DNA of 35,574 bases, taken from assembly GCA_031292555.1 (NCBI GenBank), contig JARLGV010000094.1:1-35574 (forward strand), in the 5' to 3' direction. The notes below the pieces were generated by a model that saw nothing but the letters and a program-made list of their open reading frames with translations, searched no databases and was not told the origin of the DNA. Shown here one piece after another: positions 1 through 35,574 of this stretch (positions within the stretch are counted from its first letter, which is position 1; each line of letters opens with the position of its first letter). Source of the stretch: Fimbriimonas sp. (lineage in GTDB: Bacteria; Armatimonadota; Fimbriimonadia; Fimbriimonadales; Fimbriimonadaceae). The position numbers and the translations under genes were made by a program.

Positions 1-122
1 AACACCACGTACGGCATCGGTCGACTGCCGATTACCGAGGTGAACAAATCGATCTCTTCGGCACGCCCGACAAACTGACGGCCACGCTCAGCCCTGATCC
101 GGTCTTCCAATCGCCCTGACAA
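1..122 (-). CDS. N-terminus of an AfsR/LuxR-type ATPase regulator (partial)
   Basis: The reverse strand is open from a TTG codon at 122-120 to the left edge and encodes 40 residues with the pattern RGRQFVGRAEEIDLF followed by PMPYVV. An RGRxFVGRxxE block just ahead of a short hydrophobic beta strand is the usual start of the STAND/AAA-type ATPase module of large AfsR/LuxR-like regulators; the Walker A motif would lie just outside the window. The start is chosen because a GGAGG ribosome-binding site lies at 135-131, 8 nt upstream of the TTG. An in-frame ATG at 212-210 would add 30 residues but has no comparable site. The gene is divergent from tetR. Target genes and signal cannot be judged from this fragment. 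Confidence 0.65.
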   Translation of the reverse strand, partial: MSGRLEDRIRAERGRQFVGRAEEIDLFTSVIGSRPMPYVV

Positions 123-315
123 TCGACTAACCTCCGAGGCGAGTTTACGACAGTACGGCCTCTTTCGGTGAACCGGACCGTTGACCTGCGCTAGCGACCT
201 CGCCTCGACCATCTTCTACTGCCCTTGCGGGAGTACCGGCCTCGGTCAGAACATGTCCTTCGCATTAATATTCGGTAAAGAACTTAGAGGAACGCCAGGT
301 TAAGAGGATTCTTTT

Positions 316-333
316 CTGGAATGGTCGTTCCAG
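316..333. promoter_or_regulatory. Palindromic TetR operator candidate
   Basis: The 18-bp element CTGGAATGGTCGTTCCAG is an inverted repeat with arms CTGGAA/TTCCAG and one mismatch in the inner pair. Many TetR-family operators have this form (GGAAYGnnCGTTCC). It ends 8 bp before the -10-like hexamer of tetR, so a bound dimer would cover the -35 region and give autorepression. Its assignment to the adjacent TetR protein is an inference from position. Confidence 0.55.
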
Positions 334-338
334 TAATG

Positions 339-347
339 TGCTAGCAT
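339..347 (+). promoter_or_regulatory. Extended -10 element of tetR
   Basis: TGCTAGCAT matches an extended -10 (TG, one base, then TAGCAT against TATAAT, 4 of 6). No good -35 is seen, as expected for an extended -10 promoter. Transcription would begin at about 354-357, at or next to the TTG start of tetR, which has no Shine-Dalgarno; a leaderless message is therefore possible. Confidence 0.4.
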
Positions 348-356
348 GGATCTTCG

Positions 357-935
357 TTGGGACGACATCGACAATTCGACAGGGACGAAGTACTCGATCT
401 CGCAACAAGAGTGTTCACCGAAAAGGGGTTCGAGGCGACCTCGATTCAAGAGCTCATCGATGCGATGGGCATTAATCGTGCCAGCCTGTATGACACTTTT
501 GGGGACAAAGAGGCACTCTTTCTCGAGGTATTGGATCGGTACGACGAGATGCTCTTCGTCGAGTTGGAGACCTGCCTTGCCGAGTACGAATCGAAGATAG
601 ACGGATTGCGCGAGTGGTTCTACCGAGTGGTCGAACAAGGCGCTAACCGACTGCATCCCGGGTGCTTGATGGTGAATTCGACCATCGAACGGGCTCTTCG
701 GGACGAACACTGCGCGGCCAGGGCGGCCAAGAACTTCCGACGGAGTGAAGAAACCTATTACGAAGCTCTCGTAGAAGCACAAAGAGGCGGACAGATCTCA
801 CCGGACCGCGATCTCCGTGCTCTCGCCCGATTCATCGCCGGAACGATCCGGGGCCTGCGAGTCGCCGCAAAGGCGACCAGCGACTATCAGACCCTAAAGG
901 ATATTGCCGACATCGCCTTGAGCAACATCCGATGA
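357..935 (+). CDS. TetR-family transcriptional repressor
   Basis: The 192-residue product has the length of TetR regulators. The N-terminal helix-turn-helix spans about residues 8-50: RDEVLDLATRVF, then GFEATSIQELIDAMGINRASLYDTFGDK split over helices 2-4, ending with the family mark LYDTFGDKEALF. The C-terminal ligand-binding half carries an HPGCLMVN block near residue 101, a Cys-containing motif seen in many NemR/AcuR-like members, so a reactive electrophile or drug as inducer is possible but unproven. The TTG at 357 is the only start after an in-frame stop at 342; it gives the family-typical MGRxRQFDRDEVL beginning. It precedes the RND permease on the same strand by 77 nt and probably represses both itself and the pump through the palindrome at 316-333. 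Confidence 0.9.
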   Translation: MGRHRQFDRDEVLDLATRVFTEKGFEATSIQELIDAMGINRASLYDTFGDKEALFLEVLDRYDEMLFVELETCLAEYESKIDGLREWFYRVVEQGANRLHPGCLMVNSTIERALRDEHCAARAAKNFRRSEETYYEALVEAQRGGQISPDRDLRALARFIAGTIRGLRVAAKATSDYQTLKDIADIALSNIR

Positions 936-988
936 ACCTAGACTCAATCCTCCATTCATGCGGCACGCCCGTTCGCGCCGTCCACCAA

Positions 989-1003
989 ACCTCCGACGGA
1001 GGT
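989..1003 (+). promoter_or_regulatory. Hairpin enclosing the ribosome-binding site of the RND permease
   Basis: ACCTCC GAC GGAGGT forms a perfect 6-bp stem with a 3-nt loop. Its 3' arm is the GGAGG Shine-Dalgarno of the downstream permease, which starts at 1013, 10 nt after the arm. The ribosome-binding site is thus self-paired in the mRNA, which could hold pump translation low or couple it to ribosomes leaving tetR. The function is inferred; the palindrome is directly visible. Confidence 0.5.
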
Positions 1004-1012
1004 ATCCGATAG

Positions 1013-4000
1013 ATGTGGATCGTACGCCTTGCCCTCCGGCGACAATACACCTTTATCGTAATGGCGCTCCTCATCCTGGTGATGGGCGGCTTCACGATTT
1101 CGAAGACACCCACTGACGTCTTCCCCGCCATCAACATTCCAGTCGTCACGGTCATCTGGTCCTATAACGGATTCTCGCCTGACGATATGGCGAAACGGAT
1201 CTGCACGATCAGCGAGCGCGCTGCAACAACGACCGTGTCGGATATCGAACACATCGAGTCGCAGTCGATGCCCGGAATCAGCGTCATCAAGTTCTATTTC
1301 CAGCCCTCGGCGAAAGTGGAGGTCGGAGTCGCTCAGTTGACTTCGATTATGCAGACGCTGCTGCGCGCCTTCCCCTTGGGCACGACTCCCCCGTTGATTA
1401 TCCAGTCGAGCGCGTCAAGCGTCCCGATCCTTCAATTGGGCCTCGGCGGCAAGGGCATGTCCGAAAGCCAGCTTTATGACGCAGGCGTCAACTTTGTTCG
1501 GACCCAGCTGGCAACCATCCAGGGAGCGGCGATCGCGACGCCCTACGGAGGAAAACCGCGCCAGATCATGGTCGACCTGGACATTCCGGCCCTCCAATCG
1601 AAGGGGCTTTCACCAATGGATGTGAGCAACGCTATTACGTTGCAGAACCTGATTCTCCCAAGCGGAACCGAAAAGATTGGAACCCGTGAATACAATGTAT
1701 TCCTGAACGGTAGCCCCGACGCCGTCGAGGCGCTCAACAACCTGCCCATCAAAGCGGTAAACGGGAACATGGTCTACATCCGAGATGTGGCCCACGTTCA
1801 CGACGGCTTCGCCGTTCAGGGGAACATCGTTCGTTCGAATGGCTCTCGTTCCAGTCTCTTAACAGTTCTGAAGAGCGGGGACGCGTCGACACTCAGCGTT
1901 GTTGACCGAGTGAAGAAGGCCCTTCCCAAGCTCATGACGACGCTGCCTCCGAACATGACGGTGACTCCGCTCTTCGACCAGTCGATCTTTGTTCGCTCCG
2001 CCGTAGAGGGGGTCGTCCGTGAAGCGGCGATCGCCGCGTGCCTCACTGCCGCGATGATCCTCGTCTTCTTGGGTAGCTGGCGAAGCACCCTGATCGTCGC
2101 GGTCTCCATTCCCCTTGCAATCTTGACGTCGATTGTCTGCCTAGGCTTCTTGGGTCAAACGATGAACACGATGACGCTCGGAGGGCTCGCCCTCGCCGTC
2201 GGAATACTCGTCGACGACGCAACCGTAACCATCGAAAACATCCACCTGAACATCAGCCAGGGCAAGAGCCTGACCAAGGCGATTCTGGACGGCGCCCAAC
2301 AAATTGCGGCCCCTACTTTCGTCGCAACGATCTCGATCTGTATCGTCTTTGTTTCGGTCGTCTTCCTCACCGGTCCGGCCAAGTTCCTGTTTACGCCGCT
2401 TGCGATGGCGGTCGTCTTTGCGATGCTCGCCTCCTATCTTCTCTCGCGAACGCTGGTGCCGGTCATGGTCAAGCTGATGCTCGGAAAGGAGATGGAGATG
2501 TACATGGACGACCACGGCCATGGCGCCTCCAATATCAAAGACCCGTTCTACCGATTCCACCAAGCGTTCAACCTGCGGTTCGATTGGTTCAGGAGCCGAT
2601 ACGTGGCACTGCTGAGCAGTTGTCTCCAAAATCGGGGGCGGACCCTTCTGCTGTTCAGCCTGCTGTTCCTATCGGGCGCGATCCTGATCCCGCTTGTCGG
2701 GCAAGACTTCTTCCCCTCCGTGGATGCCGGCCAATTCCGTCTGCACGTAAGGGCGCCAGCGGGGACGCGCATTGAAGAAACGGCCAGATTGTTTGAGAAC
2801 GTCGAGGAGACGATAAGGCAGACGATTCCCGCCCGCGAGTTGAACATGACTCTCGACAACATCGGGCTTCCGGTGGGCGGCATCAACTTGGCGTATAGCG
2901 ACAGCGCAACGATCGGCTCCGCCGATGGCGAGATCCTTGTTCAGCTCAAGGAAGGTCATGGTTCGACCCCGGAGTACGTTGCCAAACTACGCAGGATCTT
3001 CCGGCACAAGTATCCAGACCTGACGTTCTTCTTCCAGCCCGCCGACATCGTCAACCAGATCCTCAACTACGGTCTTCCCGCGCCAATCGACGTGCAGGTG
3101 GTTGGACGGTCACCCAAGAACTACGACGTCGCGGTCGCGATCGCCAACGACGTCCGCAAAATCCCCGGCGCAGTCGACGTTCACGTGCACCAGGTTTTGG
3201 ACACACCCTCCATCAACGTCACCGTTGATCGCGATCGAGCCCAAGATGTTGGGTTGGCGGAGCGGGATGTGGCCAATAACCTGCTTGTGTCATTAAGTTC
3301 CAGCGGCCAGGCATCGCCGAACTTCTGGCTCGATCCGAAGAATGGCGTCAGCTACCCGATCGCCGTCCAAACCCCGCAGTACAAGATGGACTCCATTGGA
3401 GCCCTTCAGGACACCCCGATCAACTCAGCAAACGGCGCGGCGGCCCCCCAGCTATTGAGCAACTTGGCAACATTGAGCCGAGGCAAGAGCAACCAGCTCA
3501 TCAACCACTACAACGTCCAAACGGTGTTCGACGTTTATGCGAACGTCCAGAACCGGGATCTTGGAAGTGTTGCCCGGGACATCAATCGGGTCCTCGCCAA
3601 GTATGAGGCTCACCTGCCCCGAGGTTCGAGTCTCGCGGTGCGCGGCCAAGTGCAGAGCATGAACGAGTCGTTTGTCGGGCTCGGAACCGGCATCGTGTTC
3701 GCAATCCTGCTCGTGTACCTTCTCCTAGTCGTCAACTTCCAGAGTTGGGTCGACCCGTTCATCATCATCATGGCGCTACCGGGTGCATTAAGCGGGATTC
3801 TCTGGACCCTATTCGGAACGCACACGACGTTCAGCGTTCCTTCCCTGATGGGAACGATCATGTGCATCGGTGTCGCCACCGCGAACAGCATCTTGATCGT
3901 CACGTTCGCCAACGACCGGCGACAAGAGGGCGCCAGCGCGACCGAGGCGGCCCTTGCGGCCGGATACACGCGGCTGCGCCCCGTCTTGATGACCGCCTTG

Positions 4001-4216
4001 GCGATGATCGTGGGCATGTTGCCGATGGCGCTTGGACTCGGAGAAGGCGGCGAACAGAACGCTCCCCTCGGTCGAGCCGTTATCGGCGGCCTTGCGATCG
4101 CCACCTTTACGACCCTGCTATTCGTTCCGGTTGTCTACAGCCGGCTTCGCAGCAAGCAGGAGAAGCCGATGAGCGAGGAAGACATAGCCCTCCTTGCCGA
4201 GCCGACGCCCGCATAG
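1013..4216 (+). CDS. RND multidrug efflux permease (AcrB/HAE1 type)
   Basis: At 1067 residues this matches inner-membrane RND drug pumps, which trimerise and drive export by proton antiport. The N-terminus has TM1 (about residues 10-28) followed by the conserved PTDVFPAINIPVV segment. TM4 carries GGLALAVGILVDDATVTIEN with the paired aspartates D401/D402 of the proton relay. The two-fold repeat is evident: the second half begins again near residue 540 (LLLFSLLFLSGAILIPLVG). TM10 reads GVATANSILIVTFAND, so the lysine that AcrB has at position 940 is Ala957 here; this variant occurs in a recognised branch of the family. The start ATG lies 10 nt from a GGAGG site. It is followed after 17 nt by the adaptor and then the outer-membrane channel. 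Substrates cannot be read from the sequence. Confidence 0.93.
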   Translation: MWIVRLALRRQYTFIVMALLILVMGGFTISKTPTDVFPAINIPVVTVIWSYNGFSPDDMAKRICTISERAATTTVSDIEHIESQSMPGISVIKFYFQPSAKVEVGVAQLTSIMQTLLRAFPLGTTPPLIIQSSASSVPILQLGLGGKGMSESQLYDAGVNFVRTQLATIQGAAIATPYGGKPRQIMVDLDIPALQSKGLSPMDVSNAITLQNLILPSGTEKIGTREYNVFLNGSPDAVEALNNLPIKAVNGNMVYIRDVAHVHDGFAVQGNIVRSNGSRSSLLTVLKSGDASTLSVVDRVKKALPKLMTTLPPNMTVTPLFDQSIFVRSAVEGVVREAAIAACLTAAMILVFLGSWRSTLIVAVSIPLAILTSIVCLGFLGQTMNTMTLGGLALAVGILVDDATVTIENIHLNISQGKSLTKAILDGAQQIAAPTFVATISICIVFVSVVFLTGPAKFLFTPLAMAVVFAMLASYLLSRTLVPVMVKLMLGKEMEMYMDDHGHGASNIKDPFYRFHQAFNLRFDWFRSRYVALLSSCLQNRGRTLLLFSLLFLSGAILIPLVGQDFFPSVDAGQFRLHVRAPAGTRIEETARLFENVEETIRQTIPARELNMTLDNIGLPVGGINLAYSDSATIGSADGEILVQLKEGHGSTPEYVAKLRRIFRHKYPDLTFFFQPADIVNQILNYGLPAPIDVQVVGRSPKNYDVAVAIANDVRKIPGAVDVHVHQVLDTPSINVTVDRDRAQDVGLAERDVANNLLVSLSSSGQASPNFWLDPKNGVSYPIAVQTPQYKMDSIGALQDTPINSANGAAAPQLLSNLATLSRGKSNQLINHYNVQTVFDVYANVQNRDLGSVARDINRVLAKYEAHLPRGSSLAVRGQVQSMNESFVGLGTGIVFAILLVYLLLVVNFQSWVDPFIIIMALPGALSGILWTLFGTHTTFSVPSLMGTIMCIGVATANSILIVTFANDRRQEGASATEAALAAGYTRLRPVLMTALAMIVGMLPMALGLGEGGEQNAPLGRAVIGGLAIATFTTLLFVPVVYSRLRSKQEKPMSEEDIALLAEPTPA

Positions 4217-4233
4217 AAGAGAGAGAAACAAGC

Positions 4234-5877
4234 ATGGAAACCAAAGAACCCAATCCGAATCCGCAAGTCGACGCAAAATCGCCCGGTCGAACCATATCGG
4301 TCGTTGGCGCGTTGGCCCTGGGAACCCTGCTCGTAGGCGGAATCATGCCGAGGCTACAGCAGTCGAAGAACCTCGCCGAAGACACGAAGGACATCAACGG
4401 CTCCGTCCGTGAGGTGAACGTCGTTTCGCCACATCTCCAAATTGCCGATGCCCTGCAACTGCCCAGCAACATCCGAGCGCTCGAAGAGACACTCATCTAC
4501 GCGAGGACAAGCGGATATCTGACGAGGAGGTACGTCGATATCGGATCTCGCGTGCTAAAGGGCCAGGTGCTCGCCGAGGTCCAATCGCCGGACGTAGACC
4601 AGCAGGCATTCCAAGCGCGGGCCGATCAGGCGAAAGCGGTGGCCACGGTGGGCCAATCGGAAGCTGATGTTCAGAACAAACAAGCCGGTGTCCAAGAGAT
4701 GGAAGCTCAGGTCGCCCGGGCGAGGGCAGGTATCGAACAGGCCAGAGCCCTGCTCGCGGGGTCGATTTCTCGCCTCTCCCAGACCAAGTCTGCACTAGCC
4801 GCCGCATCCGCGAAGGTTGCCCAGACACGTCAGGCGCTCGCCGTTCAGCGGGCCAGTCTGAAACAGACGGAAGCCCAGCGCGATCTTGCCGAAACGACTG
4901 CCAAGCGGTATCGAAGCATGCTGCAACAAGGGTTTGTCGCGCAACAGGATGCCGACCAAGCCGAAGCGACGCTGAAAACGACGAGCGCCGCCGTCGAGTC
5001 ATCTCGAGCATCGATCGGAGCCGCCCAAGCGGACGTCGATGCCGCCCTTCAAGACGTCGAATCCGGGAAGGCGGTAGTCAGCACGGCGGAAGCTGATGTT
5101 CGATCGAGCCGAGAGAACGTGAGCGCGGCCCAAGCTGCATATACGTCGGCTGTGGCAAACGTAAGCGCCGCCAAGGCAAATGTCGGCGCAAGCCGTGCAA
5201 ACGTGGTCGCCAGCGTTGCTCAAGTCCGATCGAATCAGGCAAACACTGAGAGGTTCTCGGTCCTCCAGGGCTTCTCGAAGATCGTCGCGCCGTTCGACGG
5301 CGTCATCACGCTTCGAAACGCGGACGTGGGATCCCTTGTCACGCCCGGCGATTCGACGAACACGAAATTGGCCCTGTTCAGCATGGCCCGGGTCGACACG
5401 TTACGCATCCAGGTTGGCGTGCCCCAAACCTATTTCCAGTCGGTGAAGCCCGGCACAAAAGTCACGATCCTCGTTCGCGAGCTTCCTGGCCGAAAGTTCG
5501 AGGGATCCGTGTTTCAGAACGCCGGCGCAATCGACCCGGCGACCCGAACGATGCTCACTGAAGTCCGAGTGAAGAACCTGGGGAACCTTATGGTGCCCGG
5601 CATGTACGCTCGAGTCCAGTTTGCGGTTGACGGTACTGCCCAGGCGATCCGTATTCCTTCCAACACCTTGACCATCGACGCATCCGGCACCAGGGTCGAC
5701 GTAGTCGGGCCGGACAACAAGTTGAGATTCGTGCCGATAAAGCTGGGCCGGGATTTTGGAACCGAGGTCGAGGTCACGAGCGGCCTCGCCGGCAACGAGA
5801 AGCTGGTTAGCAACCCGACGGACGACCTGAAGGATGGCCAGGAGGTGAAGATTCTGGCATCCAAGGAGGCAAAGTGA
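4234..5877 (+). CDS. RND periplasmic adaptor (membrane fusion protein)
   Basis: This 547-residue HlyD/AcrA-type adaptor would bridge the RND permease and the TolC-like channel. One N-terminal membrane anchor covers about residues 20-40. The lipoyl/biotinyl-like domain is split in the usual way: first half SGYLTRRYVDIGSRVLKGQV (about 90-110), second half APFDGVITLRNADVGSLVTP (about 350-370). Between them lies an Ala/Gln-rich coiled-coil hairpin: arm one about 117-225, tip RYRSMLQQGFVAQQDAD, arm two about 238-337. Each arm is near 100 residues, several-fold longer than in AcrA, which explains the long protein. Beta-barrel and membrane-proximal domains follow. Start: ATG at 4234, after a purine-rich GAAGAGAGAG. 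The open frame continues upstream to 3745 but that part overlaps the permease and is not real. The stop overlaps the next start by 4 nt. Confidence 0.92.
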   Translation: METKEPNPNPQVDAKSPGRTISVVGALALGTLLVGGIMPRLQQSKNLAEDTKDINGSVREVNVVSPHLQIADALQLPSNIRALEETLIYARTSGYLTRRYVDIGSRVLKGQVLAEVQSPDVDQQAFQARADQAKAVATVGQSEADVQNKQAGVQEMEAQVARARAGIEQARALLAGSISRLSQTKSALAAASAKVAQTRQALAVQRASLKQTEAQRDLAETTAKRYRSMLQQGFVAQQDADQAEATLKTTSAAVESSRASIGAAQADVDAALQDVESGKAVVSTAEADVRSSRENVSAAQAAYTSAVANVSAAKANVGASRANVVASVAQVRSNQANTERFSVLQGFSKIVAPFDGVITLRNADVGSLVTPGDSTNTKLALFSMARVDTLRIQVGVPQTYFQSVKPGTKVTILVRELPGRKFEGSVFQNAGAIDPATRTMLTEVRVKNLGNLMVPGMYARVQFAVDGTAQAIRIPSNTLTIDASGTRVDVVGPDNKLRFVPIKLGRDFGTEVEVTSGLAGNEKLVSNPTDDLKDGQEVKILASKEAK

Positions 5878-7238
5878 CCGGTCGAGGGATATCGCTCATC
5901 GCCGTCGTATGCTTGGCCGGTGTCGCTGGCGCGCAAACCAAGGCGCCGCCACCCAATGCCAAGGACATGCCCATCCCGTCGCGGCCCACTCTCCCGCAAG
6001 GCGGTGCAGACCAAGGATTGGCTGACCGGACGCTATCGGCGCCTGAGGCAGTCAAAATCGCGCTCGCCAAGCAGCCCACGCTCGAATCGGTTCGCCAAGC
6101 AGTTAAGTATGCGGAAGGTCGGACACGTCAGTTGAGAGCCAAGCTGGTTCCCCAACTCACGATCGGAGGCAGCTACTACAGCTCTCGGTTCATGGGTGAC
6201 GAGCCAAGCCGCCTCGAACTGGCGGTGATCAACGGCTATGCCGCTAACGCATCACTCACCCAGTTGATCTTCGACTCTCACCATGCCTCAGATCTCGTGC
6301 GTCAGTCGGACGCACTGAAGCAGGTGGCCCTCCAGGACCTCGCCCGAGCCAAAGCCGACCTGGCCCTCCAAGTGTTCGCCGGTTACTACCTCGTGGGCGA
6401 AGCCCGCGACCTGGTGCAGGTGAACGAACGAAACGTCACCAACCGCGAGTCGCAACTCGAGCTGGCGCGATCTCGATTCAGCTCCGGTCTCGGCGGACCC
6501 GTCGACGTCCTTACTGCCCAAACCGCGAAGGGGGACGCTATCGTTTCGCTCATTCAGGCACGGAGCACCGAAGACGCCGCCCGTACGTCGCTCCTTCAGA
6601 CATTGGGGCTTGACCCGCAGACTCCGATCCATTTCAGCGACGAGGCGGCCAGTCCCGTCGTCGTCGACGATTATGATGGATTCGTCGCGTCGGCTCTCGC
6701 GAAGCGGCCGGAGATCCGGCGAGCGCAAGCCTCGATCGACGCCGCCCACTACGGGGCTCGCGCCGCCCGATCGACAACGACGCCCACCCTATCCAGCAGT
6801 TTTGGCGTCACTTCCTCCGATCCTGGATTCCCGGGTGGAGGAGGATCGTACGGTGTCGGACTCATTCTCTCGGTGCCGATCTATGACGGCGGGTTTACCG
6901 CCGGGGCGATCAAGGAAGCGGAAGCAACCCTGAAGTCTGCTCAAGCCGATCTTGCCACTGCCCAATTGCAGGTCCGAACGGACGTCTCCCAAGCCTACTT
7001 GGCCGTGAAGGCGAGCGAGCAACAAGCGAGCATCGCTAAAGTCAACGTAGACAATGCTCGAGAGGCTCTGCGGATTGCCGAAGGACGCTATAAGTCAGGC
7101 GTGGGGCTGTTTCTCGACATCATAAACGCTCAAGCCGCTTTGCTGGGAGCCGAAACGACGGCGGCCAGCGCTGCCGCCGAAGTCTCGCGCCAGCGCGTGA
7201 CTCTCGAAAGGGCGGCCGGCCTGCTCGAAACGCCATAG
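5874..7238 (+). CDS. TolC-like outer-membrane efflux protein
   Basis: The 454-residue product begins with a signal peptide (RGISLIAVVCLAGVAGAQ) and then shows the duplicated outer-membrane efflux protein (OEP) architecture. Helical repeats include SAPEAVKIALAKQPTLESVRQ in the first half and ALAKRPEIRRAQASIDAAHY in the second. Strand segments such as SSSFGVTSSDPGF and YGVGLILSVPIYDGG precede the last long helices. This family trimerises into a beta-barrel with a periplasmic alpha-tunnel that docks on the adaptor hairpin. The GTG start overlaps the adaptor stop (GTGA), so translation is probably coupled. It is the last gene of the efflux operon. Confidence 0.9.
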   Translation: MTGRGISLIAVVCLAGVAGAQTKAPPPNAKDMPIPSRPTLPQGGADQGLADRTLSAPEAVKIALAKQPTLESVRQAVKYAEGRTRQLRAKLVPQLTIGGSYYSSRFMGDEPSRLELAVINGYAANASLTQLIFDSHHASDLVRQSDALKQVALQDLARAKADLALQVFAGYYLVGEARDLVQVNERNVTNRESQLELARSRFSSGLGGPVDVLTAQTAKGDAIVSLIQARSTEDAARTSLLQTLGLDPQTPIHFSDEAASPVVVDDYDGFVASALAKRPEIRRAQASIDAAHYGARAARSTTTPTLSSSFGVTSSDPGFPGGGGSYGVGLILSVPIYDGGFTAGAIKEAEATLKSAQADLATAQLQVRTDVSQAYLAVKASEQQASIAKVNVDNAREALRIAEGRYKSGVGLFLDIINAQAALLGAETTAASAAAEVSRQRVTLERAAGLLETP

Positions 7239-7252
7239 TCGAGCTTCCGCCA

Positions 7253-7300
7253 CCGTCTTGGGCTGAGCGACGCTGACTCCTCAAGTTCAACCCAAGACGG
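7253..7300. repeat. 10-bp inverted repeat between the efflux operon and ppc
   Basis: CCGTCTTGGG at 7253-7262 is exactly complementary to CCCAAGACGG at 7291-7300, with 28 nt between; the spacer has its own short AGCG/CGCT pairing. There is no T-run after it, so it is not a classical intrinsic terminator. It may be a Rho-independent-like end of the efflux transcript, a Rho-protection hairpin or a protein-binding site before ppc. Confidence 0.45.
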
Positions 7301-7322
7301 ACGCTCCGCAATCCTCTTAGGG

Positions 7323-7328
7323 TGTAAT
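7323..7328 (+). promoter_or_regulatory. -10-like hexamer immediately before ppc
   Basis: TGTAAT matches TATAAT at 5 of 6 positions and ends 7 nt before the ppc ATG, so transcription would start about at the first codon. No clear -35 is visible. Part of a pattern seen before several starts in this window. Confidence 0.3.
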
Positions 7329-7335
7329 AGCTGCC

Positions 7336-10131
7336 ATGCGCTCATTCCTTGAACTAGACGCCGAAGGGTTGGGGCTATCGGAAGCTTTGGCATCCGACAT
7401 CAAACTGTTTGACGGGCTTCTCGGTGAAGTGCTGCTCTCGCAGGGCGAAGCCTCCATTATCGAATTGGCGCGGAAGCTCAAGTCCCGGAACCATCCGTCT
7501 CCCGACGAGTTGTTCGCGAGAATCCCGGAGTTGACGGACCCGTCGACGCTGAGGCAACTGGCCCGGGCGTTCACCGTACTGTTTCAACTGATCAATACAG
7601 CCGAGCAGAAGGAGATCATCCGAGTTAACCGGCAGCGACCCGGCGTTCGACGAGAGTCGATTGTTGACGCGGTGTCGCACCTAAAGGAATCCGGCATGAC
7701 GGCGCAGCAGGTTCAGGACCTGCTCAATCGCGTTGAGATCACACCGACTCTGACCGCCCATCCCACCGAAGCGAAGCGAAAGGCGGTGCTGGACAAACTG
7801 CAGAGCATGGCGTTGCTTTTGGCGGAGCGACAGAGCTCGCCTTCGTTGACCGGCCCCCTCGACACGTCGGGACTGGCGGAGGGCGAGATATTTCGAACCC
7901 TGACCGTCCTGTGGCAAACCGACGAAATGCGCATTCGGAGCCTGACCGTCTCGGAAGAGGTCCGCAACGCCCTTTACTTCTTCGAGCGCACGATCATGGA
8001 AGTGGTGCCGTGGCTTCACGCCGATTTGGAACAGGCTTTGAGTCTCGCCTATCCGAATTTCAGCTTCAATATTCCGACGATTCTAAACTATCGATCTTGG
8101 GTCGGCGGAGATCGAGACGGCAATCCCAACGTAACCCCGGAAGTCACCTGGCAGACTCTGATCGAGCACCGGATCTTGGCGCTGACCAGCTACCTGACGC
8201 GGGTCGAGGTATTGCGAAAGGAGTTCACCCAGAGCATCAAACTGGTACCGGTGAGCCGGCAATTGCTGGAGTCGATCGAAAGCGACCAATATCGGCTCCA
8301 GTATCGCCCGGGCCATCTTCAGAGGTATTCGCAGGAGCCGTACGTCGTCAAGCTCCTTGGGATTGAGTATCGGCTTCAACAGGCCATCAACCACGTTCAA
8401 GCGCTCGCGGAAGGAACCGGTCCCGCCGAGTTCGAGAATGCCTACACTGAACCTTCGGAGCTGTTGGCCGACTTGAGGATGATCCAGTCCAGCCTCATGG
8501 ACCATCAGGCGGTCGAAATCGCCACCCAGGGTCGGCTGCCACACCTCATCCGCCAGATCGGGGCGTTCGGCTTCCATCTTGCCAGCCTCGACGTCCGGCA
8601 GCACAGCGACGAGCACTCCAGGGCGCTTCACGAGATCTTTGCTGCTGCCGGCGTGTTGCCGGCAGATCGAAGCTACGAGAGCCTTTCCGAAGACGAGAAG
8701 ATTGACCTGCTCTCGTCGGAACTTGTCAATCCGCGCCCCCTCGTTCCACTCGACTTCAACGGATCGGAAGCCTGCCTGAAGGCGATTCGAGTGTTTCAGG
8801 TGATCCGGCGTGCCCGTCGAGAGCTATCGGCAGACTCGATCCGTGCCTATGTCATCTCGATGACCCACGGAATAAGCGACGTCCTTGAGGTATTGATCCT
8901 GTGCAAGGAGACTGGCCTCCTTCGAATAACCGCCGACGGTTTCGAGAGCGAATTGGACATCGTACCGTTGTTCGAAACGATCGAGGACCTTCACCGCTGC
9001 AGCGATTTGATGCGCAAGTTGTTCGAGAACAAGAACTACCGCGCCCATCTTGCTTCGCGTCACGACCTCCAAGAGGTCATGCTTGGATACAGCGACTCCA
9101 GCAAAGACGGTGGATACCTTGCGGCGAACTGGGCGCTCCAGAGCACGCTTGCCGATCTGGCCGAAGTCACCAAGGATACAGGCATCGCGATGCGGCTGTT
9201 CCATGGACGGGGCGGAACGGTCGGGCGGGGCGGCGGGCGAGCCAACAAGGCGATCCTCTCCCAACCAGCCGGTTCGTTTAGCGGGCGCATCCGATTCACA
9301 GAGCAGGGCGAGGTCGTTTCGTTCCGGTACTCCCTGCCGCCGATAGCCCACCGCCACCTCGAACAGATCGTCAGTGCGGTGCTTCTTGCGGCCAGCGGAA
9401 TAGGCTCCCCTGATGCGGAGACACGCTATGGCGGTGTCATGACGGAGCTCGAGGCAACATCTCGAACCGCCTACCGAGAACTGGTCTACGAAGACCCCGG
9501 TTTCTGGGCTTTCTATACCCAGGCCACTCCGATCGAACACATCAGCCTCCTGCCGATCGCCTCTCGACCCGTTTACCGGCCAGGCCAGGCACTCTCAGGC
9601 ATCGACGGCTTACGTGCGATCCCTTGGAACTTCGCTTGGGTACAGAGTCGGACGACCCTCGTCGGCTGGTACGGGATGGGAACCGCTCTGGAAGAGTACG
9701 TGCAGGCCAGTCCCGATCGCCTGGCGACTCTGCGAACGATGTATCGCGAGTGGCCGTTCTTCCAGACAGTCGTCGATAACGCCCAACTCGAACTCGTACG
9801 GGCTCACATTCCCACTACCCGACTCTATGCGGAGCGTGTCGAACCTGCCGAACTTGGAGCCAGAATCCAGGCGGCAATCGAGGGCGAGCATGGCCGGACG
9901 GTCGACATGATCCTGAAGATCACGGGACAAGAACGACTGTTGGAGAATGCGCGCGTCGTACGTAACACGGTGGAATTCCGAAATCCCGCCGTGATGCCGC
10001 TCAGTCTGCTACAGGTTGCGCTCATGGACCGTTGGGCCCAACTGACCGATGAAGAGAAGGCGGGCGCATGGCGCGAGGCGATGCTGCAGAGCATTGCCGG
10101 TATCGCGGCGGCCATGCAAAGCACCGGCTGA
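7336..10131 (+). CDS. ppc: Phosphoenolpyruvate carboxylase
   Basis: The 931-residue enzyme adds bicarbonate to phosphoenolpyruvate to make oxaloacetate, refilling the TCA cycle. Both active-site signatures are intact: LTAHPTEAKRK with catalytic His142, and FHGRGGTVGRGGG with His623 and the Arg/Gly-rich loop. GYSDSSKDGGYLAANW, the lysine-bearing substrate loop, lies just before the latter at about residues 582-597. SWVGGDRDGNPNVT (about 255-268) and QPAGSFSGRIRFTEQGEV are further family blocks. The end SIAGIAAAMQSTG matches the usual C-terminal tail ending in NTG/STG that reaches the active site. Length is normal for bacterial PEPC. It is a single gene; the convergent pentapeptide gene ends 5 nt downstream. 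Confidence 0.97.
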   Translation: MRSFLELDAEGLGLSEALASDIKLFDGLLGEVLLSQGEASIIELARKLKSRNHPSPDELFARIPELTDPSTLRQLARAFTVLFQLINTAEQKEIIRVNRQRPGVRRESIVDAVSHLKESGMTAQQVQDLLNRVEITPTLTAHPTEAKRKAVLDKLQSMALLLAERQSSPSLTGPLDTSGLAEGEIFRTLTVLWQTDEMRIRSLTVSEEVRNALYFFERTIMEVVPWLHADLEQALSLAYPNFSFNIPTILNYRSWVGGDRDGNPNVTPEVTWQTLIEHRILALTSYLTRVEVLRKEFTQSIKLVPVSRQLLESIESDQYRLQYRPGHLQRYSQEPYVVKLLGIEYRLQQAINHVQALAEGTGPAEFENAYTEPSELLADLRMIQSSLMDHQAVEIATQGRLPHLIRQIGAFGFHLASLDVRQHSDEHSRALHEIFAAAGVLPADRSYESLSEDEKIDLLSSELVNPRPLVPLDFNGSEACLKAIRVFQVIRRARRELSADSIRAYVISMTHGISDVLEVLILCKETGLLRITADGFESELDIVPLFETIEDLHRCSDLMRKLFENKNYRAHLASRHDLQEVMLGYSDSSKDGGYLAANWALQSTLADLAEVTKDTGIAMRLFHGRGGTVGRGGGRANKAILSQPAGSFSGRIRFTEQGEVVSFRYSLPPIAHRHLEQIVSAVLLAASGIGSPDAETRYGGVMTELEATSRTAYRELVYEDPGFWAFYTQATPIEHISLLPIASRPVYRPGQALSGIDGLRAIPWNFAWVQSRTTLVGWYGMGTALEEYVQASPDRLATLRTMYREWPFFQTVVDNAQLELVRAHIPTTRLYAERVEPAELGARIQAAIEGEHGRTVDMILKITGQERLLENARVVRNTVEFRNPAVMPLSLLQVALMDRWAQLTDEEKAGAWREAMLQSIAGIAAAMQSTG

Positions 10132-10136
10132 GCCAT

Positions 10137-10796
10137 TCATTCCACGACTATGCCGAAGCACTGGGCGAAGTGGACGGCCTGTCCTATATCAAGGCGTGCC
10201 CCCTTCCACTCGGCATGCCGGAGATCGGTTTTGTCCAGGGAAGCGCCCCGAAGGTCGGCTTCCTGGAACTTCGTATGGAGCAGCGAAGCTTCGTCGAGCA
10301 GACAGTCTCTCAGGTCGCTCTTCTTCAGCGAGGCGCCTACGAAGTCGGTTCCCTTAAATCGAACCCCTCGGAAATCGCGCCCGTCGAGTTCCTGGTACCG
10401 CATGCTCACATAGGACCAGTCACCACGCTGAATATCCATGGCCGCGAGATTCGCTCCTTCGAACCCGCATCCGATCACACGGCAGTTCTCAAATCGTGCG
10501 CTAAAGAGATCGGCGTTGTCGAATTTACAGTTCAGGAAGGAGGCGGAACGGTGGACCGAGCATGCCAAGAATGCCCCCGCAAAATCGCATTCAGTGAATT
10601 CGCAGCCCTGGGTGTGCAACTCAGTCAGTCTCACTCCGCGAAAGCGGCAACGCTCAAACTGGCATCCCTTCAAGTCGAGGTCCGACCAAACCCCTTTCTC
10701 AAAGTCCTCGTCGACGAACTGCCGTTGATCCACGCTCTCCAAAGTACCGCCAAACTTCTCCCTCACCACCATCTCGCACTCGCTCACTCGGCTCAA
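10137..10796 (-). CDS. Pentapeptide-repeat protein, MfpA/Qnr-like
   Basis: Of the 219 residues, nearly all follow the five-residue A(D/N)LxX periodicity, for example CQFERCRFRGVRL, CEFTECDFAGAFL, ADLFSARFENCRV and TDFVGASLKKSDLRDCLL. Such proteins fold as a right-handed quadrilateral beta-helix. The closing segment GARLDIGQAVHFAQCFGIVV resembles the C-terminal GARVDVDQAVAFAAAHG type end of mycobacterial MfpA and the corresponding end of Qnr, which mimic DNA and bind gyrase. A gyrase-binding role is therefore a reasonable hypothesis, not shown. The start is uncertain: TTG at 10796 gives the longest form, ATG at 10772 removes eight residues; neither has a good ribosome-binding site. It is convergent with ppc and divergent from the hypothetical gene at 10931. 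Confidence 0.85.
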   Translation of the reverse strand: MSRVSECEMVVREKFGGTLESVDQRQFVDEDFEKGVWSDLDLKGCQFERCRFRGVRLTELHTQGCEFTECDFAGAFLACSVHRSASFLNCKFDNADLFSARFENCRVIGCGFEGANLAAMDIQRGDWSYVSMRYQELDGRDFRGVRFKGTDFVGASLKKSDLRDCLLDEASLLHTKFQEADLRGASLDKTDLRHAEWKGARLDIGQAVHFAQCFGIVVE

Positions 10797-10930
10797 GGTG
10801 CTTCAGGGGAGCTTTGGCTCGAACGGAAAGGAGCCTAAAGAATTCATAAGGAACTATGCGGGATTGCCCCCAGCAAAAACGGAGATTGACTAACTTCCGT
10901 AAGCTCTGGTCGGAGATAACGAGGAACAAA

Positions 10931-11305
10931 ATGAGCCACATCGTCCATCAGGTCCATGAGAATTTCAAGAGCTTCAGGGGTACGAGCGTCGAGACCATTT
11001 CAAAGGCCATTGCCGAATTCGTGCTGGAATCCGGAGCCGCTGCCAAAAGCATCGGCATCGTCCACGTAAACAAGGCCGAAGAGTTGCTTTTCAGCCTCGG
11101 CTTCCGAACGGACGAGCCATCCTACCCCGTGGCACTCGAGGCCGTTGCATTGGGACATATCGATACGCTGCACGCCGGCGGCCTCGACAAACTCGACACC
11201 GTCCTCGCCCTCGCTGCGAACGGCATCGACGGCATTGTCTGCCACGAACTGCTCGTCACCCCGTCCGGTGATTTCACCGTCGTCTTCCTTCGGCACACCG
11301 GCTAA
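10931..11305 (+). CDS. Hypothetical protein
   Basis: A 124-residue soluble protein of no family I recognise. It begins MSHIVHQVHENFKSF and shows alternating helices and strands: helix VETISKAIAEFVLESG, strand KSIGIVHV, helix KAEELLFSL, helix DKLDTVLALAANG, strand DGIVCHELLV, and a final strand DFTVVFLRH. There is no signal peptide, membrane segment or cysteine pair. The ATG at 10931 is preferred because GAGG lies 7 nt upstream; the frame stays open to 10856 but that extension is basic and has no such site. Its stop overlaps the stop of the convergent protease gene by 4 bp. The codon use resembles neighbouring genes, which supports it as real. Confidence 0.7.
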   Translation: MSHIVHQVHENFKSFRGTSVETISKAIAEFVLESGAAAKSIGIVHVNKAEELLFSLGFRTDEPSYPVALEAVALGHIDTLHAGGLDKLDTVLALAANGIDGIVCHELLVTPSGDFTVVFLRHTG

Positions 11306-12219
11306 TGCCGTCGGACGCGCCCAGCCGGATCCTTCAGGCGCCGTCTCCCCCTTTCCACCCATGCGGCGCTGGAGGGAGACGGCCGAAGCTCGGCAGTCTC
11401 GGACCGACGGGTTAGCAATCCAAATGCCGCCGCAAATTCTCTTGACTTTACGACTGAGACTTGGTCGGCGGCCAGTTTGGATACCTTCCGCAACCCGCTG
11501 CCATGTGAATGGCTTCTGAGTCGGATCGAATCGGACTTGATCTTCTTGGCTTCTTCCCGCAGGTTTCTGATCGCAGCGATTTCGTCGTCGGATGGCTGGC
11601 CAACCGGATGAGCGGTGTCCAGGGGAGCCATAATCTCGCGGGCGTCCTTGCTGTCTTCGAGGCCCAAGACGTGGCCGAGTTCGTGTTCGACTTCCTGGCG
11701 CATCGCGCCAACCGTCATCGGAGTGCGCTCAGAAGACCTCTCACGTATCTGAATGTTTGCTTTGAATGACGGGCTGGCCCCGCCCTGAGGCAGTGCCCGA
11801 ATAGTGCGAACCCACGAAGTGTAGCCGGCTAGTGGGCGTCTCCCTTTGTGGACGTCGGCACGAAACCGGACCACCACATCTGCCTTTGACGGATCGATCT
11901 CTTTTCGAAACCGCAGCAAAGGAGTGAACGCCGTTGCCCATGCCGCCATCCCGGATTCCAACGCTTCTAGACAGGCGGCACGCTCCGTAATGGGCACCCG
12001 TTCATACAACGGACACACTCCGATGTCGTCACTGATGAGAACCAGGTCGCAATGAGCGATCGCCCGATCATAGGCTCCTTTCTCCAGGCATTGGGCGGCC
12101 GATTCCAGTTCGATCTTGGAATCCTTCAACACGCTGGCGGAACCGATCGACTGGCCGGCGTTACCCAAGGCAGTTACGCCAAGGAATAACGCGGCAAATG
12201 TCGAACGTAGCGGGCGCAT
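11302..12219 (-). CDS. Secreted zinc metalloprotease, matrixin/snapalysin-like
   Basis: The 305-residue product starts with a signal peptide (MRPLRSTFAALFLGVTALGNAGQ). The zinc motif HELGHVLGLED occupies residues 179-189: His179 and His183 as ligands, Glu180 as base, and Asp189 where matrixins have a third His. A metzincin-like IMAP turn (EIMAPLDT) follows, with the methionine as Met-turn. An Asp third ligand is known from snapalysins. Before the motif, ADVVVRFRAD and SFKANIQIRE look like the edge strands of the metzincin fold; after it the C-terminal 100 residues are basic and low in structure. Target and maturation are unknown. The gene is convergent and overlaps its neighbour by 4 bp. Confidence 0.75.
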   Translation of the reverse strand: MRPLRSTFAALFLGVTALGNAGQSIGSASVLKDSKIELESAAQCLEKGAYDRAIAHCDLVLISDDIGVCPLYERVPITERAACLEALESGMAAWATAFTPLLRFRKEIDPSKADVVVRFRADVHKGRRPLAGYTSWVRTIRALPQGGASPSFKANIQIRERSSERTPMTVGAMRQEVEHELGHVLGLEDSKDAREIMAPLDTAHPVGQPSDDEIAAIRNLREEAKKIKSDSIRLRSHSHGSGLRKVSKLAADQVSVVKSREFAAAFGLLTRRSETAELRPSPSSAAWVERGRRRLKDPAGRVRRH

Positions 12220-12307
12220 GGTTCAGTGCTTACGCGCAAGCCATCCCGTTTGATTTGCCAGAAGGCACATTCGACGGGACCCAGCCGCTTGACCTACGGT
12301 ATTCGAT

Positions 12308-12336
12308 CGGACAAGTGCGGTAAACATCTATAGGAT
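12308..12336 (+). promoter_or_regulatory. Weak sigma-70-type promoter candidate for the HAD gene
   Basis: CGGACA (4 of 6 to TTGACA) and TAGGAT (4 of 6 to TATAAT) are 17 bp apart in the 209-nt divergent gap between the protease gene and the HAD gene. Transcription would start near 12343, leaving a leader of about 85 nt. The rest of the gap shows no other gene or convincing repeat. Confidence 0.3.
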
Positions 12337-12428
12337 AGGGCATCTTGCCGCTCGTTCCAAGCTTCGTCTTTGTGAATTTCTCGACACGAACCGCGCCAGC
12401 CAGCCTTGCCTTTCCTCAGGAGCCATCA

Positions 12429-13073
12429 ATGTCCAAGTCCACCGCCATAGAACCGCCTCGAACTATCGTTTTTGACCTTGGTGGCGTGATGGCCGAGATC
12501 AGCCACTCGTGGGAGGGGGCCTCTGCGGTAAGCGGAGTACCGTGCTCGAAGTTGGCCGGCGGCAAAACGAAGCTCACTGCCATGCCCGAATTCGACGAGT
12601 ACCAGGCGGGGAGCATTACCCTCGACGCCTATCTGGATCGACTTACCGAGTTCGTCGGATGCGAACGGGCCGAAGCGCTCCGACTCCACAACGGCATCCT
12701 TGTGGTGGAGTACCCCGGCGTGAAGGACCTCGTCGCCGAAGTCGTGGCCCATGGTTGTCGTACCGGGTGTCTCTCCAACACAAATGAGCCTCACTGGGAA
12801 GTGCTGGCCCTGAACGGCCAGTATCCGACGATTCACTCGTTGGAAATGAAGATGGCCTCCCACCTTGTGGGACTCAACAAGCCCTCGCCGGCGATCTACG
12901 AGCGGTACTGCCGAGAGTTTGGACTTGTGCCAAGCGACATCGCTTTCTTCGACGATGGAGCATCGAATGTAGAAGGAGCCCTTGCCTGCGGATGGCATGC
13001 CCGGCGGATAGACCCCTCCCAAGACACTCCTGCTCAAATGCGCTCATATCTTTCCGAGTTAGGGGTGATCTGA
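12429..13073 (+). CDS. HAD-superfamily phosphatase
   Basis: The 214-residue protein carries the four HAD motifs: I, VFDLGGVM (nucleophile Asp; the second catalytic Asp is replaced by Gly, as in YihX-like HAD-IA enzymes); II, CLSNTNEPHW; III, the Lys of GLNKPSPAIY; IV, AFFDDGASNVEGA. A helical cap lies between motif I and II. YihX-type enzymes dephosphorylate sugar phosphates such as glucose-1-phosphate; substrate here is not known. The ATG at 12429 has AGGAG 8 nt upstream; the frame is open from 12345, but that extension lacks conserved features. The dehydrogenase gene follows after 51 nt and may be co-transcribed. Confidence 0.85.
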   Translation: MSKSTAIEPPRTIVFDLGGVMAEISHSWEGASAVSGVPCSKLAGGKTKLTAMPEFDEYQAGSITLDAYLDRLTEFVGCERAEALRLHNGILVVEYPGVKDLVAEVVAHGCRTGCLSNTNEPHWEVLALNGQYPTIHSLEMKMASHLVGLNKPSPAIYERYCREFGLVPSDIAFFDDGASNVEGALACGWHARRIDPSQDTPAQMRSYLSELGVI

Positions 13074-13124
13074 GTAAACGCGATAGCGTAACATGCCAGT
13101 TGAATTCAACGGAGACGTTTTGAC

Positions 13125-14108
13125 ATGGAAAAAGTTCGAGTAGCGATGGTCGGTTGCGGCGGGTTCCAACGATACCGCCTGGGTAATTTGCAGCAAGTGG
13201 CGGAAGCCGAAGTAGTGGCGTTGTGCGACCCGACGCCGGAGCAGATTCAGCTCACGAAAAAGGCTCACCCGAAGCTCGTCGATCTTCCTGAATACTCCGA
13301 TCACAAGGAGATGCTCGCAACAGTCAAGCCGGATGCGATCATGATCGCGACTCCCCACACCCAGCACGTAGACCAGATCATGGACGGCCTTGGCGCCGGT
13401 TGCCACGTGTGTTGTGAGAAGCCGCTCGTAACGACGGTTGCCGATGCGCACAAGATCATTGCGGAGCGAGATCGAGTCGGCAAGATTGGAATGGTCAGCT
13501 ATCAGCGCCACTTCCAAGCCGAGTTCCGGTACATCAAGTCGAAGATCGATTCGGGCGAATCCGGAAAGGTCCAGTACATCACGGTGCTTCAGAGCCAAGA
13601 GTGGCTGCGGGCCACCAAGGGCACTTGGCGGCAACTAGCGGCTCTCTCCGGGGGCGGCCAGTTGAACGATTCGGGCAGCCACGTTCTGGATATCGTGCTC
13701 TGGACGACCAGCCAGAGCGTCGACGTTGTCGCGGCATTCACCGACCACAAGGGAACGGAGGTCGATATCAACTCGAGCCTTTCCATGATGTTCAAGGGTG
13801 GCGCGATGGGCAGCATCGCCATTATCGGCGACGGCATGGGTTGGCACGAAGAGATCACGATCTGGTGCGAGAATATGGCGTTCTTTATCCGCGACGGCAA
13901 ACTAACGATCGTCGATCGGGCCCAGAACCGCTTGAAGGCTGAGAACCTCACCGGCGGCAGCACTCCTGACAAGAACTTCATCCACTCGATCCTCGGCAAG
14001 GTTCCTTGTGAGTCTCCGTTCGAGTGCGGCCTCGAAGTCATTCGTCTCACCGAAGCGGCATGGACATCGGCAGCCAACGGTGGAGTTCCCACCCCGGTTA
14101 CCGGCTAG
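13125..14108 (+). CDS. Gfo/Idh/MocA-family oxidoreductase
   Basis: The 327-residue product has the N-terminal Rossmann fold (VRVAMVGCGGFQRYRLGNL, then ALCDP for the end of beta 2) that binds NAD(P), the MIATPHTQHVD segment, and the signature CCEKPLVTT in which Lys99 is the conserved active-site/cofactor lysine. The C-terminal half is the mixed beta-sheet substrate domain, with GGGQLNDSGSHVLDIVLW providing the expected Asp/His residues. These enzymes oxidise or reduce sugars and inositols; the sugar is not evident. The ATG follows GGAG by about 10 nt. A strong terminator closes the unit at 14130-14165. Confidence 0.92.
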   Translation: MEKVRVAMVGCGGFQRYRLGNLQQVAEAEVVALCDPTPEQIQLTKKAHPKLVDLPEYSDHKEMLATVKPDAIMIATPHTQHVDQIMDGLGAGCHVCCEKPLVTTVADAHKIIAERDRVGKIGMVSYQRHFQAEFRYIKSKIDSGESGKVQYITVLQSQEWLRATKGTWRQLAALSGGGQLNDSGSHVLDIVLWTTSQSVDVVAAFTDHKGTEVDINSSLSMMFKGGAMGSIAIIGDGMGWHEEITIWCENMAFFIRDGKLTIVDRAQNRLKAENLTGGSTPDKNFIHSILGKVPCESPFECGLEVIRLTEAAWTSAANGGVPTPVTG

Positions 14109-14129
14109 CAGCTGGCTCACAAAGCATTA

Positions 14130-14165
14130 AGCGGTCTTGCTCCTCAAGGAGCGAGACCGCTTTTT
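14130..14165 (+). terminator. Intrinsic terminator after the dehydrogenase gene
   Basis: A 14-bp stem (14130-14143 with 14148-14161, one G-T wobble) has a TCAA tetraloop and runs into five Ts. It ends transcription of the rightward HAD/dehydrogenase unit. On the other strand it would be followed by AATGC, so it probably acts mainly rightward, between convergent genes. Confidence 0.88.
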
Positions 14166-14230
14166 CGTATCCGAGCACGGTGTATCGGCGTTGGCTGGGA
14201 GCCGCCCCTTTGACGGTTGTTGCTGGGGCC

Positions 14231-15028
14231 CTAAAAGACAGGCGGCCAGTTTGCGGGGCGAAAGGCCTTGTACATGAAGTACAACCCGGCGACGACTCCA
14301 TATATCGCGATCACGAGACGCATTTTGTCCGGATTCACTTTCTGAGAGAATTTCGCGGCGTAGAACCCGCCTACGATGGAGCCCGCCGTCAACGCCAACG
14401 CGACGTATGGATCGACAAGCCGCTGCATTACGAACATGACCGAGGCGGCCAGATTGATTATCAGCCCCAGCCAAGTCTTGACCGCGTTCAGTTCGTGAAT
14501 CGTGCCCTCCATGTAAAGAGCGAACGCGGCGAGCATCATGATTCCCATCCCGGCGCCGAAGTAACCTCCATAGACCGAAACGAGGAACTGAAGAAGCGCC
14601 CCGACCGCCGGAGACAAATTGCGCCCTCCCTTCTGAACGATCCGCTTGACGGTCGGTTGAAACAGGAGCAGAAAGGCGGCAAGCAGGATCAGCCAGGGGA
14701 TCACCTTGTCAAAAAGCCTGGTGCTTGTCTTGACGAACAGTTCGGCGCCAACCAGGGATCCGACGATTGTGGGCACTACAAGGAGGCGGAAGTACTTTGC
14801 GGTCTTTGGGAGCAGATTCCAGAAGCCGATTGCTCCTGCCATCGAACCGGGCCAGAGAGCTACCGAATTGGTCGCATTGGCGATGTTCGACGGTATTCGG
14901 AATCCGACAGTCAGGCCAGGAAAGGTAATCAGCGAGCCACCGCCCGCGACGGCGTTGATCGCGCTGGCGATCGCGCCGAGGGCGAACAGGATGACTGCCT
15001 GCTCGATTCCGAAGGAGTGCAGGCTCAG
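14231..15028 (-). CDS. TSUP (TauE/SafE-type) membrane permease
   Basis: The protein is about 265 residues with roughly eight hydrophobic segments. Family blocks are INAVAGGGSLITFPGL near the N-terminus, ANATNSVALWPGSMAGAIGF, and the repeated second-half block VSVYGGYFGAGMGIMMLAAF. TSUP proteins move organosulfur compounds, sulfite or other anions across the inner membrane; the substrate here is unknown. The first in-frame ATG (14842) would cut off the first two membrane segments and the GGGS block, so the true start is upstream. No ATG, GTG or TTG is in frame between there and the ribH stop; the best candidate is CTG at 15028-15026, which overlaps the ribH stop as CTGA and gives the family-typical MSLHSFGIEQ beginning. 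Coupled translation with ribH is likely. Confidence 0.82.
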   Translation of the reverse strand: MSLHSFGIEQAVILFALGAIASAINAVAGGGSLITFPGLTVGFRIPSNIANATNSVALWPGSMAGAIGFWNLLPKTAKYFRLLVVPTIVGSLVGAELFVKTSTRLFDKVIPWLILLAAFLLLFQPTVKRIVQKGGRNLSPAVGALLQFLVSVYGGYFGAGMGIMMLAAFALYMEGTIHELNAVKTWLGLIINLAASVMFVMQRLVDPYVALALTAGSIVGGFYAAKFSQKVNPDKMRLVIAIYGVVAGLYFMYKAFRPANWPPVF

Positions 15029-15489
15029 ACCTGCTCGAGCACGCTCGCCGCTTCTACTGCGGCCTGAGCGGCCTCCCTGCCTTTGTTGCCGTACTTCATG
15101 CCGGCCCTATCAAGCGCCTGGTCTTGAGTATCCGGTGTCAGCACACCCCAAGCGATCGGTACGCCAAGGGCCACTTGGAGATTCATGAGAGCTCCGCCGA
15201 CATCGGAGCCGAGGAGCTTGGCATGGGGGGTCTGTCCCTGCAAGATACATCCAAGAGCCACAACCGCGTGGGGCCGCGTGTCCGCAGGGCGCGTCACGAG
15301 AGCCTTGACGACCACGGGCATCTCCCAAGTTCCCGGCACATGGACGACCTCAACCTCGGGATCACCGCAACGGCGCAGTTCAGACAGTGCGCCGTCAAGT
15401 AATTCCTTGGTCACCAGTTCGTTCCAGCGACTGACCACGATGGCTATCCGCTTTCCAGCGGCATCCAAACGTCCTTGGATCTCCTTCAC
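15025..15489 (-). CDS. ribH: 6,7-dimethyl-8-ribityllumazine synthase
   Basis: This 154-residue enzyme condenses 5-amino-6-ribitylamino-uracil with dihydroxybutanone phosphate in the penultimate step of riboflavin synthesis and usually forms icosahedral or pentameric shells. Seen in order: SRWNELVTKELLDGAL (substrate-binding Trp/Asn), VPGTWEMP (ribityl site), ALGCILQGQTPHAKLL with catalytic His89, GVPIAWGVLTPDTQDQA, and GNKGREAA near the end. The usual VIRG before the Thr-Pro-His is ILQG here, a mild change. The start is GTG at 15489. No other riboflavin genes are nearby. It overlaps the TSUP gene by 4 nt. Confidence 0.95.
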   Translation of the reverse strand: MKEIQGRLDAAGKRIAIVVSRWNELVTKELLDGALSELRRCGDPEVEVVHVPGTWEMPVVVKALVTRPADTRPHAVVALGCILQGQTPHAKLLGSDVGGALMNLQVALGVPIAWGVLTPDTQDQALDRAGMKYGNKGREAAQAAVEAASVLEQV

Positions 15490-15515
15490 CTCTCAAGTAT
15501 GGCAGGCTGCCCGAT

Positions 15516-16589
15516 TCAGCGGCCCAGGGACTTGGCAGCGTTCATGATCTCCGACCGCAGTTTGGCCGCATCCTTGCTTTGAAATCCCATCCAGAGATTG
15601 GTCAACTCGCCCGTCTTGCTGAACAAATAGAACATCGGGGTTGCCGGCGGAGATAGACGCCCAATCGTTTTGCCGCCCGGATTGAACAGCATTCCATTGG
15701 CTTCGCCACGGGTTGCGGCATCGCTCGCGATCGCAAGCGTCACGCCGCTATGGTCGAGCGCATTGCGCCAGCCCGACACTTCACGAACCGCCCGGTCGCT
15801 GGGAAGGCTATCCCTACCCGCCACCAAAAGGAGAAGTGAACGTCCTGCCGGAGCTTTCCATGCCGCTCCGGTCGTCGATGACACGAAACCTGTGAGGCTA
15901 GGTTTGGTGCCGATCACGGCCGGTCCAGCCGTGTAGTGAAGTGCGTAAGGAGCAAAGCCGTCTGGAATCGGATTGGCGAATCGGTCCGCGCCAAAGGCCC
16001 TCGGCCCAACGTAATGGGACAGGTCCCACGTCTGTTCGGAATTCCCCGTCATTGCCGTGACTCGCTCCCGCAAGCGATAGACCAAGCCGTCGTCACCCAC
16101 GTAGCCATCGATCATGACCTTGCCAGCCATCGTCGTGAAGCTGGTCTGCAGGTGATCGCAGCGATGATCCGAGATGGTTTCCGCCGCAAGCAGCTGAACG
16201 GATGCATTCTTGGGAAGCAGGCTGCGAAAACTGGGGTTCGCCAGCCACGACGGCAAGGTATGAAGTCCGTAGGGTGACGACCGGGAGTCGGACAACTCAT
16301 TCGAGCCTTCGTATTCGAATTCGTCGTACATTCGGGTCGTACGATCCACCTCTCGATAGCCGGCCGGGCTGATCGACAATGTGTAATTCACCTTCGGACC
16401 CTCGATATGGTAGAACAGCCGCTTCTTGCCATCCAAGATAAGACTGCCGGCAAGCGTCGGTCCATTTCGCCCGGAATACTTGACTTGAACCTCGAAGGAG
16501 GACATCGTCTTCATGACTCGGGCGTTTCGTGCAAAGACTGCATCCGTACCATCGGGCCGACACGCCAGCAGGAGGACTAACGGGGTCAT
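15516..16589 (-). CDS. LolA-like domain plus thioredoxin-fold domain protein
   Basis: The 357-residue product has two parts. Residues about 25-210 resemble the LolA/DUF2092 half-barrel of outer-membrane lipoprotein carriers: repeated beta strands such as SSFEVQVKYSG, GSLILDGKKRLFYHIEG, YTLSISPAGYREVDR and KVMIDGYVGDDGLVYRLRE. Residues about 250-357 resemble a thioredoxin-like (AhpC/TSA) fold: GRSLLLLVAG, GVTLAIASDA, and TPMFYLFSKTGELTNLWMGF with the cis-Pro position kept, but no CxxC. The N-terminus MTPLVLLLAC has a lipobox-like LLAC but no basic residues, so export is uncertain. The ATG at 16589 is preferred; the frame is open to 16775 but runs into the tmk gene. It lies 58 nt after tmk and 26 nt before ribH on the same strand. 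Function is not known. Confidence 0.65.
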   Translation of the reverse strand: MTPLVLLLACRPDGTDAVFARNARVMKTMSSFEVQVKYSGRNGPTLAGSLILDGKKRLFYHIEGPKVNYTLSISPAGYREVDRTTRMYDEFEYEGSNELSDSRSSPYGLHTLPSWLANPSFRSLLPKNASVQLLAAETISDHRCDHLQTSFTTMAGKVMIDGYVGDDGLVYRLRERVTAMTGNSEQTWDLSHYVGPRAFGADRFANPIPDGFAPYALHYTAGPAVIGTKPSLTGFVSSTTGAAWKAPAGRSLLLLVAGRDSLPSDRAVREVSGWRNALDHSGVTLAIASDAATRGEANGMLFNPGGKTIGRLSPPATPMFYLFSKTGELTNLWMGFQSKDAAKLRSEIMNAAKSLGR

Positions 16590-16647
16590 AAGGTGTTCAC
16601 CAAACCCATTATGCGGTGGAATCGCCGTTTCCGAACTTTGGATTCGC

Positions 16648-17244
16648 CTAACGTACGAGCGGTTCGATGAATTGCCAGCACGCTTCCAGAACGAGATCCG
16701 CGGTTTGCGAACCATCCACCACTCGCCAACGTTTGGCGTCGGAGGCAGCCTCCCGAAGAAAGCCGTCGCGCACACGCTCGTGAAAGTCGATTGATTGAGC
16801 GTCCAATCGATCTTTCGACTGTAGCCGGGTCAAGCCGATTCGGGGGTCCAAGTCGACGAGCAGAGTCAGGTCTGGCACAAGGCCACCGGTCGCGAATGCG
16901 TTGCCTGCTCGAGCGAACGCTTCGTCGAGGCCACGTGCGTATGCCTGGTAGACGAGGGTCGAATCCGCGTAGCGATCGCACAGCACGATCGCTCCGCGTG
17001 CCAAAGCGGGGCGGACGATGTTCGAGACGTGGTTCGCCCGATCAGCAAGAAAAAGTAGCAGTTCCGACTTCGGATCCAAGTCGTCACCATGGAGCAGGAT
17101 CTGGCGGATGCTCTTCCCCAACTCCCCTGCGCCCGGTTCTCGGGTCGTGACCACATCGCGGCCCGAGGCTCGCAGGCGATCCGCAATCGACAAAAGCACC
17201 GTCGACTTTCCCGCCCCCTCCGGCCCCTCGAACGTGATGAACAT
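16648..17244 (-). CDS. tmk: Thymidylate kinase
   Basis: The 198-residue enzyme phosphorylates dTMP to dTDP for DNA synthesis. It opens with MFITFEGPEGAGKST, containing the P-loop (residues 7-15). It also has TREPG (dTMP-binding loop), the DRY motif in VLCDRYADSTLVYQAYARGL, LTLLVDLDP before the LID, and the LID-like RLQSKDRLDAQSIDFHERV. The frame continues upstream to 17943 but that region is the opposite strand of priA, and the true start is the ATG at 17244. No Shine-Dalgarno precedes it; TACGAT lies 7 nt upstream. It is divergent from priA. Confidence 0.95.
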   Translation of the reverse strand: MFITFEGPEGAGKSTVLLSIADRLRASGRDVVTTREPGAGELGKSIRQILLHGDDLDPKSELLLFLADRANHVSNIVRPALARGAIVLCDRYADSTLVYQAYARGLDEAFARAGNAFATGGLVPDLTLLVDLDPRIGLTRLQSKDRLDAQSIDFHERVRDGFLREAASDAKRWRVVDGSQTADLVLEACWQFIEPLVR

Positions 17245-17251
17245 CGAGGGA

Positions 17252-17257
17252 ATCGTA
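17252..17257 (-). promoter_or_regulatory. -10-like TACGAT upstream of tmk
   Basis: On the minus strand TACGAT (TANNNT form) ends 7 nt before the tmk ATG in a start region with no Shine-Dalgarno. Placed this way it would produce a leaderless tmk message. The 84-nt divergent gap to priA contains no other gene. Confidence 0.3.
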
Positions 17258-17316
17258 CCGTGGCATGGGGCGATTGTGTTGCGGCAATTCTCACAGGCAC
17301 TATCAGACTGGGCTGG

Positions 17317-17322
17317 TAACCT
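17317..17322 (+). promoter_or_regulatory. -10-like TAACCT upstream of priA
   Basis: TAACCT (TANNNT form) ends 6 nt before the GTG of priA, again with no Shine-Dalgarno. An alternative and more usual promoter is TTGCGG at 17279-17284 with TATCAG at 17301-17306 (16-bp spacer), which would leave a leader of about 16 nt. Confidence 0.25.
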
Positions 17323-17328
17323 CGTTGA

Positions 17329-19740
17329 GTGATCACGGAACGTGTCGCGGACGTAGCGATAGACCCCCGATCGGGGGGCGCCGAAGCTCTCTACACCTAT
17401 CGGGTGGACGGAGTCCTCACGGTAGGCGACGCAGTGTTCGTTCCAGTAGGAAGCCGGACAAACTTGGGGTTTGTTACGAACGTTTACGATGCCGCCGAAG
17501 AGGATCTCGGCTTTCCTTTCGCGAGCCTCAAGACAGTTCTCGGGCCGGTGCATGGACTGACCCTCCCGAAATCCGTGATTGAACTGGCACGGTTCATTGC
17601 CCAAGAGTATCTCTGTACACTTCCGGTTGCCCTCAGCGCGGGAACACCCCCAGGAGTCCGCGATCGGATGGTCACAACCTGGAACTTGGCGGGCCAGGGC
17701 GACGGCGCGCCGAACACTCCGATGCAGGAAGAGGTACTTAGGGTCATGCGGGAATCGGGCGGATTCCTCGTCGATCAAAAAGGAAAGCGAATCGAAGCGG
17801 GGGTTCTGCGATCGCTTCGCTTGCTTCAGAACCGCGGAATCGTTACGAAGGCGCTTCGCATTCTTCCGTTCCCCGAGAAGCGGAAGGGCGAGCAGATGCT
17901 CCAACTTACTTCCGATGGCGAACGCGTAGAAGGGTTCTTGCATCGGGAAGGAAAGAAGAAGCCTGCTCAGGCGATCACCTTGATGCGGCTCCAGACTGCG
18001 GAAGCGGCACGGCTAACCGCCTCGGAAATCAAGGTGCTAGCGGGAGTCACCGAGACAACGATCAAGGCCCTCCTGGAGGCCGGACTTCTAGAGAGGTTCG
18101 ACCCGGATACCGTCTCGCCAACCAAGCCTCCGACTCCAAACGCCGCCCAGCAGTTGGCGATCGATGCGGTAGCCGAGTCGGTCGGCATTCACGAGCACCG
18201 TCCGTTCCTGTTGTACGGCGTAACGGGAAGCGGAAAGACCGAAGTCTATCTTCGTGCCGCGTCCGAGGCACTGAACGCGGGGAGACAAGTGCTCTACCTT
18301 GTGCCGGAAATTGCCCTGGCGACCCAAGCGATCGCCCAGTTGAGAGCCCGGTTCGGCAGCAGCGTTTCGATCCTGCATAGCGAGCTTCCCGCCAATGAGC
18401 GCCTTAACAACTGGATGCGTATCCGCGATGGCCAGTCTAGCATCGTGCTTGGCGCCCGATCGGCCCTCTTTGCCCCTCTTGATAACATCGGCCTGATCGT
18501 CGTCGACGAAGAGCACGAGGCAAGCTATAAGCAAGAGAGCGCCCCTCGCTACCACTCCAAGGCACTTGCCCTATTCTTAGGTCGCCTTCACAGTTGTCCC
18601 GTGGTGCTGGGCTCGGCGACCCCTAGTATCGAAAGCTTCAATGACGCGGAAAAGGAGCATCCCGAGTTTACGCTCCTCAGCCTTCCCCACCGTGCCGCAA
18701 AGGCCGAGCTTCCAGCCGTGTACGTCGACGACCTTACGGAGGGATACAAGCGCGGAAAGCCCGGAATTCTATCGGTCGACCTGCATCGGCGAATCGAGGA
18801 CGCGCTCGACACGGGCCGGCAAGTGATCCTGTTTCTGAATCGGCGTGCCTACTCCCCGTTCATCATCTGCCGCGACTGTGGCTTCCAAATGCAGTGCCCA
18901 AACTGTACGGTTTCGCTAAGCTACCACCGTAAAGACGGGCGGCTGCGTTGTCATCATTGCGGGTACCAGGCCCGCCCGCCGGAGGTCTGTCCGCAATGCG
19001 GCGGCGAACGACTTAACCCGTTTGGAGTCGGAACCGAGAAAGTGGAAGAGACCGTCTCACTGCAATTCCCAAACGCCTTCGTCGCTCGCTTGGATCGCGA
19101 TATCGCTCGACGGAAGGGCGCCTTGGAGGATATTCTCACGCGCTTTCGTTCCGGTGAAATTCAGATCCTGGTCGGTACTCAGATGATCGCCAAAGGGCTG
19201 GATTTTCCGAATGTCACCGTCGTCGGGGTCATAGCCGCCGACGTCTCGCTGAATATTCCCGACTTTCGCAGTTCGGAGCGAACCTTCCAGCTTCTTTCGC
19301 AGGTGGCAGGGCGTGCCGGACGCGGCACGGCGTTCGGAAGCGTCGTTATTCAGACGTTCAACCCCAAGCACGTCAGCATCCTGACCGCTCAGGCGCATGA
19401 TTTCGTCTCGTTCTATGAGGCGATGTCGGAAGAAAGGAAGGCTGCCGGCTATCCCCCGTTCCGTCGGCTCGTGAACGTGACGTTTTCCGGAGAAGACCGG
19501 GCAGCTGTGGTATCTGCCGGCGAAGAAGCCCTTGAAAGGCTCCGGCCGGTCGGACTGATTGGGCAACTTCTCGGCCCGGTCGATTGCGCAGTGGATCGAC
19601 TGCAAAATCGGTGGCGGAGACATATCCTCGTCAAATTGCCGCCAAACTCGTCGGCAGCCCCGGTGGGCGACGCTCTCCTTGGATTTGCCCCTAAAGGGGT
19701 TCAAGTCGTGATCGACGTGGACCCCTATTCGCTTATGTAG
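17329..19740 (+). CDS. priA: Primosomal helicase PriA
   Basis: The 803-residue superfamily 2 helicase reloads the replisome at stalled forks. The N-terminal 3'-DNA-binding domain (VADVAIDPRSGGAEALYTYRV) is followed by a winged-helix region. Helicase motifs are clear: Walker A GVTGSGKTEVYLRA near residue 297, Walker B DEEHEASYKQE near 393 with the expected PriA form, and the later QMIAKGLDFPNVTVVGVI and GRAGRG blocks (about 620-670). The zinc-binding insert has all eight cysteines as CxxC pairs (CRDC, CPNC, CHHC, CPQC) at about 515-565. The GTG at 17329 gives the conserved N-terminus. The C-terminal domain is complete (ends DVDPYSLM). Confidence 0.96.
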   Translation: MITERVADVAIDPRSGGAEALYTYRVDGVLTVGDAVFVPVGSRTNLGFVTNVYDAAEEDLGFPFASLKTVLGPVHGLTLPKSVIELARFIAQEYLCTLPVALSAGTPPGVRDRMVTTWNLAGQGDGAPNTPMQEEVLRVMRESGGFLVDQKGKRIEAGVLRSLRLLQNRGIVTKALRILPFPEKRKGEQMLQLTSDGERVEGFLHREGKKKPAQAITLMRLQTAEAARLTASEIKVLAGVTETTIKALLEAGLLERFDPDTVSPTKPPTPNAAQQLAIDAVAESVGIHEHRPFLLYGVTGSGKTEVYLRAASEALNAGRQVLYLVPEIALATQAIAQLRARFGSSVSILHSELPANERLNNWMRIRDGQSSIVLGARSALFAPLDNIGLIVVDEEHEASYKQESAPRYHSKALALFLGRLHSCPVVLGSATPSIESFNDAEKEHPEFTLLSLPHRAAKAELPAVYVDDLTEGYKRGKPGILSVDLHRRIEDALDTGRQVILFLNRRAYSPFIICRDCGFQMQCPNCTVSLSYHRKDGRLRCHHCGYQARPPEVCPQCGGERLNPFGVGTEKVEETVSLQFPNAFVARLDRDIARRKGALEDILTRFRSGEIQILVGTQMIAKGLDFPNVTVVGVIAADVSLNIPDFRSSERTFQLLSQVAGRAGRGTAFGSVVIQTFNPKHVSILTAQAHDFVSFYEAMSEERKAAGYPPFRRLVNVTFSGEDRAAVVSAGEEALERLRPVGLIGQLLGPVDCAVDRLQNRWRRHILVKLPPNSSAAPVGDALLGFAPKGVQVVIDVDPYSLM

Positions 19741-19746
19741 AACGAC

Positions 19747-20214
19747 TTAGTGTGCCCGAAGAACCGGATAGTGCAAAACCGGGAAGTTCACCGAGTTGGC
19801 GATGAAACACTCTTGATTGGCTCGGTGATGGAATTCCTCGAGCGTGGCGGGATCGACGCCTTCATGGACAGTCACCGAAGGTCGTAGGATCGCTTCCACA
19901 AACCGCATCTTTCCATCGTGGAATGACATCGTGGCGGAAGCCTGGTCACGGTATCCGCTTACCGGCACGCCCGCGCGAGCCGCAATGGCAAGGAAGCTCA
20001 GCATGTGACATGCCGACAAAGCGGCAAGCAAAAGGTCTTCTGGATTGTAAAGTGCCGCGTCGCCTCGAAACGGAGCCGCCGCCGAACCGATCATGTCCGG
20101 CTTCCCTTCGATCTGCACTAGGTACTGGCGGGAATAGCCCTCATACGAGTGCGTCGGCCCCTGTTCTGCCCCGGTCCATACCGTTACCGCTGTGAAATGA
20201 TGGGCGTGTGCCAT
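19747..20214 (-). CDS. OsmC/Ohr-family peroxiredoxin-like protein
   Basis: The 155-residue product shows the OsmC-like fold with both reactive cysteines: Cys69 in LLAALSACHMLSFLAIA and Cys136 in NQECFIANSVNFPV. Arg50 in the FRGDAALYNPED block is in the position of the catalytic arginine. Members reduce organic hydroperoxides using a lipoyl- or thiol-based reductant. The YSRQYLVQIEG N-terminal strand and GPTHSYEGYS variant suggest a branch distinct from classical OsmC. The ATG at 20214 is preferred over the TTG at 20241. It lies 33 nt downstream of the ABC fusion gene on the same strand, and its own TAGACT hexamer (20225-20220) sits 5 nt before the start. Confidence 0.88.
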   Translation of the reverse strand: MAHAHHFTAVTVWTGAEQGPTHSYEGYSRQYLVQIEGKPDMIGSAAAPFRGDAALYNPEDLLLAALSACHMLSFLAIAARAGVPVSGYRDQASATMSFHDGKMRFVEAILRPSVTVHEGVDPATLEEFHHRANQECFIANSVNFPVLHYPVLRAH

Positions 20215-20247
20215 AGCCGAGTCTACTCCGCGCGCTCTCAACTGAAA

Positions 20248-22650
20248 TCAGGAACGGGCGGTAGTGAACTTCATGCGAACGAGGTACCGGATCTGAATGA
20301 GGGTGAACCCAATGAGAATGCTGCCCATGACCCATGCCGCGGCCGTGGCGTAACCAAACTTCAGGTACATGAACGCGTTCTGCCAGACCTCCAGCCCGAT
20401 CGTGCGCGTCGCGTTGAGCGGTCCCCCTTGAGTAAGGACGAAGATGTTTTCCATCGCCTTGAACCCTCCGATAAACACTCCCAGGAGGTTGATCAGGATC
20501 AACGGCTTTAGGCCTGGCACGGTGATGTAAAGGATCTTCTGCAGCCAGTTCGCCCCATCGATGTCGGCTGCCTCGTAGCGCTCAGGGGAGATATTCTTCA
20601 GGGCAGCCAGGTACAGAATCGATCCCGCCCCCGCACCGGCCCAGATGCCAGGAAGTACGACCGCGAACATCGCAAGCGATGGGTCGCCCAGCCAGTCGTT
20701 CGCAATTGGAACCGGCTTCATCCCGACGATTTCAATGATGGGGTTGACGAGGTGCACGATCAGGGGGGCGAGAAGCGAGTTGAGCGTCCCTTCCGCGCCT
20801 TTGTCGTAGAATTGACGCCACACAAGCGACACGACTACTGAGGATGTCATTGCGGGAAGGTAGAAGACCGTCCGGAAGAACACCTTCCCGCGGGGCACCT
20901 CGTTCAGAGCGATTGCTAGCATGATGGGCAGGAAGAAGCCGATCAGCAGGCTCAAAGCCACATAGAGAAAGCTGTTCAGAATGGAGCGGTAGAAGACCGG
21001 TCGCGTGAAAACGTCTATGAAGTTATCGAGACCGACCCACTTGGCTTGCCCGATAATCCGGTAATCCTGAAACGCGATAACTAAGCCGCGGCCGAGAGGA
21101 TAGTACGCCCAGAGGACGATGCTGGCGGTTGCCGGAAGGAGACAGAGCCCGATGAAGAGCCACATTCGCCTCCTGCTGATACCCGCGGGAAGGTTCTCTG
21201 GGGTCCCTTCTTTATTCCGCTTTGCCTGCTTCAGCGCGACGGTCGTTACCGAACCCACGATAAGCAGAAAGCTGGCCAAGATTCCAAGCGCCCATGCCCG
21301 CTGTCTCGCCAGAAGCTCGGGGGGACGGTAAGCAAGCAGCTTCTGGTCCATCTCCCGTTGGCCCGCCTTGAGGATATTTATCGCCGGCACGTTCGGCTCC
21401 AACCGAGCCGTGTCGAGTATGTCGTCGAGGGCGAGGTACACCATCTGGCAGTTCTTGCCATACGGTTCGGGATGGCCGGTTCGAAACACCGACTCGTTCG
21501 CGGCAACGTATTCCGGGTCAACCTGATCCAGGAGGTCGGTAAATCCGAACTTCTTGAGCCAGATCGGGTTAATCTGTCGGCCAAGTCCCAACTCTACGGA
21601 CTTACGGGTATTAACTCGAGCCGCTTCGTCGCCGGCGAAGAACTTGATGAATCGCCAGCAGGCCTCAAGACGCTTGGGGTCTTTCACGCGGGAACTGATC
21701 GCCCACATACCCGCGTTCACCTCGTTCATCTGGCCTGCGGGACCCGCCGGAGTGGCCGCAATGCCGATGACGGAAGGAGGAAGCTCGGTTGAAGCAAGGA
21801 GCACATCGTTCGTGTACGAGAGCCACATCGCGGTCCTACCCTTGTTGACGTCGTCGGTCAAGTCCGACGAGATCTCCGCAACGGGCGGAATCGCCTTGCC
21901 GTCCGGTCCCGCTTGCGGAAGTACGAGCTTGCGAAAAAAGTCGACTGCCTTCGCGTTCTCGGGCGACGCAACCACCGAATGCCAGTTTCCCGCCGCATCA
22001 GGTTTGACGATCTCCCCACCGGCCTGATAGGCGAAATTCTGCCAATGGTATCCGGGAGGCGTCGAGAAAGCAAATCCGTACCTATTCCGCTTGCTGAGCT
22101 TCCGGGCGTACCGATAGAACTCGTCCCATGTTCGCGGCGGCTTGTTTGGGTCGAGGCCAGCCTCAATGAAGAAGTCTTTCCGGTAGTACAGGGCAATCGC
22201 GACCTGAAAGAACGGTATGGCGTATGTCTTGCCGTCGTAGCTGGTCAGCACGTGACGTACGGCAGGGTTGATCCGCGACAGGACTGCCGGGTCCTGAGCG
22301 ATGAGGTCGTCGAGCGGACGACAGAATCCTTGATCGAGGAACGTGTAATACTGCCGGAAGTTCACGTAGAAGACGTCCGGAGACATGTCACCGGCCATCG
22401 ACATGAGGAAGAGATCGTCACCCTGCGTTCCGTTCAGTTGGAGGCCGCCTGCGTTGACCACCTGAATGCCCGGGTTCTGCCTCTCGAACGCCTCGAACAC
22501 CGCCCGTTGAACGACTGCCATCGTGGTGGTCGCCTCTTTCGGAGGAATGCCGAAACCCACTCCCGCCATCATGCGGATAGTGATCGGCGTGTCTGCCCAC
22601 AGGCGTGCAGCTACGACCAAAAGGAACAGAATCGTAAGTAACCGCCGCAT
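20248..22650 (-). CDS. Fused ABC sugar-binding protein and MalF-type permease
   Basis: A single 800-residue frame joins two components that are normally separate. Residues 1-20 form a signal peptide (RRLLTILFLLVVAARLWA). Residues about 25-430 are a family 1 extracellular solute-binding protein: MSPDVFYVNFRQYYTFLDQG, LTSYDGKTYAIPFFQVAIAL, PPRTWDEFYRYARKLSKRN, GRTAMWLSYTNDVLL. A membrane segment lies at about 449-472 (WALGILASFLLIVGSV), then a basic linker. Residues about 493-800 are a MalF/UgpA-type permease with six hydrophobic segments and an EAA loop at about 690 (EAADIDGANWLQKI with the conserved Gly). The ATG at 22650 follows GAGG by 7 nt; the frame extends to 22719 without conservation. 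Neither a MalG-type partner nor an ATPase lies next to it. Divergent from recA. Confidence 0.92.
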   Translation of the reverse strand: MRRLLTILFLLVVAARLWADTPITIRMMAGVGFGIPPKEATTTMAVVQRAVFEAFERQNPGIQVVNAGGLQLNGTQGDDLFLMSMAGDMSPDVFYVNFRQYYTFLDQGFCRPLDDLIAQDPAVLSRINPAVRHVLTSYDGKTYAIPFFQVAIALYYRKDFFIEAGLDPNKPPRTWDEFYRYARKLSKRNRYGFAFSTPPGYHWQNFAYQAGGEIVKPDAAGNWHSVVASPENAKAVDFFRKLVLPQAGPDGKAIPPVAEISSDLTDDVNKGRTAMWLSYTNDVLLASTELPPSVIGIAATPAGPAGQMNEVNAGMWAISSRVKDPKRLEACWRFIKFFAGDEAARVNTRKSVELGLGRQINPIWLKKFGFTDLLDQVDPEYVAANESVFRTGHPEPYGKNCQMVYLALDDILDTARLEPNVPAINILKAGQREMDQKLLAYRPPELLARQRAWALGILASFLLIVGSVTTVALKQAKRNKEGTPENLPAGISRRRMWLFIGLCLLPATASIVLWAYYPLGRGLVIAFQDYRIIGQAKWVGLDNFIDVFTRPVFYRSILNSFLYVALSLLIGFFLPIMLAIALNEVPRGKVFFRTVFYLPAMTSSVVVSLVWRQFYDKGAEGTLNSLLAPLIVHLVNPIIEIVGMKPVPIANDWLGDPSLAMFAVVLPGIWAGAGAGSILYLAALKNISPERYEAADIDGANWLQKILYITVPGLKPLILINLLGVFIGGFKAMENIFVLTQGGPLNATRTIGLEVWQNAFMYLKFGYATAAAWVMGSILIGFTLIQIRYLVRMKFTTARS

Positions 22651-22699
22651 GTGGAGCCTCGGTCCTTGATACCTTATTGTCCGCAGGATTACATTCCGG

Positions 22700-22730
22700 T
22701 GGACAAACCCCTCTACCATTTTAGTAGAAT
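22700..22730 (+). promoter_or_regulatory. Candidate recA promoter
   Basis: TGGACA at 22700-22705 (5 of 6 to TTGACA) and TAGAAT at 22725-22730 (5 of 6 to TATAAT) are separated by 19 bp. The long spacer is unusual. A second -10-like TATAAA lies at 22740-22745. Either choice places the palindrome at 22722-22741 over the polymerase contact. Confidence 0.4.
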
Positions 22731-22741
22731 AACGACTACTA
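22722..22741. promoter_or_regulatory. Palindrome in the recA promoter (possible SOS box)
   Basis: TAGTAG and CTACTA, perfect inverted arms with an 8-nt spacer, overlap the candidate -10 region of recA. LexA boxes are palindromes in this position and differ between phyla; the TTAGTA...TACTA form recalls the box described for Xanthomonadales. No lexA gene is in the window, so binding by LexA is an inference. Confidence 0.45.
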
Positions 22742-22792
22742 TAAAGGGCAGAGACCGCTCCGTGGTTGTCTCGCCGAAATCAGGAACAAATC

Positions 22793-23890
22793 GTGAGAAA
22801 AGCAACAGGAACACCCGAAAAGACCGCCTCGCCATCAGGCCTATCCACCGAACGGGAGCGTGCGCTTGATATGGCGCTCAGCCAAGTCGAAAAGGCATTT
22901 GGCAAGGGCGCCATCATGCGCATGGGGGACGCGACGCGAGAGAAGATCGACGTTATCTCCACCGGCTCACTGAGCCTAGACATGTGTCTTGGAGTCGGCG
23001 GTTTGCCCAAGGGCCGTATCATCGAGATATATGGGCCGGAATCGGGCGGAAAGACGACGCTTGCTTTGCACTGTGTCGCAGAAGCCCAGAAGGGCGGCGG
23101 ATTGGCACTTTACGTGGACGCCGAGCACGCGTTGGATACCGAATATGCCCGGGCTCTCGGCGTCGATGTGGACCGCTTGTACATCTCGCAGCCTAACAAC
23201 GGAGAAGAAGCGCTCGAGATCATGGACGCCATCATCCGGTCTGGGGCGGTGGACATCGTCGTTCTGGACTCGGTCGCCGCGCTTGTGCCCCGTGCGGAAA
23301 TCGAAGGGGAGATGGGAGACGCGTTCGTAGGCGTCCAAGCGCGAATGATGTCCCAAGCTCTTCGGAAGCTCGGCGGAAGCCTCAACAAGTCGAAGACGGC
23401 GGCGATCTTCATCAACCAACTCCGCGAGAAAATCGGCGTTATGTATGGTAACCCCGAGACGACTCCCGGTGGCCGCGCCCTCAAGTTCTGGGCTAGCGTC
23501 CGGCTCGAAGTGCGAAAGGGCGATGCCATCAAGGTCGGCACCGATCAAATCGGCACGCGCACAAAGGTCAAGGTCGTTAAGAACAAGGTGGCGCCTCCCT
23601 TCAAGACGGCCGAATTCGATGTCATCTTCGGAAAGGGCATCTCCAGATCGGGTGATCTCCTCGACGTCGCGGTTGTTCGCAACGTGGTCGGTCGATCCGG
23701 CACCTATTTCAACTACGGCGAGATCCGCCTTGGTCAAGGCCGGGATAACGCCAGAAACTACCTAGACGAGCATCCCGCCGTCTTCCAAGAGATCGACAAG
23801 AAGGTCCGAGACATGTTCAAGGCCGAAAAGGCAATTGCCCCATCCGAACCGGTTAGCATAGACGAACCGGAAGAAGAACCGGAGGAGTAA
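22793..23890 (+). CDS. recA: Recombinase RecA
   Basis: The 365-residue protein catalyses ATP-dependent strand exchange and stimulates LexA cleavage. Walker A is GPESGGKTT near residue 81 (the common form has SSGK, here SGGK). Other blocks are [29 protein letters not shown] (Walker B and loop L1 region), and the L2 region [20 protein letters not shown]. The C-terminal tail is acidic (ends DEPEEEPEE), as usual. GTG at 22793 is chosen because AGGA lies 7 nt upstream; an upstream TTG at 22766 lacks a ribosome-binding site. It heads a run recA - recX - rny - ymdB - PKD protein on one strand. Confidence 0.97.
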
Positions 23891-23897
23891 GCCGACA

Positions 23898-23935
23898 GCC
23901 CCGATCGTTGGGGCCGCCTACGTACTTGGCGGCCC
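23898..23935 (+). promoter_or_regulatory. Two overlapping hairpins between recA and recX
   Basis: GCCCC (23898-23902) pairs with GGGGC (23910-23914), 7-nt loop. GGGCCGCC (23911-23918) pairs with GGCGGCCC (23928-23935), 9-nt loop. The two share bases 23911-23914, so they exclude each other. There is no T-run, so neither is a classical terminator. A role in limiting readthrough from recA into recX is possible. Confidence 0.4.
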
Positions 23936-23959
23936 TGTTGATCGAGGCGATGGACGATC

Positions 23960-24400
23960 ATGGATTTACCGAGCGACCGTGAGGCATTGCAAACCGCCCT
24001 CCGCAAGCTCAAGTCGGGGGACCGGTTCGAATCCGAGATACGCGCTTTTTTGTCCGACTTCTCGTCGGAAGCCGTCGATGATGTCATCACATACCTCAAA
24101 GGTCGTAGAATCATAGACGATACGAGAACGATACAAAATCTGGTCGAACGCTACTCCGGGAAGCGGTCGATCGGAACAGAAAAGCTACGTGCCGAACTCC
24201 TTGAGCGAGGCGCCCCGGAAGAAATCGTCGATACGGTCATGGCATCTCGCATCGCGAGCGAAAGCTCGAAGATGCTGGAGGTCTTGTCCGCTAAGTTCAC
24301 GCCTGCGGTTTCGCGGGCGAAAGCCGCGCGCTTTCTCTACTCACGGGGTTTCCCTGACGAGGAGATTGAGAGCGTGCTCGATCGTTTCTTCCAACCGTAG
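23960..24400 (+). CDS. recX: RecA modulator RecX
   Basis: A 146-residue, all-helical protein built from three-helix repeats: ALRKLKSGDRFESEIRAFLS, then the repeat pair RRIIDDTRTIQNLVERY and KLRAELLERGAPEEIVDTVM, and the end ARFLYSRGFPDEEIESVLDRF. The RGF(P/S)xExIxxVLxR ending is typical of RecX, which binds RecA filaments and limits their growth. It lies 69 nt downstream of recA, the usual partner position. The product is at the short end of the RecX size range. The ATG at 23960 has GGACGATC just upstream, a weak ribosome-binding site. Confidence 0.85.
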   Translation: MDLPSDREALQTALRKLKSGDRFESEIRAFLSDFSSEAVDDVITYLKGRRIIDDTRTIQNLVERYSGKRSIGTEKLRAELLERGAPEEIVDTVMASRIASESSKMLEVLSAKFTPAVSRAKAARFLYSRGFPDEEIESVLDRFFQP

Positions 24401-24424
24401 GCGTTCTCGCCAGGTAGGAATTCG

Positions 24425-25960
24425 ATGCTTCAAACCGTGCTTGTGGCCATAGGCTTCTCAATGGCGACTATGTTGATCGTTATGCTGGCCTGGTTGCGCC
24501 CGCTATACGAGCAGGCACAGCGGGCCCAACGGGCTTCGGAAGATGCAGAGAAAAGGATGCATCACGAAGCAGAGCTGCGGGCTAACGAAGTCCTGATCCA
24601 AGCCAAGGAAGAGGCGTTGCGTGTACGGGAGCGGGCAGAGGCCGAGGCACGCGATAAACTTGCATCCATCCAGCGAACCGAAGATCGGCTTGGTTCCAAG
24701 GACGAGGCTCTGGAGACTCGCCGGCTGCAGCTAGAGGACCGGGAGCAGAGCCTAAAGGCGGAGGCCAAGCGCCTTGGCGAACTTGAGGAGTCCATCGGAA
24801 CACGTTTCAAATCGATTGATGTCGAGCTTCAGCGCGTTGCCGATTTGAATAAGGATCAGGCGCGAACCTTGTATTTGAGCCAGATCGAAAGCGAATTCGA
24901 AGAGATCGGTCTGAGACGGGCGCGGGAGATCGAGGCACAGGCAGTGATGGACGCCGAGCGGCGGGCCAAGAAGATCGTACTCGACGTAATCCAGCGTTCC
25001 GTCGTCGACTATGTCACGGAAGCGACTCTGGCGGTCGTCGAACTTCCGAGCGAGGACATGAAAGGCCGAATCATCGGTCGAGAGGGTCGAAATATCCGCG
25101 CATTCGAGCAAGTCACCGGGGTCGACCTGATCATCGACGAGACTCCGGAGGCGGTTGTCATCTCTTGTTTCGATCCCGTTCGGCGTGAAACCGCACGACT
25201 TGCGTTGATGAACCTGATGGTTGACGGCCGTATCCATCCCGGCCGCATCGAGGAGTTGTACGAAAAGGCACAGGCCGAGGTCAGCCGGATGATACTGGAA
25301 GCAGGCGAGCGGGCAGCCGAACGCGCCAACGTAACCGGCCTACAGCCAAAGGTAATCGAAACGATGGGCCGGCTTCGATTCCGCACCAGCTATGCCCAGA
25401 ACGTGCTGGACCATTCGGTAGAAGTGGCTCGGCTCGCCGAAAACTTGGCGGCCGAAATGGGATTGAATACGGAAGTGGCCAAGCGAGCAGGTTTACTCCA
25501 TGACATTGGAAAAGCGCTTGGTCCCGAGTGGGAGGGTCCACACGCACTCACCGGTATGGAATACCTTCGTACGGTGGGCGAGCGCGATTCGGTTCTCCAC
25601 GCGGTGGGGGCTCACCACTTTGAGATTGAGCCGACCAGCGCAGAGGCGGTTCTTGTCATAATCGCCGATTCCATCAGCGCGGCTCGACCAGGGGCGCGGC
25701 GTGAGAATCTCGAGAACTACCTTAAGCGGCTTTCCTCTCTTGAGACCCTTGCCAATTCGTTCGACGGCGTGGAGCGGTCCTACGCAGTGCAAGCGGGGCG
25801 GGAGATCCGGTTAATCGTGAAGCCTGCCGAGATAGACGATCTCGGGGCTGCCCGGCTGGCAAACGACGTGGCAAAGAAGATCGAAAAGGATCTGGAGTAT
25901 CCCGGCCAGATCAAGGTGACCGTGATTCGGGAGACGAGGGTGCAGCAGGTCGCCAAATAG
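24425..25960 (+). CDS. rny: Ribonuclease Y
   Basis: The 511-residue endoribonuclease starts mRNA decay from the membrane. One N-terminal membrane helix (about 4-23) is followed by a long charged coiled coil (about 30-175). The KH domain contains GRIIGREGRNIRAFEQVTG (about 213-232). The HD domain carries LLHDIGKALG with His359-Asp360, preceded by the HSVEVARLAENLAAEMGLN helix; VGAHHFEIEP supplies further metal ligands. All key residues are kept, so it should be active. AGGTAGGAA lies just before the ATG. Order with recA, recX and ymdB is common in bacteria with this enzyme. Confidence 0.97.
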   Translation: MLQTVLVAIGFSMATMLIVMLAWLRPLYEQAQRAQRASEDAEKRMHHEAELRANEVLIQAKEEALRVRERAEAEARDKLASIQRTEDRLGSKDEALETRRLQLEDREQSLKAEAKRLGELEESIGTRFKSIDVELQRVADLNKDQARTLYLSQIESEFEEIGLRRAREIEAQAVMDAERRAKKIVLDVIQRSVVDYVTEATLAVVELPSEDMKGRIIGREGRNIRAFEQVTGVDLIIDETPEAVVISCFDPVRRETARLALMNLMVDGRIHPGRIEELYEKAQAEVSRMILEAGERAAERANVTGLQPKVIETMGRLRFRTSYAQNVLDHSVEVARLAENLAAEMGLNTEVAKRAGLLHDIGKALGPEWEGPHALTGMEYLRTVGERDSVLHAVGAHHFEIEPTSAEAVLVIIADSISAARPGARRENLENYLKRLSSLETLANSFDGVERSYAVQAGREIRLIVKPAEIDDLGAARLANDVAKKIEKDLEYPGQIKVTVIRETRVQQVAK

Positions 25961-25992
25961 TGCCTGACTGACATCAGCGGCAAGTTACTTTC

Positions 25993-26781
25993 ATGAAACC
26001 CAGTTACACCATTCTTTTCCTCGGCGATGTTGTGGGGCGCCCAGGCAGGCAGGCGGTTCAGAACGGACTCCCCAGCCTTCAGTCCGCATACCATCCACTG
26101 TTCACGATCGTCAATGGCGAGAATTCGGCCGGCGGTGTCGGCATCACACCGGACATTGCCGAAGAGATCTTTGACGCGGGAGCCGACGCAATCACGCTAG
26201 GCAATCACGCGTTCAATAAGCGCGAGATCTGCGATTACCTCGACACGCAGCGACCGATCGTTCGTCCTTCCAATATGCCTCGGGGCGTTCCCGGCACGGG
26301 ACTCAAGACGATTGGAAAGGACGGAATCCGACTCGCCGTCATGAACGTGTGTGGAAGAGTCTATATGGAAGGTTACAACGATCCGTTTGCAGAGATCGAT
26401 CGGCTCTTCGAGAGCATCGAGACGCCTCATCGGTTCCTGGATTTTCACGGAGAGGCGACCAGCGAGAAGATCGCTATGGGATGGCACTGCGACGGCAGGG
26501 CTACGGCGGTAGTGGGGACCCATACTCACGTTCAAACCGCCGACGAAACGGTGTTGCCGAGGGGAACGGCGTATATTACGGATGTGGGCATGTGCGGGCC
26601 GGTTCGAAGTGTTCTCGGAATGGATAGAGAGATTATTTTGCGTCGCTTTCGAACAACGCTGCCACAACGTTTCGAGGTTGCGAACGAACCTGGTGTAATC
26701 TGTGGAGTAGTTATCAACGTCGAAAGAGAGACGGGGCGCGCGATTTCGATCGAGCGCATTCGATTTGGGGAAGAAGGTTAA
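25993..26781 (+). CDS. YmdB-family metallophosphoesterase
   Basis: The 262-residue protein belongs to the TIGR00282/YmdB family, whose Bacillus member is a cyclic-nucleotide phosphodiesterase affecting biofilm and motility. Metal ligands are visible: FLGDVVGRPGR (Asp12), VNGENSAGG (Asn/Glu), TLGNHAFNKREI (Asn-His), LDFHGEATSEK and GTHTHVQTADE. The usual NHVWD is NHAFN here, a small change next to a ligand. It follows rny by 32 nt, the same pairing as in Bacillus and many others, consistent with a shared role in RNA or signalling turnover. Confidence 0.93.
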   Translation: MKPSYTILFLGDVVGRPGRQAVQNGLPSLQSAYHPLFTIVNGENSAGGVGITPDIAEEIFDAGADAITLGNHAFNKREICDYLDTQRPIVRPSNMPRGVPGTGLKTIGKDGIRLAVMNVCGRVYMEGYNDPFAEIDRLFESIETPHRFLDFHGEATSEKIAMGWHCDGRATAVVGTHTHVQTADETVLPRGTAYITDVGMCGPVRSVLGMDREIILRRFRTTLPQRFEVANEPGVICGVVINVERETGRAISIERIRFGEEG

Positions 26782-26796
26782 GCGCGGAGGAAGCGA

Positions 26797-27915
26797 GTGA
26801 ACAGAGTTTGGATAGGATTGTTAGCATCAATCATAAGCGGTTCGGCGATGGCGCAGAGTTCGGTACTGTATCAGCCGGCCAAGACAGTTAAAGACCAGTC
26901 GATGACGATCAAGTCCTGGGGAAGCGGGACAGTTTCGGAAACCGACGAAACGGCGTACGAAGGCACGCACTCGATCCGCGTCTCGACCAAGAACTACTTC
27001 CAGGGCGGAATCTTGGAGATAGGCAATCCGGTGGATCTATCCAAGGAGTTCCTCTCCAAGACGAATCTCCTTCGCTTGACGTTCAAGCTTGCCGATAGCG
27101 GAGTCGTTCGCGGCGGCGGCGGCATCGGCGGTGGCAAGGGCGGCTTCCCCGGCATCGGGGGTGGTCCCGGCGGCGCTCCCGGCGGACTTCGCGGTGGCGG
27201 ACTCGGTGGCCCCGGAGCCGGCGTAGGTGGCCCAGGCGGCTTGCCAGGCGGCTTTGGCGGTCAACGCGGCGGTGGTCAGCGAGGCGGCATCGGCGGGCCA
27301 GGTGGCCTACCAGGTGGAATTGGCGGCCAGCGCGGCGGGCCCGGCGTGGGTGGACCTGGCGGTATGGGTCTTGGCGGCCCAGGTGGAACGGGGGCGACGG
27401 CTCCCGTACTGAAGCAACTGCGCCTGATTGTTACTACGTCAGACGGTAAGCGAAGCGAAGTCTATGTGCCTGCCAACACGAGTTCGGCTTCCGACCAGGG
27501 ATGGACGACGGTTGCGATTCCGCTTCAGGCAATTTCCGGATTCGACCGAACGAACAAGGCAGTTAGCGCAGTGGCCATCTCCGGAAATACGACGGCTACC
27601 CTTTACGTCGGCGACATTCGGGTCGTCGACGACTCCACACCGATCACCGGCGACACGAACGTGTCCAGCGGCGAGCTGAACGCAGCCCTTGGAGACGAGT
27701 ACACGTTGACCGGCTACGGATCCGGCGGTTCCAGCATCCTGCGCTACACGTGGGACTTCGACGACAGGGACGGCATCCAGGTCGACGCAGAAGGCCAGTC
27801 GGTCAACCGGAAATTCCGCAAGCCCGGAACCTACGTGATCACATTGACGATCTCCGACTACTACGGACTAAAGCAGCCCTATTCTAAGACGATCAAGGTC
27901 GTCGTAAACCCTTAG
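26797..27915 (+). CDS. Secreted protein: beta-sandwich split by a Gly-rich insert, plus PKD domain
   Basis: The 372-residue product has a signal peptide (RVWIGLLASIISGSAMAQ). Residues about 25-100 (TMTIKSWGSG and SIRVSTKNYFQGGILEIGN type strands) and about 205-285 (LKQLRLIVTTSDGKRSEVYV, GWTTVAIPLQAISGF, TATLYVGDIRVVDD) together look like one galactose-binding/CBM-like jelly roll. Residues about 101-199 between them are more than half Gly with Pro, Gln and Arg. The C-terminus is a PKD domain with YTWDFDDRDG and a GTYVITLTISD strand. GTG start at 26797 follows GGAGG by 6 nt. Likely a cell-surface or matrix protein; ligand unknown. It ends the recA-led run. Confidence 0.82.
   Translation: MNRVWIGLLASIISGSAMAQSSVLYQPAKTVKDQSMTIKSWGSGTVSETDETAYEGTHSIRVSTKNYFQGGILEIGNPVDLSKEFLSKTNLLRLTFKLADSGVVRGGGGIGGGKGGFPGIGGGPGGAPGGLRGGGLGGPGAGVGGPGGLPGGFGGQRGGGQRGGIGGPGGLPGGIGGQRGGPGVGGPGGMGLGGPGGTGATAPVLKQLRLIVTTSDGKRSEVYVPANTSSASDQGWTTVAIPLQAISGFDRTNKAVSAVAISGNTTATLYVGDIRVVDDSTPITGDTNVSSGELNAALGDEYTLTGYGSGGSSILRYTWDFDDRDGIQVDAEGQSVNRKFRKPGTYVITLTISDYYGLKQPYSKTIKVVVNP
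27097..27393 (+). repeat. Gly-rich coding repeat
   Basis: The stretch encodes about 99 residues dominated by GGxGG and GGPGG units. A 16-residue unit of the form GGPGGLPGGxGGQRGG occurs twice, at 27226-27273 and 27292-27339 (66-bp offset). The two copies differ at many synonymous positions, which points to selection on the protein rather than recent DNA duplication. Confidence 0.85.
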
Positions 27916-27926
27916 CTTCTCGACTT

Positions 27927-27971
27927 AAGGGGTGCGCGGGCAACATGCTCCCGCGCACCCCTTTTCTTTTT
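27927..27971 (+). terminator. Strong intrinsic terminator after the PKD gene
   Basis: A perfect 14-bp stem, 27927-27940 with 27950-27963, has a 9-nt loop and is followed by two T-rich tracts (TTTTCTTTTT). It ends the recA-to-PKD transcription run and isolates it from the sigma-factor gene. The 110 nt from here to 28082 hold no other feature I can support. Confidence 0.95.
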
Positions 27972-28081
27972 GCCCGAGAGCCTGATAGCCCTTCCCTAAT
28001 CCGCCCAATTGGCATACACTGATACCCGGCCCATCGCTGTGCGCGGCATTTACCACTGGGCTCCGCCAGGACTCATATAGG

Positions 28082-28711
28082 ATGGAAACGGTTGGCAGCA
28101 GCGTCTCTGGATCGACCTTTGGGTACATGCTCGACGAAGAGGTTGTGCACCTGGCAAAGGCGGGCCACTCCGGCGCCACCGAGTTCCTTATTTCCCGGTA
28201 TCGGCCCCTCGTAGAGACCAAAGCCAAGGCGTACTTTGTTATGGGCGCCGACCGCGAGGACGTGATCCAAGAGGGGATGATCGGCCTCTATAAGGCCATT
28301 CGGGACTTCCGAGTCGATCGGTTAAACAAGTTTCGTCCCTTTGCCGAGTTGTGCGTTACTCGACAGATTATTACCGCAGTAAAGACGGCCACGCGTCAAA
28401 AGCATGTTCCTCTGAACGGCTACGTCTCGCTGCATCGCGGTGGAGAAGCACAGGATTCCTCGCTTCTCGACGTACTTGCTGACGGCGATCCTCATGTCGC
28501 CGAGCGCGCCGCATTGTGCGAAAAACTGCCCCAGGACCTTCAGGACATGATGAAAGAAGCCCTGAGCGACCTAGAGCGGTGCGTTCTGCGATGCTATTTG
28601 GATGGTTTGTCGTACCGGGAAATGAGTCGGGAGTTAGCCTGTCACACAAAGTCCATTGACAACGCATTACAGCGGGTCAAGAGAAAAATCAGCGTCCTGC
28701 TAAAGGAATAG
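28082..28711 (+). CDS. SigH-like sigma-70-family RNA polymerase sigma factor
   Basis: The 209-residue protein closely follows Bacillus SigH at motif level: region 2 has GADREDVIQEGMIGLYKAI, and then ELCVTRQIITAVKTATRQK and HVPLNGYVSL; region 4 has LSDLERCVLRCYLDGLSYRE and KSIDNALQRVKRKI. The region between, with SLLDVLADGDPHVAER, is the usual linker. Thus it should direct polymerase to a small regulon. It is not an ECF factor by its region 2 form. ATG at 28082 has AGGA at 28068-28071; Met16 is an alternative start. No anti-sigma factor lies beside it, and activation is unknown. Confidence 0.93.
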   Translation: METVGSSVSGSTFGYMLDEEVVHLAKAGHSGATEFLISRYRPLVETKAKAYFVMGADREDVIQEGMIGLYKAIRDFRVDRLNKFRPFAELCVTRQIITAVKTATRQKHVPLNGYVSLHRGGEAQDSSLLDVLADGDPHVAERAALCEKLPQDLQDMMKEALSDLERCVLRCYLDGLSYREMSRELACHTKSIDNALQRVKRKISVLLKE

Positions 28712-28760
28712 CATCTTTTCAATGCATATTTCGGTACGAAGTGGGATATCCTTAAAGTAG

Positions 28761-28780
28761 GACTCTTCCTGTTAAGAGTC
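28761..28780 (+). other. Hairpin between the sigma factor and LuxR genes
   Basis: GACTCTT and AAGAGTC pair perfectly over 7 bp with a CCTGTT loop in the 142-nt gap 28712-28853. No T-run follows, so it is not a standard terminator. TAAAGT at 28753-28758 is a weak -10 candidate that would place this hairpin at the 5' end of the message for the LuxR-type gene. Confidence 0.35.
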
Positions 28781-28853
28781 GAGCGTATGGGTTAGCTGAT
28801 GATGAGAGGACGCAGCAGCCGAAAAGGATAAATTAGTGGCTAGGGGAAATCTA

Positions 28854-29465
28854 ATGCGAATCGCGTTATGCAGTAAGGAAGGATTATTCGGCGAGGCTCT
28901 GGCAAGCCTGCTGGACCATCAAGGAAACTTTCAAGTCGTAGCCGCGGAAGACAGCGCCCGCTCATTGATCAATGCAGCGAAGGACTACCGCGCACAAATT
29001 CTGGTCGTCGACTCATTCGAGCTGGACCGAAATGACCTACAATTCTTGCTCGGCGCGCGAGCTTTCGGCGACTTTGCGATCGTCCTGATCGTAAGCGAAA
29101 GCGAGCGTGAGGAGTTCATCGAAGTGCCTGTCGATCGTTTGATCGGTCGCGGCAGCAGTGCGTCCCAGCTGTTCGAAGCACTCGACGATTTGGGCGGGAA
29201 GGTCAAGATGACCCGGCCGTACATTCGCGAGAGCCGCCGCAGCTATGGCAACGGCAACGACCTGACTCGGCGCGAGTACGAAGTGGCCCAGCTTGTCTCC
29301 AAAGGCATGTCGAACCGCAAGATCTCGCAAGTGACCGGCCTGCGCGAGCAGAGCATCAAGAACCTGGTCAGCGTGATCATGCGAAAGCTCCACTGCGAGA
29401 ACCGTGTTCAGGTTGCACTCAAGCTGACGCGAGTCGGCGTTCCTGAAGACCTCGGCACCGAGTGA
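28854..29465 (+). CDS. NarL/FixJ-like regulator with a degenerate receiver
   Basis: The 203-residue protein has a receiver-like N-terminus and a LuxR-type helix-turn-helix at the C-terminus (LTRREYEVAQLVSKGMSNRK, then LREQSIKNLVSVIMRKLHCE). In the receiver the usual acidic pair after beta 1 is replaced (RIALCSKEGLFGEAL), and the lysine after beta 5 is missing (DRLIGRGSSASQL). An Asp remains at the phospho-acceptor position (ILVVDSFEL). It is therefore probably not a conventional phosphorylated response regulator. The ATG at 28854 has AGGGGA 6 nt upstream. It overlaps cdsA by 4 nt, so the two genes are translated together. No histidine kinase is in the window. Confidence 0.85.
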   Translation: MRIALCSKEGLFGEALASLLDHQGNFQVVAAEDSARSLINAAKDYRAQILVVDSFELDRNDLQFLLGARAFGDFAIVLIVSESEREEFIEVPVDRLIGRGSSASQLFEALDDLGGKVKMTRPYIRESRRSYGNGNDLTRREYEVAQLVSKGMSNRKISQVTGLREQSIKNLVSVIMRKLHCENRVQVALKLTRVGVPEDLGTE

Positions 29466-30253
29466 AGTCACGGGTCCTCACTGCGCTCGGGCTTATCCCG
29501 TTCGTATTGGGGGCCTTTTTTTGCGCCTCTCCTTGGCCGCTCCTCTCTTTGGCGACGATTGTGGGCGCGATAGGCGTCTGGGAACTCTCGTCTCTACTAG
29601 AGAACTGGGCGGCCTGGCTTGGTTTCTTCTGGTTATTTGCCTTGGTCCCCATGCATGCGGGCCTAGACCCACTTCGCCAGCAGCATTGGTTTCCCATCCT
29701 CTACTTTTTGATCGGTATTGTGGCTACCGCCGACTATGCCAGGCGTCGTTTGAAGCTTCACATTCAAGCCGCTTTGGCGGCCCTCTGGATTCTGGTTCCT
29801 CTGCTCTGTCTGGTATCTCTTCACGCTAACGCGGTATCGGAGACATGGCAGTTTAGGACGCCAATGCTGCTTGCCGTCCTCCCGCTTTGGGGTGGAGACA
29901 CCGCAGCCATTTTCGCAGGCAAGGCGTTTGGCAAACACCTACTCGCTCCTGGAATCTCCCCGAAAAAGACCGTAGAGGGCTCCATTGCCAACCTCGTCGT
30001 TTGCGTTATTGTTGCCGCCTGCTGTGGCTTGTTCATCGACGTTCCGATGTGGGCAGCCCTTTCTAGCGGCATCGTAGCCGGCACGCTCGGCCAGGTCGGA
30101 GATCTCTTCGAGAGCTATCTGAAGCGACAAGTCGACGTTAAGGACAGTGGTAGCCTGCTGCCGGGCCACGGAGGAATGCTTGACCGAATCGACAGTGTTC
30201 TGTTCACAGCCCCCTTTGTGTGGCTGATTCTCTCATTCGTGAAGTACCCTTAG
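29462..30253 (+). CDS. cdsA: Phosphatidate cytidylyltransferase
   Basis: This 263-residue membrane enzyme makes CDP-diacylglycerol from phosphatidate and CTP, the branch point for phospholipid synthesis. There are about seven or eight hydrophobic segments. The signature lies near the end: GQVGDLFESYLKRQVDVKDS followed by LLPGHGGMLDRIDS, which matches the CdsA consensus (S-x8-K-R-x4-K-D-x6-P-G-H-G-G-x2-D-R-x-D). VLPLWGGDTAAIFAGKAFGK and PKKTVEGSIAN are further conserved blocks. The GTG start overlaps the LuxR-type stop (GTGA). The association of a lipid gene with that regulator could be chance. Confidence 0.94.
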   Translation: MKSRVLTALGLIPFVLGAFFCASPWPLLSLATIVGAIGVWELSSLLENWAAWLGFFWLFALVPMHAGLDPLRQQHWFPILYFLIGIVATADYARRRLKLHIQAALAALWILVPLLCLVSLHANAVSETWQFRTPMLLAVLPLWGGDTAAIFAGKAFGKHLLAPGISPKKTVEGSIANLVVCVIVAACCGLFIDVPMWAALSSGIVAGTLGQVGDLFESYLKRQVDVKDSGSLLPGHGGMLDRIDSVLFTAPFVWLILSFVKYP

Positions 30254-30258
30254 TCGCT

Positions 30259-31236
30259 ATGCCTGCCATCGAGACCCGTGAACTACGCAAGACATACGTG
30301 TCGCACAAGAAGGCGCCCGGCATCGCCGGAGGCATCAAGTCTCTTTTCAGTCGGGAGAAGTCGTATGTCGATGCCGTTTGCGGAATCGACTTGAAGATCG
30401 AGCAGGGGGAGTTGGTCGGGTTCCTCGGGCCAAACGGCGCGGGCAAGACCACGACTCTCAAGATGCTCAGCGGAATCTTGTACCCTACGTCAGGCTACGC
30501 AAGCGTGCTCGGCTACACGCCGTCCGAGCGAAAGGCAGATATGTTGCGCCGGATCTCACTCGTGATGGGCAATAAGATGCAGCTTTGGTGGGATCTGCCT
30601 GCCTGGGACAGCTTCATCGTACTCAAGGAAATGTATGAGGTCGAGGAGTCCAAGTTTCGGCGCCGCGTCGATAAGCTCATTGAAGCGCTCCAGCTAACCG
30701 ACAAGGTGAACACCCAAGTTCGAAAGCTGAGCCTTGGTGAGCGCATGAAATGCGAGTTAGTCGCGGCACTGCTTCACTCACCCCAGATCGTCTTTCTTGA
30801 CGAACCGACGATCGGACTCGACGTCGTCAGCCAGAAGCGCATTCGAGACTTCCTCAAGGAACTACACGACGAAGATAATTGCACCATCCTGCTCACCAGT
30901 CACTACATGCAGGATGTGCAGGAGTTGTGCGACCGGGTCGTTGTAATCGACCACGGTCGGACGATCTTCGAGGGAACACTCGACACGCTCACCCAAGAGT
31001 TCAGCGACGTTCGCAGAATTCGACTCTCCTTTTCCGCTCCGATCGACGCGAACGACCTGTCTCGGTACGGCACGATAATCGGTGAAGTATCGGATTCGGC
31101 GGTGATTGAAGTCGAACGAGCTAACACCGCATCGGCGACGGGAGCGATGCTTCAGTTCCTTCCCGTAAGCGACCTAGCGATCGAAGAGATCGAAGTAGAA
31201 GAGGTTATCCGGAAGCTCTTCAGTCAGGGACGCTAG
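30259..31236 (+). CDS. ABC transporter ATP-binding protein (COG4586 type)
   Basis: The 325-residue ATPase has Walker A FLGPNGAGKTTTLKML (about residues 55-70), the Q-loop region, an ABC signature written LSLGERMKCELVAALL, Walker B IVFLDEPTIGLDVV, and the switch His in LLTSHYMQD. The insert between the first strand and Walker A (GIAGGIKSLFSREKSYVDAV) and the LSLGERMK variant mark the COG4586 group, usually paired with COG4587 and COG3694 permeases. Neither permease is next to it. The ATG at 30259 is 5 nt after the cdsA stop; the GTG at 30220 would overlap cdsA and is less likely. Substrate unknown. Confidence 0.9.
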   Translation: MPAIETRELRKTYVSHKKAPGIAGGIKSLFSREKSYVDAVCGIDLKIEQGELVGFLGPNGAGKTTTLKMLSGILYPTSGYASVLGYTPSERKADMLRRISLVMGNKMQLWWDLPAWDSFIVLKEMYEVEESKFRRRVDKLIEALQLTDKVNTQVRKLSLGERMKCELVAALLHSPQIVFLDEPTIGLDVVSQKRIRDFLKELHDEDNCTILLTSHYMQDVQELCDRVVVIDHGRTIFEGTLDTLTQEFSDVRRIRLSFSAPIDANDLSRYGTIIGEVSDSAVIEVERANTASATGAMLQFLPVSDLAIEEIEVEEVIRKLFSQGR

Positions 31237-31255
31237 AAGGTGTTCGGCCACGGGT

Positions 31256-31271
31256 TGTTTCACGTGAAACA
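31256..31271. other. parS centromere-like site
   Basis: TGTTTCACGTGAAACA is a perfect 16-bp palindrome identical to the widespread bacterial parS sequence bound by ParB/Spo0J. The symmetry extends to 20 bp (31254-31273, GTT...AAC). It lies in the 106-nt gap between the ABC ATPase and valS. parS sites are normally clustered around the replication origin, so this region may be origin-proximal. No parA/parB is in the window. Confidence 0.93.
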
Positions 31272-31293
31272 ACGCAGGCTCAAAGCCATCGAG

Positions 31294-31299
31294 TAAAAT
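31294..31299 (+). promoter_or_regulatory. -10 element of valS
   Basis: TAAAAT matches TATAAT at 5 of 6. No good -35 is evident upstream. Transcription would start near 31306, right at the hairpin 31308-31328, so the message would begin with a stem-loop. Confidence 0.4.
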
Positions 31300-31307
31300 G
31301 TGCTTAA

Positions 31308-31328
31308 CCAGTCCACGACATGGACTGG
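31308..31328 (+). promoter_or_regulatory. 5' hairpin overlapping the valS ribosome-binding site
   Basis: CCAGTCCA (31308-31315) pairs perfectly with TGGACTGG (31321-31328) around a CGACA loop. The 3' arm runs into GGAGGGAG (31327-31334), the Shine-Dalgarno of valS, hiding its first two G residues. It may affect translation or protect the mRNA 5' end. No T-box features were found. Confidence 0.5.
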
Positions 31329-31342
31329 AGGGAGTTACATTT

Positions 31343-33949
31343 ATGGACCTGAGCAACATGCCGACGCGCTACGACGCGTCCCTGACGGAGCACAAATGGT
31401 ATCAGCGGTGGGAATCCGCCGGTCTCTTTCAACCATCCAACGATCCCAACCGCCCCGTCTTCACTATCACGATTCCCCCGCCGAACATCACGGGTTCTCT
31501 GCACATGGGCCATGCCCTTTGCTACCCAATCCAGGATCTGCTCGGACGCTACCACCGCCTCCTCGGTAAAAACGTTCTGATCCTTCCCGGCCAAGATCAC
31601 GCTGGCATCGCCACGCAGAGCGTTGTCGATAAGCAGCTTCGCAAGCAGGGCACTAGTTCTGCCCAAATCGGTCGCGACAAGTTTGTCGAAAAGGTATGGG
31701 AGTGGCGGCAAGAGAGCGGTGACACGATCCTCCACCAGCTTCGTACCCTCGGCTGCGCCTTCGACTGGACCCGCCAGCGCTTTACGCTCGATGAAAAATA
31801 CGCGGAAGCAGTGTTGACGGTGTTCATCGACTGGTATCGTCGTGGCCTCATTTTCCGCGGTAAACGGGTCGTAAACTGGGACCCAAAACTGCAAACCTCG
31901 GTGTCAGACATCGAAACCCTCCGCGAAACGCGCCGGGGCAAGCTCTATCACATCCGGTACCCGTATACCGACGGATCCGGTGAGATCGTGATCGCCACCA
32001 CGCGACCGGAGACGATGCTCGCCGACGTGGCCGTTGCGGTGCACCCCAGCGATACCCGATACAAGGACAAAGTTGGGAAAACGCTCCTCCTTCCACTCGT
32101 GAATCGGGAGATCCCGGTGATCGCCGACCCCTATCCCGATCCTACGTTCGGCACCGGCGCGGTCAAGATCACTCCCGCTCACGACCCTAACGACTATCAC
32201 GTAGGCGTGCGGCACTCCCTCGAGATGCCGGTTATCCTCGATCCTCAGGCTCGAATCTGCCTTGAAGGTCCGTACTGCGGCATGGACCGCAACGAGGCAC
32301 GCAAGCAAATCGTTCACGATCTGGAGCAGCAAGGATTTCTCGTGAAGATCGAGGATCATGAGATCCCCATCGTCATCAGCGATCGAAGCGGCGAGGTGAT
32401 CGAGCCGCTCCTGAGCGAGCAGTGGTTCTGCGATCAAGCCAAACTCGCTGAACCGGTCATCGAAGCCATTCAGCGCAAGGAAGTCGTATTCCACCCCGAG
32501 CGATATGAGCGGATCTTCCTGGAATGGATGCAGAACATCCGGGAATGGTGCCTGAGTCGCCAGCTTTGGTGGGGTCACCGGATACCTGTCTACTACACCG
32601 AAGACGGCACGCCCTTTGCTGCTCTCAATTGGGACGACGCCCAGAAGCAGGCCGGCGAACAGAAGATCGTGCGCCAGGACGAGGATGTACTCGACACATG
32701 GTTTAGCTCAGGCCTATGGCCGTTTGCGACTCTAGGATGGCCGGAAAAGACCGAAGACCTTCAGCACTTCTATCCGACCAGTTGCCTCGTTACGGATCGG
32801 AATATCATCAACCTTTGGGTTGCTCGCATGATGATGATGGGCTATGACCTGGCAGGCGCCCGGCCCTTCGGAGATGTGATGATCTACGCGACCGTGATGC
32901 GCGAAGACGGACGCCGCATGAGCAAGAGCCTCGGCACGGGCATCGACCCGATGGAGGTCATCGAGAAGCTCGGTGCCGACGCGCTTCGCTATACGTTGCT
33001 CAGTCAAACCGGCGAGAACCAGGAGCTTCGCTACAGCGAGAAGAAGACGGAGGAAGCCAGAAACTTCTGCAACAAGATCTGGAACGCAACTCGGTTCGCG
33101 CTGATGAACGTGGAAGGTCCTCTAGACGAACCAACCGCGCTCACGACCGTCGATAAGTGGCTTCTAAGCCGGCTCTATCAGACGGAAACGCAAGTGCGCG
33201 AAGCATACGACTCGTACAACATTCAGGCGGCCTGCCAGGCGATGTACCGCTTCTTCTGGTCTGAGCTATGCGACTGGTACATCGAAGTCTCCAAGCCTCG
33301 CCTGAACGATCCGGAGGACAAGCAGACGCCGCAGTGGGTTCTGTTGAACGCCATCGATGCCTTCCTCAAGATGATGCACCCGGTGATGCCTCACCTTACC
33401 GAAGAGCTCTACGAGCACCTTCCCGTGAAGGACAAGGCGCCATTTCTCATGGTCGCGGCATGGCCTCGCCAACCAGAACGCTTCAACCAGCCGGAGGCAG
33501 AGAATCAGATTGAGCGAATCTTCGCAATCACGAGGGCGGCACGCGCCCTCCGGGTTGGCCTCGACTTGGCCTCCATGAAGACCATCCCGACCCTCTATAT
33601 CGAGGGTGATCTGCAGGGCAACGACGCCGTTCTCGCATCTCAAGCTTGGGTAACCGATCTGGTGTACGGCCGACCGCGAGGTGAGGGATTCGTTTCGGCG
33701 ACCGCCGAAGGGGTCGACATACATTTGCCCATTGCCGGCCTTATCGATGCCGAGAAGGAACTTTCTCGCTTGGCGAAGGAGGAAGAGAGGACACTTGCCG
33801 ATCTCACGAAGTTGGAAGCACGCCTATCGAATCCTCAGTTCGTCGAACGCGCCAAGCCCGAGATCGTCGAAAAGGAGCAGCAAACGGCTCTGGACCTAAA
33901 GGAGAAACTTGCCAAGATCCAGGAACGGCGCAAGCTCTTCCAAGGCTAG
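31343..33949 (+). CDS. valS: Valyl-tRNA synthetase
   Basis: The 868-residue class I synthetase charges tRNA-Val. HIGH is present as HMGH (54-57, within PPPNITGSLHMGHA) and KMSKS as RMSKS (525-529). The CP1 editing domain is in place (ATTRPETMLADVAVAV near 215, and TPAHDPNDYHVG). WVARMMMMG before KMSKS is typical. The anticodon-binding domain and the C-terminal coiled coil (AEKELSRLAKEEERTLADLT, then KLEARLSNPQFVERAKPEIV) identify ValRS rather than IleRS or LeuRS. ATG at 31343 has GGAGGGAG at 31327-31334; the frame starts at 31298 but that part is not conserved. It ends one base short of the convergent comEC fragment. Confidence 0.97.
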   Translation: MDLSNMPTRYDASLTEHKWYQRWESAGLFQPSNDPNRPVFTITIPPPNITGSLHMGHALCYPIQDLLGRYHRLLGKNVLILPGQDHAGIATQSVVDKQLRKQGTSSAQIGRDKFVEKVWEWRQESGDTILHQLRTLGCAFDWTRQRFTLDEKYAEAVLTVFIDWYRRGLIFRGKRVVNWDPKLQTSVSDIETLRETRRGKLYHIRYPYTDGSGEIVIATTRPETMLADVAVAVHPSDTRYKDKVGKTLLLPLVNREIPVIADPYPDPTFGTGAVKITPAHDPNDYHVGVRHSLEMPVILDPQARICLEGPYCGMDRNEARKQIVHDLEQQGFLVKIEDHEIPIVISDRSGEVIEPLLSEQWFCDQAKLAEPVIEAIQRKEVVFHPERYERIFLEWMQNIREWCLSRQLWWGHRIPVYYTEDGTPFAALNWDDAQKQAGEQKIVRQDEDVLDTWFSSGLWPFATLGWPEKTEDLQHFYPTSCLVTDRNIINLWVARMMMMGYDLAGARPFGDVMIYATVMREDGRRMSKSLGTGIDPMEVIEKLGADALRYTLLSQTGENQELRYSEKKTEEARNFCNKIWNATRFALMNVEGPLDEPTALTTVDKWLLSRLYQTETQVREAYDSYNIQAACQAMYRFFWSELCDWYIEVSKPRLNDPEDKQTPQWVLLNAIDAFLKMMHPVMPHLTEELYEHLPVKDKAPFLMVAAWPRQPERFNQPEAENQIERIFAITRAARALRVGLDLASMKTIPTLYIEGDLQGNDAVLASQAWVTDLVYGRPRGEGFVSATAEGVDIHLPIAGLIDAEKELSRLAKEEERTLADLTKLEARLSNPQFVERAKPEIVEKEQQTALDLKEKLAKIQERRKLFQG

Positions 33950-33950
33950 T

Positions 33951-34784
33951 CTACTCTCGCACGAACCGCCCGTTGAGGAAGTCGAATGTGATGTCTCCCT
34001 CACGGTCGGTTCGGCAGATCTTGACGCCGTCTGCCTCTAGCCGGTCAACTACCTCCTTGTGCGGATGGCCATATCGGTTGTTCTTCCCGCAGCTTAGGAT
34101 CGCGTATTCAGGCCGAACGGTCTCGATCCAACTCTCGGATGTAGCGGTACGGCTGCCGTGGTGCCCTGCCTTCATGACCTCCGAGCGCCACCCACCAATC
34201 GGCTCCATTGCTTCCTCTGCCTTTACCGGCGCATCTCCGGTGAAGACGGCGGAAGCTGCCCCATCGACGATGCTCACGAACATCGATCCATCGTTCGTTT
34301 CCTGATTCTCGTCGATCGCCGGGCATTCGATTCGAATCTTGAATTCACCCAAACTGCCCTTCAACTCTGGGCCAAGCCACTTCACCTCTTCAGGCCGCTT
34401 CCCCCATTTTCTTAGTTGTTCGAGCAACTGAGTATTGTGTTGGAAGTACCGAGAAGCTGCGATTGTCGCTTCCGGAAACGCCCGGACAATCGCGCCAGTC
34501 CCACCTATATGATCCATGTCCGGATGAGACAACAGGATCAAGTCCACGCCATCTACTCCCATTTGGCGAAGGCGCGGCACGACGATGCGCTCGCCTGCAT
34601 CGGAAGTCGAGTCCTTTGGTCCAGAGTCAATCAGAATCGCCACACCCTCGGTTTCAAAGACGGCGCAATCCCCTTGACCGACATTCAGAAAGGTCAGCCG
34701 GGTTGGTCTGGGCCACAGAAGACCAACGACTGCTCCAATAAGTACGCAAGCGCACCCTCCGATGGCCAGATTACGGCTGGACAA
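33951..34784 (-). CDS. ComEC-type metallo-beta-lactamase domain protein
   Basis: The 277-residue product has one N-terminal hydrophobic segment (LAIGGCACVLIGAVVGLLW) and then the MBL domain that usually ends ComEC: LTFLNVGQGDCAVFE, ILIDSGPKD, LLSHPDMDHIGG (HxDxDH zinc motif), VFTGDAP and KAGHHGSRTATSESW. In ComEC this domain sits at the C-terminus of the DNA-uptake channel and is proposed to degrade one DNA strand. Here it starts from its own TTG at 34784, 14 nt inside the end of the membrane gene. A full TAAGGAGG lies 4 nt upstream and an in-frame stop closes the frame before it, so it is a separate protein. Confidence 0.9.
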   Translation of the reverse strand: MSSRNLAIGGCACVLIGAVVGLLWPRPTRLTFLNVGQGDCAVFETEGVAILIDSGPKDSTSDAGERIVVPRLRQMGVDGVDLILLSHPDMDHIGGTGAIVRAFPEATIAASRYFQHNTQLLEQLRKWGKRPEEVKWLGPELKGSLGEFKIRIECPAIDENQETNDGSMFVSIVDGAASAVFTGDAPVKAEEAMEPIGGWRSEVMKAGHHGSRTATSESWIETVRPEYAILSCGKNNRYGHPHKEVVDRLEADGVKICRTDREGDITFDFLNGRFVRE

Positions 34785-35574
34785 CCCGCCTCCTTACCGT
34801 AAGGATGAGTGCCCCATAGAACAGAACGAGCCAGTAACCGCTAAACGGCGGGAGATTCAACGAACTGCCTTCCCCACCCGTCCAGTCGAGCACGGTAAGC
34901 ACCCACTGGCTCAAGGGACCCAAAATATGGCTCGAGATGGCCGCTGCAACGGTGGGAAGCACGGTCGACAGGACATAGGTGAGGATCGATCCGCCCACAA
35001 GCAAAGGAGTGCACCACGCCACAAGGAGGTTCGAAAGGACGGACACCGCCGACACAACTCCGAAATAGTACGCCGAAAGCGGAAGCGCCGCTACACAAAT
35101 CACCCAAGATAGGCACAAGAAATCATTCGACCACCTAAGTAATAGTTGCCTTCGATCAGACAGATCGATAGGAGCCCGTTTAAAGAACAGCGCGACACAG
35201 GCGACAGTCACGAATGACAAAGCAAAACCGGGCGAGTATACGGCATGGGGGTTCCACAGGAGGTAACCGATGCCGGCCAGGGCAAGAGAGCTCAGTGCAT
35301 CCGGCTCCCGCCGGAAGAGATGTGCCGATAGGGCCAGGATACTCATCACGGAGGCGCGGACCACTGCTGGATTCAATCCTGCCGCGAGGGCGTAGAGGCA
35401 GAGAATCGAGGCAACCACGACAATCTGTGCCGGCCGTGACGCCGGCAGGAAACGGAGAAGCTGGAAGAGCAGGAACGCCAGGACAAACACTTGAAGACCG
35501 GAAGCGGTCACGATGTGAATGAGCCCGCTCTGCTTGAGTTTCCGGCTATCCGATGGATCGACAATCGAGCCGGC
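34771..35574 (-). CDS. comEC: ComEC membrane (competence) domain protein (partial)
   Basis: The frame is open from the right edge (267 codons plus stop within the window). It opens with KQSGLIHIVTASGLQVFVLA, the SGLH-like block of the Competence domain. It then shows GLNPAVVRASVMSIL, LALAGIGYLLWNPHAVYSPGF and several hydrophobic segments, typical of the DNA-translocation channel. The GTG at 35511 is not the start, since the conserved block begins before it; the 5' part, probably with the OB-fold domain, is outside the window. It stops at VRRRVVQP without the MBL domain, which follows as a separate overlapping gene. Confidence 0.88.
   Translation of the reverse strand, partial: AGSIVDPSDSRKLKQSGLIHIVTASGLQVFVLAFLLFQLLRFLPASRPAQIVVVASILCLYALAAGLNPAVVRASVMSILALSAHLFRREPDALSSLALAGIGYLLWNPHAVYSPGFALSFVTVACVALFFKRAPIDLSDRRQLLLRWSNDFLCLSWVICVAALPLSAYYFGVVSAVSVLSNLLVAWCTPLLVGGSILTYVLSTVLPTVAAAISSHILGPLSQWVLTVLDWTGGEGSSLNLPPFSGYWLVLFYGALILTVRRRVVQP
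34789..34796 (-). promoter_or_regulatory. Consensus ribosome-binding site inside the comEC end
   Basis: On the minus strand TAAGGAGG, the full anti-Shine-Dalgarno complement, lies 4 nt before the TTG of the MBL gene and inside the last codons of the membrane gene. Its TAA is the in-frame stop of the MBL reading frame upstream. It decides the 34784 start and shows that the split is a designed gene boundary. Confidence 0.8.

Follow-up and report, generated by a model that had tools for sequence, protein, structure and literature searches.

A binding protein and a permease in one reading frame

The window, i.e. the whole stretch of 35,574 nucleotides analysed here, carries among its housekeeping genes, between recA and priA (both named from their translations), a gene that encodes a sugar-binding protein fused to a MalF-type permease. 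The whole open reading frame lies on the minus strand at 20248..22719 and encodes 823 aa from the first ATG; Met24 (22650) is, however, the more probable start, given the many orthologues that begin around that column, so that the gene would occupy 20248..22650 (800 codons plus stop, 800 aa). An earlier, sequence-only reading had reported an uninterrupted 800-codon frame at 20248-22650, and the frame is indeed open with exactly these coordinates; the strand, which that reading had left unstated, is the minus strand, the plus-strand frame being broken by stops.

All parts of the chain are given below in minus-strand coordinates. A predicted signal peptide (approximately residues 24-42; 22594..22650), apparent from hydropathy and from a helix at residues 21-41 of the AlphaFold2 model, is followed by a complete family 1 sugar-binding protein (residues 43-465; 21325..22593), within which the Pfam family SBP_bac_1 matches residues 67-367 with an E value of 2e-34. 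The two domains are joined by an extra membrane helix (residues 467-498; 21226..21321), delimited by hydropathy at 474-498 and by a model helix at 467-502, and by a basic linker (residues 499-517; 21169..21225) with 7 K/R as against 2 D/E in the segment 496-518, which, by the positive-inside rule, is expected to face the cytoplasm. The MalF-type permease domain (residues 518-823; 20251..21168) is recognized by BPD_transp_1 at residues 594-806 (E 6e-9, above the cut-off) and by the UgpA, GlcT and MalF models, and also matches the AlgM1, SugA and MalF chains. It contains the EAA loop, the contact for the ATPase (residues 715-735; 20515..20577), with the motif YEAADIDGA starting at residue 715; E716, A718, D721, G722 and A723 are invariant in the 27 aligned sequences. 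Thus, the signal peptide, family 1 binding domain, membrane helix, basic linker and EAA-loop permease named in the earlier reading are all seen by Pfam and hydropathy, and the binding protein and the permease form one chain, encoded in one frame in the window as well as in the orthologues. Elsewhere, the window encodes (26797-27915, plus strand) what may be a secreted protein, in which a long stretch of repeats is rich in Gly and Pro.

A lone MalG as the probable partner

The fusion was said to need a MalG-type permease and an ATPase, neither of them nearby, and the window does not provide them: the only BPD_transp_1 match on the contig is the fusion gene itself, so that a second permease is missing, as is a MalK-type ATPase, the sole ABC_tran match (30382) not being an OB_MalK protein. 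The claim that partners are missing from the neighbourhood therefore holds for the window but not for the genome, in which a lone MalG and a single MalK are encoded on other contigs. The lone MalG is found on contig C19 (L028:6185-7735, minus strand; 516 aa; BPD_transp_1, E 3e-13), where it is flanked by a sigma-factor gene and an MFS gene, and is of the same kind as the 748-aa, large-insert MalG encoded beside the nearest paralogue of the fusion on contig C26.

An intact orthologue of the fusion, 53-79% identical and in one open frame, is present in 37 of the 61 related genomes, the window's own included; a 38th genome, the MAG G054 (73% complete), has only a contig-edge fragment of it. The C19-type MalG is present in exactly the same 37 genomes and in neither G054 nor the 23 remaining ones; among the genomes without an intact fusion, G020 keeps a diverged adjacent pair. 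On the ValS tree, the fusion and MalG each change 8 times, and all seven independent pairs on well-supported branches agree between the two genes (7/7, p 0.016); furthermore, the distances of the two genes are correlated over and above those of ValS (partial r 0.38, Mantel p 0.0005). In a wider set of genomes, MalG was found with the fusion undetected in three incomplete MAGs (G132, G134 and G135; 68, 88 and 92% complete), and G151 has a fragment of the fusion at a contig end. A homologous MalG adjoins the fusion in nine other Armatimonadota families, in six of which the fusion is closer to the window's protein and in three to the C26 paralogue, and is likewise next to it in Lentisphaerae and Planctomycetota; as in the window's family, the two genes are encoded apart in f10, f11 and part of f12. 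Taken together, the co-occurrence, the changes on the tree, the correlation of distances and the adjacency elsewhere make the C19 MalG the probable partner of the fusion.

The fusion is not a one-off in its own genome, which contains ten further SBP-MalF fusions (L009, L010, L011, L012, L013, L015, L016, L017, L018 and L019), each with a MalG-type gene adjoining. Other MalG subunits are, accordingly, at hand, and the fusion could be envisaged as a promiscuous MalF half that has no MalG dedicated to it and pairs with those of the paralogous importers. We regard this as unlikely, given the strict co-occurrence with one lone MalG, the presence of homologues of precisely this MalG beside the fusion in other genomes, and the fact that genomes without the fusion-MalG pair still hold other MalF and MalG genes. 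The C19 MalG hence remains the probable partner.

The paralogous fusions with their MalG genes look like an expanded set of tethered sugar importers, and several of its members have peculiarities of their own. The MalG partners at L009:7840-9585, L010:7543-9204 and L011:7590-9251 (553-581 aa in all) are extended at the N-terminus by a long additional part in which several stretches are hydrophobic; no Pfam match to this part was obtained in the one protein tested. In the periplasmic part of the MalG partner at L012:6203-7951 (minus strand), units resembling SANSGPAPRPSEGDVGEERTGRGG are repeated, seemingly through an expansion of low complexity. In addition, L020:7000-8508, as judged by eye, encodes a one-chain fusion of a betaine/choline-type binding protein with a permease, with an ATPase gene adjoining.

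The tether and its conservation

In the AlphaFold2 model of the fusion (mean pLDDT 75; the permease part is less sure, with pLDDT 40-80), residues 43-465 match whole solved sugar-binding proteins with Z 30-35. The last helix of this fold ends near residue 460, and 467 is the first residue of the membrane helix. The long C-terminal stretch that had been ascribed to the binding protein is, judging by the model, the normal end of the binding-protein fold, which runs to residue 465, and the tether between fold and membrane helix is predicted to be very short. The earlier reading was right to place a tethered binding domain on the periplasmic face, the periplasmic location itself being what we infer; the high local concentration and the lost exchange between transporters that it envisaged would follow logically from such a fusion. 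If the chain were cut after export, the binding domain would be freed and would work as an ordinary free binding protein. For such a cut the analysis gave no indication, and it appears highly unlikely, since in the model the membrane helix (from 467) follows the binding domain (to 465) at once and since the one-frame architecture is kept over the phylum, which suggests that the linkage matters.

A search for the two-domain order elsewhere, as the earlier reading had proposed, shows that it recurs across Armatimonadota, with a match to the fusion at E <= 1e-70 in 139 of the 291 genomes of the phylum and no case of a split into two genes among the matches listed for these genomes. Full-length homologues outside the phylum were found in three Lentisphaerae, one member of the Planctomycetota and one record labelled Actinomycetota (the set of 396 genomes is centred on Armatimonadota and samples other phyla thinly, with at least one matching genome of another phylum among the matches listed). 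On plasmids, the best matches examined are not fusions: in rhizobia, the binding protein and the permease homologous to the two parts are encoded there by two genes side by side, in one example 12 bases apart. The notion that the orthologues might always be encoded as separate proteins is contradicted already by the intact one-frame orthologues of the related genomes. Since one-frame orthologues are spread across Armatimonadota, the fusion is, as far as genome comparison goes, a conserved lineage trait and not an error, an assembly artefact or a product of chance.

At many orthologous loci recA again adjoins the fusion, and in most Fimbriimonadaceae examined the fusion is encoded alone beside recA. 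This solitary position would suit a protein without transport activity or independent of MalG, such as a sensor or a homodimer; such a function is, however, scarcely credible, as the EAA loop is intact and MalG is either adjacent or co-occurring. A missed stop codon between two genes, as the separate, closely spaced rhizobial neighbours might suggest, has a negligible chance and is already refuted by the one-frame orthologues in many independent assemblies, including the single-contig genomes G008, G026, G145 and G169, and by the added helix and linker between the domains. What stands is a permease subunit that carries its own binding domain and, probably, is paired with MalG.

A candidate shared ATPase

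The single OB_MalK ATPase of the window's genome is encoded on the 7.3-kb contig C111 (L126:2720-3868, minus strand), with an unrelated gene alongside and without a permease gene beside it; a search by TOBE_2 yielded no second MalK-like ATPase in this genome. One OB_MalK protein is thus set against dozens of binding-protein-dependent permease genes, and 15 of the 16 relatives tested also have exactly one, G017 having two. The C111 MalK is close to the MalK proteins of known structures and to MsmX, and, when aligned by eye with 6yir, has D, R, D and K at the positions of MsmX D77, R104, E110 and K154, the residues noted for multitask ATPases, among which E110 is replaced by D in MsmK (PMC7658222). 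Because it is the only OB_MalK protein in the genome, the C111 MalK would drive the fusion importer and would be the motor common to this importer and others.

The periplasmic insert of MalG

In the C19 MalG, hydropathy places approximately 260 residues between the first two membrane helices, and homologues have even more. In several homologues, Pfam GH42 recognizes the insert with scores above the cut-off and in as many as four stretches; the best of these cover roughly positions 145-215 of the 376 positions of the profile; such GH42-fragment repeats between the first two helices are found in the MalG proteins at L056:10758-12842, L201:3787-5664 (minus strand), L210:7713-9650 and L202:6923-8914. 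A model built for the repeat detects several copies in the MalG insert. In the MalG of the window's own genome (L028:6185-7735, minus strand) the repeats have diverged, with E 0.08 for Pfam GH42 and 5e-8 and 1e-4 for the repeat model. The structure model of MalG (four sequences) has a mean pLDDT of 43, too poor for judging the interface, and is usable in the repeat region only, approximately residues 250-380 of the Planctomycetota protein; one repeat in this part aligns with the stretch of GH42 enzymes that the Pfam matches cover, with Z up to 7.8, a value that is weak when taken alone. It appears, from these matches, that a piece of a galactosidase barrel, with the rest missing, was turned into a periplasmic repeat domain. 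One may speculate that both halves of the importer have a periplasmic module, namely the binding protein tethered to MalF and the tandem GH42-derived repeats of MalG, of about 60 residues each, the latter serving this binding protein as a non-enzymatic dock or sugar guide, but we consider this doubtful. In two Lentisphaerae MalG proteins (L055:10502-13015 and L054:3783-5792) an additional hydrophobic segment is seen within the permease domain; it is absent from L052 and L056.

The proposed importer

The sequence searches yielded the parts of a CUT1 system, namely a family 1 binding protein, an EAA-loop MalF permease, a lone MalG and an OB_MalK ATPase. The fusion is, in our opinion, likely to serve a CUT1-type (type I) ABC importer as its SBP-MalF subunit, alongside a separate MalG and a shared ATPase. 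In such an importer, the binding domain would reside in the periplasm, and the added helix would carry the chain across to the cytoplasmic side, which would leave the permease in its normal topology. The fusion would pair with the lone C19 MalG and two copies of the shared MalK. There would be exactly one binding domain per transporter, kept next to the pore that it serves, and no recourse to a pool of free binding proteins. The cycle could then proceed as in MalFGK2: the tethered domain would bind the sugar and close, the closed domain would dock on MalF/MalG, and the binding of ATP would open the docked domain, with the sugar being moved inward. The substrate is probably an oligosaccharide; apart from transporter genes, the gene neighbourhoods contain no widely recurring neighbour that would give a clue to it.

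Comparison with known systems

The open-access literature searched yielded no account of this fusion architecture, and the genome paper on F. ginsengisoli counts ABC transporters and, in the passages found, leaves fusions unmentioned (PMC4072686). By homology, the proposed importer resembles MalEFGK2, AlgQ2-AlgM1M2SS and UgpBAEC (CUT1) in the family of its binding protein, its EAA-loop MalF, its MalG partner and its MalK ATPase. It stands apart from CUT1 importers of the MalFGK2 type with MalF and the binding protein in one covalent chain, with its three parts encoded at three places in the genome, and with a large periplasmic insert in MalG. With MsmX and MsmK it would share the use of one MalK-type ATPase apparently for several sugar importers (PMC7658222), albeit multitasking is established experimentally in Firmicutes, whereas for the C111 MalK we infer it. 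Unlike the GH42 beta-galactosidases, whose profile segment its repeats match, the MalG insert has no more of the barrel than a fragment, which is repeated in tandem within a loop of a membrane protein.

The best-known cases of fused binding domains, among them OpuA and GlnPQ, are importers built on a pair of identical membrane subunits and therefore have two or more binding domains per transporter. As in the fusion, the binding domain of these importers is covalently tied to the membrane domain; in OpuA, too, the linker is short and a membrane anchor is used (PMC11065425). OpuA and GlnPQ are, however, not MalFG-type sugar importers, and the fusion is not assigned to their families; the separate MalG, which co-occurs with the fusion and is adjacent to it in relatives, points to a heterodimer, and a MalF/MalG pair would carry a single binding domain. 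A MalF/MalG importer with one covalent binding domain would make the effect of tethering testable at a single site per transporter, and subunits that are scattered, yet kept or lost together, are a clear case of what operon-based annotation misses. In comparison with the known systems, we rate as new the combination, in a CUT1-type importer, of a fused binding domain with scattered subunits.
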